Assembly (NCBI GenBank): GCA_903910385.1
Contig: CAIVZM010000051.1
Location: 1 to 64,000, forward strand
Reading direction: 5' to 3'
From: an uncultured Armatimonadota bacterium
Lineage (GTDB): Bacteria > Armatimonadota > Armatimonadia > Armatimonadales > Armatimonadaceae
DNA length: 64,000 bases
Position 1 is the stretch's first letter. Each line of letters opens with the position of its first letter. The translations under genes were made by a program, and so were the position numbers. The notes below the pieces were generated by a model, which was not told where the DNA came from, did not search any database, and saw only the letters and a list, made by a program, of their open reading frames with translations. Positions 1 through 64,000 of this stretch are shown piece after piece.

Positions 1-117
1 AAAACAAGATTAAAAACATAAATTTTGAAATAATGTTCTAATTTTATATTCTATGCTCTGGAAGATTAACCTTTCAGGCAGTCTCTAACGTAACTTCCGG
101 TAATTGAATACAGAGCG

Positions 118-156
118 AATAAAAAAGCCGCCCTTCGTCCGTACGAAGAGCGGCTT
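118..156 (-). terminator. Intrinsic terminator after the GH30 gene
   Basis: Read on the minus strand, AAGCCGC/GCGGCTT (125-131 with 150-156) and an inner ACGAA/TTCGT pair (134-138 with 143-147) form one long hairpin. It is followed directly by a run of six T residues (complement of 121-126). It lies about 25 nt after the GH30 stop codon, the expected place for Rho-independent termination of that transcript. Confidence 0.85.
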
Positions 157-178
157 GGATAGCCGTAAAGGGAAGAAT

Positions 179-2029
179 CTACGGATAGAGCGTATCTTTG
201 AAATCGAGGAACCAGCGCTGGTTGGCGCCCCCCCACCAGTCGTAAGCCACCACATCGGCGTACCCGTTACCGGGCGTCGGGTTGGCGTCCATTGCTTGCC
301 GGGTACGCGCGATTTCGATGCGGTAGGAGCCATCGTCGAGCGGGATCAGGTTCCAGGTGCGCCAATCATCATCGCCGCCGCCCCATTGGATAACGGGATT
401 ACCGAAGTGCGTGAAATCGACGGACAGATAAAGCCCGCTATCGCGAGCGCAGAATTTGTAGCGTCCATCGCCGACGCCTTCGATACGAAACTGCTGATTG
501 TATCCGCCATTGGGAGTATAGGTAGTCAACCGTTGACCCCAGTTCCAGCTTCCGCCGGGGACATCCAGTACATTTCCAATTCGCGCATTCCGAAGCTGAT
601 ACCATCCGCTAAATACCGGGCCGCTGTAGGAAACGGGAACGACAAAGGTGGTCACGGAACGCGGTGGCATATTCCAGCTCAGGCGCTGATTTTGCACCAT
701 CACATCGCTTTGTTGCCAGTTTCTCGCATTTTGATCGCTGATCCATACGGAGGCGCGGGAAAGACGCGAAAGCGCGAAACGTGTCAGGTCATGAGTTACC
801 CGGCGCGTTCCCTGATCCGGATTCACCGTAACAATCGTCAAACTTTTCCCATTGGCGCTCAGGGCGGCGACGCTGTTTGTATCGCTTGTCGGGATGAACG
901 TCATACCCGGACGGATAAACCGGGTGAACTGACCGAACAGGTAATACTTGCGATTTATGGTGTAGTTTGTCGCCCGTGAATTCAGATCGAGATCGACGCA
1001 CCCCCATCCGTAACCGCCATCGATGACCTGCCAGTACACCCAGGCGGAGGGCTTCAATTCCCGTAGATCACCGATGATACGTTGCGCCAGAGTGACGCCA
1101 GAAGGGTCGCCATCGCCATATTCGGACATCCAGAGGCGTTTCCGATCACGAACCGCCCCGTTGTTCATACGACCAAGCTCTCCGGAACCATAAGTATGGA
1201 CATTGAGGCGCAGAACATTGTTTTTGGATGTCCCACGCATTTCGTCCCAGTACGTCCGCCCGCCCTGCGTCTCGTTTTCATCGGCGACGCTGATCCGCGT
1301 TGGTGAATTCAGAGCAGTGAGTCGTGCGGCGACGGCGTCCACAAGGTCACTCTGCCGTCCGCCGGTGACAACGCACCCTTCCTGCTTGAAGTTGGTTTTC
1401 GAATCCCACCAGTACCCGTGCGGTTCATTCATGGGAGCAATCGTTTCAAAGGTGATTCCCGCGCTCTGACGGAAATGCTCAACGACATCGGTCAGGTAAC
1501 GTGCGAAATCATTGATCGATTCGGGGCGCAGGTTATCCGCGCCGCCGGGAGCGCCCCGCACCGATCCGCTCACCGTCATCCAGTAGGGCGGGGAGTTGGA
1601 AAATGCCTCGAATCGATCCGCCCCCAGCGACCGTGCCTGTTGCAGGGCATACTGTTGCCCGGCATCCTGCGTCCAATCATATGGCGCGGTAGGTCCGGCT
1701 TTGAAGCCGGGCATCCGCGCACGAAATTCCATATTCTGGACATCCGACGCGTTTGCGCCGCCGCCAATATTGTAGCGGGCGATATTCAGATTCAGTCCGG
1801 TCGGCCCGTAAGCCATTCGGATCAGGCGCGAACGCAATGATTGCCGGGCGGCGCTTTCTTTATAATCGCCGATGACATTCGCCCACCAGCATAGGGAAGT
1901 TCCCCACCCGTCCCAGGTCTGATAACGCACTGAGGGGTCGATATAGGCGGTATAGGAGGTCTGCGCCCCCACAGGCAGGGCAAGACACATCACCCCGACG
2001 ACTGCGGCGATTTTCGTGGTGATCTTCAT
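179..2029 (-). CDS. Secreted GH30 endo-beta-1,6-galactanase-like glycosidase with ricin-type lectin domain
   Basis: A 616-residue exported glycoside hydrolase. Residues 1-22 form a signal peptide ending VGAQ. The GH30 barrel follows, with the subfamily signature GWGTSLCWWAN near residue 41, YNIGGG near 86 and NSPPYWM near 145. The acid/base Glu is E202 in MNEPHGYW and the nucleophile is E303 in WMSEYGD. Residues from about 475 on look like a ricin-type beta-trefoil with QQF and NQRW motifs, probably carbohydrate-binding. The GWGTSLxWWAN and NSPPYWMT signatures are typical of GH30 beta-1,6-galactanases, so galactan side chains are the likely substrate (inference). The start is ATG 2029, 8 nt after GAGGAC; an earlier in-frame ATG at 2074 would bury the signal peptide. 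It is last in a minus-strand series with the small membrane, TPR and pseudopilin genes and is followed by a strong terminator. Confidence 0.85.
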   Translation of the reverse strand: MKITTKIAAVVGVMCLALPVGAQTSYTAYIDPSVRYQTWDGWGTSLCWWANVIGDYKESAARQSLRSRLIRMAYGPTGLNLNIARYNIGGGANASDVQNMEFRARMPGFKAGPTAPYDWTQDAGQQYALQQARSLGADRFEAFSNSPPYWMTVSGSVRGAPGGADNLRPESINDFARYLTDVVEHFRQSAGITFETIAPMNEPHGYWWDSKTNFKQEGCVVTGGRQSDLVDAVAARLTALNSPTRISVADENETQGGRTYWDEMRGTSKNNVLRLNVHTYGSGELGRMNNGAVRDRKRLWMSEYGDGDPSGVTLAQRIIGDLRELKPSAWVYWQVIDGGYGWGCVDLDLNSRATNYTINRKYYLFGQFTRFIRPGMTFIPTSDTNSVAALSANGKSLTIVTVNPDQGTRRVTHDLTRFALSRLSRASVWISDQNARNWQQSDVMVQNQRLSWNMPPRSVTTFVVPVSYSGPVFSGWYQLRNARIGNVLDVPGGSWNWGQRLTTYTPNGGYNQQFRIEGVGDGRYKFCARDSGLYLSVDFTHFGNPVIQWGGGDDDWRTWNLIPLDDGSYRIEIARTRQAMDANPTPGNGYADVVAYDWWGGANQRWFLDFKDTLYP

Positions 2030-2091
2030 ATGATTTGTCCTCGGCTTTACACTACCAGAAGATACATAGAACAAATTGGGAGCGCAATGCG

Positions 2092-2292
2092 TTATTTGAT
2101 TTTCGTCGCATAATCATAAGGAACGCCAGGAGGAACCGGCTTGCCGTTGACCATTGGCGGGGCTTTCGACGTTTCCAGCGAAATAGGAGCAGTAGCATTT
2201 AACGACTGATAGATAAAATACCCAACAAGGGCTAAAACGACGACAATCGCGCCGATGATTATGGCGGGACTGATTTCTTTTTTCATTTCCAT
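2092..2292 (-). CDS. Small single-pass membrane protein, unknown function
   Basis: 66 residues. There are a few charged residues, then one hydrophobic helix at about residues 9-28 (AIIIGAIVVVLALVGYFIY), then a short Pro-rich tail containing PPMVNGKPVPPGVPYDY that would face the periplasm. I recognise no domain. It lies 17 bp after the TPR gene and 62 bp before the GH30 gene on the same strand, so it is probably co-transcribed with the pseudopilin-TPR pair. A role as an accessory of the pseudopilus or secretion apparatus is a guess from position. ATG codons at 2292 and 2286 are both possible starts; the first has GAGAAC about 5 nt upstream. Confidence 0.65.
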   Translation of the reverse strand: MEMKKEISPAIIIGAIVVVLALVGYFIYQSLNATAPISLETSKAPPMVNGKPVPPGVPYDYATKIK

Positions 2293-2309
2293 AAGAGTTC
2301 TCGTTTCCT

Positions 2310-4229
2310 TTATTGCTCCGTACGGCGGCGAAATTCCGCCATCATTAGCTCCGCTTCTTTTGCGTTTCCCTGCGCTTTCAGGGCTTCCGCCAGCGGCGGA
2401 TACACCGCTACTGCATTGGGATCCAATCGTTGGGCACGCTGCAGATTCTCAACCGCTTCGGGATACTTTTTCAGACGCAGGGCAAGCAATCCTTGCGTGT
2501 AATGGAGCGTTCCTGTTACCGAAGGATCGGCTTCCGCCAGATGAAGATGTTGTTGCGCGGCATCCGCTTCGGTCTCCGTCAATGTGCGAGCGTGCGTCTC
2601 CTGTAAAAACAAAAGGACAAAAATAGTGTGCGCGAAGCCATCTTCGGGAGAGATGTCCATGAGACGTTTCGCCGTCTCGGTCGCTTCTTTGCCGCGTCCC
2701 TGCCCGACCTGCAGACGCAGTAATTCGCGTAACGCCCTCGTATTCTCTGGCTCCGCCGTAAGCGCCGCCAGCAAAAAGCGTTCTGCGGAGGCGTTATCGG
2801 GGGCGGCTTTCGCCTGACGAAGCGCGACTTCCGCCGGAGCGTCGCTTTTTGCCAGCGCTTCCGCCTTCTCCGCGATCTTCCGCTGGTACAGCGGCATACG
2901 ATCCGCGTGCCAATCACGAATCTGGTTGTAGTTGACCACCGCTTCCTGCAAACGCCCGAGATTGACCAGAACATCGCCCAGAACTTCAAACCCTTCCGGG
3001 TTGCTCGGAGACTTTAATCGCGCCTTACGCGCCAGTGATAGCGCTTCAGCGGAAAATCCGCCTTCGTTGAGAACTCGCGCGGTTGCAATCAATACACGCG
3101 GATTATCCGGCGGCGTCTTGTAGGCAATTGCATATTGACGGGCGCAGCCGTTGATATCGCCCGCTTTACCCAGATAAGAAGCATACATCTCATGAGCGAG
3201 TCGATTTTCCGGTCGAGCAAGCGTTTCCTGCTCCCATTTCCGCCGAGTTTCGGCGTCATTACGTAATGTCGTGAACCGCTTGTCCCAGATATCCGCATTG
3301 ACGGTATCATTTAGCTTGTGATAGGCGCGACGTAAGCTTTCCGCCGGGTTCGGGTCAGAAGGCGCCAGTTTAGCGGCAGTATATAGGGAAGATAAAGCGT
3401 CTTTGGGACGGTTCAATTCCAGCAGACAGCGCCCCAGTAACAGGTGAGAGAAGGGATCGGACTTATTTCCCTCGACAGCGATTCGCGCTTCCTTCTCCGC
3501 AGGTTCCGCTCTGCCCTGCGCCAGCAAAAATCGACTGTATTCCCGATGGATAACGGCGTTTTCCGAATTCTGAGCAATCGCAAGCGCAAATTGTTCTTCC
3601 GCTTCTTTGGGTCGTTTTGAACCATAAAGGACACCCAGTTGAAGATGATTGTCGGCATTTTTGGGACGCAGAGCGACCGCCTTTTTAAGAGCTTCTTCCG
3701 CCCTTCCATAATCGTCCAACTTAATTCGGCAATGCGCCAGAAGCGACCACGCCTCCCCGTTCTTCGGGTTACGCACTACCGCTTTTTCCAGTTCCTGTCG
3801 CGCTTGCGTGTAAGATTGCTGAGTAATATAAAACTTCCCCAGAAGGAATGGCGGCGCAACGGCATTGGGATTGGCGGCGGCGAATTCCCGTAGTTGTCCG
3901 TAGGCTTCGGTCACATGACCTGCGCCCATTCGCGCTTTCGCCCACTCATCGCGCAAATCGCCTCTGCCGGGGGCAAGACCGACCGCACGTTCCAGTAAAG
4001 GCAAAGCTTCGGAAAATCGCTGTTCACTATTGAGGCGTTTGCCCAGATGTGCCAGAAATCGCTCGTCATTCTGGCGTGCATCTCGCTGTTTCAAAAGCGA
4101 GGCAGTGTCCTGTCGAGACAGGGAATATTCACTCCAGACAGGCAGACCAAAAACCGCTCCCATACTCAGCAGGATGGCTCCTGCGATGACAGCGATGAGG
4201 GATCGGTAAGACAGCTTGCCGCGTTGCAT
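2310..4229 (-). CDS. Membrane-anchored tetratricopeptide-repeat protein
   Basis: 639 residues. A hydrophobic segment at about residues 11-30 (LIAVIAGAILLSMGAVFGLPV) is an uncleaved anchor or signal. It is followed by a nearly continuous array of TPR units, recognisable by the repeated pattern of A/G at position 8, Y at 11 and A at 20 (for example PKNGEAWSLLAHCRIKLDDY and PKNADNHLQLGVLYGSKRP). TPR arrays are protein-interaction scaffolds, and several bacterial ones assist pilus or secretion-machine assembly. No catalytic motif is visible. It sits 63 bp after the pseudopilin gene and 17 bp before a small membrane protein on the same strand, so a role with the pseudopilin is plausible but unproven. 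Confidence 0.8.
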   Translation of the reverse strand: MQRGKLSYRSLIAVIAGAILLSMGAVFGLPVWSEYSLSRQDTASLLKQRDARQNDERFLAHLGKRLNSEQRFSEALPLLERAVGLAPGRGDLRDEWAKARMGAGHVTEAYGQLREFAAANPNAVAPPFLLGKFYITQQSYTQARQELEKAVVRNPKNGEAWSLLAHCRIKLDDYGRAEEALKKAVALRPKNADNHLQLGVLYGSKRPKEAEEQFALAIAQNSENAVIHREYSRFLLAQGRAEPAEKEARIAVEGNKSDPFSHLLLGRCLLELNRPKDALSSLYTAAKLAPSDPNPAESLRRAYHKLNDTVNADIWDKRFTTLRNDAETRRKWEQETLARPENRLAHEMYASYLGKAGDINGCARQYAIAYKTPPDNPRVLIATARVLNEGGFSAEALSLARKARLKSPSNPEGFEVLGDVLVNLGRLQEAVVNYNQIRDWHADRMPLYQRKIAEKAEALAKSDAPAEVALRQAKAAPDNASAERFLLAALTAEPENTRALRELLRLQVGQGRGKEATETAKRLMDISPEDGFAHTIFVLLFLQETHARTLTETEADAAQQHLHLAEADPSVTGTLHYTQGLLALRLKKYPEAVENLQRAQRLDPNAVAVYPPLAEALKAQGNAKEAELMMAEFRRRTEQ

Positions 4230-4292
4230 AATTTCGGATTTCCCCCTCCCTCCGGCGTTTTTGTAAAATGCGGGAGGGAGGAGAGAAAAGCG

Positions 4293-5189
4293 TTAGTCGT
4301 GGTTGTGCCAGATATCGAGAGACGAACCGATGCGAGCCTGGAAGGTTCCGCCGCCGACTGATTTGGCATGACCGTCCGCGAAGACGACGTTCGCCTTGCC
4401 CTGATGGCGGAAGTGAGGACGACGGCGTCGGTTTTCACCGGTAGCGCAGTAGTCGCCGCCAATGCCCGGGATGTTGAATTCCCAGGCAACGGAGCGTCCG
4501 TTGGAAACCCACTTGTCGGGTTGCATGGTGAAAGGACCACAACCCTTATCGTTCACATCGTTCGGGTCCTTACAGGTCGAGTCACAACCGCTGTAGATGT
4601 TCGGGTCGGAGCTTTCCGCAATCTGCGATGCATCCGCGAAAGCGACAACGTTAGCGGGTGATTTCAGAGACGCCTGAGCGACGCCGGGGAAGGTATTAAG
4701 ATCATTCTTCCCTTCAAATCCCGCATTCGGAATGGTCGTCCAACCGGTGGTCATGACCTGAGAGTTCAGGCCATAGGCGATAGCTTCGGTAGCGGCGCCG
4801 CCTTCAGACCCCTTGGCAAATTTGATCGACGGACAGACTAAGACATTCGCCCCACCGCCCTGCAGGTTACCGTTTTCAAGGTCGGAATTCGCCCCACCGC
4901 CGTCACCGAGTTTTTGAATATAGGGCTGAAGCGAGACAGTCCACATGGTGCCGCCCCAGTTGTTTCCATCCCAGGTGTAACCAAGCGGATAGGCTTCATC
5001 ATAGTCCTGAATGTACATCATGGTCGCAAGACCAATCTGCTTCACGTTGGACAAGCAGGAAATGGCGCGCGCTTTTTCACGAGCTTGCGCAAAGACAGGG
5101 AAAAGAATAGCCGCCAGAATGGCGATGATGGCGATGACGACGAGAAGCTCGATGAGCGTAAAGCCCCTGGCTGCGTTTTTGGTCTGCAT
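4293..5189 (-). CDS. Type IV pilin-like pseudopilin with H-X9-DG C-terminus
   Basis: 298 residues. The prepilin leader is short; peptidase cleavage is expected between G9 and F10 ([19 protein letters not shown]), with the conserved Glu at position 5 of the mature protein. The hydrophobic helix is followed by [16 protein letters not shown] and [21 protein letters not shown], a pattern typical of the abundant DUF1559-like pseudopilins of Armatimonadota and Planctomycetota. Near the C-terminus, [12 protein letters not shown] fits the H-X9-DG motif. Start ATG 5189 has GGAGG 6-7 nt upstream; an in-frame ATG at 5204 has none. A strong sigma70-type promoter lies about 190 nt upstream. Such proteins may form type II secretion-like pseudopili or surface fibres; the exact role is not evident. 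Confidence 0.9.
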
Positions 5190-5234
5190 TAATTGCCTCC
5201 ACAATGAAATGCGCCCGTCCCTGACATAAGGGAA

Positions 5235-5252
5235 TTCCTTATCATTAAGGAA
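5235..5252 (-). other. Hairpin in the long leader of the pseudopilin gene
   Basis: TTCCTTA and TAAGGAA form a perfect 7-bp stem with an ATGA loop, about 46 nt before the pseudopilin start. The predicted leader is about 190 nt. This is the clearest secondary structure I see in it. No riboswitch consensus was recognised. Confidence 0.45.
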
Positions 5253-5372
5253 GGGCGAACGACGACAATAGTGCGGGCGGTATATAGTAACGGCTTACCT
5301 TCGCCTCCTCTGGCGATGATATCTTCTTACGGGATGACTTCTCTGATGCCCGCTTGCTCAAATACTTGAGTC

Positions 5373-5388
5373 TACTATTACTGTAGTA
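5373..5388. promoter_or_regulatory. Dyad overlapping the pseudopilin promoter start region
   Basis: TACTA-ttactg-TAGTA is a 5-6-5 inverted repeat that overlaps the 3' end of the -10 box and the predicted transcription start. It could be a repressor operator. It does not have the central CG expected of a LacI-family site, so the neighbouring LacI protein is not an obvious ligand. Confidence 0.35.
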
Positions 5389-5414
5389 TTATCCCGGTTT
5401 GACTTGTTTGTCAA
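5386..5414 (-). promoter_or_regulatory. Strong sigma70-type promoter for the pseudopilin-TPR-GH30 series
   Basis: On the minus strand, TTGACA (5414-5409) and TAATAC (5391-5386) are separated by exactly 17 bp. This is the best consensus match in the window. Transcription would start near 5379, leaving a leader of about 190 nt before ATG 5189. The 417-bp gap between the pseudopilin and lacI genes otherwise holds no gene I can support. Confidence 0.8.
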
Positions 5415-5606
5415 GGCTTGTTTTTGCTCAGGATATCCAGCAGTTATCTATATCGACGTGATACAGAAACGCCTATATTATAAGAATCATGATTTTTCCT
5501 GCAACACAGGCGTCCAGAGATCAAAGTAGAGAGCGCCGACGAGGTGTCTATCACGTCCAGAGTGCGTAAGATGAGTTGATATTTCGAACGCTTGTCAAGA
5601 TTTTTT

Positions 5607-6653
5607 TCATCCGGGGGACGATGCAAGCGTCGCGCCTTTCAAAAGCGTCACCGGATACGACAATCCCGTTTCTCCGGTGTGACGACCCTCCACCAGATCG
5701 TTCAGCAGGGCGACCGCCATTTCCGCCGCCGATTCAAGAGGGATGCGGACCGAAGTGAGAATATGCGGTGAGGTGGAAGGCCAATGGAGTCCATCATAAC
5801 CGACCAGAGACAGATGTCTGGGCACATCGATCCCTAATCGTTCGCATGCTTCCAGCGTCTCGTATCCGAGACGGTCATGCCAGCAGAAAAGGGCGCTCGG
5901 CGGTTCCGGCGAATCCATCAAAAACCGCAGTCCGTCATCCGGGCTCCGATGTTGTTCGTAAACTTCGATGATCTGCGAATCCCGCAATTCCACGCCATAC
6001 TCCCGCAGAGATTCTTTCAGGGCGGCGACACGCATCGGACCGTCGAAGGAGGGGTTACCAACAAACGCCGCAATACGCCGATGACCGCACTGAACCAGCG
6101 CTTTCGCTACCTGACGTAATCCTCCCCGGTAATCGTCACTGACGAAAGGCAGAATCCCCTGCGCATCCGTATGGTTGAGCAGGACGGTGGGCAGTCGCGC
6201 CCCCCGTAACAAATCCAGCAGTTCGGAGTTGTCCGGCGTTCCGAAAAATAGCAGACCGTCGCAAAAACCGCCCCCGAGCATCTGGAAGATTTCATGCGCC
6301 GTGCGCCTCTGGTCACAATGAATCAAAACATCGTAGCCATGCGCCCCGGCGGACAATTCCACCGCCGCACGAATGCGATCCATGTAGATGTCATTCGCGG
6401 TACGGTACGTGAACGCGTTATAGAAGGAAATAACGTTCGTCCGACCATTCTGTATCGAACGAACCAGAAGATTGGGGATGTACCCTTGTTCCTCAGCGAC
6501 CCGACGGACACGGGCGGCGACCTCAGCGGAAATGCGACGCTCCTCCGCCTGTCCCGACAGGACGAAGGAAGCCGCACTGACGGAAACTTCCGCCAGATGC
6601 GCTATTTCCTTCAGAGTGATTCGAGAATTTGTTTTTGCGGGGCGTCGCAGCAT
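5607..6653 (-). CDS. LacI-family transcriptional regulator
   Basis: 348 residues. The N-terminal helix-turn-helix (ITLKEIAHLAEVSVSAASFV, with the hinge region at about residues 45-65) is followed by a periplasmic-binding-protein-like effector domain (NVISFYNAFTYRT, GLLFFGTPDN, FVSDDYRGG, RRIAAFVGNP, PSALFCWHD, LSLVGYDGL). LacI proteins bind palindromes with a central CG and usually respond to sugars. It sits between a GH30-containing group and a divergent GH44 gene, so control of polysaccharide enzymes is likely by context. ATG 6653 is 9 nt from a TATAAT box, and a CG-centred palindrome overlaps that box, suggesting autoregulation. Effector unknown. Confidence 0.9.
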   Translation of the reverse strand: MLRRPAKTNSRITLKEIAHLAEVSVSAASFVLSGQAEERRISAEVAARVRRVAEEQGYIPNLLVRSIQNGRTNVISFYNAFTYRTANDIYMDRIRAAVELSAGAHGYDVLIHCDQRRTAHEIFQMLGGGFCDGLLFFGTPDNSELLDLLRGARLPTVLLNHTDAQGILPFVSDDYRGGLRQVAKALVQCGHRRIAAFVGNPSFDGPMRVAALKESLREYGVELRDSQIIEVYEQHRSPDDGLRFLMDSPEPPSALFCWHDRLGYETLEACERLGIDVPRHLSLVGYDGLHWPSTSPHILTSVRIPLESAAEMAVALLNDLVEGRHTGETGLSYPVTLLKGATLASSPG

Positions 6654-6662
6654 TGCACAAGT

Positions 6663-6676
6663 ATTATAGCGCTATA
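6663..6676 (-). promoter_or_regulatory. lacI -10 box overlapped by LacI-type palindrome
   Basis: Minus-strand TATAAT (6668-6663) lies 9 nt before the lacI ATG. The perfect 12-bp palindrome TATAGCGCTATA (6665-6676), with the central CG typical of LacI-family operators, overlaps it. Binding there would block the promoter, so this is a good autorepression site candidate. Very little 5' leader would be transcribed. Confidence 0.55.
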
Positions 6677-6704
6677 TGTCGCCATTGAATCATCTGACGC
6701 CATA

Positions 6705-6716
6705 GGAAACGTTTTA
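6705..6716. promoter_or_regulatory. Possible LacI-family operator between lacI and the GH44 gene
   Basis: GGAAACGTTTTA resembles the AAnCGnTT core of LacI/GalR operators. It lies 52-63 bp upstream of the lacI start in the 255-bp divergent region shared with the GH44 gene. I could not place a convincing GH44 promoter, so its target is uncertain. Confidence 0.4.
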
Positions 6717-6908
6717 ATATCGCCTTAAACAGAAAGGCTTATGACACGCACAAGCATCCCGATACAGACGAAAACAGAAGAACGGAAACGCAAGGAAGGG
6801 GAAAGCGCCGTATGAATAATGAACCGGACGCTTTCGCAGCCCGTCCCTGTTACACGCCACGCGACAACAACGTATCCAGATTGTCTCCTTCAGGCTTAAG
6901 AGGAAAGA

Positions 6909-8468
6909 TTGAAACAGCAAATTATCGCCTGCCTTGCAGGTATCGTCTTACTGACGCCAGCCGTTCAGGCGCAGACCAGTACGCCCGTCGCTACCATTAC
7001 GATCAATGCGACGCAACGAACGCCGATATCGACTTATATCTATGGCGTCAACTTTCCGGATTGGGTCAAGATGCCTCTGCCCTTTCCGCTTGCCCGGCAG
7101 GGCGGAAACCGCATGTCCGCTTATAACTGGGAAACCAACGCCAGCAATGCCGGGTCTGACTACCGCCATCAGAATGATGGTTATTTGAGTTCCTCGGATG
7201 AGCCGGGGTTGGTCGGACGGGAATTTCTGGAAGGCGCGCGCAATCATGGGGCCGTCACTATTCTGACCATCCCTATGACCGGTTATGTCTCCGCCGATAA
7301 AAAAGGCGATGGCGATGTCAATCAAACGCCGAACTATCTGGCGACGCGGTTCAAGCGTTCCCTGCCCAAAAAGCCCACACCGCCCGTCTACCCTCCCGAT
7401 ACCGCCGATCCGTTCGTTTATCAGGACGAATTCGTTGCATGGATAGAAAAGATCAAAGGCCCGAAAGCGTCGGTCTGGTACGCTCTGGACAATGAACCGG
7501 ATATCTGGGCGGGCACTCATGCGCGTATCGTCCCCAAAACCCCGACCTACGCCGAATTCATCGGCCGTAGTATAGAGTACGCTTCCGCAATCAAGGCGAT
7601 TGCCCCCCGTTCCGTCATTCTGGGGCCGGTGAGTTATGGTTGGCAGGGGTTCCGCCGCTTCCAGAACGCCAGCGATGCCAACAATCGTGATTTTCTGGAT
7701 GTGTACCTGAGCGCCATGCAAGATGCGGAACGAAAACAGGGGAAGCGCCTGCTGGATATCCTCGATATCCACTGGTACCCGGAAGCGCAGGGAGACGGCG
7801 TGCGCGTCACCGAGGAATCCGATAAGCCCGGCGTTTCCCCGGCGCGTATCCAGGCGCCACGTTCCCTGTGGGACCCAACTTATGTGGAAGAAAGCTGGAT
7901 TTCGCAATCGCTGGGGAAGAAACCTATCGCTTTATTGCCCGGCCTTAAACAACAGATTTCGACGCGCTATCCCGGCACAAAACTGGCGATAACGGAATAC
8001 AATTACGGTGGTAAGAAGGACATCAGCGGCGCCATCGCACAGGCGGATGTTCTGGGCATTTACGGTCGTTACGGCGTCTTCGCCGCCTGTAACTGGGGTA
8101 TCGGCGCGGAGGATATCGCGCAGATGGCTGGCTACCGCGCCTTTCTCAACTATGATAATCGTGGCGGACAGTTCGGTTCACTGGGTCTGGCGGTGCAGGG
8201 AGAAGCTCCCACCGACGATTCCGTCTATGCATCGCTGGATGCGAAAAACCAGAACCGCATGACTGTCGTCGTCCTCAATAAAACCGATAAACCGCGTCAG
8301 ACCGAACTGCGTTTCGCCGGATTCGTCCCGCAGACGGTCAGAGCCTACGGAATTACCAGAGATTCCCTGAAAGCGAGCGCTCCACTGACCGCAACAACAA
8401 AAAGCAGGGCCGTTTCCTTCGTCGCGCCGCCCCTGAGCGTCACGACGCTGGAAATCCTCCGCCGATAG
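6909..8468 (+). CDS. Secreted GH44 endoglucanase/xyloglucanase-like glycosidase
   Basis: 519 residues. The signal peptide is residues 1-22 (ending VQAQ). The GH44 catalytic domain begins with YGVNFPDW and has the acid/base Glu E196 in ALDNEPDIW and the nucleophile E363 in LAITEYNYGG; DIHWYPEA near 286 is also family-typical. The C-terminal about 90 residues form a beta-sandwich of the kind that follows GH44 barrels. GH44 enzymes cut beta-1,4-glucans including cellulose and xyloglucan. Translation appears to start at TTG 6909 with AGAGGAAAG just upstream; no ATG lies before the signal sequence in frame. It is divergent from lacI, which probably controls it. Confidence 0.88.
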   Translation: MKQQIIACLAGIVLLTPAVQAQTSTPVATITINATQRTPISTYIYGVNFPDWVKMPLPFPLARQGGNRMSAYNWETNASNAGSDYRHQNDGYLSSSDEPGLVGREFLEGARNHGAVTILTIPMTGYVSADKKGDGDVNQTPNYLATRFKRSLPKKPTPPVYPPDTADPFVYQDEFVAWIEKIKGPKASVWYALDNEPDIWAGTHARIVPKTPTYAEFIGRSIEYASAIKAIAPRSVILGPVSYGWQGFRRFQNASDANNRDFLDVYLSAMQDAERKQGKRLLDILDIHWYPEAQGDGVRVTEESDKPGVSPARIQAPRSLWDPTYVEESWISQSLGKKPIALLPGLKQQISTRYPGTKLAITEYNYGGKKDISGAIAQADVLGIYGRYGVFAACNWGIGAEDIAQMAGYRAFLNYDNRGGQFGSLGLAVQGEAPTDDSVYASLDAKNQNRMTVVVLNKTDKPRQTELRFAGFVPQTVRAYGITRDSLKASAPLTATTKSRAVSFVAPPLSVTTLEILRR

Positions 8469-8477
8469 GCGTCTCCT

Positions 8478-8513
8478 GCGCTCCTGGAATAGAACCTCAC
8501 TTTCCAGGGGCGC
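8478..8513 (+). other. Inverted repeat after the GH44 gene
   Basis: GCGC-T-CCTGGAA pairs with TTCCAGG-G-GCGC across a loop of about 12 nt, starting 10 nt after the GH44 stop. No T-run follows, so it may stabilise the 3' end rather than act as an intrinsic terminator. Confidence 0.4.
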
Positions 8514-8577
8514 GCCCGTTCGGTAAAGTCCATAGGGATGCAGGGATTTTCTATAGAAGGCGTCGAACTAAGACGCT

Positions 8578-9486
8578 ATGAGCGAAATTCACTGGCGCGG
8601 CGTCTTTCCCGCCGTCACCACGCAGTTGAAGCGGGATGAATCTCTGAACCTTGCGGCGACGGCGCATCACCTCGAAGTCTTGATCGATTCCGGCGTTTCC
8701 GGGCTCGTTATGTGCGGATCGCTGGGCGAGAGCCAGACGCTTGACCTGGACGAGAAGCTTGCGGTAGTGCGAACCGCTAAAGAAGTCAGCCAGTCGTTGA
8801 CCGGAGGGCGTATCCCCGTCATTTCCGGCGTTGCCGAGATGAGCACGGCGGCGGCGATACGTTACGCCCACGCCGCTCAGGAAGCCGGAGCCGACGGACT
8901 GATGGTTCTTCCCGCCATGGTGTACAAGGCGGATTCCCGCGAGACGATGCTCCATTACCGCGCGGTCGCCGCTGCAACCACATTGCCCATTCTGGTCTAC
9001 AACAATCCGGTCGGGTATGCGGTGGATATCACGCCCGAAATGTTCGCCGAACTGGCGGATGTGCCAAATCTGGTCGCCATCAAGGAGTCTTCCGCTGATA
9101 CGACCCGCATTACAGCGTTGTACAACGTCTGCGGCGACCGCTACGCGATCTTCGGCGGCGTCGATACCCTGATTATGGAATGCGTCCTTATGGGGGCGGT
9201 CGGATGGATCGCCGGAGCGGGGCTTGCCTTCCCGAAGGAGAATCAACGTCTCTGGGACTTGATGACCGCCGGCGAGTGGGAGAAGGCGCGGGCGCTGTGG
9301 CGCTGGTTCCTCCCCTTGATGACGTTGGACATCGGCCCGCATTTCGTGCAGTACATCAAACTGGCGATTCAAGAAGTCGGCTTAGGCGAAGAATGGGTGC
9401 GCGCCCCCCGGAAAACGCTGGTCGGCCCCGAGCGTGAGCGCATTCTCGCTTTGATTCATCAAGGAATCGAAGCGCGGCCTTCGTGA
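8578..9486 (+). CDS. DapA-family lyase, probable 1-pyrroline-4-hydroxy-2-carboxylate deaminase
   Basis: 302 residues, a full-length (beta/alpha)8 member of the DapA/NAL family. The Schiff-base lysine is K169 (LVAIKESSAD), the catalytic tyrosine is Y141 (LVYNNPVGY), and GSLGES near residue 47 is the substrate-carboxylate loop. True dihydrodipicolinate synthases have an Arg shortly after the Tyr (PSRTG-type); here the position reads NNPVGYAVD, so a lysine-biosynthesis role is unlikely. A 4-hydroxyproline epimerase homologue and a D-amino-acid dehydrogenase follow nearby. I infer it deaminates the pyrroline intermediate to 2-oxoglutarate semialdehyde. A sugar-acid aldolase or other DapA-family activity remains possible. 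Confidence 0.75.
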   Translation: MSEIHWRGVFPAVTTQLKRDESLNLAATAHHLEVLIDSGVSGLVMCGSLGESQTLDLDEKLAVVRTAKEVSQSLTGGRIPVISGVAEMSTAAAIRYAHAAQEAGADGLMVLPAMVYKADSRETMLHYRAVAAATTLPILVYNNPVGYAVDITPEMFAELADVPNLVAIKESSADTTRITALYNVCGDRYAIFGGVDTLIMECVLMGAVGWIAGAGLAFPKENQRLWDLMTAGEWEKARALWRWFLPLMTLDIGPHFVQYIKLAIQEVGLGEEWVRAPRKTLVGPERERILALIHQGIEARPS

Positions 9487-9497
9487 TGATGGATTGA

Positions 9498-9559
9498 TCT
9501 CTGAAAAGAAACCAACCCCGAAAGCGTTGCGCCTTCGGGGTTGGTTTTCTTTTCAGAGA
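9498..9559. terminator. Very long bidirectional terminator hairpin
   Basis: A 25-bp stem (9498-9522 with 9534-9559, one bulged T) closes an 11-nt loop. The stem carries A-rich and T-rich stretches on its outer part, so either strand yields a GC-rich stem flanked by a T-rich run. It lies between the convergent DapA-family and aldo/keto reductase genes, starting 11 nt after one stop codon and ending 13 nt before the other. Confidence 0.85.
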
Positions 9560-9572
9560 ATATAATCCCGGA

Positions 9573-10553
9573 CTATGCCAGCGTCTCACGGATAAAGGTG
9601 AGGTCGTCTGCGGAGAGAGCGTCTCGGTTGACGCCCGCCAGATTACAACGCGCCTGACGCTCGTTACGGAAGCCGGGAATCACGCAGGCGACATTCTTAT
9701 GCGCCAGCAGATACCCCAGCGCCATTGCCGCCAGGTCTTCGGTCGTCGCGCCGAAACGCGCTTTCAGTTTTTCCAGTTTGGGCTTGAGGGCGTTGATCGC
9801 CTCAGAGCCGAATGCGGAATTGCCCAGACGGTGGTCGCCGGGTTCGAACTGCGGCGGATTGTCCGGATTGAACTTGTCGAGCAGACGTCCCTGCGCCAGC
9901 GGGCTGAAGGCGACAAAGGTGCAGTGATGCTCGTCCATCAGTTTTTGCAGGGGAGCGCCCTCCCGAATATACTGGTCGTCCAGAGCGTGCGCCCAGCTTT
10001 GCAACGCGACCGGACGCACCACCGGAACGGCGCGGGCGAAATCGTTATAAGAGTAGGCGCTCTGTCCTTTCAGGCGAATCTTGCCTTCCTCTACCAGTTT
10101 GTCCAGAGTTGCGGCGGCATCCTCCAGATACAGGGCGTCTTTCCCGAAGTCGCCGTGGTGAAAATAGTAAAGGTCGATATAATCGCGCTTCAGGTTGATG
10201 AGCGACTGCTCACACTGATGGCGTATGTGCGCCGGTTCGTAAGCGTGCGCCGCCGTGCCGGGAAAGTGACCGATTTTGGTGGCGATAATGTAATCTTCCG
10301 ATTTGACGCCCAGTTGATCAAAGACACGGGCAAGCATGCGTTCCGCTTTACCGTTACCATAGACATCCGCGTTATCGAAGTGGTTTACTCCAGCGTCAAT
10401 CGCCGCTTTGATACCTGCGGTGATTTCGCTTTCGTCTACGTTCGCCCAACCGTTGGGGCTGCCATTCACCCAGTTCAGACCACCCATTGTCCAGCAACCA
10501 AAACTGACTTCGGATACCTTGATTCCGGAGTTTCCGAGTTCCCTGTACTTCAT
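9573..10553 (-). CDS. Aldo/keto reductase
   Basis: 326 residues, a complete AKR barrel. The catalytic tetrad is visible as D60 and Y65 (HFDNADVYG), K93 (IIATKIGHF) and H132 (LYYFHHGDF). Late motifs (FSPLAQGRL, VIPGFRNERQ) match the NADP-binding part of the YghZ/Tas-like oxidoreductases. AKRs reduce aldehydes and ketones with NAD(P)H in the cytosol; the substrate is not evident. It lies opposite to the hydroxyproline genes, which raises the possibility of 2-oxoglutarate semialdehyde handling, but that is only positional. Start ATG 10553 has AGGA about 8 nt upstream; a longer in-frame ATG at 10640 adds a non-conserved tail. Confidence 0.85.
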   Translation of the reverse strand: MKYRELGNSGIKVSEVSFGCWTMGGLNWVNGSPNGWANVDESEITAGIKAAIDAGVNHFDNADVYGNGKAERMLARVFDQLGVKSEDYIIATKIGHFPGTAAHAYEPAHIRHQCEQSLINLKRDYIDLYYFHHGDFGKDALYLEDAAATLDKLVEEGKIRLKGQSAYSYNDFARAVPVVRPVALQSWAHALDDQYIREGAPLQKLMDEHHCTFVAFSPLAQGRLLDKFNPDNPPQFEPGDHRLGNSAFGSEAINALKPKLEKLKARFGATTEDLAAMALGYLLAHKNVACVIPGFRNERQARCNLAGVNRDALSADDLTFIRETLA

Positions 10554-10667
10554 GCCTGTTCCTGTAGCTCGCAGTTTTTTTGCGTCCCCCGATGCCGAAT
10601 TTTTACCGGATAGGAGAAACGCCCCGAACGAGCGCTTCATTGTACCCAGAGCGAACGCTTTATGGTG

Positions 10668-10673
10668 TACAAT
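10668..10673 (+). promoter_or_regulatory. Candidate -10 box of the epimerase gene
   Basis: TACAAT lies 10 nt before ATG 10684, so a transcript would carry only a few leader nucleotides. No good -35 is seen at 16-18 bp. Confidence 0.4.
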
Positions 10674-10683
10674 TCGGCTGGCA

Positions 10684-11628
10684 ATGAATGGAATGCGTAA
10701 AATTCTGGCGGTGGATTCTCATACGGGCGGTGAGCCGACCCGAGTGATCGTAGAAGGCGGTCCGGAACTCGGCGGCGGGACGATGGCGGAACGACGGGAT
10801 ATTTTCAGGGAACGATTCGATCACTTTCGGCGAGCGACGGTCTGTGAGCCTCGCGGAAACGATGTGATGGTCGGCGCATTAGTGTGTGAACCTTCCGACC
10901 CGGAATGCGCCGCCGGGGTCATTTTCTTCAATAATGTCGGTTATCTCGGGATGTGCGGTCACGGAACCATTGGTCTGGTGTCCACTCTGGCGTATCTCGG
11001 ACGCATCACGATGCCCGCTTCCGGCCCGGCAAGGCTCAAAATAGAAACTCCGGTCGGGATTGTGAACGCAATGCTACATCGAGATGGTCGCGTCTCGGTG
11101 AAGAATGTGCCGTCCTACCGCAAAGCGAAGGCGGTTTCCATTACGGTTCCGGGCATCGGCGTAGTAACCGGCGATGTCGCCTATGGGGGAAACTGGTTTT
11201 TCCTGATGTATGACTATCCCGGCGAAATCTCTCTGGCACAGGCGGGGCGACTGACGGAATATTCGGAGCGGATTCGTCGCGCCGTCAACGAGATTTATCC
11301 AGAAGTGGATCATGTCGAGTTATTCGGCCCGCCTTCTCACCCGGATGCCGCCGACAGCAAAAACTTTGTTCTCTGTCCCGGCGGCGCCTATGACCGTTCC
11401 CCCTGCGGCACCGGAACCTCCGCCAAACTCGCCTGCCTCTGTTCCGACGGGAAATTCGCCCCGTTCGATACCTACCGTCAGGAAAGCGTCACCGGTAGTG
11501 TCTTTGAGGGGCACGTCGAAATCGAGGATGACGTTATCTTCCCTATCATTACCGGCAGCGCCTTTATCAATAGTGAGGCGACCTTGATCCTGAATTCGGA
11601 CGATCCGCTGTGCTGGGGGATGCCTTAG
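10684..11628 (+). CDS. Proline racemase family enzyme, probable 4-hydroxyproline 2-epimerase
   Basis: 314 residues, the usual length for this family. The two catalytic cysteines are C91 in GMCGHGT and C241 in SPCGTGTSA. The first motif (MCGHGTI) is the form common in hydroxyproline epimerases and proline racemases, and Cys at both sites excludes the dehydratase branch, which carries Thr or Ser. The reaction would interconvert trans-4-hydroxy-L-proline and cis-4-hydroxy-D-proline. It is followed 42 bp later by an FAD D-amino-acid dehydrogenase, the next step of the route, and a DapA-family deaminase homologue is 1.2 kb upstream. Start choice: ATG 10684, with 10693 as an alternative. Confidence 0.85.
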   Translation: MNGMRKILAVDSHTGGEPTRVIVEGGPELGGGTMAERRDIFRERFDHFRRATVCEPRGNDVMVGALVCEPSDPECAAGVIFFNNVGYLGMCGHGTIGLVSTLAYLGRITMPASGPARLKIETPVGIVNAMLHRDGRVSVKNVPSYRKAKAVSITVPGIGVVTGDVAYGGNWFFLMYDYPGEISLAQAGRLTEYSERIRRAVNEIYPEVDHVELFGPPSHPDAADSKNFVLCPGGAYDRSPCGTGTSAKLACLCSDGKFAPFDTYRQESVTGSVFEGHVEIEDDVIFPIITGSAFINSEATLILNSDDPLCWGMP

Positions 11629-11670
11629 TCTGACGGAATTGCGATAGCGAAGGATGAGAAGCGGCAGTAC

Positions 11671-12942
11671 GTGAACGAAAAATCCCTGATTATCATCGGC
11701 GGCGGCGTCATCGGACTCTGCGCCGCCTATTATGCGGTGTACGAAGGATGGCGCGTCACTATTATCGAGCGGGGCGAACCAGCGCACGATTCCTGTTCGC
11801 TGGGCAATGCAGGAATGATCGTGCCCTCCCATATCGTTCCTCTGGCGGCGCCCGGCATGGTCGGTCTGGGAATACGGATGCTGGGCAATCCGGAAAGTCC
11901 CTTCGCTATTCGCCCCCGGCTATCGTCGGAGTTGGCAGACTGGGGACTCAAATTCGTGCGTTCCTGCACCGAGGAGCATGTGACACGGAGCGCCCCACTT
12001 TTACGCGATCTCAATCTGACCAGTCGTCGCCTGTACGAAGAACTGGACACGGAAATCGGCGATTTCGGATTAATGCGGCGCGGTTTGTTGATGCTGTGCA
12101 AAACGGCGCACGGATTAGAAGAGGAAACCCGCTTTGCGGCGCGGGCGAACGCTCTGGGCGTTCCCGCCGAAGTACTGACACCCGCACAAACCGCCGCTCT
12201 GGATCCCGGTATCACGATGGATATCGCCGGCGCAATTTTCTTTCCCAAAGACTGTCACCTTTCGCCACAGCGCTTTGTCGCTTTATTGACACAACGATTG
12301 CAGCAGGGAGGCGCGACCTTTCTCTGGAATACCGAAGTCACCGGATGGCGCACGAAGCCGGATGGAAGTCTTACCGCCGTTCAGACAAAGACGGGGGATG
12401 TCGTCGGAGATGAGTTCGTTCTGGCGGGCGGGGCATGGAGTTCGCAACTCGCGCAAATGCTACGGCTGAAAATTCCGATGCAGGCGGGAAAAGGGTACAG
12501 TCTCACCGTCGACGCCCCGCGCCGAACGCCTGAAATCTGTTCGATCCTTACCGAAGCGCGAGTTGCGGTTACGCCGATGTCTTCACCGCAGGGTTCGACA
12601 CTCCGTTTTGGCGGAACGATGGAACTGGGGGGACTGGATCTCTCCATCAACGCCGCCCGCGTTCGCGGCATTCTGAAATCGGTTCCGGCGTACTATCCGG
12701 ACTTTACCGAAAAGGACTTCGTCGGTCTGCCGGTCTGGAGTGGCCTGCGGCCCTGCTCCCCGGACGGCCTGCCCTATCTCGGACGCGCCGAGACGCGCCC
12801 GAACCTGATTTTCGCCGCCGGTCACGCCATGATGGGGCTATCTCTTGCCCCGGTAACCGGGAAAATTGTCGCGGATTTGCTGGCGCATCGTAAGCCAGAC
12901 CTTGATATATCCCTGCTACGTCCGGAGCGATGGGCGAATTGA
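11671..12942 (+). CDS. FAD-dependent D-amino-acid dehydrogenase (DadA-like), probable D-hydroxyproline dehydrogenase
   Basis: 423 residues in the DAO superfamily. The N-terminal Rossmann motif is IIIGGGVIGLCAAYY, with an acidic residue at the end of the second strand (VTIIERG). SLGNAGMIVPSH and the C-terminal SGLRPCSPDGLPYLG and GHAMMGLSLAPVTG segments match DadA-type dehydrogenases, which oxidise D-amino acids to imino acids and pass electrons to the respiratory chain. Position directly after the epimerase suggests cis-4-hydroxy-D-proline as substrate, giving 1-pyrroline-4-hydroxy-2-carboxylate. GTG 11671 is the start with AAGGATGAG upstream. The next gene begins within or just after its last codons, so translation is probably coupled. 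Confidence 0.85.
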   Translation: MNEKSLIIIGGGVIGLCAAYYAVYEGWRVTIIERGEPAHDSCSLGNAGMIVPSHIVPLAAPGMVGLGIRMLGNPESPFAIRPRLSSELADWGLKFVRSCTEEHVTRSAPLLRDLNLTSRRLYEELDTEIGDFGLMRRGLLMLCKTAHGLEEETRFAARANALGVPAEVLTPAQTAALDPGITMDIAGAIFFPKDCHLSPQRFVALLTQRLQQGGATFLWNTEVTGWRTKPDGSLTAVQTKTGDVVGDEFVLAGGAWSSQLAQMLRLKIPMQAGKGYSLTVDAPRRTPEICSILTEARVAVTPMSSPQGSTLRFGGTMELGGLDLSINAARVRGILKSVPAYYPDFTEKDFVGLPVWSGLRPCSPDGLPYLGRAETRPNLIFAAGHAMMGLSLAPVTGKIVADLLAHRKPDLDISLLRPERWAN

Positions 12943-12962
12943 GAAACCGAATCGACAACTGT

Positions 12963-15500
12963 ATGAGGATTTTGCACGGGCTGATTCTTTTTTGCGCCAT
13001 GACCCATCTACTCAGCGATAACGCTGCCTTCGGGCAGGGAACGAAAGCCGACTACGCCCGCGCCGCAACCTTGAATGAACGGTTCCAGGGCAAAGTTCGC
13101 AATGCCGAGATACGCCCTCGCTGGATGTCGGACGGCACAGCGTTCTGGTACGCATCGGACACTGGGGAGGGCAAACGCATCTTCTGGCGCGTGATGACCG
13201 CCACCGGGAAAAAAGAACCCATGTTTGATCACGCCCGACTTGCTAAAAGTCTCACCGGCACACTGAAAATGCTCGTCACCGCAGACGCCTTACCTATAGA
13301 AGCGCTGACCTTCGCTTCAGATCGGAAGACTATCTATTTTCTGGCGGGCGGCAAGTTCTGGCAATGCCATCTGACCGACTACGCCCTATCCGAGATCAAT
13401 CCGAAGTCAGCGACAGAGGCGAAAGAGCTGCTACTGCAAGCGCATGCTCCCGGCGATAACGCCGTCCGTTCCTGGCATAATGGTCCGCCGACAGTTCTGC
13501 TTTTCGTCAATCAGAGCGGGGCAGAAGTTTTTCTCTACTGGGTGGATGGCGATGGCGCGAGACATTCGTATGGTAGCATCAAGGCAGGAGAATCCCGGCG
13601 GATGACTTCTTATTCCGGTCATGCCTTTCTTGCCATTGGTTCCGACCAGAAGGAGATAGCCGGGTTCGTCGCGGAGGACGATTTCAAAATTGCAGTGATC
13701 CCTGCAAAACATGTCGAAGCCGCTCCGACCCCACCTTCGACATCATCCGGCTCGACCGGACGGGCGCCGGACGGTAAAAAGACCGCGTTCCTGCGAGATC
13801 GCAACCTTTACTGCCGCGAGGAAGCGACGGGCAAAGAAACGCGCCTGACAACCGACGGAGCAACGGAAAACTACTACGAGGAACCGCTTTTCTGGTCGCC
13901 CGATAGCAAGAAACTGGTCGCCTTCCGCACAATTCCCGAGCAGGAACACAAAGTCTATATGGTGGATTCATCCCCTGCGGATCAGATGCAACCAAAATTA
14001 AAGACTATCGATTATCTCAAGCCCGGCGACCGTATCGCGCAATCGAAGCCACACCTCTTTTCCGTTTCGGAGGGCGAAGAAATACCCGTTAGCGACGCTC
14101 TTTTCCCGACGCCCTGGGAACGGGACGATATTCGCTGGGCGCCGGATTCATCGCAATTCACCTTCCTCTACAATCAACGGGGCCATCAAATCGTCCGCCT
14201 GATCAGCGTCGATGCAATAACGGGAAAGGTGCGAACCATCGCTGAGGAAGTCAGCAAAACGTTCGTTGACTATGCCAACAAGATTCATCGAGATTTCCTT
14301 GATGCCACTGGCGAAGTTGTCTGGATGTCCGAACGCGATGGCTGGAACCATCTCTATCTGATCGATACGAAAACCGGGCAGGTAAAGAATCAAATCACCC
14401 GAGGCTCCTGGGTCGTGCATAGCGTAGACAGAATCGATGCGAAGACAAGGCAAATCTGGTTCCGGGCGGGCGGCGTCAATCCGGCGCAAGACCCGTATTA
14501 TATCCATTACTGTCGCGTCAATTTTGATGGTTCCGGCTTCGTTGATCTCACTCCCAGCGATGGAACGCATCAGGCAATCTTTTCCCCGGATGGCAAGTAC
14601 CTGACCGATACCTATTCCCGCGTCGATATGCCTCCGGTTACCGAGTTACGGCGGGCATCCGATGGCAAACTGCTGACCGAAATCGAACGCGCCGATGCCT
14701 CCGCTCTGACCGCCGCCGGTTGGACAACTCCCGAACGGTTCGTCGCCCGGGGGCGAGACGGCAAAACGGATATTTATGGCATCATTCTGCGCCCTTCCAA
14801 CTTTGACCCGGCGAAGAAATACCCCATCGTGGAAGAAATCTACGCCGGACCGCACGGTCAGCACGTTCCCAAGTCGTTCGCCACGATTCAGGGCGGGCAG
14901 GTGATGGCGGAACTGGGTTTTATCGTCGTTCGCATTGATGGTATGGGAACCAATTGGCGCTCAAAAGCCTTCCACGATGTCTGCTGGAAAAACCTTGCGG
15001 ATGCCGGTTTCCCTGACCGCATTTTGTGGATCAAGGCAGCCGCCGCAAAGTATCCCCAGATGGATATCACACGCGGCGTCGGGATTTACGGCGGTTCGGC
15101 GGGCGGGCAAAACGCCATGCGGGCGTTGCTGGATCACAACGATTTCTATACGGTCGCCGTCGCGGACTGCGGTTGCCATGATAACCAGATGGACAAAATC
15201 TGGTGGAACGAACTCTGGATGGGTTGGCCGGTCGATGAGTCCTACAAAAAATCTTCCAATGTGACCGACGCTCACAAATTACAGGGTAAGTTGCTTCTGA
15301 TCGTCGGCGAACTGGATACGAATGTCGATCCCGCCTCGACCATGCAGGTAGCGAACGCCCTGATCAAAGCGGACAAAGACTTCGATTTACTGGTAATTCC
15401 AGGCGCGAACCATGGCGCGGCGGGAACGCCCTATGGAAGACGGCGTCAGCAGGATTTTCTGGTTCGTCACCTTCTGGGCGTCGAGCCACGGGCAAAGTAG
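12963..15500 (+). CDS. Secreted S9-family (dipeptidyl peptidase IV-like) serine peptidase
   Basis: 845 residues from ATG 12963. A hydrophobic signal peptide (ILHGLILFCAMTHLLS) ends before the mature region. An N-terminal DPP-IV beta-propeller with repeated SPDSKKL/APDSSQF-type blades is followed by a C-terminal alpha/beta-hydrolase domain. The triad is Ser in YGGSAGGQNAM, Asp in GELDTNVDP and His in GANHGAAGT. S9 enzymes remove dipeptides, often after proline. Within a hydroxyproline operon it may release Hyp-containing peptides outside the cytoplasm (inference). An in-frame ATG at 12930 overlaps the dehydrogenase gene by 13 nt and would give a longer signal peptide; I cannot decide between them. 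About 60 residues before the propeller are unusual for the family. Confidence 0.88.
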   Translation: MRILHGLILFCAMTHLLSDNAAFGQGTKADYARAATLNERFQGKVRNAEIRPRWMSDGTAFWYASDTGEGKRIFWRVMTATGKKEPMFDHARLAKSLTGTLKMLVTADALPIEALTFASDRKTIYFLAGGKFWQCHLTDYALSEINPKSATEAKELLLQAHAPGDNAVRSWHNGPPTVLLFVNQSGAEVFLYWVDGDGARHSYGSIKAGESRRMTSYSGHAFLAIGSDQKEIAGFVAEDDFKIAVIPAKHVEAAPTPPSTSSGSTGRAPDGKKTAFLRDRNLYCREEATGKETRLTTDGATENYYEEPLFWSPDSKKLVAFRTIPEQEHKVYMVDSSPADQMQPKLKTIDYLKPGDRIAQSKPHLFSVSEGEEIPVSDALFPTPWERDDIRWAPDSSQFTFLYNQRGHQIVRLISVDAITGKVRTIAEEVSKTFVDYANKIHRDFLDATGEVVWMSERDGWNHLYLIDTKTGQVKNQITRGSWVVHSVDRIDAKTRQIWFRAGGVNPAQDPYYIHYCRVNFDGSGFVDLTPSDGTHQAIFSPDGKYLTDTYSRVDMPPVTELRRASDGKLLTEIERADASALTAAGWTTPERFVARGRDGKTDIYGIILRPSNFDPAKKYPIVEEIYAGPHGQHVPKSFATIQGGQVMAELGFIVVRIDGMGTNWRSKAFHDVCWKNLADAGFPDRILWIKAAAAKYPQMDITRGVGIYGGSAGGQNAMRALLDHNDFYTVAVADCGCHDNQMDKIWWNELWMGWPVDESYKKSSNVTDAHKLQGKLLLIVGELDTNVDPASTMQVANALIKADKDFDLLVIPGANHGAAGTPYGRRRQQDFLVRHLLGVEPRAK

Positions 15501-15522
15501 AATATCTACCGGAGAAGTAACA

Positions 15523-17322
15523 ATGACCGTTATTCAAAGCGCTACGAAACGGATGCCGCCGCCGGAATGGGCGCTGGCGCAACGTAACCTGATACGAACC
15601 ATGAACGAGGCGGCGCCGATCTTTCAGGCGCGATACACGCGAGCCGATGGCTCTTTTATCTGGCGTCAGGAATGGCCCGGCTTTGATGGTTCCGACGATG
15701 GCTACGAAAGTTACCACAACTGGCCGCTATTCTACGCCCTCGGCGGGGCGGAGGATGTGTACTCTCGCAGTCGCTTTCTCTGGGAAGCGGTGACGCAACA
15801 ATTTACCGGGTACGGACAACTCTGGCGCGAATACGACGCCCATTACGACTGGATGCACCACGGCGAAAGCAGTCTGTACTTCTACTATTTCGGTCTGTGC
15901 GAGGCGGCGAACCCGATAGATATCGGGCGCACACGACGCTTCGCCTCCCTGTACGACGGTTCCGACCCACTCGCGCCAAACTATGACGCCGAACGCAAAC
16001 AGATGCGCTCCCCGATCACCGGAAGTCGCGGTCCGCGCACGGTGAACGAATGGGACGACTGGGAAACCCACCGGGCGATTCTGGCGAATTACCCCGCTCC
16101 CTTCAGCGATATACCCGGAGTCTCACGAGGCGCGAATGGCGAGTGGCCCATCGCAGACTGGAACGATGACCGGGTGTACGGAGATATCTTGCGCCTGCTG
16201 AACGAGCGACAGATGTCCGGCGATGTTCCCCTGAACCTGACAGCGACCAGTCTGTTGACGCACGCCTTCGCCCTGACCGGCGACGAGAAATACCGCCGAT
16301 GGGTTATCGATTATCTCGAAGCATGGTCGGAACGTATCGTCCGGAATGACGGTCTTTGTCCCGACAACATCGGTTCCAACGGCGTTATCGGAGAGACGCT
16401 GGGCGGAAACTGGTGGGGAGGTTATTATGGCTGGCAGTGGCCGCACGGCTTCATGACAATCCTCCAACCCCTGCTCATCGCAGCTATGAACGCTTCCCTG
16501 CTGACGGGTGACCTGACGTATCTGGATATCCCCCGCAGCCAGTTGGATAAGATCGTTTCTCTGGGCAGGGAGGAAAACGGACGATGGCTTGTCCCGCATC
16601 GTCACACCGATGATGGTTGGACGGCTTACCGTCCCCTTGCCCCGGAGTTCCCCCTGCAACTCGCCTACTTCTCACACGACAAACGCGATTTCGACCGTCT
16701 GCAACAGTTCCCGGAACGAACGGGCGCATGGCGGGACATTCTGCCGGGGCGTGGCAAAGGGGATGATATTCATATCGCACCCTGGCATTGCTATTTGCAG
16801 GGAGACACCCCCGACTATCCGTCGCGGATTCTCGCCGCACAATGGGAGGAAGTCGCCCAGCGTATGGAAAAGATGCGGCACGATGACACCGACCCGGAAA
16901 CGTGGGACGTTCATCACTGGCAGGAAATCAATCCCGTTCACACCGAAGCCCTGATCCAACTCACCCTCGGCGGACCGCAGGTCATTTATCACGGCGGTCT
17001 GCTCCATGTTCCCCTGCGCTATTTCGATGCAGACGCCCGCCGTCCCGGACTCCCGCCCGATGTCGGCGCGTTGGTATCTGCCGTGACGGGTGATTCCCTG
17101 ACCGTCACCTTGACCAATCTCAGCCCGCTGCATCAACGGCGATTGATACTACAAGCAGGAGCGTTCGGCGAGCATGAGTGGACAACGGTGCAGGCAGGAG
17201 ACACAACTCACCTCGTCGGCAAGCGACATTTTACGACGGAATTACATCCCGGAGCCTCGCTGACGCTCCGTCTGGGAATGCGCCGATTCGTCCATGCGCC
17301 GGGGTATACTCAGCCCTGGTAA
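15523..17322 (+). CDS. Uncharacterised 599-residue protein, possible alpha/alpha-toroid enzyme
   Basis: I do not recognise a named family. No signal peptide or membrane segment is visible, so it is probably cytosolic. The protein is rich in Trp, Tyr and His and has long helix-like stretches separated by loops bearing clustered aromatics and acids (YESYHNWPLFYALGG, HYDWMHHGESSLYFYY, NWWGGYYGWQWPHGF, HHWQEINP). This resembles the (alpha/alpha)6 barrels of some glycosidases, lyases and epimerases. A beta-rich tail of about 90 residues follows. Start ATG 15523 has GGAG 8 nt upstream. It begins 22 bp after the S9 peptidase stop and is the fourth co-directional gene of the hydroxyproline operon, so it may process a sugar on a Hyp-glycopeptide; this is conjecture. 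Confidence 0.75.
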   Translation: MTVIQSATKRMPPPEWALAQRNLIRTMNEAAPIFQARYTRADGSFIWRQEWPGFDGSDDGYESYHNWPLFYALGGAEDVYSRSRFLWEAVTQQFTGYGQLWREYDAHYDWMHHGESSLYFYYFGLCEAANPIDIGRTRRFASLYDGSDPLAPNYDAERKQMRSPITGSRGPRTVNEWDDWETHRAILANYPAPFSDIPGVSRGANGEWPIADWNDDRVYGDILRLLNERQMSGDVPLNLTATSLLTHAFALTGDEKYRRWVIDYLEAWSERIVRNDGLCPDNIGSNGVIGETLGGNWWGGYYGWQWPHGFMTILQPLLIAAMNASLLTGDLTYLDIPRSQLDKIVSLGREENGRWLVPHRHTDDGWTAYRPLAPEFPLQLAYFSHDKRDFDRLQQFPERTGAWRDILPGRGKGDDIHIAPWHCYLQGDTPDYPSRILAAQWEEVAQRMEKMRHDDTDPETWDVHHWQEINPVHTEALIQLTLGGPQVIYHGGLLHVPLRYFDADARRPGLPPDVGALVSAVTGDSLTVTLTNLSPLHQRRLILQAGAFGEHEWTTVQAGDTTHLVGKRHFTTELHPGASLTLRLGMRRFVHAPGYTQPW

Positions 17323-17344
17323 TCCGAAAGATTCAACAGGCTAT

Positions 17345-17386
17345 CTGATGATTAGAAACTGATGATTAGAAACTGATGATTAGAAA
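17345..17386. repeat. Three perfect tandem copies of a 14-bp unit
   Basis: CTGATGATTAGAAA occurs three times head to tail (17345-17358, 17359-17372, 17373-17386) between the unknown gene and the PQQ-type propeller gene, 23 bp upstream of the latter's start. It may be a replication-slippage product or a spaced set of regulator sites. Confidence 0.9.
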
Positions 17387-17408
17387 TCGGACGGAAGAAA
17401 GCATCAAT

Positions 17409-18920
17409 ATGAGACATGGAACGTTGTATCGCCTTTCCGTCCTTTTGCTCCTGACCACTTTTACTTGCCTGCGGAATGCTCAGGCGCAATCTTCCCTGTT
17501 TGTTGACCCGGCGCCTCCGAAAGTCCAGACGGTTTCTCCAATTCCTGCGCTCAAACCGCAGAAGCAGGCGGAATTAACCTTTCATACCGCTCCGAAGCCG
17601 TTGGCGGCGGGAGCCGTGACCAACGAATGGCGCACCTTCTTGGGACCGACATACAACGGCGTTTCTACTGAAACGCCCCTGTTGAAATCGTTCGATAAGA
17701 AAACCCCAACGATCCTCTGGGAAGTCAAAAAAGGCGAAGGGTACGCTTCTCCTGCGGTTGTCGGCGATTCCGTTATCCTCTTTCATCGTCTGGGCAATGA
17801 GGAAATTATCGAGCGGCTGAACGCCGAGAACGGTCAGCGTTTCTGGAAGTTCGCATACCTGACGAGTTATTCAGACCGTTATGGTTTCGATGGCGGTCCC
17901 CGCTGTCAACCGGTCAGCGATGGAGTCCGGGTATACGCCTACGGAGCGGGAGGCGCATTGCACTGCCTGGATTTCGCAACTGGACAGGTTTTGTGGAGCC
18001 GCGATATCGCCAGAGAATTCAAAACGCCGCAGGATTTTTTCGGCGTCGGCGCGACTCCGCTGATAGAAGACGACAAACTGATCATCAACGTCGGCGCTCC
18101 GGGCGGTCCTTGTGTCGCTGGTTTTGATGTGAAAACCGGACGCCTGCTGTGGGGAGCTGGAAAGGAATGGGGACCGAGTTATGCCGCCCCTGTCCCGGCG
18201 ACCATCCATGGCAAACGGCGCGTCTTCGTTTTCGCCGGAGGGGAAAGCCGTCCCTCGACCGGCGGGCTGCTCTGTATCGATCCGGCAAACGGCAAAATAG
18301 ACTTCGCTTTTCCCCACCGGGCACGGCGGTACGAATCGGTCAATGCTTCCGCGCCGCTGATTATCGGAAATCAGGTATTCATCTCAGAGTGTTACGGCCC
18401 CGGAGGCGCGTTACTGGAAATCGCGCCGGATTTTACCGTCCGTAAGGTATGGAGTAGCGAGGCTCTGCAAACACACTTCATGACAGCAGTCCATAAGGAT
18501 GGCTACCTCTATGGGGTTGATGGTCACGGCCCGAGTAATGCGCCGCTGGTGTGTATCGATCTCAAGACGGGCAAGGAAATGTGGCGCACGGAACCCGACT
18601 GGCAGGAAACGCTGACCACAACGGACGGCGAGCGCACAGCAAGCCTCTCCTCCGCGTTGGCGTCGATGACTCTGGTGGACGGGCGTTGCCTTCTACTCGG
18701 GTACTACGGGCATCTTGCCTGGCTTGACCTGAACCCCCGAAGTTACAAAGAACTGAGCAGGACGCTTCTCTTTTTTGCGCCACAAACCTGGAGTCATCCT
18801 GCATTGAGTCGTGGTCTGCTTTATGTCTGCCAGAATGAGCGGGGTCTGGATAATTCTCGTCCGCGCCTGATCTGTTATGATTTGCGAGGCGGCGCCGCTA
18901 ATCCGGACAAACCAAAGTGA
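17409..18920 (+). CDS. Exported PQQ-type beta-propeller repeat protein
   Basis: 503 residues. The signal peptide is residues 1-26 (YRLSVLLLLTTFTC then AQAQ). The rest is a PQQ-like eight-bladed propeller with repeated tryptophan-docking motifs such as LNAENGQRFWKF, LDFATGQVLWSR, DVKTGRLLWGA and DLKTGKEMWRT. Residues typical of calcium/PQQ-binding dehydrogenase active sites are not evident, so it is more likely a binding or scaffold propeller than an alcohol dehydrogenase. Start ATG 17409 is preceded by GGAAGAAAG at about 10 nt; an in-frame ATG at 17376 lies inside the tandem repeat and would hide the signal peptide. It follows the hydroxyproline genes by 86 bp and may or may not belong to that operon. 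Confidence 0.82.
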   Translation: MRHGTLYRLSVLLLLTTFTCLRNAQAQSSLFVDPAPPKVQTVSPIPALKPQKQAELTFHTAPKPLAAGAVTNEWRTFLGPTYNGVSTETPLLKSFDKKTPTILWEVKKGEGYASPAVVGDSVILFHRLGNEEIIERLNAENGQRFWKFAYLTSYSDRYGFDGGPRCQPVSDGVRVYAYGAGGALHCLDFATGQVLWSRDIAREFKTPQDFFGVGATPLIEDDKLIINVGAPGGPCVAGFDVKTGRLLWGAGKEWGPSYAAPVPATIHGKRRVFVFAGGESRPSTGGLLCIDPANGKIDFAFPHRARRYESVNASAPLIIGNQVFISECYGPGGALLEIAPDFTVRKVWSSEALQTHFMTAVHKDGYLYGVDGHGPSNAPLVCIDLKTGKEMWRTEPDWQETLTTTDGERTASLSSALASMTLVDGRCLLLGYYGHLAWLDLNPRSYKELSRTLLFFAPQTWSHPALSRGLLYVCQNERGLDNSRPRLICYDLRGGAANPDKPK

Positions 18921-18924
18921 TCAT

Positions 18925-18956
18925 ACCGCGCTCTCGAAGAACGCATTGGGCGCGGT
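18925..18956. terminator. Possible bidirectional hairpin between convergent genes
   Basis: ACCGCGC and GCGCGGT are perfect inverted repeats with an 18-nt loop in the 45-bp gap between the convergent propeller and redoxin genes. There is no T-run, so its strength as a terminator is unclear. Confidence 0.45.
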
Positions 18957-18965
18957 GTACGACCG

Positions 18966-19571
18966 TTACGGCGATACCGCGCGTAACTCGGAAACCGTTT
19001 TAGCGACCAGAAGAGAGGCGGAAGCCACTCGTGGAGCGTCCTCTTCATGCTCGTTCGTGTAGCGAAGAACGCCCCGGGCATCCAGCACGAAGACGCGGGG
19101 GCAAGGCTCGGCGTGGTAGCGGTCACGGGCAATCTTCGCGTCAGAATCCAGAAGAAACACCGCGTCTTTATCGGAAAGAGATGCGCTTCGGGCAAGGCTT
19201 CGGGCGGACTTTGCCGACATTTCCGTGTAGGTTATGATGGTCTGCGGACGCGGATTCCCCTTTTTGACGGTGTTGACGGAAGGTAAAGCGGTAGCCCACT
19301 CACGCGCCGTCGCGTAGCACGACTCGCACCCGCAGAAGAAAAATAACGCGACCGGACGCCCCCGAAAGGCGAAAAGCGTCTGACGTTTTCCATTCCAGTC
19401 GTTCAGGGCGAAATCCGGCGCCGCCTTACCGGATTGAGGCGGCGCCGAACGCTCAACGGGCGCTTCCTGTGGAAAAGCATTCGTCGGTGACAACGCCAGA
19501 ACGAACGCTCCCGCCGCCACAAATACGCGGGGGAGAGAAGTCATTCCCTGCGTGATTCGGCTGCCCTTCAT
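18966..19571 (-). CDS. Exported thioredoxin-fold (AhpC/TlpA-like) redoxin
   Basis: 201 residues with a signal peptide (VFVAAGAFVLALSPTNAFPQ). The thioredoxin-like fold is marked by APDFALNDWNGKRQTLFAF and ALFFFCGCESCYATA. The active site has three closely spaced cysteines (CGCESC), so a CxxC pair is available. VFVLDARGVLRYTNEHEED is the usual TlpA/AhpC strand-turn. It probably acts in the periplasm in thiol redox or peroxide chemistry. Its ATG overlaps the TGA of the LolA/DUF1573 gene (ATGA), so the two are translationally coupled and may share a substrate. Confidence 0.82.
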   Translation of the reverse strand: MKGSRITQGMTSLPRVFVAAGAFVLALSPTNAFPQEAPVERSAPPQSGKAAPDFALNDWNGKRQTLFAFRGRPVALFFFCGCESCYATAREWATALPSVNTVKKGNPRPQTIITYTEMSAKSARSLARSASLSDKDAVFLLDSDAKIARDRYHAEPCPRVFVLDARGVLRYTNEHEEDAPRVASASLLVAKTVSELRAVSP

Positions 19572-21379
19572 TTTTCGCTGCCCTTCGCCTTCGGCGGGGC
19601 AAGGTCATCAAAGGGAGTAGGCGGTCGATTGGTAATCGCCTGCACATATGCCGCCACCGGAATCGCCAGAACCTGACCATTTGCCAGCGTTACCCGAATG
19701 GTCGAGTGGAAGTCCCCCGCTGGCGGTTTTTTCCCGATTGTAATAGTAAACGCTTCCGAATTGCCCGACGCTTTCAGCGGAGTGATGCGAAGATGGGGAC
19801 TATCTGCAACAATTTTCCGTTTAGGGTCCGGCTTACCGCTTTTGTAAACGACAACAAGGGGTAGCGCGGACTCCTGCCCCCAAGTGACGACGCCGAAACT
19901 CAGGCTCAGCGGCGTTGACGATACATCGCCGGTCACTAAAGCGTTCGCGGTAGTGGTAGCCACACCCCAGATTGCCGTGTTATTCTCGCTTTTCGGGGCG
20001 TCCGTAGCGGGAATCAATGTCAGCGTTTCCCGGCGCTGACCCAGCGGCGCGGAAGGAGCCAGTGAAACCCGGTAACGATACGCCACTCTGGAGGAATCGC
20101 CCTTTACGGCTTCCTTACCCAGCAGTTCGGCGGAAACGTTCGTACCGTCGGATTTCAGACGGGGCGCCGTCGCCCCCAGCAAACGACGGTCTATCGGGAT
20201 ACGAATCTCGCGACTCGCCCCGATCCCGGGAGCAGGTTTGCCAAAATCGACCGCCGGGGGTATACCTATCGCCGGAAGGATTTCCCCGCTGAGGATAAAT
20301 TGCGCGATGGGTTGCGCTGCGCCGTCCGCGTAGATGGTCACAGACTTACCAAAGTCACCGGGACGCACTCCCCCCGGATGGAGCGTCACACGCACGGTCG
20401 TCTCCGCTCCCGGCGGTAACTGGGCGGCGGCCCCGGCCGGAACGAGCAGCGATTCGCCCCCACCCGGATTCGCCGGAATGACCGGCCCTATAAGGGCGGT
20501 CGTGCATCCGCAGGCGGGAATGATCTCACGGATAGTCAACGGACGATCCAGAACATTCTTTAAGCGAAAGTCATGGACGATCTCCGGGCGATCCAGCGGG
20601 TTTAACGCCCCCACATCGAAGATTTGCCGGCGTTGTTCCAGCGGTATCGCTTCCTTGACAGGTTTGGTAAACGCCGTCTTCGCTGGTTTCGTCCGATCCA
20701 GTTCAGCATCCGGAATAATCGCAAACAGGGAGTCGGGCAGATTCACATCCGCTTTTACATCGGCATAAATTTCCGTGCGGCGGTATGCCGTCGCTCCTGA
20801 GCCCATCTCCACAATAGCACGGCGGATCAGCGAATCTTTCTCCCTGATTTCCAGCGTTATCGATTCCAGACCGCCTGCCGCTGTCTGGCGTTTCCAGAGT
20901 AGCCGTCGGATGACGCCGCCTTCGCTCGTCGCGGTTCCCGTATCGGTAATCACATCCTTCGGGTCCAGAAGCGGATTTAACAGAAGGATGCGTCCCAGAA
21001 TGGTGGACTCCAGACGCGCATCGCGCAAAACGGTAGCGATTGTGGCGGGTTTACTATCGGTTTCGGCGGTCACGGCGCCCGCCATGGGACGGATCTGCCT
21101 ACCGTTAGGCCCGCCGACCACGCGATACGTCCCTCCTTCGTCCGAACATGCCGCCGCCGCCCGGTCAGGAAACCGAATAGCGAGGTCCGCTTTGAAAGGA
21201 GTAGCGTTCGTGGCATCCGTTGAGGTCGTCACTGTCACCAGACAGGTCAGCGCTTTGAGTCCCTGATATGCCGCCTGAACGCTTTGAAGTCGTTCGCGCC
21301 CCTCATCCGCTTTTGCCGTTCCCGTCCACATCAGGATAGCGACCGCCGTCCAACCTATCGCCCATCGATACCGCAGCAT
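19568..21379 (-). CDS. Exported LolA-like/DUF1573 fusion protein
   Basis: 603 residues with a signal peptide (AIGWTAVAILMWTGTAKA). Residues from about 25 to 220 look like the LolA/LppX half-barrel (RLQSVQAAYQGLKALTCLV, DLAIRFPDRAA, PDSLFAIIPDAEL). From about 245 comes an Ig-like DUF1573 domain with its hallmark IREIIPACGCTTA, followed by a further Ig-like region (residues 370-590). DUF1573 proteins are periplasmic and of unsettled function; the invariant CGC could take part in thiol chemistry, which fits the overlapping redoxin gene. The fusion of a LolA-like module to DUF1573 is unusual as far as I know. Confidence 0.78.
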   Translation of the reverse strand: MLRYRWAIGWTAVAILMWTGTAKADEGRERLQSVQAAYQGLKALTCLVTVTTSTDATNATPFKADLAIRFPDRAAAACSDEGGTYRVVGGPNGRQIRPMAGAVTAETDSKPATIATVLRDARLESTILGRILLLNPLLDPKDVITDTGTATSEGGVIRRLLWKRQTAAGGLESITLEIREKDSLIRRAIVEMGSGATAYRRTEIYADVKADVNLPDSLFAIIPDAELDRTKPAKTAFTKPVKEAIPLEQRRQIFDVGALNPLDRPEIVHDFRLKNVLDRPLTIREIIPACGCTTALIGPVIPANPGGGESLLVPAGAAAQLPPGAETTVRVTLHPGGVRPGDFGKSVTIYADGAAQPIAQFILSGEILPAIGIPPAVDFGKPAPGIGASREIRIPIDRRLLGATAPRLKSDGTNVSAELLGKEAVKGDSSRVAYRYRVSLAPSAPLGQRRETLTLIPATDAPKSENNTAIWGVATTTANALVTGDVSSTPLSLSFGVVTWGQESALPLVVVYKSGKPDPKRKIVADSPHLRITPLKASGNSEAFTITIGKKPPAGDFHSTIRVTLANGQVLAIPVAAYVQAITNRPPTPFDDLAPPKAKGSEK

Positions 21380-21469
21380 CCGTTACTCTCTCTTTCACGA
21401 CTATGTTACGCGGGAGACAAACCCGATGCAAGGAATCGAGCCAGACCTCCGCTCAAGATCGTGTCACGA

Positions 21470-22048
21470 TTACCCGTTAAAGCGGTTCATCGCGGTTTCT
21501 ATACCTTCCGTCAACCAGATTTCGGCGGTTCCCATGCAGGTAATGAGCGTTTCGTCGATCAGGGTACGGTCACTCTTGTTGAACTTGCCCAGCACCCAAT
21601 CCACCTGTAAGCCAGGAGGCGGTTCTCCCACCCCGATACGTAAACGCGCCCATTCCTGAGTGGTGAGGTGGTTGGCTATGGATTTCAGACCGTTCTGCCC
21701 GCCGGAGGAGCCTTTACTGCGCAATCGGATCTTCCCGACCGGCAGGTGGATATCGTCGCAAACTATCAGGATATTTTCCAGCGCGATCTCTTCCTTGAGG
21801 AGCATTTGCTTCACCGAGACGCCAGATTCATTCATATAGGTGATCGGCTTCGCCAGAATCACCCGTTGATTGGCGATGACGCCTTTGCCAAAACGCGCCC
21901 GGTACAGGGACTTATCCAGTTTGATCCCATGCGCCGCCGCCAGTGTATCTATCAGATCAAATCCGACATTGTGTCGCGTCCCGGCATATTCCGTCCCCGG
22001 ATTCCCCAGCCCGACAATAGCTTTTATTTTTGGCGCGTCTGTTTCCAT
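21470..22048 (-). CDS. pth: Peptidyl-tRNA hydrolase
   Basis: 192 residues, normal length. AIVGLGNPGTEYAGTRHNVGF holds the catalytic His (H26) and the conserved Asn; KPITYMNESGVSV and LIVCDDIHLPVGKIRLR with SSGGQNGLKSI are further Pth signatures. It releases tRNA from prematurely dropped peptidyl-tRNA in the cytosol. Start ATG 22048 gives the family-typical N-terminus; an in-frame ATG at 22096 adds an unrelated tail. The order glmU-prs-pth is a common bacterial arrangement, here with a gap of 167 bp before pth. Confidence 0.95.
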   Translation of the reverse strand: METDAPKIKAIVGLGNPGTEYAGTRHNVGFDLIDTLAAAHGIKLDKSLYRARFGKGVIANQRVILAKPITYMNESGVSVKQMLLKEEIALENILIVCDDIHLPVGKIRLRSKGSSGGQNGLKSIANHLTTQEWARLRIGVGEPPPGLQVDWVLGKFNKSDRTLIDETLITCMGTAEIWLTEGIETAMNRFNG

Positions 22049-22215
22049 AATTCCAACGGCTTTATCGCGCCCATCACAGGCAGCGGTAAGGCGCAACGCA
22101 AAATTCCGTGCGTATTTTACCTGACCTCTTGCTTCTCACCGGATGGCAATGGAGACCGATGACCGGAGAACCGCCGAAACGGAGTAAAATCGCTACAAAA
22201 TTCGCCAGAACAGAA

Positions 22216-23211
22216 TTACCATGTCCGGTCGAACAATTCGGAGACGGAATCTTCTTCGTGGATACGTCGGATGGCGTCGGCAAGGAGGGGAGCTACAGAC
22301 AGAACCTTCAGGCGACCGCTATCCATGTACTCGGAGCGCTTGAGCGGAATGGTGTCCGTGCAGAGAATCTGCTTGACTGGCGATGCCATCAGACGCCCCA
22401 GAGCGCCCTGTGAGAAAATGGGGTGAGTACAACAAACGGTGACACTTTCCGCGCCGCGTTCCAGCAATGCTTCGATACCATGAACGATGGTTCCGCCGGT
22501 ATCGATCATGTCGTCGATCATGACGCATTCACGTCCCCGAATGTCGCCGATGATTTCCAGAATTTCCACCTTGCCGGGTTCCGGGCGACGCTTGGCGATA
22601 ATCGCGATACTGGTCTTGAGCGATTCGGCGAGGGCGCGGGCGCGGGTAACCCCGCCAACATCCGGAGATACCACACAGATATTCCCGTTGGAAAGCCCCA
22701 TCTCAGTCAAAGAGTCCGCAATCAGTGGCCCGGCGTAAAGGTGATCCATCGGAATTCGGAAGAATCCCTGAATCTGTCCGGCATGCAAATCGACGCAGAC
22801 TGCACGAGTCGCACCCGCCTCGGTAATCAAATCCGCCACGAGTCGGGCGGTGACCGGTTCGCGGGGCTTGATCTTTTTATCCTGACGGGCGTACCCGTAG
22901 TACGGCAGAACAACAGTGATACGGTCGGCGCTGGCGCGGCGGAAAGCGTCAATCATGATGAGCAGTTCCATCAGATTGTCATTGACCGGCGAGCAGGTCG
23001 GTTGGATGATAAAGACATCGTTGCCGCGAGCGGACTCATCTATCTGGACTCGTATTTCGCCGTCGTTGAACCGCGAACAGGTGATGCCGCCTAACGGGAC
23101 GCCCAGATGCTCGGCGATACTCTGGGCAAGCGCAGGGTGAGCGTTCCCGGAGAACAGCCGCAAACGGCCTGTATATTCCTCGAACGGCTTGGATGGTAGA
23201 TGATGGCTCAT
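22216..23211 (-). CDS. prs: Ribose-phosphate pyrophosphokinase
   Basis: 331 residues, slightly longer than the usual 310-320 at both ends. The family is clear from LRLFSGNAHPALAQSIA, SRFNDGEIRVQI, PYYGYARQDKK, the PRPP signature CVDLHAGQIQGFF, and the ribose-5-phosphate loop MIDDMIDTGGTIV. It makes PRPP from ribose 5-phosphate and ATP, feeding purines, pyrimidines, histidine and tryptophan. Its ATG overlaps the glmU stop codon (ATGA), so the two are coupled. purF, a PRPP user, lies 12 kb away. Confidence 0.96.
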   Translation of the reverse strand: MSHHLPSKPFEEYTGRLRLFSGNAHPALAQSIAEHLGVPLGGITCSRFNDGEIRVQIDESARGNDVFIIQPTCSPVNDNLMELLIMIDAFRRASADRITVVLPYYGYARQDKKIKPREPVTARLVADLITEAGATRAVCVDLHAGQIQGFFRIPMDHLYAGPLIADSLTEMGLSNGNICVVSPDVGGVTRARALAESLKTSIAIIAKRRPEPGKVEILEIIGDIRGRECVMIDDMIDTGGTIVHGIEALLERGAESVTVCCTHPIFSQGALGRLMASPVKQILCTDTIPLKRSEYMDSGRLKVLSVAPLLADAIRRIHEEDSVSELFDRTW

Positions 23212-24647
23212 GAGGTCTGCGCTTCTTTCTCCCGCTTACGGCGGATCCACCAGCCTTCACGGACGACCTGACGCTCTCGGGCGACCGCCAGAGCTCCGTC
23301 CGGAACTTCCTTTGTGATTACCGATCCTGCCGCCGTAAAGGACTCATTACCAATGACCACCGGCGCGACCAGCGTCGAGTGCGTCCCTATAAACGAATTC
23401 GCCCCGATTACGGTGCGATGCTTTTTGAAACCATCGTAATTGCAGGTAATCGTTCCTGCGCCGATATTGGTGCGCTCCCCGATTTCGGCGTCGCCCAGAT
23501 AAGACAGATGTCCCGCCGCCACTCCCTCATGGAGAATGGCCGCCTTGATTTCGACGAAGTTCCCGATTCGCACCCCCGCTTTCAGGATAGCGCCCGGTCG
23601 CAGATGCGCGTAAGGCCCGATCTTACATCGGTCGCCGACTTCCGCCAGTTCCATGACACAATGACGGGCGCGAACGTTATTTCCGATCAATGTGTCCGTA
23701 ATATCGGCATTGGGTCCAATTTCACAGTCTTCGCCGATGGTCGTTGCGCCCCGCAGATGGGTTCCGGGATAAAGGATAGTATCCGATCCTACCAATACTT
23801 CGGCGTCGACATATGTCGTCGCTGGGTCGGGGATAGTGACACCAGAAAGCATCAATTTCCGCAGGATGTTCCGCCGCATTTTCTCGCCGACTTCGGCAAG
23901 TTCGACTTTGGTGTTGATTCCGAGAGCCACTTCTTCATCGTCAGCGACCACTGCCCCTACCGTCTCACCGGCGTCCCGCAACAAACGAATCACATCGGTG
24001 AGGTACAGTTCGCCCTGTGCATTATCCGGGCGCAAATCCTGAAGCGCAGCGAACAAGCGGGGAGCGGAGAAAGCGTAAACGGACGTATTGATTTCGCGGA
24101 TGAGTTTCTGATCCGGCGAAGCGTCCCTCGCCTCGACAATAGCTACCACATCGCCATGGGAATCCCGCACAACGCGCCCGTAAGAGCCCGCATCTTCCTT
24201 GAGGACTGCCGTCAGAAGGGTGGCCGCCGCATTGCGTTCCCGGTGCGCGGCAATCAGGGAAGCAAGGACTTCGCCGGACAGTAACGGGGCGTCACCCGGA
24301 ACGATCAGGACATCGCCGGAATAATCCGCCAGAAGGGAAGCGGTCATTTGCGCGGCGTGACCGGTGCCTTTTTGCTCTAACTGCTCGGCGTATTCCAAAA
24401 CGCCGTTTCCATACCGGGCGTCCAGCGTAGCGCGTACGGCATCCGCCTGATGCCCGACAACGACGATGCGCCGGGTCACATCCGCCTGTGCGAGAGCCTC
24501 TAAAATATGTGCGAGGAGAGGACGTCCCCAGAGAAGATGGAGACCTTTCGGGAGTTTGGAGCGCATACGGGTGGATTTCCCCGCCGCCAGCACAATCGCC
24601 GCCACGCCCGAATTCTTACCCGGTTGCGGGCCTTCCTGCTCCACCAT
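23208..24647 (-). CDS. glmU: Bifunctional GlcNAc-1-P uridylyltransferase / GlcN-1-P acetyltransferase
   Basis: 479 residues. The N-terminal uridylyltransferase has VLAAGKSTRMRSKLPK and VPGDAPLL; the C-terminal left-handed beta-helix acetyltransferase has IGPYAHLRPGAIL, the GNFVEIK segment, HLSYLGDAEIG and NIGAGTITCNYDG. It provides UDP-GlcNAc for peptidoglycan and surface glycans. Start ATG 24647 has GAGGG upstream. A promoter with TTGACT and TATAAT at 17-bp spacing lies about 57-85 nt upstream, divergent from leuS. It is the first gene of a glmU-prs-pth group. Confidence 0.96.
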   Translation of the reverse strand: MVEQEGPQPGKNSGVAAIVLAAGKSTRMRSKLPKGLHLLWGRPLLAHILEALAQADVTRRIVVVGHQADAVRATLDARYGNGVLEYAEQLEQKGTGHAAQMTASLLADYSGDVLIVPGDAPLLSGEVLASLIAAHRERNAAATLLTAVLKEDAGSYGRVVRDSHGDVVAIVEARDASPDQKLIREINTSVYAFSAPRLFAALQDLRPDNAQGELYLTDVIRLLRDAGETVGAVVADDEEVALGINTKVELAEVGEKMRRNILRKLMLSGVTIPDPATTYVDAEVLVGSDTILYPGTHLRGATTIGEDCEIGPNADITDTLIGNNVRARHCVMELAEVGDRCKIGPYAHLRPGAILKAGVRIGNFVEIKAAILHEGVAAGHLSYLGDAEIGERTNIGAGTITCNYDGFKKHRTVIGANSFIGTHSTLVAPVVIGNESFTAAGSVITKEVPDGALAVARERQVVREGWWIRRKREKEAQTS

Positions 24648-24703
24648 GAACCCTCACAGACCCTGTCCGAAAATTTCAACCCGTCACTGCCAGCGAACGC
24701 GAA

Positions 24704-24732
24704 ATTATAGCACGCTATCCCTGCGTAGTCAA
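24704..24732 (-). promoter_or_regulatory. glmU-prs promoter
   Basis: Minus-strand TTGACT (24732-24727) and TATAAT (24709-24704) are 17 bp apart, about 57 nt before the glmU ATG. This is a conventional leadered sigma70-type promoter. Confidence 0.75.
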
Positions 24733-24771
24733 TCAAAGATTACCGATAAAGGAAGATCAAGCGTAGTGCGA

Positions 24772-24777
24772 TACAAT
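24772..24777 (+). promoter_or_regulatory. Candidate -10 box of leuS
   Basis: TACAAT lies 29 nt before the leuS ATG and diverges from the glmU promoter. The leader would be about 22 nt, which leaves no room for a T-box element. The -35 is not obvious. Confidence 0.4.
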
Positions 24778-24806
24778 GACGCTACCAATTTTCCAGGCCC
24801 TAATTT

Positions 24807-27560
24807 ATGAGTGACGACAGCGTTATTATTGAAAAGACCGAAGAAAGCGGGCGTTACCCGTTTCAGGCAATTGAGCGCAAGTGGCAGACTCGCTGGGAAG
24901 CGTCCCAGGTCTATCGCACCGAAGAAGGCGGCGATAAACCCAAGTCCTATGTGCTGACCATGTTCCCCTACCCGTCCGGGTCGGGGCTACACGTAGGGCA
25001 TTGCAAGAATTATGTGCCGGGCGATGTCGTAGCGCGTTTCCGCAAAATGCAGGGATTCAATGTCCTGCACCCGATGGGCTGGGACGCTTTTGGCTTGCCC
25101 GCCGAGCAGGATGCGATCAAGCGCGGCGTCAATCCTCGTTCCGTCGTTCCCCAGTTGGCAGCGGAATACAAGCGGCAGATGAGCGTCCTCGGTCTTTCCT
25201 ATGACTGGACGCGCGAAATCAACACCACCGACCCCGCATACTACAAGTGGAATCAGTGGGCGTTCCTGTTGCTGTATAAAATGGGGCTTGCCTACCGCAA
25301 GAGCGCTCCGGTCAACTGGTGTATCAATGAATCTTCGGTGCTGGCGAATGAAGAAGTGGTTGACGGCAAGTGCTGGCGTTGCGATGGACCGGTCATCAAA
25401 AAAGACCTACCACAATGGAACGTGAAGACAACCGCCTACGCCGACAAACTGTTAGAGGGACTGGATAAGATTAACTGGCCGGAAGGCATAAAAACCCAAC
25501 AGCGCGACTGGATTGGGCGCAGCGAAGGCGCTGAAGTAGATTTCGAGACACCCATTGAGGGCGAAAAAATTACCGTCTTCACCACGCGCCCCGATACCCT
25601 CTGGGGCGCGACCTTTCTGGTGTTAGCCCCAGAACACCCGCTGGTAGACGATTTGATTGGATTAGGTACGTGGGAGCAAAACGAGGCGGTACGGGCGTAT
25701 CGAGACGCGGCGGCGAAAGCCTCCGAGATGGATAGGACGGCGGAAGGGCGCGAAAAAACAGGCGTCTTCACGTATTCTTACGCCACGAACCCCGTCAACG
25801 GCGACCAGATTCCGATTTGGATTGCCGATTACGTCCTCATGGGCTACGGTACGGGCGCGATTATGGCGGTGCCCGCGCATGACCAACGCGATTTTGAATT
25901 CGCCCGGAAATTTTGCCTGCCGATTGTTCTCGTTTACTCGGACGATGAAACGCAGACAGAGGACGATTTGACTGCCGCCTTGCCGACGGGTGGGACGTTC
26001 CGCGCCGCGTTTGATACGCCGTTCACCGGAGAGCCCAACAGCAAGGAAACGGTCAAAAAAGTTATCCGATGGATGGAAACGTATGTCCAATCGGATGACC
26101 CGGACAACTATTATCCGCTGTCCGGCTTTGGACGGGGGCGTATCGTCTATCGCCTGCGCGACTGGTTGCTATCGCGGCAACGGTACTGGGGGACGCCGAT
26201 TCCGATGATTCACTGCCCGAAGTGCGGGATTGTCCCCGTGCCGGAAAGCGATCTTCCCGTCGTCCTGCCCGATGTAGAGAACTACAAGCCGACAGCGGAC
26301 GGGCGCTCGCCGCTCGCCGCAATCGAATCGTTCGTCAAGGTCAAATGTCCCGAATGCGGCGACGACGCCGAACGGGAAACGGACACAATGGCGGGGACGG
26401 TGGACTCAGCATGGTATTTCCTGCGTTACACGTCCCCGCACAACGCCAGCGCCGCCTGGGATCGCGCCGCCGCCGATTACTGGATGCCGGTGGATATGTA
26501 TCTGGGCGGACGCGAACACGCGGTCAGCCACCTGCTCTACTGCCGCTTTTTCCAGCACGTTTTCCACGACGCCGAACTCATTGACGCCGATGAGCCTGCC
26601 TCCACCCTGCGTAATCAGGGGATGCTGAACTCCCTTACCCCGGTAGATGCAGACTCCGACCCCCGCGATAAAAAGCCCATCAAGCCTGATGAACTGGTCG
26701 GTTTCGACAGGGATTCCTGGATTTCCCGATTCCAGTCGGGCGGTGTTTTCCCGGCGGAGCGCATCATGCGCGATGTGGAAACCGGCGGCGGAAAAACGGA
26801 ACCGGTGAACATCGAGTTCCAGTGGCTGAAGATGTCCAAGTCAAAGGGCAACGCGACGACCCCGGACGAAATGGCGGAAGCCTACGGGGCGGACGCCCTG
26901 CGGATGTACGTGCTGTTCGAAGCGCCATTCGAGGATTCCATTCAGTGGAGCGAGGAACGCATGACCGGGACGTTCCGCTTCCTGAATCGCGTTTTCGATA
27001 TCGTGACGCAAATTTGCCCTGCCTACGATCCCGCCTATTCCAAACGCCTTCAAGTTACGGACTTAGCGGAAGAACGCGCCCTGCGCCGTAAAACGCACCA
27101 GACCATCGCAAAAATTGCGGAAGATATAGCCGAATTGCGCTTCAATACAGCGGTTTCCGCCCTGATGATTCACACGGACGCCCTGCGTCGGTTCGTCGCC
27201 GCGCACGGCTCGAATTCACCCGCCGCGCACGAGGCCGCCGCCACTCTAGTCAAATTGCTGGCTCCGTTCGCGCCCCATATCGCCGATGAACTCTGGGAGC
27301 GATTGGGACACAAGGACGAATTCCTGTTCCGCACCGATTGGCCGATTGCCGATGGCGCCGTCGCCGCTGAAGAGGAAATCACTCTTGTCGTTCAGGTAAA
27401 CGGTAAACTGCGCGACCGCATCACGCTTCCCGCTACCGCAGATGCCACCGCCTGTGAAGAAGCCGCTCTGCGTTCCGCCAAAGTCATGGAGGAACTTAAC
27501 GGTCGTTCCCCGAAAAAGGTTATCGTCATTCCAGGCAAGCTGGTGAATATCGTCGTGTAA
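24807..27560 (+). CDS. leuS: Leucyl-tRNA synthetase
   Basis: 917 residues, a class I synthetase. The HIGH-type site is HVGHCKNY near residue 60 and the KMSKS site is LKMSKSKGN near 674. The CP1 editing domain carries TTRPDTLWGATF, and two zinc-type CxxC pairs (HCPKCG and VKCPECG) flank the region before the catalytic core resumes. The C-terminus KVIVIPGKLVNIVV is the usual LeuRS tail. About 50-60 residues longer than the E. coli enzyme, chiefly in the region around residues 600-665 that precedes KMSKS. It charges tRNA-Leu and edits misactivated amino acids. A ComEA-like gene follows after 27 bp. Confidence 0.97.
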   Translation: MSDDSVIIEKTEESGRYPFQAIERKWQTRWEASQVYRTEEGGDKPKSYVLTMFPYPSGSGLHVGHCKNYVPGDVVARFRKMQGFNVLHPMGWDAFGLPAEQDAIKRGVNPRSVVPQLAAEYKRQMSVLGLSYDWTREINTTDPAYYKWNQWAFLLLYKMGLAYRKSAPVNWCINESSVLANEEVVDGKCWRCDGPVIKKDLPQWNVKTTAYADKLLEGLDKINWPEGIKTQQRDWIGRSEGAEVDFETPIEGEKITVFTTRPDTLWGATFLVLAPEHPLVDDLIGLGTWEQNEAVRAYRDAAAKASEMDRTAEGREKTGVFTYSYATNPVNGDQIPIWIADYVLMGYGTGAIMAVPAHDQRDFEFARKFCLPIVLVYSDDETQTEDDLTAALPTGGTFRAAFDTPFTGEPNSKETVKKVIRWMETYVQSDDPDNYYPLSGFGRGRIVYRLRDWLLSRQRYWGTPIPMIHCPKCGIVPVPESDLPVVLPDVENYKPTADGRSPLAAIESFVKVKCPECGDDAERETDTMAGTVDSAWYFLRYTSPHNASAAWDRAAADYWMPVDMYLGGREHAVSHLLYCRFFQHVFHDAELIDADEPASTLRNQGMLNSLTPVDADSDPRDKKPIKPDELVGFDRDSWISRFQSGGVFPAERIMRDVETGGGKTEPVNIEFQWLKMSKSKGNATTPDEMAEAYGADALRMYVLFEAPFEDSIQWSEERMTGTFRFLNRVFDIVTQICPAYDPAYSKRLQVTDLAEERALRRKTHQTIAKIAEDIAELRFNTAVSALMIHTDALRRFVAAHGSNSPAAHEAAATLVKLLAPFAPHIADELWERLGHKDEFLFRTDWPIADGAVAAEEEITLVVQVNGKLRDRITLPATADATACEEAALRSAKVMEELNGRSPKKVIVIPGKLVNIVV

Positions 27561-27587
27561 TCGCTTATTTTGGATCAAGGGGAAGCG

Positions 27588-28421
27588 ATGAATCTGGAAA
27601 ACCGAGGTTGGGTAGGCTTCGGGAGCATTATCGCAGTAACGCTCATGGTGGTTGTCGGGGGTTCGTTTTTCCTCCGAAACGGGGTAAGTTCAGACCTGAA
27701 AATCGATGCTCCTCTGGCAGTGGTAGCGACTCCGGGCGCAAAGACAGCGATAACTTTCCCGGCAGGCGATGCTCAAACGCCTCCTGTCTCCGGGACAATG
27801 CCAACGCCATTACCGACGCCGACCATATTTATGGTTCATGTGGCGGGGCAGGTAAAAAAGCCCGGGGTCTATTCCCTGAAACCCGGAGATAGAGTTATCA
27901 AGGCGATTGAAGCGGCGGGCGGATTCTTACCCGATGCCGACATCGACTCACTGAACCTTGCGGATTACGTTCGCGACGCCGACAAATGCTTCGTCGGTCG
28001 GAAGCCGACGACGCCTGCGGCAATCACAATGGCAGCCGCCGCCCCCACAGTCGTTGTACACAGCAACCGCTCCCCGTTGAATGACGCCGTTAAAATCCCG
28101 CCCCCTGGACGTGTCCTCGGCAGTAAAGCCTCCGTTAAATCACCTGCCTCCCATAGCGCAGAGGAAACCAGCCCGGAAGCGCATCCCGCGGCATCGCATC
28201 CCGCCAAACTCAAGAATCCCGGCGATGGCATAATCAATCTGAACACGGCGGATCTGGCGGAATTGCAACGTCTTCCCGGCGTCGGCCCATCGACTGCCGA
28301 AAAGATTCTGGAAAAACGCAAGGAAATCGGCTCCTTCGCCGACATCTCCCAGTTGCAAGATGTGAAAGGCATTGGGCCGAAAAAGTTCGCCAAAATGGAG
28401 CCGTTCCTCCGAGTGAAATAA
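27588..28421 (+). CDS. ComEA-like membrane protein: SLBB and helix-hairpin-helix domains
   Basis: 277 residues. One N-terminal transmembrane helix (GSIIAVTLMVVVGGSFFL) is followed by a Pro/Thr-rich linker, an SLBB domain (FMVHVAGQVKKPGVYSLKPG, then AIEAAGGFLPDAD), a Pro/Ala/Ser-rich spacer of about 90 residues, and a C-terminal HhH pair (GIINLNTADLAELQRLPGVG and LQDVKGIGPKKFAKM). This is the ComEA layout, a DNA-binding receptor for natural transformation, although no other competence gene is in the window. Start ATG 27588 has AAGGGGAA 3-6 nt upstream; a TTG at 27570 is in frame but lacks a ribosome site. Confidence 0.85.
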   Translation: MNLENRGWVGFGSIIAVTLMVVVGGSFFLRNGVSSDLKIDAPLAVVATPGAKTAITFPAGDAQTPPVSGTMPTPLPTPTIFMVHVAGQVKKPGVYSLKPGDRVIKAIEAAGGFLPDADIDSLNLADYVRDADKCFVGRKPTTPAAITMAAAAPTVVVHSNRSPLNDAVKIPPPGRVLGSKASVKSPASHSAEETSPEAHPAASHPAKLKNPGDGIINLNTADLAELQRLPGVGPSTAEKILEKRKEIGSFADISQLQDVKGIGPKKFAKMEPFLRVK

Positions 28422-28495
28422 TCCACGCGCTTGAGCATTTGGGGGAACTGGAACGATATGGAAAGGGACGGCGGTTTGCGCCGTTGCTATACCGT

Positions 28496-29500
28496 ATGAA
28501 AAATCAAGCCCAATTCGTCCGACCAAGACGACGACGCACTACGCAGCAGACCTCCCGATCCGGACGTACCGGTCTCGTCATGGCTCCTGACCCGACGGAC
28601 GCCCCGCTGCCGTTTCGCTGGAATATCGCGGAAGAACGGCGACTCGGTAGCCTGCTTGCGGGGGAACGTGCGGCATCCTCCGCAGACATTAATATTACCG
28701 GGCGGCTCCTGGCTTGCTGTGTACGGACGCTGGCGCTGGCGGGTAATTCCGATCTCGTGTTTATCGGGCGTTCGCCGGAAAGTCTGTTTGACCTCCTGTC
28801 AGGGCTGTTGTCCGTTACTTCGTGGCGGGCGCGCCTGACGCTTCTGCACTTCTCTTCGGGTCACATAGATGAGTTGAAGAAATATCGCGGAGGCGGTCCG
28901 GCTCTGGACGCCCTTCGCGCCTACTTTGATGCGCTTCATCTTTCCCCGTCGAAATTAGCGGTGCGCGAACGGCCCGTCGCTCTGATTGACCTGATTTGCA
29001 GTGGGAATACCCTTCATCAGTTCCTGCTTCTCTTACGCGATTGGGCGAAAGAGGAAGGCGCGGACTGGCCCGCTGTGCGGCGGAAAATCCGCGTCGTGGG
29101 CATTGTTCGGGACGGCGAAGACCGTGCGGTTCCCCGATGGCGACGACGATTCCAGCCCTATTCCTGGCGTAGTCAGAACCCCTGGCTTTCCGAAGGCGAA
29201 CTTCTGGAAATCAGAGCGCTTCATGAAGTCGCCATCAAGGGCGACCTCTGGGAATATCTGGGCGATGTTCAGGACAAGACGACGCTCTCTTACGGCCCCG
29301 ATTCCTGGGGAGCCTCGGAATACGAACGCCCCTACCATTCAGAAACGACGCTTCGCGCGCTTCGATTCGCCCGTTATCTCTTCGAGGCAGGACGCAGACC
29401 TGCGACGCGACAATCGTTTGTCGCCCTGCTTGCCCAGGAGCCCGCTTTTCGTCAGGAATGGTTACGCCGCCTCGCATACGAGATTCGCTCTGGCGGATAG
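28496..29500 (+). CDS. Uncharacterised phosphoribosyltransferase-like protein
   Basis: 334 residues from ATG 28496; ATG 28580 (beginning MAPDPTDAPLPFRWN) and TTG 28439 are alternatives and none has a clear ribosome site. I do not know a named family. NSDLVFIGRSPESLFDLLSGLL and especially VALIDLICSGNTLHQFL resemble the strand-loop-helix of a type I phosphoribosyltransferase PRPP loop (D-x-x-x-S/T-G-x-T). A long insert separates them and the C-terminal third is basic and Trp-rich (RWRRRFQPYSWRSQNPWL). No signal peptide. It lies after comEA by 74 bp, with no obvious partner. Confidence 0.6.
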   Translation: MKNQAQFVRPRRRRTTQQTSRSGRTGLVMAPDPTDAPLPFRWNIAEERRLGSLLAGERAASSADINITGRLLACCVRTLALAGNSDLVFIGRSPESLFDLLSGLLSVTSWRARLTLLHFSSGHIDELKKYRGGGPALDALRAYFDALHLSPSKLAVRERPVALIDLICSGNTLHQFLLLLRDWAKEEGADWPAVRRKIRVVGIVRDGEDRAVPRWRRRFQPYSWRSQNPWLSEGELLEIRALHEVAIKGDLWEYLGDVQDKTTLSYGPDSWGASEYERPYHSETTLRALRFARYLFEAGRRPATRQSFVALLAQEPAFRQEWLRRLAYEIRSGG

Positions 29501-29710
29501 CAAGAATGAGATGGAAGTGTGGTTTTGGCGCTCTTTCCATGGCAGTAAATATAGTGTTAATCATGTTCATCAAGAATCTCTCGCGGTCTTCCGACAACCT
29601 GATACCAACGATATATATGCCTTTTCCCCTTGTGAGCCGTATTCAGATGCACTAAATCAGACGGAACCGTTGTAGAATGGCCACCTGTTCTGCGAGAGGA
29701 GATTTCATGC

Positions 29711-29725
29711 TACAATGGAAACGTT
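29711..29725 (+). promoter_or_regulatory. Candidate -10 box and LacI-like half-palindrome before the MDR gene
   Basis: TACAAT (29711-29716) is followed directly by GGAAACGTT (29717-29725), the same nine bases seen in the lacI-GH44 interval at 6705. A LacI-family protein bound here would block transcription start. The MDR start codon is 36 nt downstream with AAGGAG before it. Confidence 0.35.
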
Positions 29726-29752
29726 ATCTTTCACGCATATAAGGAGCGTTCG

Positions 29753-30808
29753 ATGCCGCAACGGATTGTCACTGTGGACGGGAAAAGTTATCGTTTCGCG
29801 GAGTATGATCTGCCGCCGCTGGGCGCAAACGAAGCGCGAATCCGTGTCGAATTCGCCGCGCCCAAACATGGCACGGAAGGCCATGTCCTTTCCGGGAGCG
29901 CTTTCAATCGTAAGCGCTGGGATGGCGAGCTTCGACTGTTCGTCCCTCTGACGGAAGAGGAAAAGGCGAAGAACGAAGAGGCGGCGGCGAACCCGCAGGA
30001 GCGAGGCGTCGGTAACACCATCGTGGGAACGATCACAGAAATCGGGACGGATGTCACACGATGGAAAGTAGGTGACCGGGTCTTCGGATACGGGCAGATT
30101 CGGGAAGTCTCGACACTGGCGGAAGATAATCTCTGGTCGGCTGATGGTCTTTCGCCTGAGAATGCTGTCTGTGTGGATCCCGCGCACGTCGCCTTTGTCG
30201 CGGTGCGGGATGGCAATATTCGTATTGGCGACGATGTAGCGATTTTTGGGCTTGGCGCCATCGGGCTTTTAGCCGTGCAGTGCGCCAGAGTCAGTGGCGC
30301 ACGGCGCATTTTCGCCGTAGACCCGGTGGCTACCCGACGCGATATCGTAGCGCATTTCGGCGGAATTCCCCTGGATCCCCTCGCCTGCGATGTCGCTCTG
30401 GAAATCAAACGGGCGACGGAGAACAAGGGAGTGGATGTCTCGGTCGAAACATCGGGAAATGGTCGCGCCTTCAATGATGCGATTCGATGCATTCGCCAGT
30501 GCGGCGTCATCGTCCATGTACCCTGGGGACCGAAAGACGCCACCCCACTCCATTTCGACGAAGAATTTCATCTGAATCGCCCCACGATTATCGGCAGTCA
30601 GGCAGTCTGGAATAATGCCGACCGATCTCACCCGCTCTGGAATCAGGAACGCGCCCTTCATACTGTCGCTAACCTGTTCCGCGAGGGCAAATTATCCGGT
30701 GAGGGCGTTGTCTCTCCCCTTGTCTCCTTCGCCGACTCGCTGGACGCGCTTGCCCTGATGACAACGGCGCCTGATAAAGCGGTCAAGGTAGGCGTCATAT
30801 TCCCCTGA
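29753..30808 (+). CDS. MDR-superfamily (zinc alcohol dehydrogenase-like) oxidoreductase
   Basis: 351 residues. The GroES-like N-terminal half holds GNTIVGTITEIGTDVTRWKVGDRVFGYG; the Rossmann half holds VAIFGLGAIGLLAVQCARVSGARRIFAVD, with a terminal Asp that favours NAD. The catalytic zinc ligands usual in this family (a Cys near residue 38 and a GHE motif) are absent and the structural four-Cys lobe is missing, so it may be a zinc-free dehydrogenase or use other ligands. Substrate unknown; sugar or polyol dehydrogenases are the closest in style. ATG 29753 follows AAGGAG at ideal spacing. It is flanked by gaps of about 250 and 500 bp, so it is probably a single-gene unit. Confidence 0.82.
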   Translation: MPQRIVTVDGKSYRFAEYDLPPLGANEARIRVEFAAPKHGTEGHVLSGSAFNRKRWDGELRLFVPLTEEEKAKNEEAAANPQERGVGNTIVGTITEIGTDVTRWKVGDRVFGYGQIREVSTLAEDNLWSADGLSPENAVCVDPAHVAFVAVRDGNIRIGDDVAIFGLGAIGLLAVQCARVSGARRIFAVDPVATRRDIVAHFGGIPLDPLACDVALEIKRATENKGVDVSVETSGNGRAFNDAIRCIRQCGVIVHVPWGPKDATPLHFDEEFHLNRPTIIGSQAVWNNADRSHPLWNQERALHTVANLFREGKLSGEGVVSPLVSFADSLDALALMTTAPDKAVKVGVIFP

Positions 30809-31314
30809 AGGCAACTTATCTGTTATTCCGTCCTGAGGTAGGAAACCTCTCAATCAGAATGTTTTCTATCTCAGGCGCATGTTTGATAGAATCCGCAGAC
30901 TACGTCCATGTATATCCCTTGTATTAACCTTTCGCCTTCGTCCGAATGGAGATAGCGTTCTCATTTCCAGTTCTTTCTTGTTACCCCCAGATTCCGACAA
31001 TTATCGGGAACCTCTGACAACTGTAATGCGAATAGTATTCAGAGCAGACAAATACCGGTTGCGAAAACGCCATATTTATTATCGGATTCTTCTTTGTAAC
31101 ACCTTATTTCGAGCGCCATTAAAACTTAAATTATTATATTAAAAAGATCAATATACTGTATTTCAGTGTTGTTTTAACGGGTCGCTTGTGGTAAAACTGG
31201 TTGTCTCAAAAATCTCCTCGTGGGCGCGAACCTTGCCTTTTCTCTCTTTGAAGGCTTGAGTCTGGTGATTGCGCTTTGAAAGATTGACGTTCGGGGGATC
31301 ACGAACAGTTTTTC
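30809..31314. other. AT-rich intergenic gap, no gene recognised
   Basis: 506 bp between the MDR gene and the Wzt-like gene. The first part has a small inverted repeat GAGGT-aggaa-ACCTC near 30835. The middle, about 31080-31165, is strikingly AT-rich against the rest of the window. An 87-codon frame at 30879-31142 has no recognisable protein character. The last 40 bp before ATG 31315 include TTGACG and GGGGGA but no convincing promoter spacing. It marks the left edge of a glycan gene group. Confidence 0.6.
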
Positions 31315-32550
31315 ATGCTCTCAAATACTGCCCTCTCTTTACAGGCCCTTTCCAAGAGCTACACCATCCGACATAATTCGGCAAACGCTACCCTGGGCGA
31401 AGCGCTCATGTCACGTTTGCGACGCCCCATCGCGCCCTCTTCATCCTCAGAAACATTCTGGGCGGTGCGTAATGTTTCCGCCGAAATCCAGTGTGGCGAA
31501 GTGGTAGGTATTGTCGGGAAAAATGGGGCTGGTAAAAGCACCCTTCTTAAACTTCTGTCTCGTATTACGGAACCGACCTCTGGACAGGCGATTCTACGCG
31601 GACGCGTCGGCAGTCTTTTGGAAGTCGGAACCGGCTTCCATCCGGAGTTGACCGGGCGTGAAAATATCTATCTAAATGGCGCCATTCTGGGAATGTCGCG
31701 TCAGGAAATTACCCGTCACTTCGATGCCATTGTCGCCTTCGCGGAAACGGAAAAGTTTCTTGACACTCCGGTCAAACGATATAGCTCTGGAATGTATGTT
31801 CGACTTGCATTCGCTGTTGCGGCGTATTTGAACCCGGAAATTCTCATTGTTGATGAAGTGCTGGCAGTCGGCGACAGTGATTTCCAGAAGCGTTGTCTGG
31901 GGCGGATGCACGATGTCGCCCAGTCCGGAAGAACCGTGCTTTTCGTCAGCCATAACATGGCGGCAGTCCGCGCTTTGTGTAATCGGGTTCTGTTGATGCA
32001 ACGTGGCGAACTGATCATGGACGACACTGTCGAAAAGTGCCTTGCCGCTTATGGAGCCAGCGATGTTTCCGGTGACGGCAGTCAGTGGAACCGACCCGAT
32101 GATAAAGTGATTCATGGTATCGGGCTTCTCGGCGCTTCGTGCCGCCTGTGCGGGGAACAGCCGGAATATACGCTTGAAGTCACAATGCAAATCGATAGCA
32201 CAGGCAAGCACCGCCCCGCATGGATTGCAATAGACGCTTTAAGCGCTGCCGGAATCCCTGTTTTTCAATCGTTACCAACATTTCAGGGGTTTATGGAATC
32301 GGAAAGCGGACAACAAACCGCACAATTCAAAATGGAACTCCCACCAATGATTCCCGGCATTTACCGGCTTTCCATTTATGTGCTGAGCCACTATACAGAG
32401 ATTCTCGATTCCGCGCCGGAGTGCGTCTCTTTTGAAATTCTCGATTCACCAACGCCGGGACGCACGTTCCCTCATACGCCTGACCATGGGTTTATCGTAC
32501 CTAAAACGATCCTTTCCCATTATCGGGGGCCGAACCGGGATTTAACCTGA
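31315..32550 (+). CDS. Wzt-like ABC transporter ATPase for polysaccharide export
   Basis: 411 residues. The nucleotide-binding domain has Walker A GKNGAGKST, a YSSGMYVRLAFA signature in place of LSGGQ, and Walker B EILIVDEVLAVGD followed by the SHNM switch. FWAVRNVSAEIQCGEVVGIVG and LLEVGTGFHPELTGREN are hallmarks of the O-antigen/teichoic-acid export subfamily. The last about 150 residues form the extra C-terminal domain that in Wzt binds the terminal modification of the glycan. No Wzm-type permease gene is within the window, so the partner must be elsewhere or the export route differs. Methyltransferases, which can add terminal methyl caps, follow directly. Confidence 0.88.
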   Translation: MLSNTALSLQALSKSYTIRHNSANATLGEALMSRLRRPIAPSSSSETFWAVRNVSAEIQCGEVVGIVGKNGAGKSTLLKLLSRITEPTSGQAILRGRVGSLLEVGTGFHPELTGRENIYLNGAILGMSRQEITRHFDAIVAFAETEKFLDTPVKRYSSGMYVRLAFAVAAYLNPEILIVDEVLAVGDSDFQKRCLGRMHDVAQSGRTVLFVSHNMAAVRALCNRVLLMQRGELIMDDTVEKCLAAYGASDVSGDGSQWNRPDDKVIHGIGLLGASCRLCGEQPEYTLEVTMQIDSTGKHRPAWIAIDALSAAGIPVFQSLPTFQGFMESESGQQTAQFKMELPPMIPGIYRLSIYVLSHYTEILDSAPECVSFEILDSPTPGRTFPHTPDHGFIVPKTILSHYRGPNRDLT

Positions 32551-32593
32551 CACTGCGCTCGTTGCCTATTTATGCTGATTGACTGAGGAAAGA

Positions 32594-33286
32594 ATGACTG
32601 CACTGAATATGTTGAGCAAGGCACGGCGACAGGTTGCATCTACTGTCCGGCAGGGCAAATTCGCCAGAATATACGAACGTTATCAGGATTACACGATGAT
32701 CACTCATGACAATTACCTGAAAAACCTTGCTCTGGCGCTTCAATTCAAGCATGTTTCAGGTGCGATTGTCGAATGTGGCGTGTGGCGCGGAGGCATGATT
32801 GCTGGTATCGCACAGGTGGCTGGACCAGAACGCTCCTACTATCTTTTCGATAGTTTCGAGGGCTTGCCTGATGCAAAGGAGATTGATGGCCCGGCCGCAC
32901 AACGCTGGCAGGCGGACAAAGATTCCCCTCACTATTACGATAACTGTACAGCGGATGAATCCTTCGCCCGGCAGGCGATGGAAAAGGCGGGCGTAACGCA
33001 GGCGCACTTTATCAAAGGATACTTCGATCAAACATTAGCGACCGTCGAGATACCGGAACCTATCGCACTTCTACGTCTCGACGGCGACTGGTACGACTCC
33101 ACGATGGTGTGTTTGAAGAGTCTTTATCGGCGAGTGGTTCCCGGAGGGGGAATTATTATCGACGATTATTACACCTGGGATGGATGCACACGCGCCGTCC
33201 ACGATTTTCTTTCCCAAGAAGGCATCCCTGACCGGGTTCGTCAGTTCGACAACAGTATCTGCTATCTGATTCGAGGCGAGGAGTAA
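32594..33286 (+). CDS. TylF/MycF-type O-methyltransferase
   Basis: 230 residues. The SAM-binding core reads GAIVECGVWRGGMIAGIAQ, then YLFDSFEGLPD, and the metal-coordinating stretch is LLRLDGDWYDSTMVCLKSLY with PGGGIIIDDYYTW. These are typical of the metal-dependent TylF/MycF family, which methylates sugar hydroxyls in macrolides and surface glycans. It lies between a Wzt-like ATPase and a GT2 glycosyltransferase, so a sugar in the exported polysaccharide is the likely target. Start ATG 32594 has GAGGAAAG 4-5 nt upstream; a TTG at 32579 is also in frame. The next gene starts 6 bp after the stop. Confidence 0.87.
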   Translation: MTALNMLSKARRQVASTVRQGKFARIYERYQDYTMITHDNYLKNLALALQFKHVSGAIVECGVWRGGMIAGIAQVAGPERSYYLFDSFEGLPDAKEIDGPAAQRWQADKDSPHYYDNCTADESFARQAMEKAGVTQAHFIKGYFDQTLATVEIPEPIALLRLDGDWYDSTMVCLKSLYRRVVPGGGIIIDDYYTWDGCTRAVHDFLSQEGIPDRVRQFDNSICYLIRGEE

Positions 33287-33291
33287 CCCGG

Positions 33292-34032
33292 ATGAGCGTT
33301 CCAGAAACTCCCACCTTTGAATTTACGCATCTGACGGAGCAGTCATATGCGGCGGCGCAATCTATCGTTCCTCTGGTCATAGATATTCTCGGGCCGCTCG
33401 ATTCCGTCGTCGATCTGGGCGGCGGGGCGGGAGGTTGGCTCCGCGTTTTCCAAGAAAGCGGCGTCCGAAACATCCGCCTTTTCGATCACCCCGGCGTTCA
33501 ATCGTCTGATTTGTTGATATCTCCTGACTTTTTCACCCCTTGCGATTTGAGCGTGGAGACTCCCGCTCCCGTCGTCTGCAATCTTGTAATGACCGTAGAG
33601 TGCCTTGAACATTTGCCCGAAAGCCGCGCAGATGCTATGGTCGATTTTTTGGTAAAGTCTTCCGATTTCGTCCTCTTCTCAGCGGCGATACCACTACAGG
33701 GCGGGCATAAGCATATTAATGAGCAACCCTCCTGTTACTGGCGAGACAAATTTGCGGATCATGGTTATGCGTCACTGGATATTATTCGCCCAAGGATTAT
33801 CTTCAACAAAAATATTCCCTGGTGGCTCCGGCAAAACCTACGGTTGTACGTCCGACGCTCTGCCATAGATCAGATTCCGGCGGCGAAGCGTGAACCGTTC
33901 CTGCCGGATGATATGGATATTGTCTCGGAACAGGTTTTGACTATGAGACCGCCCGAGTTAACGCTCCGACAGTTGTTTTCAAAAATACCGGCTGCGCTTG
34001 CAGAAGCGATCCGCTACCGATGGGGACGATAA
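33292..34032 (+). CDS. Class I SAM-dependent methyltransferase
   Basis: 246 residues. SVVDLGGGAGGWLRVFQESG is the glycine-rich SAM-binding motif I, IRLFDHPG is the acidic end of strand 2, and VVCNLVMTVECLEHLPESRA is motif IV/V of the UbiE-like group. A segment after residue 180 (WWLRQNLRLYVRRSAIDQI) is specific and may bind the acceptor. It is placed 6 bp after the TylF-type gene and 2 bp before the GT2 gene, so all three are translated from one message. Likely target: a glycan or its lipid-linked precursor. Confidence 0.82.
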   Translation: MSVPETPTFEFTHLTEQSYAAAQSIVPLVIDILGPLDSVVDLGGGAGGWLRVFQESGVRNIRLFDHPGVQSSDLLISPDFFTPCDLSVETPAPVVCNLVMTVECLEHLPESRADAMVDFLVKSSDFVLFSAAIPLQGGHKHINEQPSCYWRDKFADHGYASLDIIRPRIIFNKNIPWWLRQNLRLYVRRSAIDQIPAAKREPFLPDDMDIVSEQVLTMRPPELTLRQLFSKIPAALAEAIRYRWGR

Positions 34033-34033
34033 T

Positions 34034-35026
34034 ATGGACGCACGAACTATTAGCGTCTCGATCATCATGACCACACGCAACCGGGCAGCTCATCTGAAAG
34101 CGACCCTGGAATCGCTGGCGAAAGTCGAAATTCCGGATTCTCTGACCTGTGAACTGATTATTGTCGATAATGGCTCCAGCGACGACACGGCAATGGTCAT
34201 TCAGGAAAATATACTACCAAACCTGGTGACGACGGTTTTACAGGAACGCCGTACCGGTCAGGCATTTGCTCGTAATTCCGGACTTAACGCCGCTGCCGGG
34301 GAAATCATTGTCTTTACCGATGATGATGTACGATTCCCGGAATACTGGATATCAAGGTTATGTCGCCCCATTTTTGCAGGGGAAGCGGATGCAGTGGCAG
34401 GGGGAATTCATATCGCGCCGGAGTTAGAAAGACCCTGGATGCATCCGATGCACCGGGCGTTGCTCGCCGAGACGAAACGCCTCGAATCGGAAGATACCCT
34501 GCACGAAATGGTCGGCGCCAATATGGCGTTTCTACGGGATGCTCTTGTCGATGTGCCGCAGTTTGACACCGAGCTTGGGCCTGGGGCGTTAGGCTTCGCT
34601 GATGACTCGCTCTTTGCGCTCCAACTTTGCCAGTCAGGTCGTAAGATCGCCCCCGCGTTTGATGTTTCCGTCGAACATCATTTTGATAAGCGACGCTTGA
34701 ACCGGACCGATTTTCTGTCTGCAATCCGCCGATCTGCCGCTTCCTGGGCATACATTACCCACCACTGGGAGCATGATTCCCGTAATCTGAGCGTTCTCCC
34801 ATTGTTCAAGCGTCCCCTCCGGTTACACTACGAACGCCTCCGGCATCCGGGATATAAAACGGCGGAGGGAATACCAGAATGGGAATTGAGAATTTTATGG
34901 GATTTTTATTATCTGCAGAGACGTGTCATTCTAAAAAATAAGCCCCAAAATTATGATTGGCACGGTCAAGTCAAACGAGAAGCGAGACGGAACGGAACGG
35001 TTTTCATCCCTTCTCGCCTTTCATAG
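34034..35026 (+). CDS. GT2-family glycosyltransferase
   Basis: 330 residues. The GT-A fold shows SVSIIMTTRNRAAHLKATL, then ELIIVDNGSSDDT, GQAFARNSGLNAAAGE and the metal-binding FTDDDVRFP (DxD). VGANMAFLRDAL and GFADDSLFALQLCQSGRK correspond to the acceptor-side ED motif. It transfers a sugar from a nucleotide donor in the cytosol, presumably while building the polysaccharide handled by the Wzt-like ATPase. ATG 34034 follows GGGGA at 7 nt and begins 1 bp after the methyltransferase stop; a frame start at 33998 lies inside that gene. Confidence 0.88.
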   Translation: MDARTISVSIIMTTRNRAAHLKATLESLAKVEIPDSLTCELIIVDNGSSDDTAMVIQENILPNLVTTVLQERRTGQAFARNSGLNAAAGEIIVFTDDDVRFPEYWISRLCRPIFAGEADAVAGGIHIAPELERPWMHPMHRALLAETKRLESEDTLHEMVGANMAFLRDALVDVPQFDTELGPGALGFADDSLFALQLCQSGRKIAPAFDVSVEHHFDKRRLNRTDFLSAIRRSAASWAYITHHWEHDSRNLSVLPLFKRPLRLHYERLRHPGYKTAEGIPEWELRILWDFYYLQRRVILKNKPQNYDWHGQVKREARRNGTVFIPSRLS

Positions 35027-35279
35027 TAGCGTTCTCCATCGGTATCTTTAATCGGAACACGCTTTCGTACTATATTACGGATTCGCTGAATCTTTACGCC
35101 GACCTTCTTCACTCTTACGGGAACGCACGACGGAGAAAAAGCATCTTGCTATGGGATATTAAAGGCGTTTTACCAGAACCTTTATCGATCCTGTACGCCG
35201 CTTTGCGCTTTTCATAAGGTAGAATAAAAGCGATTCTGGCAAGTCGTGTGTGATTTGCTGGACTGCGCCCGGAGCCGCC

Positions 35280-36827
35280 ATGATTGATGAAGAAACGTCA
35301 GAAAACGATTTAGAGCGAGACGACGACGAGCCTAAAGAAGAATGCGGGGTCTTCGGTATGTATGCGCCGGGAACGGATGCCGCACGCCTGACCTTTTTCG
35401 CTCTGTTCGCTCTGCAACATCGAGGGCAGGAATCGGCAGGAATGGCAGTTTCCGATGGCGTCGCTATACGCTCCCATAAAGAAATGGGGCTGGTGACCAA
35501 GGTCTTCAATGAAGAACGGCTTGCCGCTCTTCCCGGTTTTATGTCTATCGGGCATACCCGGTATTCGACTACCGGATCGTCCGTCGTGCAAAATGCGCAA
35601 CCTCTGGAGTGCTGCCTGCATTCGGGAACAGTCGCGGTGGCGCACAATGGCAACCTGATCAATACCAGCGAACTCCGGGCGGAAATGGAAGCGCGGGGAA
35701 TCCCGTTCAAGACTTCCAATGACTCCGAAGTTATCGCTCTTTTGATTGCGGAAGCGCTGGATCAGGGCAAGAGCATCGAAGAGGCCGTTCGGGTCATGAT
35801 GGAAAAGGTGCAGGGAGCGTACTCTCTGGCGATCCTGACCGAAAAGGAACTGATCGGCGTTCGTGATCCCAATGGCGTTCGCCCCCTCTGTCTGGGCCGT
35901 CTCGGAGATGAAGGCTGGGTGCTCGCCTCGGAGACCTGCGCTCTGAATACGGTGGACGCTTCCTTTGTACGGGATCTGGCTCCCGGCGAAATGGCGATTA
36001 TCGGAGCGCACGGCGTTCGCCGCGTTCCGGGGGTTCCCGCCCGACGTGATGCGCTGTGCATGCTGGAAATGATCTACTTCGCCCGCCCGGACTCCGAAAT
36101 GTATGGTCAGAGCCTGCATATCGCACGGCAACGTATGGGCGGCGAACTCTTTCATGAACATCCAGTGGAAGCCGATCTGGTCATCGGCGTCCCGGATAGC
36201 GGGACTCCTGCCGCACTCGGCTTCGCTCATGCATCCGGCATCCCTTTTGGCGAAGGCTTCATTAAAAACCGGTATATCCAGAGGACATTTATCCAACCCG
36301 ATCCTCGCATGCGCGAACTGGGCGTCCGCATGAAATTGACGCCGATCCGCGAGATGCTCAAGGGCAAGCGGGTCGTGATGGTGGATGACTCTATCGTTCG
36401 CGGCACCACCACCGGGAAAGTGGTGCGCCTTTTGCTGGAAGTGGGAGCCGAGGAAGTGCACGTTCGCATTACGGCGCCTCCGGTCAAATACCCGTGCTTC
36501 TATGGCATCGATATGGCGACACAGGATCAGTTGATCGCGTCCACCAAGTCGGTCGAGGAAATCCGCCAGCATATCGGCGCGACTTCGCTGGGTTTCCTTT
36601 CAACCGAAGGTCTTTCCCGCGCCGTTCGCGTACCCAATGATAATTTCTGCCTCGCCTGCTTTACCGGCGCGTATCCCATTGAAATACCGCCTCATATCCG
36701 GGTGAGTAAATTCGCTCTGGAAATGCCGGTGGTGAATAGCGCTGGCGTCACGACGAATTTACAACCCAAGATAGAGCCGCATGACGATAATATCGAAGGT
36801 ATCGATGACAGCGTGCCGGGTGGATAA
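35280..36827 (+). CDS. purF: Amidophosphoribosyltransferase (Fe-S type)
   Basis: 515 residues. A 21-residue propeptide precedes the catalytic cysteine C22 in EECGVFG, which becomes N-terminal after processing and hydrolyses glutamine. GHTRYSTTGSS, AVAHNGNL and the PRPP site RVVMVDDSIVRGTTTGKV are all intact. NFCLACFTGAYP near the C-terminus matches the cysteines that ligate the 4Fe-4S cluster in Bacillus-type enzymes. It carries out the first step of purine synthesis. Start ATG 35280 has GGAG 6 nt upstream. moaD follows after 6 bp, giving a purF-moaD-moaE-rimI series. Confidence 0.96.
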   Translation: MIDEETSENDLERDDDEPKEECGVFGMYAPGTDAARLTFFALFALQHRGQESAGMAVSDGVAIRSHKEMGLVTKVFNEERLAALPGFMSIGHTRYSTTGSSVVQNAQPLECCLHSGTVAVAHNGNLINTSELRAEMEARGIPFKTSNDSEVIALLIAEALDQGKSIEEAVRVMMEKVQGAYSLAILTEKELIGVRDPNGVRPLCLGRLGDEGWVLASETCALNTVDASFVRDLAPGEMAIIGAHGVRRVPGVPARRDALCMLEMIYFARPDSEMYGQSLHIARQRMGGELFHEHPVEADLVIGVPDSGTPAALGFAHASGIPFGEGFIKNRYIQRTFIQPDPRMRELGVRMKLTPIREMLKGKRVVMVDDSIVRGTTTGKVVRLLLEVGAEEVHVRITAPPVKYPCFYGIDMATQDQLIASTKSVEEIRQHIGATSLGFLSTEGLSRAVRVPNDNFCLACFTGAYPIEIPPHIRVSKFALEMPVVNSAGVTTNLQPKIEPHDDNIEGIDDSVPGG

Positions 36828-36833
36828 AATCAG

Positions 36834-37076
36834 GTGAATATCCAGACGCTCTTTTTCGGACACTACCGCGATTTCGCGCCCGAATCGCTGACTCTGGAGG
36901 TTCCTCCGGGAACCTCCGTCGCGGAAGTGGCAGGGCGATTCGCGGAAAAAGATTCTCGATTCGCGGATTTGATCAAGCGCACCCGCGTTGCGGTCAATGG
37001 AGAATTCGCTTCCCCGGATTGCATGCTGAGCGAAGGCGACGAGGTCGCCTTTTTACCGCCGATGAGCGGAGGATAA
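36834..37076 (+). CDS. moaD: Molybdopterin synthase small subunit (ubiquitin-like)
   Basis: 80 residues with a beta-grasp sequence (QTLFFGHYRDFAPESLTLEV, then VAVNGEFASPDCMLSEGDEV) and the essential C-terminal Gly-Gly (PPMSGG) that carries the thiocarboxylate sulfur. It donates sulfur for molybdopterin synthesis with MoaE, whose gene is next. The start is GTG 36834, 6 bp after purF, with no strong ribosome site, suggesting coupling to purF translation. Confidence 0.92.
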   Translation: MNIQTLFFGHYRDFAPESLTLEVPPGTSVAEVAGRFAEKDSRFADLIKRTRVAVNGEFASPDCMLSEGDEVAFLPPMSGG

Positions 37077-37137
37077 GGGACGCTCGGAGTCGTGCCAGCG
37101 CAAGGTTTGGAAAACCCGGCGAACAAGATACGGATTT

Positions 37138-37560
37138 ATGATTCTTCTGACGGATGATATTTTAGACCCACAACAGGCGGTGGATGCCGTGATGACAAAC
37201 GCGGACGGCGCTTATGTCCTGTTCGTCGGCGTGGTGCGTAATCACTCACGGGGCCGTAGCGTCACCGGATTGGAGTATCAGGCGTATCGCCCGATGGCGA
37301 TTCGCCAGATCGAGCGTATCGTGGAGTCGGTCAAGGAGAAATGGAATCTTCGCTGTTCCATTTTACATCGGCTCGGACATATTATCGTCGGGGAGGCGTC
37401 CGTCGTCATCTGTGTAGCCGGAGCGCATCGCGCGGAATGTTTCGACGCTTGCGAATGGGCGATTGACACGCTGAAGGAAGAAGTCCCTATCTGGAAGAAA
37501 GAATTCGCCACGGACGGGACTTTCTGGATCGAAGGCGAGGACGCCATTGTCGCTCAGTAA
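37138..37560 (+). CDS. moaE: Molybdopterin synthase catalytic subunit
   Basis: 140 residues. LEYQAYRPMAIRQIERI, LHRLGHIIVGEASVVICVAG, HRAECFDACEWAIDTLKEEV and PIWKKEF are standard MoaE motifs; the last lysines are catalytic. It converts cyclic pyranopterin monophosphate to molybdopterin with sulfur from MoaD. Only moaD and moaE of the pathway are in the window, so moaA, moaC, moeA and any molybdoenzyme must lie elsewhere. Confidence 0.95.
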   Translation: MILLTDDILDPQQAVDAVMTNADGAYVLFVGVVRNHSRGRSVTGLEYQAYRPMAIRQIERIVESVKEKWNLRCSILHRLGHIIVGEASVVICVAGAHRAECFDACEWAIDTLKEEVPIWKKEFATDGTFWIEGEDAIVAQ

Positions 37561-37602
37561 ATTCCGCTTCCAGAATGAACTTAACGAGAAAGCGGCGGCG
37601 CA

Positions 37603-38151
37603 TTGGCGGTAGAGACACCGGATACCACTATTCCCGCTTTTGAGACGCCGATCACGATTCGGCGGATGCGAGCCTCCGATATCGAGCATGTGTCACGGAT
37701 TGAGCGGGAATCGTTCTCGACCGGGTGGAGCGCCAGCGCCTATCTGACCGAACTATCCAACCCGGCGGCGGTCTACATTGTGGCGGCGGTCAACGAAAAA
37801 CTGATCGGGTATGGCGGATTATGGGTCATCATGGATGAGGCCCATATCACCACAATCGCCGTCGTCCCGGAGTGGCGCGGTCTTCGTATCGGGGAACGTC
37901 TGCTCTCGGAAATGCTGGCTACCGCACGCCGTGATGGCGCCACTCGCGCCACGCTCGAAGTTCGGACGAGCAATGAACCGGCGCAACGTCTCTACAAACG
38001 GTATGGCTTCCTCAAAGCCGCCGTCCGTAAGGGGTACTATTCGGATAACCGCGAGGACGCCGACATCCTCTGGCTCAACGACATGGATGCTACGACATGG
38101 CGCGAGGAATTCAACCGACGGCGTGAGGAAATGGGGATGCCCCCGCTTTAG
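37603..38151 (+). CDS. rimI: RimI-like GNAT N-acetyltransferase
   Basis: 182 residues. ITIRRMRASDIEHVSRIERESF opens the GNAT fold, TTIAVVPEWRGLRIGERLL is the acetyl-CoA pyrophosphate loop (R/Q-x-x-G-x-G/A), and NEPAQRLYKRYGFLKAAVRKGYY is the usual RimI end. It likely acetylates the N-terminus of ribosomal protein S18 or other proteins. A C-terminal extension of about 25 charged residues exceeds E. coli RimI. TTG 37603 is the only start I find before the fold, without a strong ribosome site, so the true start is uncertain. Confidence 0.85.
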   Translation: MAVETPDTTIPAFETPITIRRMRASDIEHVSRIERESFSTGWSASAYLTELSNPAAVYIVAAVNEKLIGYGGLWVIMDEAHITTIAVVPEWRGLRIGERLLSEMLATARRDGATRATLEVRTSNEPAQRLYKRYGFLKAAVRKGYYSDNREDADILWLNDMDATTWREEFNRRREEMGMPPL

Positions 38152-38289
38152 CCTGCGGGTGGGGGAGCAAGGCTCGCACGAATTGACAAACGCAGGAATG
38201 AACCAGAAAAACGAGGGGCGGACGCCAACCCTACAAGCATTCAGGCGATGACGCAACCTGCCTTCGTTGTTTTACCAAGGCTCTGCATT

Positions 38290-38318
38290 TTCAAAAAACT
38301 TCCGGGCGCTCCGCGCCT
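38290..38318 (-). terminator. Terminator of the FGE-like gene
   Basis: On the minus strand GGCGC-gga-GCGCC (38317-38305) is followed after six bases by TTTTTT (38298-38293). It lies about 40 nt past the stop of the FGE-like gene and also separates it from the convergent rimI gene. Confidence 0.7.
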
Positions 38319-38357
38319 CTCTAAACTATCCCACACAAAAGAGAGAAAGAAAAAATC

Positions 38358-39056
38358 CTAACGGAGTCCTGGGGAAGCGCAACAACGAAAGCTGCCGTAG
38401 TCGTATCTGAAGGTCGGTACGCCCCAGTTCCGGAATGCGGAACGGAAGAGGACTGGATCATAGCAATCCCAAGAACCGCCGCGCAACACACGCGTATCCT
38501 GTTTATCGTCATACCAATCCGCGCACCACTGGAACACGTTCCCCGCCATATCATTGATGCCGTAGGGACTCACGCCCAAACGGTCATCCCGGTTCACCGA
38601 TGCCGTCCCCCCGGAATCACCGTAACCGCTCGTGGAACACCGGAGTTGGTCACGGTCGAACTTGTCTCCCCAGGGATACTGGTACGCTTTACCCGTCTTT
38701 ACATCCCAACGGGCCGCCTTCTCCCACTGCTGTTCCGTCGGCAGTTTCACGCCCGCCCATTTGCAATAAGCGTCCGCGTCTTCCCATGAGACATTGACTA
38801 TCGGATGATCTTTCTTCGACCATGCAGGATTGAAGCTCGGCGCAGAAGGCATCTTTCGACCTGTGTCCTGACAGAACTTCTCGTACATTCCCACGGTCAC
38901 CAGATTCTTGTAAATATAATAGGCAGACAGATTCACCGTATGACGCTGGTTGTCGCTCTGGTCATCATCACCCATTAGAAATTCACCCGCCGGTATCAGG
39001 ATCATCTCCGAGCCGTCTGTGTGAATAGATGTCTTATTGCCGTCGCTGCTTGCCAT
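38358..39056 (-). CDS. Formylglycine-generating-enzyme-fold protein, probably not a true FGE
   Basis: 232 residues with the SUMF1/FGE fold: EMILIPAGEFLMGDDDQSDN, HPIVNVSWEDADAYCKWAG, LPTEQQWEKAARW, YPWGDKFD and GNVFQWCADWYDD. In true FGEs two cysteines bind copper in GGSYxCxxxxC. Here the segment is GGSWDCYDPVL, so only the first cysteine is kept. There is no signal peptide and no sulfatase gene in the window. Many bacterial relatives with this fold serve other roles, such as kinase-associated sensor or hydroxylase-like domains. Start ATG 39056 has AAAGGG 8 nt upstream; the in-frame start at 39149 is not supported. Confidence 0.8.
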   Translation of the reverse strand: MASSDGNKTSIHTDGSEMILIPAGEFLMGDDDQSDNQRHTVNLSAYYIYKNLVTVGMYEKFCQDTGRKMPSAPSFNPAWSKKDHPIVNVSWEDADAYCKWAGVKLPTEQQWEKAARWDVKTGKAYQYPWGDKFDRDQLRCSTSGYGDSGGTASVNRDDRLGVSPYGINDMAGNVFQWCADWYDDKQDTRVLRGGSWDCYDPVLFRSAFRNWGVPTFRYDYGSFRCCASPGLR

Positions 39057-39227
39057 TTTGGTACCCTTTCCAAAGCCTGTGTATTCTTGCCGGAAATGAT
39101 GTGTTCCTGAATGTCCGATGTTCTCGGTGACGCAACGCCGTTTCCCCATAGAATAGGAGTGAGGTTACCTCTTTGACACAGAACGACACTATTTTGTTAT
39201 CGGCGACAGACACGCGCCTTAAGGAAC

Positions 39228-39899
39228 TTATTGAAAGAGCGCAGGCAACGTGGCGACAGAGGGGATCAGGTGGGTGTGCGGTTGATGTGAGAGTTGTTCG
39301 GCGGTGTGCGTCCCTTCGGTGACGCCGATTACCCAACCGCAATTAGCGGCATGACCTTCCTGTAGATCGGAAGGGGTGTCGCCCACTTTCGCGACAAGCG
39401 CAGTGTCCGTGACGCCAAAGCGGGACATCATCGCATAAATCATGTCCGGATACGGTCGGCCGTTTTCCACCTCATCGCTGGTGACGGAACCGTCAATTTT
39501 GTCGCTCCAGTTCAGGCGTTCGATAATGGCGTCGGCGATGTCGCGGGAAAACCCGGTATCAAGGGCGACTTTGATTCCTGCGGCGCGAAGGGTGGCAAAC
39601 GTTTCTTCCGTTCCCGCGATGGGCGCGACATCAGGAGACTCCCGGTAGTAGTTCAGCATCCGTGCGATGAAATCATGGTGCAATTCCGCAATCCGGGGTT
39701 CGGGGAGGGTGACGCCCTGCTCTCCGAGCAACTGCCGAATGGCGATCGGCTTGGGAATTCCCATCAAGGCGACCGCTGAGGGCAAGGGTACCGGATGTCC
39801 TGCGGCTTCCAGCGCATCACACAGACACTGCGCGACAACGTACTCCCCATCGTAAACGGTGGTGCCCGCCATATCGAAAACCACTAACTCCGGCTTCAT
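39228..39899 (-). CDS. Phosphonatase-like HAD hydrolase
   Basis: 223 residues. HAD motif I is VFDMAGTTVYD with nucleophile D9, motif II is VALDTGF, and motif IV is KVGDTPSDLQEG. The cap segment ALMGIPKPIAIRQLL keeps a lysine (K50) in the MGxxK register where phosphonoacetaldehyde hydrolase forms its Schiff base. This matches the phosphonatase-like group (TIGR03351), which is known to sit beside a specific FAD oxidoreductase (TIGR03364), exactly as here with an ATGA overlap. The pair is thought to degrade an aminophosphonate related to 2-aminoethylphosphonate; the true substrate is not established by sequence. No phosphonate transporter gene is in the window. Confidence 0.85.
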   Translation of the reverse strand: MKPELVVFDMAGTTVYDGEYVVAQCLCDALEAAGHPVPLPSAVALMGIPKPIAIRQLLGEQGVTLPEPRIAELHHDFIARMLNYYRESPDVAPIAGTEETFATLRAAGIKVALDTGFSRDIADAIIERLNWSDKIDGSVTSDEVENGRPYPDMIYAMMSRFGVTDTALVAKVGDTPSDLQEGHAANCGWVIGVTEGTHTAEQLSHQPHTHLIPSVATLPALFQ

Positions 39900-41029
39900 A
39901 GATTCTCCCGTACCGCGTTTTCCGCAACTCCGAACGACATCGTCATTCCGGCGCCGCCCACTCCGGTCACCAGAGTGACTCCGGGTTCCGGGCGAACGAT
40001 AATCTGCGCTTTTTCCTCATGCTTGGCATAAATTCCATGCCAGCGAGAGGCGATCTCAAACTCTTTCCCATTCGGGGGGGTCAGGAACGATTGCAGGTAA
40101 TCCAGAATCAGGCGATCAATGACTTCCGAATCGAACGGGGTGATTTCCGCTCCATACTCATGCGAATCGCCCAGTGTCAGTTCCCCGCCACCATTCTGCG
40201 ATGCCATCACATGAATGCCGTAACGGTCAAATTCCGGCGTCTCACGAGCGACACGCTCTTTAAGCGCCGGAAGGGACGGACAATTCGCAAACGATTTATA
40301 GTGCCGCAGGGTCAATCCCGCCGCCAGCATCGGACCCAATCGGTAATCGCCAGTCGGAGCGGTACGCAACATCTGTAATTTGCACAGTTTCAATCCGAGG
40401 GTTGCAAATGTCTCCGGGTAGAGAATCTGCATCTCATCGCCGGAGCAGACATACAGATTTTCCGCCTCGATGACGCCTGCGCTGGTGCGAACGGCAGGTC
40501 GCTCACAGCCTACGGCGGTAACGCCGAAACGGAATTCGACGCCGAACTTCGCCGTCAGATAACCTGGCAACGTTGCAATGACGGCGCGAGGATCGACGCA
40601 GATTTCGGATGGCGACCACATCGCACCCATCAGGTTTTCCGGGTTGATACGGGGGGCGTTACGCAGAATAGTTTCCGGCGACCACATTTCTACCTCGTAA
40701 CCATTGGCGGGAGCGGCATGGATGAATTCTTGCAGGACTTGCGCCTCGTCTTCGCGATAGGCGAGGTGCAGAGACCCGGTCTTTTCGTGCCAGATTCCGG
40801 CGTCCGGCAGGATATTAAGCCAGTGTTCCCGGCTTCGCAGGGCGATCTGGTGCATCGCTCCCGGCGTTTGCCCGATGGGCCAGAGCATGCCAAAGTTGCG
40901 TACGGACGCTCCCTGCGCACGAGGATGCCTTTCCAGTACGACCACACGCCGACCATGTCGCGCCAGATGATACGCGCACGCTAAACCGACAATTCCCGCG
41001 CCAACTACCGCCTCGTCAAAACGTTGCAT
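39896..41029 (-). CDS. FAD-dependent amine/aminophosphonate oxidoreductase (TIGR03364-like)
   Basis: 377 residues in the DAO superfamily. AVVGAGIVGLACAYHLARHG and VVVLERHPRAQGASVRNFGM form the FAD site, and TGVGGAGMTMSFGVAE closes it. The SVRNFGMLWPIGQ variant is typical of the oxidases associated with phosphonatase-like hydrolases rather than glycine oxidase. It would oxidatively deaminate a small amine, giving an aldehyde for the neighbouring hydrolase. ATG 41029 is the likely start: a TATACT box ends exactly 6 nt before it. A TTG at 41068 is in frame but lies inside the HIT gene. Confidence 0.83.
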   Translation of the reverse strand: MQRFDEAVVGAGIVGLACAYHLARHGRRVVVLERHPRAQGASVRNFGMLWPIGQTPGAMHQIALRSREHWLNILPDAGIWHEKTGSLHLAYREDEAQVLQEFIHAAPANGYEVEMWSPETILRNAPRINPENLMGAMWSPSEICVDPRAVIATLPGYLTAKFGVEFRFGVTAVGCERPAVRTSAGVIEAENLYVCSGDEMQILYPETFATLGLKLCKLQMLRTAPTGDYRLGPMLAAGLTLRHYKSFANCPSLPALKERVARETPEFDRYGIHVMASQNGGGELTLGDSHEYGAEITPFDSEVIDRLILDYLQSFLTPPNGKEFEIASRWHGIYAKHEEKAQIIVRPEPGVTLVTGVGGAGMTMSFGVAENAVRENL

Positions 41030-41035
41030 ACCGGG

Positions 41036-41041
41036 AGTATA
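41036..41041 (-). promoter_or_regulatory. Leaderless-type -10 box, FAD oxidoreductase gene
   Basis: Minus-strand TATACT ends 6 nt (CCCGGT) before ATG 41029, within the 19-bp gap after the HIT gene. Transcription would begin at or next to the A of the start codon. Confidence 0.6.
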
Positions 41042-41048
41042 CCCGCTA

Positions 41049-41558
41049 TCACTGTCCGTTTTGCTCAAAATATCGGACGATTTTCTCGTAGGTCTGCGGA
41101 AGTGTTTCTGGTAGAACTTTCACATCGCCGATGACCGGCATAAAATTCGTATCGCCATTCCAGCGAGGGACGATGTGCATATGCAGGTGGGCGGCGATGC
41201 CTGCCCCCGCCGCCGCGCCAACGTTCATCCCGATATTGAAGCCGTCCGGGCGGTATATTCCGGTCAGAACATCGGTCATGGCGGCGGTCAGTTGCATCAT
41301 TTCGCAACCTTCTTCGGCTGTCAGTTCTGTCGGAGAGGCGATATGCCGGTAAGGCAATACCATTACATGACCGCTGTTGTACGGAAATGCGTTCAGAATG
41401 ATGTAGCACACAGCGCCCCGGCGAACGATGTAATTCTCCGCATCCTTTTCCTCAACTTCGGCGGGACGATCACAGAAAATACAACCTGTCGGTCCCGCCT
41501 TTTTGGGCGCTCCGCCGGTAATATAATTCAACCGCCACGGCGCATACAATCGTTCCAT
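41049..41558 (-). CDS. HIT-family nucleotide hydrolase/phosphorylase
   Basis: 169 residues. The histidine triad is HLHMHIVPRW near residue 128, preceded by NAFPYNSGHVMVLPYRH. The N-terminal RLYAPWRLNYI plus CIFCD and a Cys/His set suggest the zinc-containing HIT branch related to AP4A phosphorylase. It probably cleaves dinucleoside polyphosphates or nucleoside phosphoramidates. ATG 41558 lies only 9 nt after the GH18 stop codon and has no ribosome site; its -10 box TAATAT overlaps that stop codon. Confidence 0.9.
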   Translation of the reverse strand: MERLYAPWRLNYITGGAPKKAGPTGCIFCDRPAEVEEKDAENYIVRRGAVCYIILNAFPYNSGHVMVLPYRHIASPTELTAEEGCEMMQLTAAMTDVLTGIYRPDGFNIGMNVGAAAGAGIAAHLHMHIVPRWNGDTNFMPVIGDVKVLPETLPQTYEKIVRYFEQNGQ

Positions 41559-41564
41559 GCCGTG

Positions 41565-41570
41565 ATATTA
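41565..41570 (-). promoter_or_regulatory. Leaderless-type -10 box, HIT gene
   Basis: Minus-strand TAATAT ends 6 nt (CACGGC) before ATG 41558. Its first three bases are the TAA stop codon of the upstream GH18 gene, so a promoter element and a stop codon share the same nucleotides. Confidence 0.55.
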
Positions 41571-42563
41571 TCCCCACCCCTCACGCGCAGCGCGGACAAT
41601 CGGATGCGTCCTGCCATCAAAGTCCTGCGCAACCTCCCAGAAGAATATTCCGCTCAGACCAAGTTTTCGGGCGAACGCTCCTTTTCGGCGGGCGGATTCC
41701 GGGTCTTCATAGCTGACAAATTCCTTGCCATCTTTTTTCTCCAAATAGGGAACCTGAGCCTCCGCGTCCCTTCGGGCGATCCATTCGGAATCACGGGTCA
41801 GCATCAGGACTTCCTGATAGGAAACATAAGACCGGGAGTACTCGCCTCTGGTTGGAGCGCCGAGTTTCGCCGCGAAACCGCGCCCGTAAGACGGTATTCC
41901 CAAACATAGCTGATTCGCGGGCCACTTTTTGCTCTTTAGCCAGTAATCCATCGCCGAAGTGACGCTGAACTGACCATCTTCGCGGTCTTGTGAGGTTGGC
42001 GTCAGAGGAGCATTATGACCGGCATGATTACCCCACGGCCCGTGGAAGTCGTAGGTCATCACATTGATAAAATCCAGATACGGCGCAAGTTTTTCCGTCG
42101 CGTACCATTTGCCGGACCAGTCGCTTGCCGGGGTCGCGGCGGTCAGAATCGCTTTCGGCGCTTTTTGACGCAACGTTTTGACCAGCGCTTCCATGCGCCC
42201 CTTCTCCTCCGGGTTTGAGGGAACTTCCCAATCGATATCCGCGCCATCATAGCCAAGATCGCCGAGTATCTGAGCAATCTGCGAGGCGAAAGTGGTAACC
42301 GCTGCGTCCGTTGCGGTGGCGGCGGCGAACGCTTTGCCGCTTTCCGCGCCGCCGAAGGCGAGGATCGTCTTCACCTTTGCGCGTTTCGCCAGTGCGGTCA
42401 GCGTCTTCGTCCGGGAAGCGTCGGGAAGTTTGAGCGTTCCCTTTTCGTTCAGGGTCGCAAAGGAATGAGACAGGTGGGTCAAGAGACGGTAATCAATCGC
42501 TTCCGGCGACAGGTTTTCCGCCCAATCCGCGTAATATCCCAGTACAATCGGAGATTTTGCCAT
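41568..42563 (-). CDS. GH18 chitinase-like glycosidase, apparently cytosolic
   Basis: 331 residues. The GH18 barrel has VLGYYADWAENLS, LAFGGAESG in the SxGG position, and the catalytic YDGADIDWEVP (DGxDxDxE) with acid E113; MTYDFHGPWGNHAGHNAPL and GIPSYGRGF follow, and GIFFWEVAQD ends the barrel. All catalytic residues are present, so activity on GlcNAc-type linkages is likely. No signal peptide is seen, which is unusual for a chitinase and suggests an intracellular role such as cell-wall fragment turnover. A -10 box TATAGT ends 6 nt before ATG 42563; the intervening GAGGAT could also act as a ribosome site. Confidence 0.88.
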   Translation of the reverse strand: MAKSPIVLGYYADWAENLSPEAIDYRLLTHLSHSFATLNEKGTLKLPDASRTKTLTALAKRAKVKTILAFGGAESGKAFAAATATDAAVTTFASQIAQILGDLGYDGADIDWEVPSNPEEKGRMEALVKTLRQKAPKAILTAATPASDWSGKWYATEKLAPYLDFINVMTYDFHGPWGNHAGHNAPLTPTSQDREDGQFSVTSAMDYWLKSKKWPANQLCLGIPSYGRGFAAKLGAPTRGEYSRSYVSYQEVLMLTRDSEWIARRDAEAQVPYLEKKDGKEFVSYEDPESARRKGAFARKLGLSGIFFWEVAQDFDGRTHPIVRAAREGWG

Positions 42564-42569
42564 ATCCTC

Positions 42570-42575
42570 ACTATA
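42570..42575 (-). promoter_or_regulatory. Leaderless-type -10 box, GH18 gene
   Basis: Minus-strand TATAGT ends 6 nt (GAGGAT) before ATG 42563, in the 30-bp gap after the polymerase gene. Confidence 0.55.
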
Positions 42576-42593
42576 CCCGAATTGTAAGGGAGC

Positions 42594-44855
42594 TTAGAAA
42601 TCGAACAGCGCCATTTGCTGTTTGGCGTCTTCTTTCGCTTTGCGTTTGGAGCCGGTGAGAGGTTTGGGGAAAAGTCGTTCGAAGTCCGGCCCGATGGCGG
42701 CTTCGAGACGCTGGGCGAATTTATATAGCTTGGTCTGGTAGTGTTCGACATCTTCGTCGTCGGCATAATCGGAGGCAGGGACAAGCGCCTTATCTTCACG
42801 CTGGTACAACTGGGCGTAGTCACCGACCGCCAGACCCGCCATGGCCCCGGCGCTCCGTTTGCGAGCGGAGCTTGTGAAGGTCTTATCGGTGACCCGCTCT
42901 CTTCGTGAGATTTCTTCAATGCCCAGTTCGCGGTTTTCAATTTGCGCCAGAAGTTCGTAATACAGATTCTCCAGCGCATCCTTTTCGTCGGCGAGCAGTA
43001 GATCCACCGCCTGATTCAGGAAGCGACGACCAAATCGTTCATCGGCGCGAGAGCGCAGGGAAGAACCCTTGAACGTCTTCTTCCCCTCGTGCGTGACCAG
43101 CACATAGTTCTTCGCCTTCAGGGAAAGCATCACCGAGTAACGCCCATCAAAGGCAAGCCGGATACCTTCCGGCAGCGATTTGCCCACTTCCGCCACAAAG
43201 GCGGATTCCAACTCCAGCCCCTCCACACCAGCGGGTGGTTGGAAGTAGACGCCATCGGTATCGATTTCGATAACTTTTGCGCCACGGTCTTCCAGTTCCG
43301 CCGCGATAGATTTCACGATTTCCTGACCGATCTCGGTCACCTTCGCGGCAGCGGCGTAATCGTTGAAATAAAAGGGAGCGCCCAGATAGCCGTAAAAGGA
43401 GTTGATCAACAGCTTGTACGAACCCTGCAAGCCATCGAAGTACCCGGCGCGACGGAAGTCATCCGTCTCCGCCATTTCACGCGCTTTATTTTTGGCGGCG
43501 AGTCGGCGGCGCGTCAATTCCTTGAGAAGCGGTAGAAACAGACCCAGAATGTCGGAGGAGGAGGTGATGCCCCGGGTCAACATAATCGACGGATAAAGTG
43601 ACTCGACATCCGCCTTGACAATGTGATGCAAAACCCCCGCGACTCGCATCTCGGTGTAACCGCCGCCATAAGGGACAGGCGCCTGCTGACGGGCGATAGC
43701 ATGATCGTGCTGTAGATACGCACGAACAAAGATCGAGTTGATTTTCTCGCCGCTCCCCGTCACGGCGACGCTTTGATACACATCCGGGACCATCTGCGTC
43801 TGGTAAAACTCGGTTGGGCAGACCACTTCCGCCAATCGTCGCGTTTCGCGCACATCCGCAATGGCATACGCTGTAACACGTTCCGGGTCGGCTTTCCAGA
43901 GTTGCAGAATGTCCGAACGATCCAGATAAACCCGATCCGGTTCCGCAATATGGTAGTGTTTGGCGACTTCTTTCAGTCCGTAAGAGGAAATCTCCCCTTT
44001 GGCGAGGTCGAAGCGCTGGGTGGCGAAGAGGGTGTCAATGATATGGCGTCCCCAGATGTAATGTCCGGTGAACGGCCGCGTGTTCGCCCCAATCGCACAG
44101 TTCCGCTCCGCGCCGACAGAAAGTTCGGAGCCATCGCGTCCCCAGTTCAGCGTCACCCCTTGCGCCTTCGCTCGCGTCCGAAGCCATGGAAGGTCGAAGG
44201 CGTAGATATTGTGACCTTCGATAACGTCCGGGTCCCACTCCTGTACCAGTTCGTTCAGGCGCAAGAGCATTTCCCGCTCCTCGCCGACAAGGACTTCCTC
44301 ATGCCCTTGATTGTCCGAGCAGGCGATCAGGAAGATACAGGCTCCCGGCGCAACCGGTGACAAATCGGTCGTTTCGATATCCACCTGCATGCGCCGGACA
44401 TCCGGAAACGCCATTCCCTTGAAAAGCGTGCGCCCGGTTCCCAGCAGGAATTGCTTGCTTGCCGATCCGTACGAGAGCATATCTCTTTGCTCCTCGCGCA
44501 GGATTCGCCGACCATCCAGATACGCCCGCCAGGAAGCGAACCGAACCAGATACCTGTAACCGCCGTCTCCCTCCAGAACCGTCACTTCGCTGTCCGGCGC
44601 CGGGCGATCTTCGCGCAAAATGATCCAGGGACGGAATTCCACTTCTTCCGTCGTGGTAGCGCCCGTTTTTTTGTCCCGACGATACAGGACAGCGGTATTT
44701 TCCTTGATTTCGACGGCGACAATACCTGTCGTCGGGTCATCGCCATACAGCGTTCGCTCCATTGCGGCGCGGGTAGCGATTTCCGGGTTGGCATCGGCGG
44801 GAGCGGCAAGGTACTTCCCTGCGCTTTCCGACACTTTAGCGACGGGTGGTTTCAC
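42594..44855 (-). CDS. Family B DNA polymerase with 3'-5' exonuclease and clamp-binding tail
   Basis: 753 residues. Exonuclease motifs: D159/E161 (QVDIETT), N216 to D221 (GHNIYAFD), D334 (YAIADVRE). Polymerase motifs: A is VKADVESLYPSI with D416, B is KLLINSFYGYLG with K481, C is IEIDTDGVYF with D532 and D534. Motif C has Gly where YxDTDS enzymes have Ser. The last residues are QQMALFDF, and QMALF fits the QxxLF beta-clamp-binding consensus, as at the end of E. coli Pol II. All catalytic acids are present, so the enzyme should polymerise and proofread, probably in repair or lesion bypass. It starts at GTG 44855 with a TATAAT box 6 nt upstream. Confidence 0.92.
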   Translation of the reverse strand: MKPPVAKVSESAGKYLAAPADANPEIATRAAMERTLYGDDPTTGIVAVEIKENTAVLYRRDKKTGATTTEEVEFRPWIILREDRPAPDSEVTVLEGDGGYRYLVRFASWRAYLDGRRILREEQRDMLSYGSASKQFLLGTGRTLFKGMAFPDVRRMQVDIETTDLSPVAPGACIFLIACSDNQGHEEVLVGEEREMLLRLNELVQEWDPDVIEGHNIYAFDLPWLRTRAKAQGVTLNWGRDGSELSVGAERNCAIGANTRPFTGHYIWGRHIIDTLFATQRFDLAKGEISSYGLKEVAKHYHIAEPDRVYLDRSDILQLWKADPERVTAYAIADVRETRRLAEVVCPTEFYQTQMVPDVYQSVAVTGSGEKINSIFVRAYLQHDHAIARQQAPVPYGGGYTEMRVAGVLHHIVKADVESLYPSIMLTRGITSSSDILGLFLPLLKELTRRRLAAKNKAREMAETDDFRRAGYFDGLQGSYKLLINSFYGYLGAPFYFNDYAAAAKVTEIGQEIVKSIAAELEDRGAKVIEIDTDGVYFQPPAGVEGLELESAFVAEVGKSLPEGIRLAFDGRYSVMLSLKAKNYVLVTHEGKKTFKGSSLRSRADERFGRRFLNQAVDLLLADEKDALENLYYELLAQIENRELGIEEISRRERVTDKTFTSSARKRSAGAMAGLAVGDYAQLYQREDKALVPASDYADDEDVEHYQTKLYKFAQRLEAAIGPDFERLFPKPLTGSKRKAKEDAKQQMALFDF

Positions 44856-44861
44856 CCTCGG

Positions 44862-44867
44862 ATTATA
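44862..44867 (-). promoter_or_regulatory. Leaderless-type -10 box, DNA polymerase gene
   Basis: Minus-strand TATAAT, a perfect consensus, ends 6 nt (CCGAGG) before GTG 44855, in the 19-bp gap after the transporter gene. Confidence 0.65.
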
Positions 44868-44874
44868 CCGCTTT

Positions 44875-46137
44875 TCAGTGCGGGAGTTCGCTCAGTGATT
44901 CGACACGATCTTTATCTTTTTGCGCCAGAAGCGCCTGTGGCAGGAAAGGAACGACCAGTAATACCAGCGCAGTCGTCCCGGCATTAAGCCAGACCAGATG
45001 CGAAAAAGTCAATCCCAGATGAGTAAACAGCGACGATCCAAGCCAGTCGGAGAGGGAATTGGTCAGATTCCAGACACTCATCATTATGGAGTACCCCAAC
45101 GCCTCGCTTCCCTTTGGGGTTCCTCGCGCCGCCAGATCATAGACGGGTAAAATCGCCAGCGTTTGGGTCGCCCCTTCCAGAGCGGTGATCAATAGCGCCG
45201 TCGTCGCGTTATGGTAAAAGAGGTAAAAGAGCGTGCCGAGTGCGTGGATGACAATGCTGATAACCAGCATCGCCCGCATACTTTGTTTCTGACATGCCTT
45301 ATAGTAAGAACTCGCCGCAATCAGACCGAAAAGCGCCCCGACCAGAGTCAGCATGCCGAGGAAGGGCTTGGAAAATCCCAACGTGTCCGTTTGATAAAAC
45401 AAAAGCGGCGTTCCGAATCCGGGCGCTGCGGCGATCAGAAAAATCATTCCCGCCGCCGCCAGAACAATCTTGCTGTCCACCAATCCTTTCAACTGCCGCC
45501 CCGCGTCTTTCCATACCTGCGGGTTTGGCTTTGCGTTTCCCGGTTCCCTCATAAAAAACCAGACCAGAGGTATCAGAGCGAAATGCAGGGAAGCGGAACC
45601 GACCATAGTGACAATCAGTGGCATGGTCGCCAGCCAACCGCCCAGCGGTCCGCCCGCCAGAGTCCCGACGCGGAACATCGCGATGCGCTGGGCGGTCAGT
45701 CGCCCTGCCGCCTGATAGCGTTGCGCCGCCTCGACCATAACTCCGCCGAGAGTCGTACTGATCACCATGACCATACTATAGGTCAGAGCGAAGGTCACCA
45801 GCATCACATAGTACTCCCGGGGAACAATCCCCAGAATCAGCCAGCCGATCCCGCAAAGGAACAAGCTTCCCAGCAAATACCAGCGGCGGCGCGTCCCGAA
45901 AAGCGGAACGCTATCGATAAAGACGCCCGCCAGCGGCTTGATGTAATTGGTGAAGACCCCCAGAGCGAAGAACGCGGAAATCTGTTGCGCATTCAGTTTC
46001 AGTTCATCTTTCAGGACGAACTTCAGGGGCAAATCATAGATAGCGTAAGCGATATTGGTCAGACCCCAGCATAAAGCCAGAATCAGGGCCATACGAGGGA
46101 AATCGGAAGCAGGTTGCGGCTGGTCCTTCGTGGACAT
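44875..46137 (-). CDS. MFS transporter of the BT1 (folate/biopterin) type
   Basis: 420 residues with about 12 hydrophobic helices. LKFVLKDELKLNAQQISAFF, then IKPLAGVFIDSVPLFGTRRR, matches the N-terminal signature of the BT1 family known from cyanobacteria, plants and Leishmania (KPxxGxxSDxxPxxGxRRR). The substrate could be a folate or pterin, but bacterial members are poorly characterised and sugar or peptidoglycan-fragment transport cannot be excluded. ATG 46137 lies 5 nt after a perfect TATAAT box. Confidence 0.8.
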   Translation of the reverse strand: MSTKDQPQPASDFPRMALILALCWGLTNIAYAIYDLPLKFVLKDELKLNAQQISAFFALGVFTNYIKPLAGVFIDSVPLFGTRRRWYLLGSLFLCGIGWLILGIVPREYYVMLVTFALTYSMVMVISTTLGGVMVEAAQRYQAAGRLTAQRIAMFRVGTLAGGPLGGWLATMPLIVTMVGSASLHFALIPLVWFFMREPGNAKPNPQVWKDAGRQLKGLVDSKIVLAAAGMIFLIAAAPGFGTPLLFYQTDTLGFSKPFLGMLTLVGALFGLIAASSYYKACQKQSMRAMLVISIVIHALGTLFYLFYHNATTALLITALEGATQTLAILPVYDLAARGTPKGSEALGYSIMMSVWNLTNSLSDWLGSSLFTHLGLTFSHLVWLNAGTTALVLLVVPFLPQALLAQKDKDRVESLSELPH

Positions 46138-46142
46138 AGGGC

Positions 46143-46148
46143 ATTATA
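46143..46148 (-). promoter_or_regulatory. Leaderless-type -10 box, transporter gene
   Basis: Minus-strand TATAAT ends 5 nt (GCCCT) before ATG 46137; no ribosome site is seen between them. Confidence 0.62.
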
Positions 46149-46217
46149 CACGTATTCGCCCGTTTGCCATCATCCTATTTCCCCACTTTTTTCGATGGCG
46201 GCGCTGATCCATCACGA

Positions 46218-47363
46218 CTATTTCGGTAATAGGGGACGATCCGCCAGCTCCCGGAAATCGGGCATCCGAATCGGAACGCCGCCATTTTGCAGGGAGAGAG
46301 TGGAAAGCAGTCCTGCCGCCGTCCACTCCAGAGCGTCATAGATATCTGTCGCTGGCGGGGCTTCGCCACGACAGGCGCGGACAAAATCGCGGGCGACAAA
46401 GTAATCGCCGCCGCCATGCCCCGCCTTGAGAATCTCCTCGGTCGGGTTTTTCCAATCCTCGGGCAGGTGTTCATTGAAGTCTGCGAGGGGCTGCCACTGA
46501 CGGTGATCGCCGTCCTTCGATTCGCCGATCCAGATATGCCCGCTCTGGTTTTCCAGCCGCGACGCTTCATACACGCCGCCGACGCCTTGCAGGGAATAGT
46601 AAGTCATGTGATGCGGTCGGTTGCTCATCATGTCCACCCGGATTTTGATGAGTTTGCCGCTTTTGAGTTTGCACAGGAGGATGGTCGTATCGTCATGGGG
46701 ATGCTCCCGATCCGTATGGATTCCCGTTCCCAGACAGACAACACTCTCGATACGCTCATGAGCATCAACCGCCTTGAACCACTGCATGACCGGTCCGAGG
46801 CTGTGTGTCGGGTAGGTGGAGCCGGGCGTTCCCACCTGCCAGTAGTAGCGCCAGGTCGGGGAACCATCCGGGTAATGGTGAAGATTCCGCACTTCATGCA
46901 GATACTCCCCTTCCCCGAAATACAGTTCGCCGAAAAGCCCCTTTCGGCACATCTCCCGAATGAGAACATTGGATTTGATATAGCAGTAGTTTTCCGCCAT
47001 CGCGTAGACGACGCCACGTTTCGATGCCGCTTCCGCCGCATGGAGCAGGCGCCAGCATTCGTCCATAGAGACGCAGGCAGTCACTTCGCTCAGGACATGC
47101 TTTCCGGCGTTCAGGGCGGTAATGGACTGCGAAGTGTGCCACTGCATCGGGGTCGAAACGACCACGGCGTCCACCGCATCCAGCATCGCCTCATAATCGG
47201 TGAACCGACCCGTCGCCGGGATTCCAAGTTCCTCCGCCTGCCTGTCCAGCGCCGTTGCGTCCACATTGCAAAGAGCGGCCAATTCAACCCCGGGAATGGC
47301 GCGTAACGCCCCGGCGAACGCGCGACCTCGTTGCCCTGCAATACCAATCCTCAAATGATCCAT
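46218..47363 (-). CDS. Gfo/Idh/MocA-family oxidoreductase
   Basis: 381 residues. The N-terminal Rossmann motif is RIGIAGQRGRAFAGAL, followed by VVVSTPMQWHTSQSITALNAGKHVLSE, where the family EKP motif reads SEV. The catalytic-domain helix contains YPTHSLGPVMQWF, with the conserved His. It probably oxidises or epimerises a sugar or inositol derivative with NAD(P). The lost Lys of EKP is notable, since this residue usually takes part in catalysis. ATG 47363 has a TATAAT box exactly 6 nt upstream; an ORF start at 47405 lies inside a decayed gene and is not supported. Confidence 0.86.
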   Translation of the reverse strand: MDHLRIGIAGQRGRAFAGALRAIPGVELAALCNVDATALDRQAEELGIPATGRFTDYEAMLDAVDAVVVSTPMQWHTSQSITALNAGKHVLSEVTACVSMDECWRLLHAAEAASKRGVVYAMAENYCYIKSNVLIREMCRKGLFGELYFGEGEYLHEVRNLHHYPDGSPTWRYYWQVGTPGSTYPTHSLGPVMQWFKAVDAHERIESVVCLGTGIHTDREHPHDDTTILLCKLKSGKLIKIRVDMMSNRPHHMTYYSLQGVGGVYEASRLENQSGHIWIGESKDGDHRQWQPLADFNEHLPEDWKNPTEEILKAGHGGGDYFVARDFVRACRGEAPPATDIYDALEWTAAGLLSTLSLQNGGVPIRMPDFRELADRPLLPK

Positions 47364-47369
47364 ATCGTC

Positions 47370-47375
47370 ATTATA
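47370..47375 (-). promoter_or_regulatory. Leaderless-type -10 box, Gfo/Idh/MocA gene
   Basis: Minus-strand TATAAT ends 6 nt (GACGAT) before ATG 47363. It also contains the TAA that closes the last reading frame of the upstream pseudogene. Confidence 0.65.
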
Positions 47376-47668
47376 GACCGGAATCGACTCCCCGGCGGTC
47401 CTCATTTTTTCGCTTCCGACGATGCAGATGGACTTTGTACGGTTCGTCCCGTATTAATAGCGGCGGTAAATTCGGAACAAGCGAGGCGATGAACCCGGAA
47501 ATGTCTTTCAGAAGGAAGTCATCGGTGACCACAACCCATTAATCGATATCACTCAGGGCATCTCCGTTTTCGCGCCCCAACGATGCGGTCGTCCCTTTGT
47601 AAAGCATTGACCAGACATTCTAAAAGAGCGTTGCGCTCCGTTGCACGCGCCCATTCAGTTCGAGTCAT
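47371..47668 (-). pseudogene. Decayed MNT-type nucleotidyltransferase
   Basis: From ATG 47668 the first frame reads MTRTEWARATERNALLEC through LQRDDRIVGA. The reading then moves to another frame as RENGDALSDID, hits an in-frame TAA (47541-47539), and continues WVVVTDDFLLKDISGFIASL to a TAA at 47373. SDID then WVVV is the metal-binding strand of MNT-type nucleotidyltransferases (GSxxRGxxxxSDxD). The GS part and a few residues before it appear deleted at the frameshift (about 47565-47575). So it has a small deletion with frameshift plus a nonsense codon and cannot make a full enzyme. What it once modified is unknown. Confidence 0.7.
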
Positions 47669-47729
47669 GGAACTCAGTTCCCTTTCAACGCTCTGTGTTA
47701 TTACTTATCTAGCGCGGAAGAGTTCGAAA

Positions 47730-48611
47730 TTAAAGACCAATACGCGAGCGGAACTTTGGTGAGCCTTGCGCCCCTTCGATACGTAAATGAAATAACGCCC
47801 CCGCCAGAATACCATCGCTGTCGCGCATCTGTCCACCAGCAGTGGTGGCATAGATATCGGTCATGTCATCGCCGGCAAAGATCAGGCAGGACACCTTCTT
47901 GACCGGAAACATGACATGAAGCGTTTCCTGCCCTTCCGGGTTATAACGTACGATCCGGCTGCCATCCCAGCGAGCGGACCAGACATTACCATCCACATCG
48001 GTGGTCATACCATCCGGACGACCTTCGCCCTCTTTCGATTTGGCAAAAACGCGACGATTCGTGATGTTGCCGGTCGCGCGATTATAATCATACAGATAAA
48101 TCTCATGCGCACGTGTATCGGTATGGTACATCCGCTTCAAATCGCGAGTAAAGCCCATGCCGTTGGAAGTTCCGACATCCTCAACGACCATAAGGAGGTT
48201 CCCATCGGGATCGAGGCGATACAGGCGCCCCTTGCGATCCGCAGTCGACATCGTTCCGCAGAAAACGCGTCCTTCTGGATCCGCATTCACATCATTGAAA
48301 CGCGAATCACGCTCGGTAGGAATCTCGTCCAGAATCGTCTTGACGATTTTGCCGTCACGCCAGACACGCACAGCCCCGCGCGCGCCAAAAAGAAGCAGGG
48401 AGCCATCGATCTGTAATGTCATGCCGCCGACGGGTTCGCCCTCGTAGACAGTAGCGCTTTCTCCGGTCGCCGGGTCATAGCGGTAGATTTTACCGTTCGG
48501 AATATCCGACCAATAGACCTTGCGCTCCTCCGGATGCCACAGTGGCGCTTCCCCGGTGTTACAAGGATAATCGGCGACGGGTTGAGGCGTGTCTGTGTTG
48601 AGAATCTCCAT
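47730..48611 (-). CDS. SMP-30/gluconolactonase-type lactonase
   Basis: 293 residues forming a six-bladed propeller. Metal ligands are recognisable: Glu in NTGEAPLWHP, Asn in RFNDVNADPEG, Asn in GTSNGMGFT and Asp in GRPDGMTTDVDGNVW. The family hydrolyses sugar lactones and other lactones in a divalent-metal-dependent way. It may act after the Gfo/Idh/MocA dehydrogenase, which lies downstream, since such dehydrogenases can produce lactones (inference). Its promoter has a palindrome over the -35 region, pointing to a dedicated repressor. ATG 48611 is 8 nt after TACAAT. Confidence 0.9.
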   Translation of the reverse strand: MEILNTDTPQPVADYPCNTGEAPLWHPEERKVYWSDIPNGKIYRYDPATGESATVYEGEPVGGMTLQIDGSLLLFGARGAVRVWRDGKIVKTILDEIPTERDSRFNDVNADPEGRVFCGTMSTADRKGRLYRLDPDGNLLMVVEDVGTSNGMGFTRDLKRMYHTDTRAHEIYLYDYNRATGNITNRRVFAKSKEGEGRPDGMTTDVDGNVWSARWDGSRIVRYNPEGQETLHVMFPVKKVSCLIFAGDDMTDIYATTAGGQMRDSDGILAGALFHLRIEGAQGSPKFRSRIGL

Positions 48612-48619
48612 AGGGCTCT

Positions 48620-48648
48620 ATTGTAACCGAAAGAAAACATTTGTTCAA
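48620..48648 (-). promoter_or_regulatory. SMP-30 gene promoter, near-leaderless
   Basis: Minus-strand TTGAAC (48648-48643) and TACAAT (48625-48620) are 17 bp apart. The -10 box ends 8 nt (AGAGCCCT) before ATG 48611. Confidence 0.65.
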
Positions 48649-48657
48649 GCGAACAAA
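48640..48657. promoter_or_regulatory. Operator-like palindrome over the SMP-30 -35 element
   Basis: TTTGTTC-aagc-GAACAAA is a perfect 7-4-7 inverted repeat that contains the -35 hexamer of the lactonase promoter. A bound repressor would exclude RNA polymerase. The regulator is not identifiable from the window. Confidence 0.55.
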
Positions 48658-48666
48658 CAAAGACAT

Positions 48667-48694
48667 GGAGGCATCCTGCCTCCTGCCCTTTTTT
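48667..48694 (+). terminator. Hairpin with T-run, plus-strand orientation
   Basis: GGAGGCA-tcc-TGCCTCC is followed within six bases by TTTTTT. Its T-run lies on the plus strand, where no gene runs into it, so its role is unclear. On the minus strand the same stem lies about 150 nt after the recN stop and could help end that transcript. Confidence 0.4.
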
Positions 48695-48840
48695 GTTTAC
48701 GTATTTATTAACTCACCACATACCCACAACAGCGGCTACCCTCCAGACGCCAGGGAGCGGCGGGAGCCGTAGCAGGGGAAGGAACCAGCTTCTCCTTATT
48801 TTCCGCGAGAAATAGCAGGTTTTATAGGGTAATCGTCACT

Positions 48841-50568
48841 TTAGTTAGCGGTAAGCATTTCACGCGCGGTCTGGAGGACTGATTCAGAACGACGACCGCC
48901 CAGCATCCGCGCAATTTCTTCCACGCGCGTTTCCGGATCGAGCGCCGTGACGCCTACCAGGGTGCGCCCCAAACCATTTTTACCTTCCGTGCGCTTCTCG
49001 ATGAAGAAATGTCGATCACCACGAGCGGCGATGGATGCCAGATGGGTAATACAGAATATCTGCACATCCCGCGAAAGCGCAGCAAGCTTTTCCGCCAGCG
49101 CCACCCCGGTGCGTCCGCCGATTCCCGTATCGATTTCATCGAAAATCAGCGTAGGAACGGCGTAGGTTCGCGATAGGACTGACTTCAAAGCGAGCATTAC
49201 ACGAGAAATTTCACCACCGGAGGCGATTTTCGCCAGCGGCTTCAGAGGTTCGCCGGGATTGGGAGAGATCAGGAATTCAATGTTGTCCGCCCCGTTGCCG
49301 TTAGGCTCTCGTGGTTCGATCGACACCGCGAATCGCGTCGCCGTCATCGCGAGATCCGCAAGCTCGCTTTTAACCGCTTTCGCGAACGGTTCCGCCGCCT
49401 TTTTCCGAACGGCGGTAAGCGCGGCGGCGCGACGGGCAAGCTCTTCTCGCGCTTTCGTTACCGCTTCCTGCAGTTCAGCGACCCGCGTTTCAGCGTTTTC
49501 CAGAGTATCCAGCCGCGCTCCGATCTCCTCCCGATAGCGTAGGACATCTTCAACGGTCTCGCCGTACTTCCGCTTGAGCGTTTTGAGCGTATCGAGCCGG
49601 GTCTGAATCTCTTCTAAACGTTCTGCATTGAACTCGATACCGTCACGGTAAGCGCGAACTTCACGGGCGGCATCCTCGGCGGCGTAGAGGGCGTTTTGCA
49701 AGACTTCCAGTAACGGCGTCAGTTGCTCATCCCATTTGACCGCATGCTCGATTTCCGTTACCGCCTTGCGTAACCCTTCTGTCGCGCCGCCCGTAACTAC
49801 GGACGCCGCCGCTCGTCGTCCAGTACGTTCTCCTGTCTCTTCGGCGCCGCCCGCCAGTGCGCTGTAGGCGGTCGCTGATACCAGATGCAGTTTTTCGGCG
49901 CTCGCCAATCGTAACAGTTCGGCGCTTAAGGCTTCGTCTTCGTCAGGCTTCGGGGCGGCGGCGTCGATCTCATCACGTTGAAAAGCTAGCAAATCCAGAT
50001 TTCGGGCGCGTTCACGGGCGTCCTGCTGCAGTTGTGTCAATTCACGGGATGCCGCTTGCGCCGCCTGATAGGCTTCCGCTACGGCGGTTTTCAGAGGAGT
50101 GATTTTCGCGCCCGCCCAGGAATCAAGAATTTCGCCATGATGCGACACATTCAACAGGGATTGATGCTGGTGTTGCCCATGGATATCGACGAGAGCGTCT
50201 CCGAGGATTTTGAGTATGCCGACAGTGCTTGGTCGTCCGTTGATCCGCACCGCTGATTTTCCGGCGACCGACAGCTCACGCGAAAGGATCAGAACGCCGT
50301 CTTCCACCTCGACTCCTGCCGTTTCGATCGCTTTTTGCAATCGATCATCCGGGGAATCAATGGTAAAAACCGCCTCTACACGGGTTTTTTCCGCGCCATG
50401 GCGTATCGCTTCCGCTCCCGTGCGCTCGCCCAGAGCCATTCCCAGAGCGTCCATCAGAATGGATTTTCCTGCGCCTGTTTCGCCGGTCAGCAGGTTAAGC
50501 CCCGCTCCGAAATTCAGACGCAATTTCTCCACCAGCGCAAAATTTTCGACAGAAAGTTCGGTCAACAT
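48841..50568 (-). CDS. recN: DNA repair protein RecN
   Basis: 575 residues. SMC-like ATPase: Walker A LLTGETGAGKSILMDALG near residue 27, a central coiled coil (about residues 165-400, many Ala/Glu/Arg heptads) and a C-terminal half with LKPLAKIASGGEISRVMLAL (signature) and LIFDEIDTGIGGRTG (Walker B). RecN holds broken DNA ends together during double-strand-break repair. Start ATG 50568 lies about 67 nt after a TTGCAT-18-TATAAT promoter whose -35 is overlapped by a dyad, consistent with damage-regulated expression. Confidence 0.96.
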   Translation of the reverse strand: MLTELSVENFALVEKLRLNFGAGLNLLTGETGAGKSILMDALGMALGERTGAEAIRHGAEKTRVEAVFTIDSPDDRLQKAIETAGVEVEDGVLILSRELSVAGKSAVRINGRPSTVGILKILGDALVDIHGQHQHQSLLNVSHHGEILDSWAGAKITPLKTAVAEAYQAAQAASRELTQLQQDARERARNLDLLAFQRDEIDAAAPKPDEDEALSAELLRLASAEKLHLVSATAYSALAGGAEETGERTGRRAAASVVTGGATEGLRKAVTEIEHAVKWDEQLTPLLEVLQNALYAAEDAAREVRAYRDGIEFNAERLEEIQTRLDTLKTLKRKYGETVEDVLRYREEIGARLDTLENAETRVAELQEAVTKAREELARRAAALTAVRKKAAEPFAKAVKSELADLAMTATRFAVSIEPREPNGNGADNIEFLISPNPGEPLKPLAKIASGGEISRVMLALKSVLSRTYAVPTLIFDEIDTGIGGRTGVALAEKLAALSRDVQIFCITHLASIAARGDRHFFIEKRTEGKNGLGRTLVGVTALDPETRVEEIARMLGGRRSESVLQTAREMLTAN

Positions 50569-50634
50569 AATCGGTCGGCGACATCGGGACTTGCAGTGGC
50601 GGACGCTTGTACACGCCCTATTTCACCTGCTCTA

Positions 50635-50676
50635 ATTATATCCGGCGTAACGGCACAGATGCAAATGATTGTTTGC
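50635..50676 (-). promoter_or_regulatory. recN promoter with overlapping dyad
   Basis: Minus-strand TTGCAT (50664-50659) and TATAAT (50640-50635) are 18 bp apart. GCAAA-tgattg-TTTGC (50661-50676) is a 5-6-5 inverted repeat overlapping the -35. It could be the binding site of an SOS-type repressor; no LexA gene is in the window to compare. Confidence 0.6.
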
Positions 50677-50677
50677 T

Positions 50678-51526
50678 TCACTCGGAAGCGCCCGCCTGAT
50701 GCAGAAGGGGAATGAGGGCGGTAAGATTGCCTGCTGTCGCCAGGGCGAGGGCGGTCTCCCCCTGTTTATTTTTGACCCGGGCATCTGCACCCGCCTGCAA
50801 CATCAGGGACGCCGCTTCGACATTTGCGGCGCGACAGGCGGAAATCAAGGCAGTATCGTCTTCCTTGCTACGCGCGTTCACCTCCGCGCCTACTTCGATC
50901 AAGCGACGGACGAATAAGATCTTCTGTGAAGGAGCCGCCATCAGGGGCGTCTCTCCTGTGACTAGTCGGGCATTGACATTTGCGCCGCGACTCAGCAAGT
51001 CTTCCATCATCCCGTAATCGCCGTTCGCGATCGCCCACAAAAGCGGCGTTCCCTGTGATGTATCCGCAGGATTGACATTGGCGCCCCGTTGAATAGCATC
51101 CCGTATCGAGGCAAAGTCCCCCTTCGTCATTGCCGCCAGTAATTGCTGATCGGGAGTCAGATTGGGGTTAGCGGGCGGAGCGGGAGCGATAGGCGTCGCC
51201 GTAACCGCAGGAGGTGCGGCGGTATTAGCGGCAGGAGCAATTGACCTGGTCGTTGGCGGCGGCGCCAGCAACTGTCGTCGGCTCAATATATCGCTTACAC
51301 TAACGGGATTGGTGGAAAGGATAGGAGCGGCATTGACACTCGACCCTTTTTCCAGCGCTGCGTTCGGTAGAGGAAGCGGAGCGTTGATACCAGAAGGAGT
51401 AATCTGCCCTATGGAAGGCGTTACCGGTCGGCTGAGTGTTGCCAGTAACACGCCCAGCGCCGCAAAGACAATGATTGCAGCCCCTGCTAGCAAGGCGAAC
51501 CCTTTTGTCCCGAACCCGTTTTCCAT
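50678..51526 (-). CDS. Membrane-anchored ankyrin-repeat protein
   Basis: 282 residues. One transmembrane helix at about residues 9-30 (LLAGAAIIVFAALGVLLAT) is followed by a Pro/Ala/Thr-rich linker of about 100 residues and then four ankyrin repeats (for example GTPLLWAIANGDYGMMEDLL, SRGANVNARLVTGETPLMAA and LMLQAGADARVKNKQGETAL). The repeats would be extracytoplasmic and bind another protein. ATG 51526 has a TATACT box exactly 6 nt upstream; the in-frame ATG at 51562 precedes that box and is unlikely to be used. Confidence 0.83.
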   Translation of the reverse strand: MENGFGTKGFALLAGAAIIVFAALGVLLATLSRPVTPSIGQITPSGINAPLPLPNAALEKGSSVNAAPILSTNPVSVSDILSRRQLLAPPPTTRSIAPAANTAAPPAVTATPIAPAPPANPNLTPDQQLLAAMTKGDFASIRDAIQRGANVNPADTSQGTPLLWAIANGDYGMMEDLLSRGANVNARLVTGETPLMAAPSQKILFVRRLIEVGAEVNARSKEDDTALISACRAANVEAASLMLQAGADARVKNKQGETALALATAGNLTALIPLLHQAGASE

Positions 51527-51532
51527 ACAGAC

Positions 51533-51538
51533 AGTATA
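51533..51538 (-). promoter_or_regulatory. Leaderless-type -10 box, ankyrin gene
   Basis: Minus-strand TATACT ends 6 nt (GTCTGT) before ATG 51526; no ribosome site intervenes. Confidence 0.62.
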
Positions 51539-51597
51539 TTTCCCCTTTTGATGAAAAACCATACTTGTTTAAAAGGTAAATTTTTAAATGTTTATTA

Positions 51598-52224
51598 TTA
51601 ACCGGATCGGACGTTATCTTCCTCAATGCGAACGCCGTAACATTGCGCCAGTTGTATCGCCTGCGCGATATCGAAACGCACTCCCTTGAGATTCCACGTT
51701 CGCAAATCCACTTTATCCAGAATGGCGCCGCGAAAATCCGCTCCCGTCAGGTCTGCATCCCGAAATTCGGCACGAGTCAGGTCTGTATCGCGGAAATCCG
51801 TATTCTTCAGACTTGTAGCATAAAAGTCAGATTCGACCAACTTCAAGCCTTGAAAGCTTATTTTATCGAGTTTTTGTCGTCGCAAGTTCACCCACGACCA
51901 GTCTCCGTTGGAGATAGTGATGCCGCTCAAGTCAGCATCCAGAAAATCAGCCCCGAGCAAACGGCAATCCGTAAAAGCGGCGACAAAGAAATAGGTTCCC
52001 CGGAAAACGCTACTGGAAAAAGAGGAGCCACGGGCGGAGAAGGCGTTCATTTGGGCTCCGCTGAAATTACACTCTTCGAAATGGCATATCTCGACCAGCG
52101 CTTCGCTCAGAATGGCGTCGACAAAACGGCAATGCTCAAAGGAACAGCGACGAAAAACAAACTCCGAAAAATCGCGTTCGCCAAAATCCTCATCCTGAAA
52201 GGATTTATCTTCCCATATTTCCAT
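51598..52224 (-). CDS. Pentapeptide-repeat protein
   Basis: 208 residues. Repeats of the A(D/N)LxX type build a right-handed quadrilateral beta-helix, clearest in LLGADFLDADLSG and TDFRDTDLTRAEFRDADLTG. The N-terminal region uses F and C at the core positions (CSFEHCRFVDA, CHFEECNFSGA). No catalytic motif or signal is seen. Some pentapeptide proteins protect gyrase from quinolones; others have unknown roles, and I cannot assign this one. ATG 52224 has AGGA 9 nt upstream. Confidence 0.85.
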   Translation of the reverse strand: MEIWEDKSFQDEDFGERDFSEFVFRRCSFEHCRFVDAILSEALVEICHFEECNFSGAQMNAFSARGSSFSSSVFRGTYFFVAAFTDCRLLGADFLDADLSGITISNGDWSWVNLRRQKLDKISFQGLKLVESDFYATSLKNTDFRDTDLTRAEFRDADLTGADFRGAILDKVDLRTWNLKGVRFDIAQAIQLAQCYGVRIEEDNVRSG

Positions 52225-52268
52225 TTTCGGTTATCCTGACTATCCGCGATATCACACTCTCCGCAGGG

Positions 52269-53948
52269 TCAGGACAATCCGGTAATGTCACCCTGAAGAT
52301 CGACATCGATCTGGAAAGCGGCAGGGTTCTTCGGCAGACCCGGCATTGTCAGTAGCGTCCCAGCGTAAGCGACAACAAAGCCCGCGCCGGCGGAGAGTTT
52401 GATATCGCGGATGGTCAGAACATGACCGGACGGCGCCCCACGCTGTTCCGCATTATCGCTGAACGAATACTGAGTCTTGGCGATACACACCGGCAGAGAG
52501 CCATACCCGCGCTTGCGAAGATAGGCGAGACGGTTTGCGGCGGTGGGCAGGAATTCCACCCGCTCTGCACGGTAGATTTCGCGGGCGACCGTCTCTATTT
52601 TCGTTTTTAGTGAAGCGCTGTCCGGGTACAGGAATCGGAAATCCGCCGGGGTTGTTTCCAACGTTCGCCGAACCAGATGCGCCAGATTTTCCGCGCCTCT
52701 CCCGCCTTCACCCCAGACATTCGCTAATTCGACCGGAAGATCGGAGGCATCACAGAGTCGCCGTAAAGCGGTTATTTCCGCCTCAGTATCCGCCGAAAAC
52801 TGATTGATGGCGACAACCACAGGCAGACCATATTTTTTCAGGTTCTCCGCGTGACGGGCAAGATTGGCGAATCCCGCCTCCAATGCAGAGACGTTTTCCG
52901 TCTTTAATTCAGTCAGCGGAACTCCGCCGTGCATTTTCAGAGCGCGAATGGTGGCGACAAGGACAGCCATGTCCGGTTTCAAGCCCGATTGCCGCATTTT
53001 GATATCGAGAAACTTCTCCGCGCCTAAGTCCGCGCCGAAACCCGCTTCCGTCACGCAGACTTCGCCCAGAGAAAGGGCGAGTTTGGTCGCCAGAACCGAA
53101 TTACAGCCATGAGCGATATTGGCGAAGGGGCCGCCGTGCAGAACCACCGGGTTATGTTCCAGCGTCTGCACCAGATTGGGGAGAAGAGCGTCCTTCAGGA
53201 GTGCGGTCATCGCGCCGACCGCGCCCAGTTCGCCTGCAGTGACAGGCTCATTGTCCGTATTCGAGCCGATAACGATGCGGGCGAGGCGCAATTTCAAATC
53301 TTCGAGATTTTCGGAGAGGCACAAAATCGCCATGATTTCCGACGCCGCCGTAATTTCGAAGCCCGTTTCACGCGGGATGCCTTCTGATTTTCCGCCTAAT
53401 CCGGTGATGAGATTGCGCAACGCCCGATCGTTCATATCCAGACAGCGTTTCCAGGTCACAGAGCGCGGTTCGAGATGCAACGCGTTACCGGATTGCAGAT
53501 GGTTATCGATCAACGCGGCAAGCAGATTGTTGGCGGCGGTAATCGCATGAATATCACCGGTAAAGTGCAGGTTGATATCCTCCATAGGAATCACCTGCGA
53601 CCACCCGCCACCTGTCGCGCCGCCCTTCTGCCCGAATACTGGACCGAGGGATGGTTCCCGCAAAGCGGCGACGCAGGCGACGCCGATTCGGTTCAGTCCC
53701 TGCGCCAGTCCGATAGATGTGGTGGTTTTGCCTTCGCCCGCTGGCGTCGGAGTGATTGCCGTAACCAGGACAAGCTTTCCGCGTCGAGCGGTCGGTTCGT
53801 CGAGGCGTTGCATCAACGCTTCCCGTGTCACTTTCGCTTTGTAGCGTCCGTAAGGTTCCAGATCATCGGGCGTCAGACCCACCGTCGCGGCGATTTCCGT
53901 GATGGGGAGAGGAGTAACAGAACGAGCGATTTCAATATCTGTCGGCAT
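52269..53948 (-). CDS. fhs: Formate-tetrahydrofolate ligase
   Basis: 559 residues, the normal length. The P-loop is TPAGEGKTTTSIGLAQGL; REPSLGPVFGQKGGATGGGW, DIHAITAANNLLAALIDNH and GLPVVVAINQFSADTEAEI are family signatures. It makes 10-formyl-THF from formate with ATP, feeding purine synthesis and one-carbon metabolism. ATG 53948 gives the family-typical N-terminus and has a TACAAT box exactly 6 nt upstream. A longer frame from 54083 runs through the divergent promoter region and should be discarded. It faces a methyltransferase gene across a 119-bp divergent region. Confidence 0.95.
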   Translation of the reverse strand: MPTDIEIARSVTPLPITEIAATVGLTPDDLEPYGRYKAKVTREALMQRLDEPTARRGKLVLVTAITPTPAGEGKTTTSIGLAQGLNRIGVACVAALREPSLGPVFGQKGGATGGGWSQVIPMEDINLHFTGDIHAITAANNLLAALIDNHLQSGNALHLEPRSVTWKRCLDMNDRALRNLITGLGGKSEGIPRETGFEITAASEIMAILCLSENLEDLKLRLARIVIGSNTDNEPVTAGELGAVGAMTALLKDALLPNLVQTLEHNPVVLHGGPFANIAHGCNSVLATKLALSLGEVCVTEAGFGADLGAEKFLDIKMRQSGLKPDMAVLVATIRALKMHGGVPLTELKTENVSALEAGFANLARHAENLKKYGLPVVVAINQFSADTEAEITALRRLCDASDLPVELANVWGEGGRGAENLAHLVRRTLETTPADFRFLYPDSASLKTKIETVAREIYRAERVEFLPTAANRLAYLRKRGYGSLPVCIAKTQYSFSDNAEQRGAPSGHVLTIRDIKLSAGAGFVVAYAGTLLTMPGLPKNPAAFQIDVDLQGDITGLS

Positions 53949-53954
53949 GGTCGC

Positions 53955-53960
53955 ATTGTA
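53955..53960 (-). promoter_or_regulatory. Leaderless-type -10 box, fhs
   Basis: Minus-strand TACAAT ends 6 nt (GCGACC) before ATG 53948. Confidence 0.6.
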
Positions 53961-54054
53961 GCATACAGGGCTATGGCGCGTGAATAGGGATGACATTACG
54001 TTCGGACGCCTGCCGGGTCCGCAGAATACGGGAAACAGCGCTTCCGGAAGAATG

Positions 54055-54060
54055 TATACT
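54055..54060 (+). promoter_or_regulatory. Leaderless-type -10 box, methyltransferase gene
   Basis: TATACT ends 7 nt (GAGGAAA) before GTG 54068, which is in frame with the methyltransferase. It is about 95 bp from the divergent fhs -10 box. Confidence 0.58.
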
Positions 54061-54067
54061 GAGGAAA

Positions 54068-54895
54068 GTGGAGAACCGGACAATCAACAATATGACGGAA
54101 GCAAAGCAATACGGGGACGTCGCGGCTATTTATGACACTCTTATGGAGGATGTGCCACATCCTGCATGGTTAGCGCGAATCGAACGCGAAGCGATAAAGC
54201 GCGGTAAAAATCTCGATTCCGCTTCCGCTCTGGATATCGCCTGTGGCACCGGCATCGTCACTGAGCTGCTCTGGTGGCGCGGTTACCGTCCTCTGTACGC
54301 TTTTGACATTTCTCCTGCGATGGTCGCTATCGCTGAGACGAAAGCTTTTTCCTGGGGCAAGCGCGACATCAACGGCGAGGGGAGACCTCATTTTTCAGTA
54401 CAGGATGCCGCAGAACTGGACATGAACGGAATGACGTTCGATCTACTGATCAGTCTGTTTGACTCGATCAACTATATTCTCGATCCGGCGCGATTGAAAC
54501 AGGCGTTTCACCGTCTGTACGCCCATACCACTCCCGGCGGTCTGCTCGCCTTCGATATGAACTCCCGCTATGCTCTTGCGGAGGGACTCTTTACGCAATC
54601 CAACTGGGTCGGCCCGCTCTGGCACGACTGGCGCTCCTCTTACGATGCGGCGACGGAAATCTGCCGGATCGAAATGGACTTCTGGATAGACGACGAAACC
54701 ACTAAATCGACGCGCCATTTCAAGGAGCTTCATATTCAACGCGCCTATGATGCCAGAGACATTCTTCAATGGCTGACGGAAGCGGGTTTTGTTCGCCCCG
54801 CCGTGTTCGGTAATTACGGCGAACGCGCCCCGAACGCCAAATCGGACAGGCTTCTGTTCTTTGCAGAAAAAGAGTCTTTGCCGACGCCGTTTTAA
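54068..54895 (+). CDS. Class I SAM-dependent methyltransferase
   Basis: 275 residues from GTG 54068. SALDIACGTGIVTELLWWRG is motif I, YAFDISPAMVAIA holds the ribose-binding Asp, and MTFDLLISLFDSINYI is motif IV. The C-terminal half (FDMNSRYALAEGLF, HFKELHIQRAYDARDILQWL) resembles the group related to glycine or small-molecule methyltransferases, but the substrate is not clear. GTG 54068 is favoured because TATACT lies 7 nt upstream; the common alternative, ATG 54092, starts eight codons later and has no ribosome site. Confidence 0.82.
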   Translation: MENRTINNMTEAKQYGDVAAIYDTLMEDVPHPAWLARIEREAIKRGKNLDSASALDIACGTGIVTELLWWRGYRPLYAFDISPAMVAIAETKAFSWGKRDINGEGRPHFSVQDAAELDMNGMTFDLLISLFDSINYILDPARLKQAFHRLYAHTTPGGLLAFDMNSRYALAEGLFTQSNWVGPLWHDWRSSYDAATEICRIEMDFWIDDETTKSTRHFKELHIQRAYDARDILQWLTEAGFVRPAVFGNYGERAPNAKSDRLLFFAEKESLPTPF

Positions 54896-54999
54896 ATCGT
54901 TATTTCAAGCCGCCATTGCGCTCAGAATAGACAGCGCCTTTCCGGTACAATAATAAAGTACGTCTATCCGTATACTCGTGAGGTCTCTCGTTAAAAGTC

Positions 55000-56985
55000 A
55001 TGCACTTTCGTTTCACTGTGCGATTCTCAACACGATTCGCTGTACGCAATGTCGCTCGTTATGCCTTCATAGTTGTCATTTCCTGCCTTGCGCTCTACGG
55101 TTGCACGCCTGCAACCACCGAAAATCTGGAGACAACTCCGCCGGAAACTGTGAAAGAAACGAAAGATCGTAGCGCCGGGGCGTTCGCTGATCTTGATCCC
55201 TGGGTCTTAAAAACGACGGATCCGGTCGCAGCGCGGGGCAATCACGGCATCTTTCTGGGAAATGGCTATATCGGAGTAACGCCGGGAAGCGCCGGCGGGG
55301 CGGACAAGGACGCTCGCTTTTTCGTGGCGGGAGTTTATGACGAAAAGGAGAATCTCAAAGCGCTTCCGGATGCCCCCTACCTTTCTCTCCCACAACAGAC
55401 CAGCGCTACTCCTTACTCACAGACATTGAACCTGAGAACAGGCATTTTACAGACGAAGCAGGCTTTTTATCAGGCGGAGTCGTTTGTCAGTGCAACGAAC
55501 CCGTATCTCTGGGTACAACGCCTGACCGGATCGGGGGATAAAGAGGACAAAAAGATAGGAGCGTCGGAGGCCCCACGAGTGACGAAAACCCAAGCTAACG
55601 GCGTTACTGTCGCCGTAGCGGTTGCTCAGCAACGCCCTGTCGACATCGATAACCTTACCCGCTATGTTGCGGTCTATACCTCACGTGATGGCGGCGATCC
55701 ATCAGCGAAGGCGCTTGCCGAGGTCAAACGGGCGATGACGGCGGGTTACGAATCCGTGCGAGAAGCGCAGGAAGCGGAATGGAAAAAACGCTGGGCGAGC
55801 GCCGACATTCAGATCGAAGGCGACCCTGAAGCGCAACAACTCATCCACAAATTGATGTTCGACCTTTTGCAATCGACGCGTATCGGTGGGGACGATTCTA
55901 TCGCGCCCGAAACATTGTCAGGCGAATTTTACAAGGGGCATATTTTCTGGGACGCCGAAATCTGGATGTTCCCTGCCCTGCTGGCGCAACATCCCGATCT
56001 AGCGAGGACGATTCTCGACTACCGGTTCAAGTATCTATCACAGGCTCAAGAGCAGGCGAAGGCGCAGAGCGGGGCGGGAGCGGACTTTCCATGGGAATCG
56101 GCGGCGAGTGGCAAGGAAGTCGCGCCGGGCGGATTTTCGAAGGGAAGGCATGTGACGGCAGGAGTCGGTTGGGCGGTGTGGCAGTACTATCTTGCGACCA
56201 ACGACAAAAAGTGGCTGACAGAGCGCGGCTTGCCTCTACTCTCGAATATCGCTGATTATTTTGTCCGTCGCGCAACCAAGAACCCGGCGACGGGCGAGTA
56301 TGAAATCAAAGGCGTCTTCGGTCCAGATGAAAATAAAGGCGAGTGTGACAATAATACTTACACGAATGCGATGGCGAAGAATGTCCTGACCTATGCGACG
56401 AACGCCGCAGACATCGTCGGCAAGTCAGCGAACCCGCAGTGGAAGGCTGTCGCGGACAAACTCAAACTCCCCTTCGATAAGGCGAAGGGCTACTACCTGG
56501 CGCGGGACGCCGATAAAGGCGAGAAGACGAAACAGGCGGACGGGGAGTTATTGCTCTGGCCGGCGAAACTCGCGATGGATGCAAAAACCGCCGCCGCCAC
56601 CTTCGATTTCCATAAAGAGCGTCCGATCAAAAACGGTCCCGCCATGACCGATTCGATCCATGCCCTGATTGCCGCAAGGTTGGGTCGCGCCGATGAGGCG
56701 GAAAAAGATTTCCGCGAATCGTATCGTCCTTTTGTCCGAGGGCCGTTCCTGCTCTTTTCCGAAAAACGCTCTCTGGATCGGTGCGTCTTCACAACTGGCG
56801 CAGGCGGCATCCTGCAAAGTGTCCTGTACGGATTTGGCGGTCTCGACTTTTCGGAACCGGGTGGGTTGATCAAAGCGCCGGTCGCTCTACCTCCCTCCTG
56901 GAAAAAACTGACTATCACTGGCATCGAATGGAAAGGGAAACGCTATACGCTGACAGTCACGCCGGAAGGCAGAACGCTGAAGTAA
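55000..56985 (+). CDS. GH65-family glycosidase-like lipoprotein
   Basis: 661 residues. The signal peptide ends in the lipobox ALYGC with lipidated C35. The (alpha/alpha)6 domain shows YKGHIFWDAEIWMFP, the GH65 substrate-binding motif, and FGPDENKGECDNNTYTNAMA, where E444 in GPDE is the catalytic acid. Acting from the membrane surface on alpha-linked glucosyl substrates is likely. GH65 contains trehalases, kojibiose and other phosphorylases, and the eukaryotic glucosidase acting on collagen hydroxylysine glycans. Residues around 170-200 are reduced compared with longer homologues. ATG 55000 is 23 nt after TATACT (54971-54976). Confidence 0.83.
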   Translation: MHFRFTVRFSTRFAVRNVARYAFIVVISCLALYGCTPATTENLETTPPETVKETKDRSAGAFADLDPWVLKTTDPVAARGNHGIFLGNGYIGVTPGSAGGADKDARFFVAGVYDEKENLKALPDAPYLSLPQQTSATPYSQTLNLRTGILQTKQAFYQAESFVSATNPYLWVQRLTGSGDKEDKKIGASEAPRVTKTQANGVTVAVAVAQQRPVDIDNLTRYVAVYTSRDGGDPSAKALAEVKRAMTAGYESVREAQEAEWKKRWASADIQIEGDPEAQQLIHKLMFDLLQSTRIGGDDSIAPETLSGEFYKGHIFWDAEIWMFPALLAQHPDLARTILDYRFKYLSQAQEQAKAQSGAGADFPWESAASGKEVAPGGFSKGRHVTAGVGWAVWQYYLATNDKKWLTERGLPLLSNIADYFVRRATKNPATGEYEIKGVFGPDENKGECDNNTYTNAMAKNVLTYATNAADIVGKSANPQWKAVADKLKLPFDKAKGYYLARDADKGEKTKQADGELLLWPAKLAMDAKTAAATFDFHKERPIKNGPAMTDSIHALIAARLGRADEAEKDFRESYRPFVRGPFLLFSEKRSLDRCVFTTGAGGILQSVLYGFGGLDFSEPGGLIKAPVALPPSWKKLTITGIEWKGKRYTLTVTPEGRTLK

Positions 56986-56997
56986 TCAGCGCCCCGG

Positions 56998-57027
56998 TTG
57001 CCTTTGATCGTCCGTCCCGGCTATAAT
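56998..57027 (+). promoter_or_regulatory. pyk promoter
   Basis: TTGCCT (56998-57003) and TATAAT (57022-57027) are 18 bp apart. A leader of about 13 nt follows, with AAGGGGAG as the ribosome site. Confidence 0.7.
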
Positions 57028-57046
57028 TCAAGGGGAGCAATTTTTT

Positions 57047-58498
57047 ATGCGGCGCACGAAAATCGTCTGTACGCTGGGACCTGCCATTGATGGATCGGAT
57101 CAGATTCGTCAGTTAGCGGAAGCGGGAATGGATGTTGCCCGCTTCAATTTTTCCCACGGGACATTCGACGAACATCAGGAACGTTACGACGCGGTGCGTG
57201 CGGCTTCGGCGGCGCTCGGCAAACCTATCGCCGTGTTGCAAGACCTCTGTGGCCCCAAAATCCGCATTGGTAATGTCGCCGCAGGAACCAGACTTCGCAA
57301 AGATTCCCAGTTTGTCCTGACCTCAGACGATATTCCCGGCAATGAGGAACGCGCTCATCTTGCCGTACCCCAAATGTTTGCGGCGGTTTCTGTGGGAAAT
57401 CATCTCCTGCTGGACGATGGTCTTCTGGAACTGGTCATCGTGGAGAAAACCGCGACCGAACTGATTACCCGCGTCCTGATCGGCGGTTCGCTTGGATCCA
57501 AAAAAGGGATAAGCGCCCCCGGCGTTTCTCTGGATATCGACGCCGTTACCGAAAAGGATGCATCGGATGTGCGCTTCGGTTTGAAAATGGGCGTCGATTA
57601 TGTGGCGCTATCGTTTGTCCGGAATGACCGCGATGTCGAAATCCTGCGCGGAATTATGAAAGATGCAGGACGCGTCGTTCCTATTATTGTCAAGATCGAG
57701 CGGGCGGAAGCGGTGCATAATCTGGAGGAAATCCTGCGTGTCTCCGAAGGCGCGATGGTGGCGCGAGGCGACATGGGAGTCGAGATGCCCGTTGAGGAAG
57801 TCCCGATGGCGCAGAAGCGGATTATCCGTGCAGCGAACCGCCTGGGCAAGCCGGTCATCACCGCCACGCAGATGCTCGATTCCATGATCCGCAATCCCCG
57901 CCCCACCCGCGCCGAAGTCACCGATATTGCGAACGCCGTTATCGACGGTACAGACGCCCTGATGCTGTCCGGCGAGACGGCGGCGGGGGCGTACCCCTTT
58001 GAAGCGGTTCGCACTATGTCTCGCGTCGCTGAGCGTGCGGAACGCGAGATCGATTACAAGACACTATTTCGGGAGAAGGCGGCCGCCTTCGGCATCGAAA
58101 GCGTCACGGACGCTATCGGGGAAGCGGTAGCGCAAATCGCTCAGGATCAGCAAGCGGTGGCGATCATTTGTTCGACCTCGACCGGAGGCAGCGCTCGCGC
58201 CGTCGGCAAATTCCGCCCTTCCTGCCCGATTCTCGCCGCAACCACCTCGCAGGATGCGTACCGCGCGATGGCGCTATACTGGGGAACCACGCCGCTACTG
58301 GTCAACATGCCCGCCGATACGGATCAGATGATCGTCAATGCGGTCGATGCCGCCACCGAAGGCGGCCACCTGCATAATGGCGACCTGATCGTCATCACCG
58401 CCGGAACCCCGATCGGCGTGCCGGGTAGCACCAACCTCATCAAAGTGCATACGATGGGTCAACCCCTCCAGCAACCCCGCCATCCCGACGCCCCATAA
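57047..58498 (+). CDS. pyk: Pyruvate kinase
   Basis: 483 residues. RRTKIVCTLGPA opens the barrel; MDVARFNFSHG, LQDLCGPKIRIG, VKIERAEAVHNLEEIL (catalytic lysine), VARGDMGVEMP (metal-binding) and ITATQMLDSMI (signature) are present. The C-terminal domain (VAIICSTSTGGSARAV, NLIKVHTMG) ends without the extra phosphohistidine domain found in Bacillus. Catalyses PEP plus ADP to pyruvate plus ATP. The ribosome site AAGGGGAG is 11 nt before ATG 57047. Confidence 0.96.
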   Translation: MRRTKIVCTLGPAIDGSDQIRQLAEAGMDVARFNFSHGTFDEHQERYDAVRAASAALGKPIAVLQDLCGPKIRIGNVAAGTRLRKDSQFVLTSDDIPGNEERAHLAVPQMFAAVSVGNHLLLDDGLLELVIVEKTATELITRVLIGGSLGSKKGISAPGVSLDIDAVTEKDASDVRFGLKMGVDYVALSFVRNDRDVEILRGIMKDAGRVVPIIVKIERAEAVHNLEEILRVSEGAMVARGDMGVEMPVEEVPMAQKRIIRAANRLGKPVITATQMLDSMIRNPRPTRAEVTDIANAVIDGTDALMLSGETAAGAYPFEAVRTMSRVAERAEREIDYKTLFREKAAAFGIESVTDAIGEAVAQIAQDQQAVAIICSTSTGGSARAVGKFRPSCPILAATTSQDAYRAMALYWGTTPLLVNMPADTDQMIVNAVDAATEGGHLHNGDLIVITAGTPIGVPGSTNLIKVHTMGQPLQQPRHPDAP

Positions 58499-58830
58499 TC
58501 AAATACTTTCTAATGAAAAGATATCTCGGCGCCTGAAGGATACATCGCTAAGAATAGATGCTCCCCCTGATTCTCCTGATAGTTACTGTGTGACCACTTC
58601 CTCATCTTCAACATCCGTCGATGAATTCCATCAAACAAATGTTTTTATCCGCTTCAGGACAGATATTCGGATTCGGGAGTACCGATTTTGGGAAAAGAAA
58701 ATATGGTATCCCTGATTATTAATAGTTTTCAAAGGTAATATTTCTCACGGTGTTGCATGATGGCGCTATTTCATGTTATTATTTGGCAACATTCGACGGA
58801 ACCAACAGTCAGTAACAGGCAACAGGATTT
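58499..58830 (+). other. Intergenic gap with a promoter
   Basis: 332 bp between pyk and the FtsB-like gene with no gene I can support. Near the right end TTGCAT (58753-58758) and TATTAT (58777-58782) are 18 bp apart, the same -35 hexamer and spacing as the recN promoter, leaving a leader of about 40 nt. Confidence 0.6.
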
Positions 58831-59268
58831 GTGGGAACCTCTTCGCTGGTAATGAAAAGCGCTAAAAAACAGGGAGACGAACAAAAAGGCATTAAGAAGC
58901 GGCGTCAACGTAGCGCCGCCGCCCGAAACGTCGGTCGTATCGGAGCCTTACTGACGGTTGGAATTGTCGGAGCCTTTCTTTTATTTCAAGTTGTGGCAAA
59001 AATCATCTACCCCTATAAACTCGGCTATCAGGAAGCGCGAAAGGTGGCGGCGTTGCAACTTCGATTGAATAAAGCGACCGCCATGAATGATTTTTACCGA
59101 TCCCGGGTAAACTATCTTGAGTCGCAAGAGGGCGGCGAGATGCTGGCGCGACACGCCGGATATCATCGTCCAGGCGAGACTGCCTATCTCATCGATCCCA
59201 AACTTTTTGCTGGGATGCCCCCTGCCTCGCAGGACATTTCACCCGCCACTATCGTGGCAAAACCTTGA
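58831..59268 (+). CDS. FtsB/DivIC-like septum formation initiator protein
   Basis: 145 residues: a basic cytoplasmic N-terminus (KKRRQRSAAARNVGR), one transmembrane helix (ALLTVGIVGAFLLFQVVAKI), a short coiled coil (residues about 65-100) and an extracytoplasmic end with EMLARHAGYHRPGETAYL, which matches the A-R-x-x-G-Y/x-x-x-P-G-E pattern of DivIC/FtsB. It would act with FtsL and FtsQ in divisome assembly. GTG 58831 and ATG 58852 are both possible starts. It is co-directional with a half-size TauE gene. Confidence 0.72.
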   Translation: MGTSSLVMKSAKKQGDEQKGIKKRRQRSAAARNVGRIGALLTVGIVGAFLLFQVVAKIIYPYKLGYQEARKVAALQLRLNKATAMNDFYRSRVNYLESQEGGEMLARHAGYHRPGETAYLIDPKLFAGMPPASQDISPATIVAKP

Positions 59269-59326
59269 AACGGTCGTTTCGGAGCCTATTCGACGTGAAC
59301 AAAAGAGACGCTTAAGGAAACCGCTT

Positions 59327-59719
59327 ATGGATTCAAAGACAATAGGCGTTCTGGTTCTGGGTCTGGTTGCAGGCGTCTTTGGCGGCATGTTCGGGATCGG
59401 CGGCGGATTGGTCATGGTTCCCGGTATGGTCTTGCTTCTGGGTTTCGACGATAAAAAAGCGGTAGGAACATCGCTGGCGACAATTCTTCTCCCGGTCGGT
59501 ATTCTGGGCGTTCTGGAGCACTATCGCGCCGGCAATATTGACCTGAAGATAGCCGCATTACTCGGCGCTGGCTTTGTTCTCGGTTCCTTTGGCGGCGCCG
59601 CGTTCGTCAATCAGTCCTACATCGATAAGCGGACGTTCAAATTGATGTACGCTGTGTTTCTTCTCCTGATTGCCGCCAAGTATATTTATGATGTCTATTC
59701 CACAGCGCCTAAAAAATAG
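59327..59719 (+). CDS. Half-length TauE/SafE-type membrane protein
   Basis: 130 residues with four hydrophobic helices. GLVAGVFGGMFGIGGGLVMVP and DDKKAVGTSLATILLPVGI match the first TauE/SafE repeat. Typical members have about 250 residues with two such repeats, so this one would need to dimerise. The substrate is unknown; sulfite or organosulfonate export is the family label only. ATG 59327 has AAGGAAA 8 nt upstream, so a longer frame from 59117 is not needed. Confidence 0.85.
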   Translation: MDSKTIGVLVLGLVAGVFGGMFGIGGGLVMVPGMVLLLGFDDKKAVGTSLATILLPVGILGVLEHYRAGNIDLKIAALLGAGFVLGSFGGAAFVNQSYIDKRTFKLMYAVFLLLIAAKYIYDVYSTAPKK

Positions 59720-59859
59720 GGGGACTTTTCGGCAGGAGAATCATCCGGGCAAACGCCCGAGTATGAAGCATTTCCCTCGTCGAGAACTCTGAATAAACGA
59801 GCGTAATGTACGCGTCCGATACAGTTTCGATCATCAAATACTTCAGGAAAATGATAATT

Positions 59860-60660
59860 ATGCGGTTTCGTATCCTTCTTCTTACCGTTGTGCTGGCGGG
59901 AACGGTCCTGCTTTCAGGATGCGGCGGCGGCAGTAGCAATTCCAGCGATTTCAGCAACATTAGTACCGGTCAGAATGGTCGCCTTGAAGACGGCGTACTC
60001 GGGCCTTCCGGCGGTTCGACCTTTATTTCCACTGGCACGGTCTTTCAACTCAGCTGGCCCGGTGCGCCGCCGCCCAACGAATTCGGAGTAGCGCTCCGAC
60101 GCTACAAAGAAGCGCGAGGCGGCGAAGATAAAGAAGTCTCGACACAGAGAATAGATGTCAGACGCGAAGGCAACAGTAACGCCTGGAATATCGCCCGACG
60201 TGATAACTTCGATCTCGATCGGGAAGGTGTCTATTATCTGGAAGGAATCTCTACGGGTTCCGCCAACATACGCAAAGCGTTCATTGTCGCATCCGGGCGA
60301 GCGAAAGACAGTCGTGATATCGGCACGGGGGGGAATGGCAGTCTGGCAGGCTTGCAGATATTCCCACCGCCGGGCGAGGTTTCGATTCCCCGGAATACCA
60401 CCTTCCGTATTTCCTGGTCAGGCAGTAACCAGCCCCCGCCGCGACTCGGCATTGAAATCGTTCGCTATAAGGAAGCGCGGGGCAACGAACCGAAGGAAAT
60501 CAAGGCGCAAGCGCAGGATATCAAGAACAATGGTAACTTCACTTTCGATGTGAAACGCCGGGATAATTTCCTTCTTGACAAGGACGGCGTCTACTTCCTG
60601 GAAATCAGCGCACCGGGGGAAAATACGATTCGCGCCGCCTATATCGTCGATTCGAACTGA
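59860..60660 (+). CDS. Lipoprotein made of two homologous repeats
   Basis: 266 residues. The signal peptide (RILLLTVVLAGTVLLSGC) ends in a lipobox, with lipidation expected at the first Cys, followed by a Gly/Ser linker. The rest is two copies of about 85 residues: the first carries LRRYKEARGGEDKEV and ARRDNFDLDREGVYYLEG, the second carries VRYKEARGNEPKEI and KRRDNFLLDKDGVYFLEI. Each begins with a beta-strand-rich stretch containing a TFQLSW/TFRISW-type line. The fold looks Ig-like or beta-sandwich. No known family recognised. ATG 59860 has AGGA about 11 nt upstream. Confidence 0.8.
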   Translation: MRFRILLLTVVLAGTVLLSGCGGGSSNSSDFSNISTGQNGRLEDGVLGPSGGSTFISTGTVFQLSWPGAPPPNEFGVALRRYKEARGGEDKEVSTQRIDVRREGNSNAWNIARRDNFDLDREGVYYLEGISTGSANIRKAFIVASGRAKDSRDIGTGGNGSLAGLQIFPPPGEVSIPRNTTFRISWSGSNQPPPRLGIEIVRYKEARGNEPKEIKAQAQDIKNNGNFTFDVKRRDNFLLDKDGVYFLEISAPGENTIRAAYIVDSN

Positions 60661-60680
60661 TATACTGTGTGGGTGGGACG

Positions 60681-62708
60681 ATGCCCGTTCCGCCCACGCT
60701 TTTCACCATGGTTAACGACCCCGCTACGAACCCGCCGCCGCGCTTTGCAGGAATCACGCTTCGCGCTTTTCTCATCGGAACGCTACTTATTCCGCTCAAC
60801 TGCTACTGGGTGGAATTTACTGAAGTAGTCACGGAGGGAACCGATCTGGCGGCGATGAGCCTGATCATCGGAGCGGTATTCTCGCTGTTTGTGTTGCTCT
60901 GTGTGAACGGCTTACTCAAGCGCATTGCGCCGCGATGGATGTTTTCACAGGTCGAATTGATGTTTATCTATATCATGCAGACCGTCAGCATCGGGATCAG
61001 CGGCATTGGAATGATGCAGTTCCTCGTGCCTACTCTGGGGAACGCCTACTATTACGAAAACGGTTCTAATGGCTGGAAAGACCTGTTCCATCGGGCGATT
61101 CCGCGTTTCCTGACGCCGGACCCGGAGGTACTGAACAAGTTCTACAGAGGCAATTCCGAACTGAACCTAGAATATCTGGCGGGATGGGCGGGACCGATCT
61201 TCTGGTGGACTGCCTTTATCCTTGTCCTTGTGGGATCGATGCTCTGCCTGAACGTCATCCTGCGAAAACAGTGGTCGGACAATGAAAAGCTTTCCTTCCC
61301 AATCGTTTATCTGCCTCTGGAGCTGACCCGAACAGACCCTGAAGGCGGACATATCTGGAATAAGCCCATCTTCTGGATCGCCTTTCTCATCCCCTGTGTT
61401 CTGGAATCGATGGCGTCGCTCAACTACCTGTATCCCGGTCTTCCAGCGTTGCCGCTCAAACCTTCCACTCTGCCCAATTTGAGCCGCGATATCCATACGC
61501 CACCGTGGTCGGCGCTGGGCGATAGTCTGAATCTCTCCTTTTACCCGATGGTAATCGGCCTGACCTATTTCCTACCAGTCGAGGTGAGTTTTTCCGCCTG
61601 GTTCTTTTATCTGTTCGCCAAAATGCAGGATGTCGCCGCGACGGCGCTGGGATTCCGCGCCGATGGCGTTTCTCCCGCGATGGCGCGTATTCCCTATCAT
61701 GGCGAACAGGGAGCGGGGGCGTTTCTCGCCTTTACCCTGTTAGGATTCTGGAGTTACCGCAAGTATCTTTCCGCGATTATCGGGAAGGCGTTCGGCGAAA
61801 GAGAATTCAAAGACCTCCCCGATGATGAGGAAGCCATCCCCTACCGTGTAGCGGTCTTCGGCTTCCTGATTGGTTTCGGCTTGATGGTAAGTCTGGCAAT
61901 CGCATCGGGAATGTCCGTTACGGCGGCGCTATTACTCTTTGGCTTTTACTTTGTCTTTGCGATAACCTTCACGCGCATCCGGGCGGAAGCCGGTCTGCCC
62001 TGGGGCTTCCAACCGTGGACGACACCCCATGACCTGATCCTCAATGTCGGCAACGGGCGCTCGAATTTCGATCTCAACACGCTGACCTCGATGGCGTATT
62101 TCCGCTGGTTCGATACGGATTATCGTTGCCTTGCGATGCCGCATCAACTGGAAGGTCTCAAAATCGCGTCTTCTACCACAGGGCCCGCTCGAATAAACCC
62201 GCGCCAGCTTTTCTGGGTGATTCTCTGGGCTTCGCTGGTGGGCATCCTCGCTTCCTGGTGGGCGTTGCTTTCGATTTATTACCACTATGGCGCAGCGACA
62301 GGCAATGTCAACGGATGGCGTACCTCCATGGGTTCCGAACCGTTCAATGCTCTTTCGGACTGGATCAAGAATAAAGAGACTTTCCAATCAGACCGGGTGT
62401 GGGGCGTCTTCGGAGGCATGGCGTTTACCGGTTTTCTCATGGCGATGCGCCTGCGCTTCTTCTGGTGGCCCTTCCATCCGGTCGGTTATGTGATTGCGGA
62501 AACGTTCACGATGAACTGGCTCTGGTGCGCGACAGCGGTCGGGTGGCTCATCAAAACACTGATTATGCGCTATGGCGGTATTCGTATGTTCCGGGCGGGT
62601 ATTCCTTTCTTTATCGGTCTGATTCTGGGCGATTATGTCATCGCCTCACTCTGGGCGTTGATCGGGCTATGGCTCGGTATTCCGACCTATCGGGCTTTCC
62701 CGATATAA
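60681..62708 (+). CDS. DUF6784/DUF6785-type polytopic membrane protein
   Basis: 675 residues with roughly 12-14 hydrophobic helices. The start region RFAGITLRAFLIGTLLIPLNCYW and the middle GFQPWTTPHDLILNVGNGRS and DTDYRCLAMPHQLEG match proteins abundant in Armatimonadota and Planctomycetota and annotated only by DUFs. It may be an oligopeptide transporter-like or other solute carrier; function unknown. ATG 60681 has GGGTGGG just before it and TATACT (60661-60666) 14 nt upstream, which itself directly follows the stop codon of the lipoprotein gene; GTG 60669 and ATG 60708 are alternatives. Confidence 0.85.
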   Translation: MPVPPTLFTMVNDPATNPPPRFAGITLRAFLIGTLLIPLNCYWVEFTEVVTEGTDLAAMSLIIGAVFSLFVLLCVNGLLKRIAPRWMFSQVELMFIYIMQTVSIGISGIGMMQFLVPTLGNAYYYENGSNGWKDLFHRAIPRFLTPDPEVLNKFYRGNSELNLEYLAGWAGPIFWWTAFILVLVGSMLCLNVILRKQWSDNEKLSFPIVYLPLELTRTDPEGGHIWNKPIFWIAFLIPCVLESMASLNYLYPGLPALPLKPSTLPNLSRDIHTPPWSALGDSLNLSFYPMVIGLTYFLPVEVSFSAWFFYLFAKMQDVAATALGFRADGVSPAMARIPYHGEQGAGAFLAFTLLGFWSYRKYLSAIIGKAFGEREFKDLPDDEEAIPYRVAVFGFLIGFGLMVSLAIASGMSVTAALLLFGFYFVFAITFTRIRAEAGLPWGFQPWTTPHDLILNVGNGRSNFDLNTLTSMAYFRWFDTDYRCLAMPHQLEGLKIASSTTGPARINPRQLFWVILWASLVGILASWWALLSIYYHYGAATGNVNGWRTSMGSEPFNALSDWIKNKETFQSDRVWGVFGGMAFTGFLMAMRLRFFWWPFHPVGYVIAETFTMNWLWCATAVGWLIKTLIMRYGGIRMFRAGIPFFIGLILGDYVIASLWALIGLWLGIPTYRAFPI

Positions 62709-62798
62709 TCCGCCAATGAGAGGGAAATAGTACATCTGGTCCCGGAAGAAAATAAGCCGCGCCCAATGTCCGATTTGAATTGCCTCGTCGTTTCGCTC

Positions 62799-62821
62799 CC
62801 CCGTTCCGGGAAATAACGGGG
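62799..62821. terminator. Hairpin between convergent genes
   Basis: CCCCGTT and AACGGGG form a perfect 7-bp stem with a 9-nt loop in the 130-bp gap between the convergent DUF6785 and DUF92 genes. The T content after it is weak on both strands. Confidence 0.45.
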
Positions 62822-62838
62822 TCATTGTATTAAAACCT

Positions 62839-63648
62839 TCAGGAAAGAAGACGGTTCAGAAATACGGAAACGATCGCTCCGGTAAGGGTGGCGATGACGT
62901 TTACCGCATCGTTATTTATGACAGGGAAACCACGACTCAGGACGGTTGGCTCTTCCTCACAGTGGGTGAGGCGTTCGGTGAGTTTGCCGCAAACGGGGCA
63001 ACGATACTGAGCCTGTATCGTCGCGCCCAGCAACGAATCCGCCAGTGAACCGGCAAGACCGCCCAGCGTTACAGAGATTACGCCCGCGATGCTCATATCC
63101 CGGTAAAACGCCATAATGCCCAGTGTCAGCCCGCCCGCGAGCGCCGCCAGCGTACCGGGCAGGGAAATCGCGCCAGAGGAACCGGTAGGGGCTTTTCGAA
63201 AGTTGGTGATCAGGCGAGGAGAGCCTTTTGCCAGCGAACCGATTTCCGTCGCCCACGTATCCGCATTCGCTGCCGCCAGAGCCCCCAGTAGCGCGGCGGC
63301 AGGCCAATCTTCGCCGGGATTGAGATACATCAGAATGGCGGATAGCGCCGCGATACCGCCATTGGCAAGAACCTGCCCGGCATCTCTTTCTCCGCCTTTC
63401 TCGTAGCCTAACGCATCCTTGCGTTTCTTCCCGAATCGGGAAAGCGCCGACGACGTGATGAAAAAGAGCAACAGCGCCGCGGCCCCCCATCCTCCACCCA
63501 GACCGAACAACAGAAACCCGACCAGCGCCGCCGCCAGCGCTCCGGAGATGGAAAGGGCTTTGACTGCCCGCGCCGTTCCCGCCACCGCCAGCGCAGCGAC
63601 CGCCGCGAAGACAAGGTGTTCACGGTCGGGAAGTGGGGGGAAATTCAT
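62839..63648 (-). CDS. DUF92 family membrane protein
   Basis: 269 residues with about six hydrophobic helices. RDAGQVLANGGIAALSAILMY, AAANADTWATEIGSLAKGSPRLIT and LGGLAGSLADSLLGATIQAQY are the invariant DUF92 stretches. The plant relative VTE6 is a phytyl-phosphate kinase, so a prenyl-phosphate kinase role is possible. Two CxxC-type elements (YRCPVCGKLTERLTHCEE) near the C-terminus look metal-binding. ATG 63648 has GAAAGA upstream and a TATAAT box at about 50 nt. Confidence 0.88.
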   Translation of the reverse strand: MNFPPLPDREHLVFAAVAALAVAGTARAVKALSISGALAAALVGFLLFGLGGGWGAAALLLFFITSSALSRFGKKRKDALGYEKGGERDAGQVLANGGIAALSAILMYLNPGEDWPAAALLGALAAANADTWATEIGSLAKGSPRLITNFRKAPTGSSGAISLPGTLAALAGGLTLGIMAFYRDMSIAGVISVTLGGLAGSLADSLLGATIQAQYRCPVCGKLTERLTHCEEEPTVLSRGFPVINNDAVNVIATLTGAIVSVFLNRLLS

Positions 63649-63697
63649 GATCTTTCACACATCCGAGCGAATCTTTCTGACATAGTCTACACGGTAA

Positions 63698-64000
63698 TTA
63701 TATACCAGATGCGACCAATCGTCGCTTGATACGTCGTGTCGTCGCCCGCCGCAGGTGATCGACGCCTTTTGTCAGACGCCGAACTATTTCCCGCAGGTAA
63801 CCGTTTTCTATAAACCGCCGGTCACAATACACCAGCGGAGCGTGTCCCAGATAGGCGAAGGATTCCTGCCGATTCCGGGCGATACGTCGCGCTTGTGAGG
63901 AAAATTCGATATCTTCCGCCCAGCCCCATGCCTCATCGAACAACAGGTTGTCCACGCGCCGGAAAAATATGCCGGAGCCGATGAAATTTCCCAGAAACCG
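63698..64000 (-). CDS. C-terminal part of a GT2-like glycosyltransferase (cut by window end)
   Basis: The open frame runs to the window edge, so the start lies beyond 64000; only the last 100 residues are visible. FIGSGIFFRRVDNLLFDEAWGWAEDIEFSSQARRIA matches the acceptor-side region of family 2 glycosyltransferases (G-x-x-x-F/x-R...FDE...xEDxE/D). The tail is basic (RRATTRRIKRRLVASG). It may belong to a second polysaccharide gene group to the right. Confidence 0.65.
   Translation of the reverse strand, partial: RFLGNFIGSGIFFRRVDNLLFDEAWGWAEDIEFSSQARRIARNRQESFAYLGHAPLVYCDRRFIENGYLREIVRRLTKGVDHLRRATTRRIKRRLVASGI

Follow-up and report, generated by a model that had tools for sequence, protein, structure and literature searches.

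The 64,000-nucleotide stretch of DNA analysed here (the window) contains a locus that we read as a system for feeding on hydroxyproline (Hyp). An exported peptidase, equipped with a domain homologous to the beta domain of VHL, would capture and cleave Hyp peptides, and the products would then be catabolized inside the cell. We assign this interpretation a probability of roughly 0.68. The enzyme families, the homology to VHL, the conservation of the pocket and the association with Hyp genes are observed, in sequence, in genomic context and in a modelled fold; the activities, the binding of Hyp and the targeting of substrates by the domain are inferred.

Organization of the locus

The genes of the locus are real, intact open reading frames. 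Those for the epimerase HypE, a DadA-like dehydrogenase and an S9 peptidase form one run on the same strand, and the gene for a DapA-like lyase lies nearby. Between the lyase gene and hypE is the gene for an aldo-keto reductase (9573..10553, minus strand; PF00248, E 8e-49), the reading frame of which extends to 10640 with a likely start, MKYRELG, at about 10553; the original prediction made no mention of it. Because this minus-strand gene intervenes, the lyase gene is here outside the hypE transcription unit. A part for the reductase in the Hyp pathway is not indicated. Starting 22 bp past the peptidase gene is a gene for a protein of unknown family (15523..17322, plus strand), which gave no matches in Pfam, NCBIfam or PDB, and this is followed by one for a PQQ-type beta-propeller protein (17376..18920, plus strand; PF13360, E 2e-29). 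No homologue of the former and no close homologue of the latter is present in the hyp loci of relatives, and membership in the Hyp system is not established for either. A scan for promoters and terminators yielded counts near chance and is left out of the evidence.

Predicted enzymes of hydroxyproline catabolism

The putative 4-hydroxyproline 2-epimerase (HypE; 10693..11628, plus strand) is the sole Pro_racemase protein of the genome (PF05544, E 4e-96) and matches PA1268 (PDB 2azp) with E 6e-108. Both catalytic cysteines are present, C88 in GMCGHG and C238 in SPCGTG, counted from the Met at 10693; the original prediction had recognized this pair correctly but numbered it C91/C241, owing to an offset in the start codon. 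Proline racemases fall within the same family, and it is conceivable that the enzyme is one of these and that the operon degrades proline peptides only. The best NCBIfam model is 4-hydroxyproline epimerase, with 384.5 bits, which is short of the curated equivalog cut-off of 442, a naming threshold and not a biochemical criterion. The models for proline racemase and trans-3-Hyp dehydratase score 225 and 195 bits, proline racemase also ranks far behind the 4HypE type, to which the nearest models and solved structures belong, and the DapA-like partner is compatible with a Hyp route alone (PMC4113996). We give the proline racemase reading almost no credence; the assignment as a 4-hydroxyproline epimerase is supported by sequence comparison, the epimerase activity being inferred.

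The DadA-like gene (11671..12942, plus strand) directly follows, as had been claimed, starting 42 bp past the end of hypE. It encodes an FAD dehydrogenase/oxidase of the DAO family (PF01266, E 2e-69), and the gene pair recurs in many relatives and in Verrucomicrobiota. The protein is probably a cis-4-hydroxy-D-proline dehydrogenase, an activity that is again inferred.

The DapA/DHDPS-superfamily lyase (8578..9486, plus strand; PF00701, E 8e-55) scores 165 bits, below the dapA cut-off of 206. The Lys that forms the Schiff base (K169) and the Tyr (Y141) are retained, and YNNPVGY occupies the site of the DHDPS substrate Arg, in agreement with the earlier remark that this Arg is lacking. In a tree it belongs to a well-supported clade of its own, apart from dapA, of which we know of no characterised member. 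It shares 44% identity with the hyp-cluster DHDPS of Granulicella and Deinococcus and 27% with the dapA product of its own genome; its clade is sister to these hyp-cluster enzymes, with a weakly supported join (91/32). For comparison we used 101 related genomes, 24 with HypE and 77 without. Orthologues of the lyase occur in 22 of the former and in one of the latter (Fisher p 7e-19), and in many relatives the gene directly adjoins hypE. The earlier assignment of three of the four pathway steps to the locus is upheld by this distribution, with the activities inferred, and the DapA-like protein is probably the pyrroline-4-hydroxy-2-carboxylate deaminase (HypD/LhpC role), likewise by inference.

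The local gene order could suggest another function. The lyase gene lies 109 bp behind a GH44 gene (6909-8468) on the same strand and is parted from hypE by the minus-strand gene, and NCBIfam sugar-acid members also score, more weakly. The gene might accordingly form a group with those for GH44 and LacI and encode a sugar-acid aldolase or dehydratase, leaving the hypE-dehydrogenase pair alone to handle (hydroxy)proline stereoisomers. However, an enzyme of that kind would not be expected beside hypE in many relatives and almost nowhere without it, nor as sister, even through a weak join, to hyp-cluster DHDPS. On co-occurrence and tree we reject the aldolase as the main reading of this enzyme, and we hold the whole scenario to be very improbable. 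In several relatives the neighbours of the lyase gene include ORFs of 286-302 aa that look conserved. They do not form one family: one encodes a prepilin-like protein, two are unplaced, and the rest belong to the HExxH metallopeptidase family described below.

The window encodes no aldehyde dehydrogenase, as originally stated, and the nine Aldedh matches of the genome are all on other contigs. A genome search for the last-step enzyme nevertheless yielded a candidate ketoglutarate-semialdehyde dehydrogenase of the GucD type (C35:55521-56918), homologues of which adjoin hyp clusters in genome G096 and in Gemmatirosa. We regard it as a good candidate, with its activity inferred. None of the genome's aldehyde dehydrogenases groups with the type found in the hyp clusters of the closest relatives.

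A VHL-type domain in the exported peptidase

Directly after the dehydrogenase gene is that for an S9 (DPP4/PtpA-like) peptidase (12963..15500, plus strand; PF00930 and PF00326), with a signal-peptide-like N terminus that begins at 12963; a signal-bearing S9 peptidase in the same operon had indeed been predicted. The protein matches PtpA (2d5l) with E 1e-53, and an AF2 model (pLDDT 86) has 2ecf and 2dcm as its top Foldseek matches. The triad Ser712, Asp785 and His817 is invariant across 38 sequences. We considered a DPP4-type dipeptidyl peptidase and rejected it: the fold matches, but the Glu motif that anchors the substrate N terminus in DPP4 is absent, there being an 11-residue gap relative to 2d5l and no conserved Glu at residues 300-310 in the 38 sequences.

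Within this protein, at 13482..13692 (plus strand), is a VHL beta-type domain, the only one in the genome, which matches PF01847 with 27.5 bits (31.6 in the genome search), above the curated Pfam cut-off of 21 bits. Compared with PDB, a profile of the domain retrieved VHL only (E 2e-11), the next other match being at 0.007. An AF2 model of the domain aligns to VHL with a TM of 0.81 and an rmsd of 1.8 Å, and its best 50 Foldseek matches are all VHL, with TM up to 0.81. Judged by these profiles and models, the domain is homologous to VHL. The alpha domain of the VHL E3 ligase, which binds elongin C, is absent, and the propeller and hydrolase come after the domain instead. The original prediction had missed the domain.

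The classic reader of hydroxylated proline is pVHL, a protein of eukaryotic oxygen sensing that is also widely used in targeted protein degradation. Its Hyp site is formed by W88, Y98, S111, H115 and W117 (PMC9528729), to which W193, Y203, S217, H220 and F222 correspond. The first four are identical and F222 is a conservative replacement; the position of H110 holds a Thr. Over 70 bacterial domains, W88 is kept in 70, Y98 in 69, Ser or Thr at 111 in 70, H115 in 68 and W117 in 69. By plain entropy, five of the six most strongly conserved of 89 columns are pocket positions; outside the pocket the domains diverge to about 30% identity. This conservation could be structural, because all the VHL-type domains examined keep the pocket. 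Binding of Hyp by the bacterial domain is an inference, for which there are no binding data.

Association of the domain with Hyp genes

VHL-S9 peptidases are present in 22 of the 24 genomes with HypE and in 13 of the 77 others (p 3e-11). In the orthologous peptidases the domain sits either towards the N terminus or at the C-terminal end. In 13 genomes no more than about 10 kb separates the peptidase gene from hypE or from that for the lyase, and the fullest of the relatives' clusters also carry M24 Xaa-Pro peptidases and an aldehyde dehydrogenase. This proximity favours the link between peptidase and Hyp that had been proposed, with cleavage inferred, and the VHL-type domain argues more strongly still that the peptidase deals with Hyp peptides. 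Similar clusters occur in Verrucomicrobiota, for example in Verrucomicrobium sp. BvORR106. A sample of 195 genomes spread over that phylum has 11 carriers of VHL and 12 of HypE, and 2 genomes carry both, against 0.7 expected. We do not count this overlap as support and therefore claim a genome-wide association only for the phylum of the window.

VHL-type domains also recur in unrelated architectures that are tied to two unrelated Hyp pathways. In genome G020 a protein with an ArsR-type HTH and a VHL domain is encoded next to a glycyl-radical trans-4-hydroxyproline dehydratase and the activase of that enzyme, together with a GH127 protein and a peptidase of the M24 Xaa-Pro type. Fusions of an HExxH metallopeptidase with VHL exist as well, and VHL-less homologues from that family sit within hyp clusters.

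These data bear on an alternative in which ordinary Hyp catabolism is accompanied by a prolyl peptidase. On that view the VHL-type domain either is a long-standing module for structure or dimerisation or has a ligand that is not Hyp (plain Pro peptides, for instance), and its pocket residues are kept for folding. S9 enzymes of the DPP4/PtpA group are broadly prolyl-directed, VHL-S9 proteins occur without HypE in many genomes (13 of 35 in the phylum and 12 of 36 elsewhere), and the pocket persists in every bacterial architecture examined, a stand-alone domain included. This alternative does not readily explain why the residues retained are those of the pVHL Hyp site (PMC9528729), why they rank among the best conserved in so diverged a domain, or why further unrelated architectures are tied to Hyp pathways of two kinds. 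We consider it unlikely, without dismissing it.

Discussion

In the proposed feeding system, Hyp would come from Hyp-containing proteins or peptides. The VHL-type domain would recognize it through an aromatic cage and a Ser/Thr-His contact to the hydroxyl, as pVHL does with HIF, and would direct or retain Hyp peptides for cleavage by the S9 enzyme, a use that is inferred. HypE would convert the freed Hyp to cis-4-hydroxy-D-proline, the DadA-like enzyme would oxidise this to pyrroline-4-hydroxy-2-carboxylate, the DapA-like enzyme would deaminate the latter to 2-oxoglutarate semialdehyde, and the GucD-type dehydrogenase, encoded elsewhere, would oxidise the semialdehyde to 2-oxoglutarate.

A broader hypothesis, which we rate an even bet, takes the VHL beta fold to be an old and widely distributed module that reads Hyp and serves bacteria in Hyp nutrition. 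Peptidase fusions (S9, HExxH) would target Hyp-rich proteins, the DNA-binding fusion would regulate Hyp catabolism, and the HIF reader of animals would be one late use, possibly of bacterial origin. If our reading is correct, the Hyp reader of animal oxygen sensing also serves bacteria as a feeding tool, and a way for soil bacteria to exploit Hyp-rich proteins has been identified. A bacterial homologue of VHL that shares its pocket and is encoded in operons for Hyp degradation would account for the purpose of bacterial VHL domains and would bear on the origin of VHL. If it binds Hyp, it would provide small soluble modules for detecting collagen or extensin.

We found no bacterial VHL-hydroxyproline or VHL-peptidase link in the open-access literature, subscription papers being outside the search. 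A VHL-domain hypothetical protein of Litorilituus sediminis, published earlier (PMC9002001), is likewise a bacterial VHL beta domain and was read as a tumour suppressor, without connection to a peptidase or to Hyp metabolism. The known bacterial trans-4-hydroxy-L-proline pathway consists of HypE, cis-4-Hyp oxidase, Pyr4H2C deaminase and KGSA dehydrogenase (PMC4113996). All four enzyme families are present here, three at the locus and a candidate for the fourth elsewhere, but the DapA-like enzyme is of a separate clade, the dehydrogenase gene is unlinked and of the GucD type, and the operon includes a VHL-bearing peptidase. The glycyl-radical trans-4-hydroxy-L-proline dehydratase operon (HypD, PDB 6vxc), which in G020 comes with the VHL-bearing regulator, M24 peptidase and GH127, represents an unrelated anaerobic route that is absent from this locus. 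With DPP4 and prolyl tripeptidyl aminopeptidase (S9, PDB 2ecf, 2d5l) the peptidase shares the propeller and hydrolase fold, the triad and the export signal, and it differs in the gap at the Glu that binds the N terminus and in the added VHL-type domain. The bacterial domain itself resides in a secreted multidomain peptidase, lacks the alpha domain and has no ubiquitin-ligase role; S111 is mostly Thr in the relatives and W117 is Phe in this copy. With the beta domain of human pVHL (PDB 1lm8, 4awj) it nevertheless has in common the profile, the predicted fold, the residues of the Hyp pocket and a link to Hyp, which here is genomic.

A probable hydroxyproline catabolic locus

The genome containing the window comprises 4.47 Mb in 84 contigs, and all the genes named in the original prediction are intact. 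On the plus strand a GH44 gene (6909-8468) and the DapA-like lyase gene (8578-9486) are followed, beyond a minus-strand aldo-keto reductase gene (9573 to about 10553), by hypE (10693-11628), a DadA-like dehydrogenase gene (11671-12942), the S9 peptidase gene (12963-15500), a gene 22 bp behind it for a 599-residue protein of unknown family (15523-17322) and one for a PQQ-type propeller protein (17376-18920). We chose the starts at 10693, 12963 and 15523 from alignments and the appearance of signal peptides. The gaps from hypE through the propeller gene are 42, 20, 22 and 53 bp, so short that hypE, the dehydrogenase and the peptidase look like one transcription unit, to which the lyase gene does not belong in this genome. 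Within the family, three genomes have an aldo-keto reductase-type gene beside hypE (window 9573-10553, L083:8526-9767 and L089:14625-15761), the genes differing in orientation and sharing only 26-27% identity.

The epimerase, sole member of its family in the genome, is a two-cysteine protein of the 4HypE type; its nearest solved relative is 2azp. Its best models are for 4-hydroxyproline epimerase (384.5 and 364.5 bits, short of the strict cut-offs, 442 and 450), and proline racemase (225) and trans-3-hydroxyproline dehydratase (195) score well below these. The genome encodes two proteins of the DHDPS family, of which the lyase is one. That the lyase is dapA was ruled out by its 27% identity to dapA and its position in a different clade of the tree. 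The lyase clade (30 rows, support 99/96) includes hyp-cluster genes of relatives, and its placement as sister to those of Granulicella and Deinococcus is weakly supported. Among 101 related genomes, 24 possess HypE (E below 1e-60), 23 a lyase orthologue (at least 44% identity) and 22 both (Fisher p 7e-19; these tests take genomes as independent, ignoring shared descent), and in many the two genes adjoin. The one genome with the lyase alone, G003, is 80% complete. This co-occurrence backs the predicted assignment of three enzymes to 4-hydroxyproline (Hyp) degradation, their activities being inferred, and we regard Hyp catabolism at this locus as very probable.

The window contains no aldehyde dehydrogenase gene, in line with the original prediction, which noted that the enzyme of the last step is missing from it. 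The proposed genome search for 2,5-dioxovalerate dehydrogenase yielded, among six full-length aldehyde dehydrogenase matches, an unlinked candidate (C35:55521-56918). Its best model is the alpha-ketoglutaric semialdehyde dehydrogenase GucD (684.8 bits, cut-off 770), its next-best 2,5-dioxovalerate dehydrogenase, and in G096 and Gemmatirosa homologues with 47-51% identity adjoin the hyp cluster. Judged from sequence, this GucD-type protein is likely the last enzyme, and therefore the pathway can be complete with its last gene unlinked. Most relatives have an aldehyde dehydrogenase of a different type, linked to the hyp genes.

A VHL-type domain on the peptidase

The S9 protein carries a VHL beta domain (Pfam), the only VHL domain in the genome. 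By iterated search, almost every S9 orthologue in the phylum proved to have the domain, some carrying it N-terminally and others at the C-terminal end; the G096 copy lacks it. A profile of 32 sequences, run against all PDB sequences, retrieved 24 VHL entries (E 2e-11 to 4e-10) and beyond these nothing better than E 0.007. The AF2 model of the domain (93 residues, pLDDT 84.6, pTM 0.73) had only VHL among its best 50 structure matches (TM up to 0.81, rmsd 1.8).

In human pVHL the Hyp pocket consists of Trp88, Tyr98, His110, Ser111, His115 and Trp117, with the Hyp hydroxyl hydrogen-bonded to Ser111 and His115 (PMC9528729). We compared 70 bacterial domains, that of the window and 69 from Planctomycetota, Verrucomicrobiota, Armatimonadota and others. 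W88 and S or T at 111 are present in all 70, Y98 and W117 in 69, H115 in 68 and H110 in 55. When 89 columns were ranked by plain entropy, five pocket positions took ranks 2-6 and H110 rank 17, the first rank falling to the position of VHL N78. The window protein has W193, Y203, S217 and H220, plus F222 at position 117, where no other of the 70 domains has F. We infer, with a probability of about 0.65-0.7, that the domain binds Hyp and targets the peptidase.

Association with Hyp genes supports the predicted link between peptidase and pathway. Across the phylum sample, 22 of 24 HypE genomes have the S9 family vs 13 of 77 others (p 3e-11). Thirteen genomes, drawn from five families, have its gene no more than about 10 kb from hypE or the lyase gene (G000, the window's genome, with G003, G004, G005, G008, G009, G010, G011, G014, G018, G030, G034 and G071). 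The G014 cluster unites aldehyde dehydrogenase, M24 Xaa-Pro peptidase, S9 peptidase, dehydrogenase, HypE, HExxH peptidase and lyase. Among named genomes a scan picked up 80 loci, 70 with the VHL domain; about nine, mainly in Verrucomicrobiota, have hyp-gene neighbours, and 24 of the 36 genomes with VHL-S9 loci possess HypE. Of 195 genomes sampled widely across the phylum of Verrucomicrobium, 11 had VHL, 12 strong HypE and 2 both, close to the 0.7 expected, so that VHL-bearing S9 peptidases are not exclusive to HypE carriers.

The domain also has other partners. In G020 a 270-residue protein joins an ArsR-type HTH to a C-terminal VHL-type domain (L303:5371-6183, G020:C79, minus strand). Its gene belongs to a co-directional run that also encodes a glycyl-radical trans-4-hydroxy-L-proline dehydratase (1245.5 bits, cut-off 1100) and the activase of that enzyme, together with an M24 Xaa-Pro peptidase and a GH127 beta-L-arabinofuranosidase, and the protein is a candidate Hyp-sensing regulator. 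G456, G507 and G508 encode fusions of the domain with a secreted-looking HExxH metallopeptidase-like protein of no clear Pfam family (L336:1428-2468, L337:2213-3391, L338:7920-9092), and VHL-less homologues of that protein lie within the hyp clusters of G003, G014 and G018 and in those of two Verrucomicrobiota (L241, L245). Through these different partners, and across two pathways unrelated to each other, the domain is connected with Hyp. A stand-alone VHL-domain protein of 117-132 aa (L304:7949-8302, same as L285) keeps the pocket residues; no Hyp genes were recognised beside it.

Substrate, export and comparison with known systems

Arabinofuranosidase or GH127 genes lie beside the hyp clusters of G083, G017, G020 and Granulicella, directly adjoining the catabolic genes at L102:11147-13486, L014:2347-7969 and L086:10350-12386, where they are of the beta-L-arabinofuranosidase (GH127) or alpha-L-arabinofuranosidase type. 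In extensins, L-arabinose is linked to Hyp. This adjacency hints at plant Hyp-rich glycoproteins as the source; collagen is not excluded.

The peptidase resembles DPP4 and PtpA in sequence and fold, and its catalytic triad is invariant in the alignment. Compared with PtpA, it lacks 11 residues in the segment bearing the N-terminus-binding glutamate, and the alignment revealed no conserved Glu there. Its activity being inferred, it may act as an exopeptidase that uses a different anchor, or its specificity may have shifted; substrate recognition could, by inference, be supplied by the VHL-type domain. Export is supported by the twin-arginine-like leaders of some relatives' S9 peptidases. Three genomes of a single genus have, immediately upstream of the VHL-S9 gene, a gene for an 800-residue protein (L093:7210-9612, L098:3617-6019, L110:2853-5255), the L093 copy having an S9-type hydrolase domain.

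Within the searchable literature, a VHL-bearing peptidase in the Hyp pathway appears to be unreported. The catabolic pathway itself is already known, and the same four families figure in a neighbourhood study of the lyase superfamily in eLife (PMC4113996).
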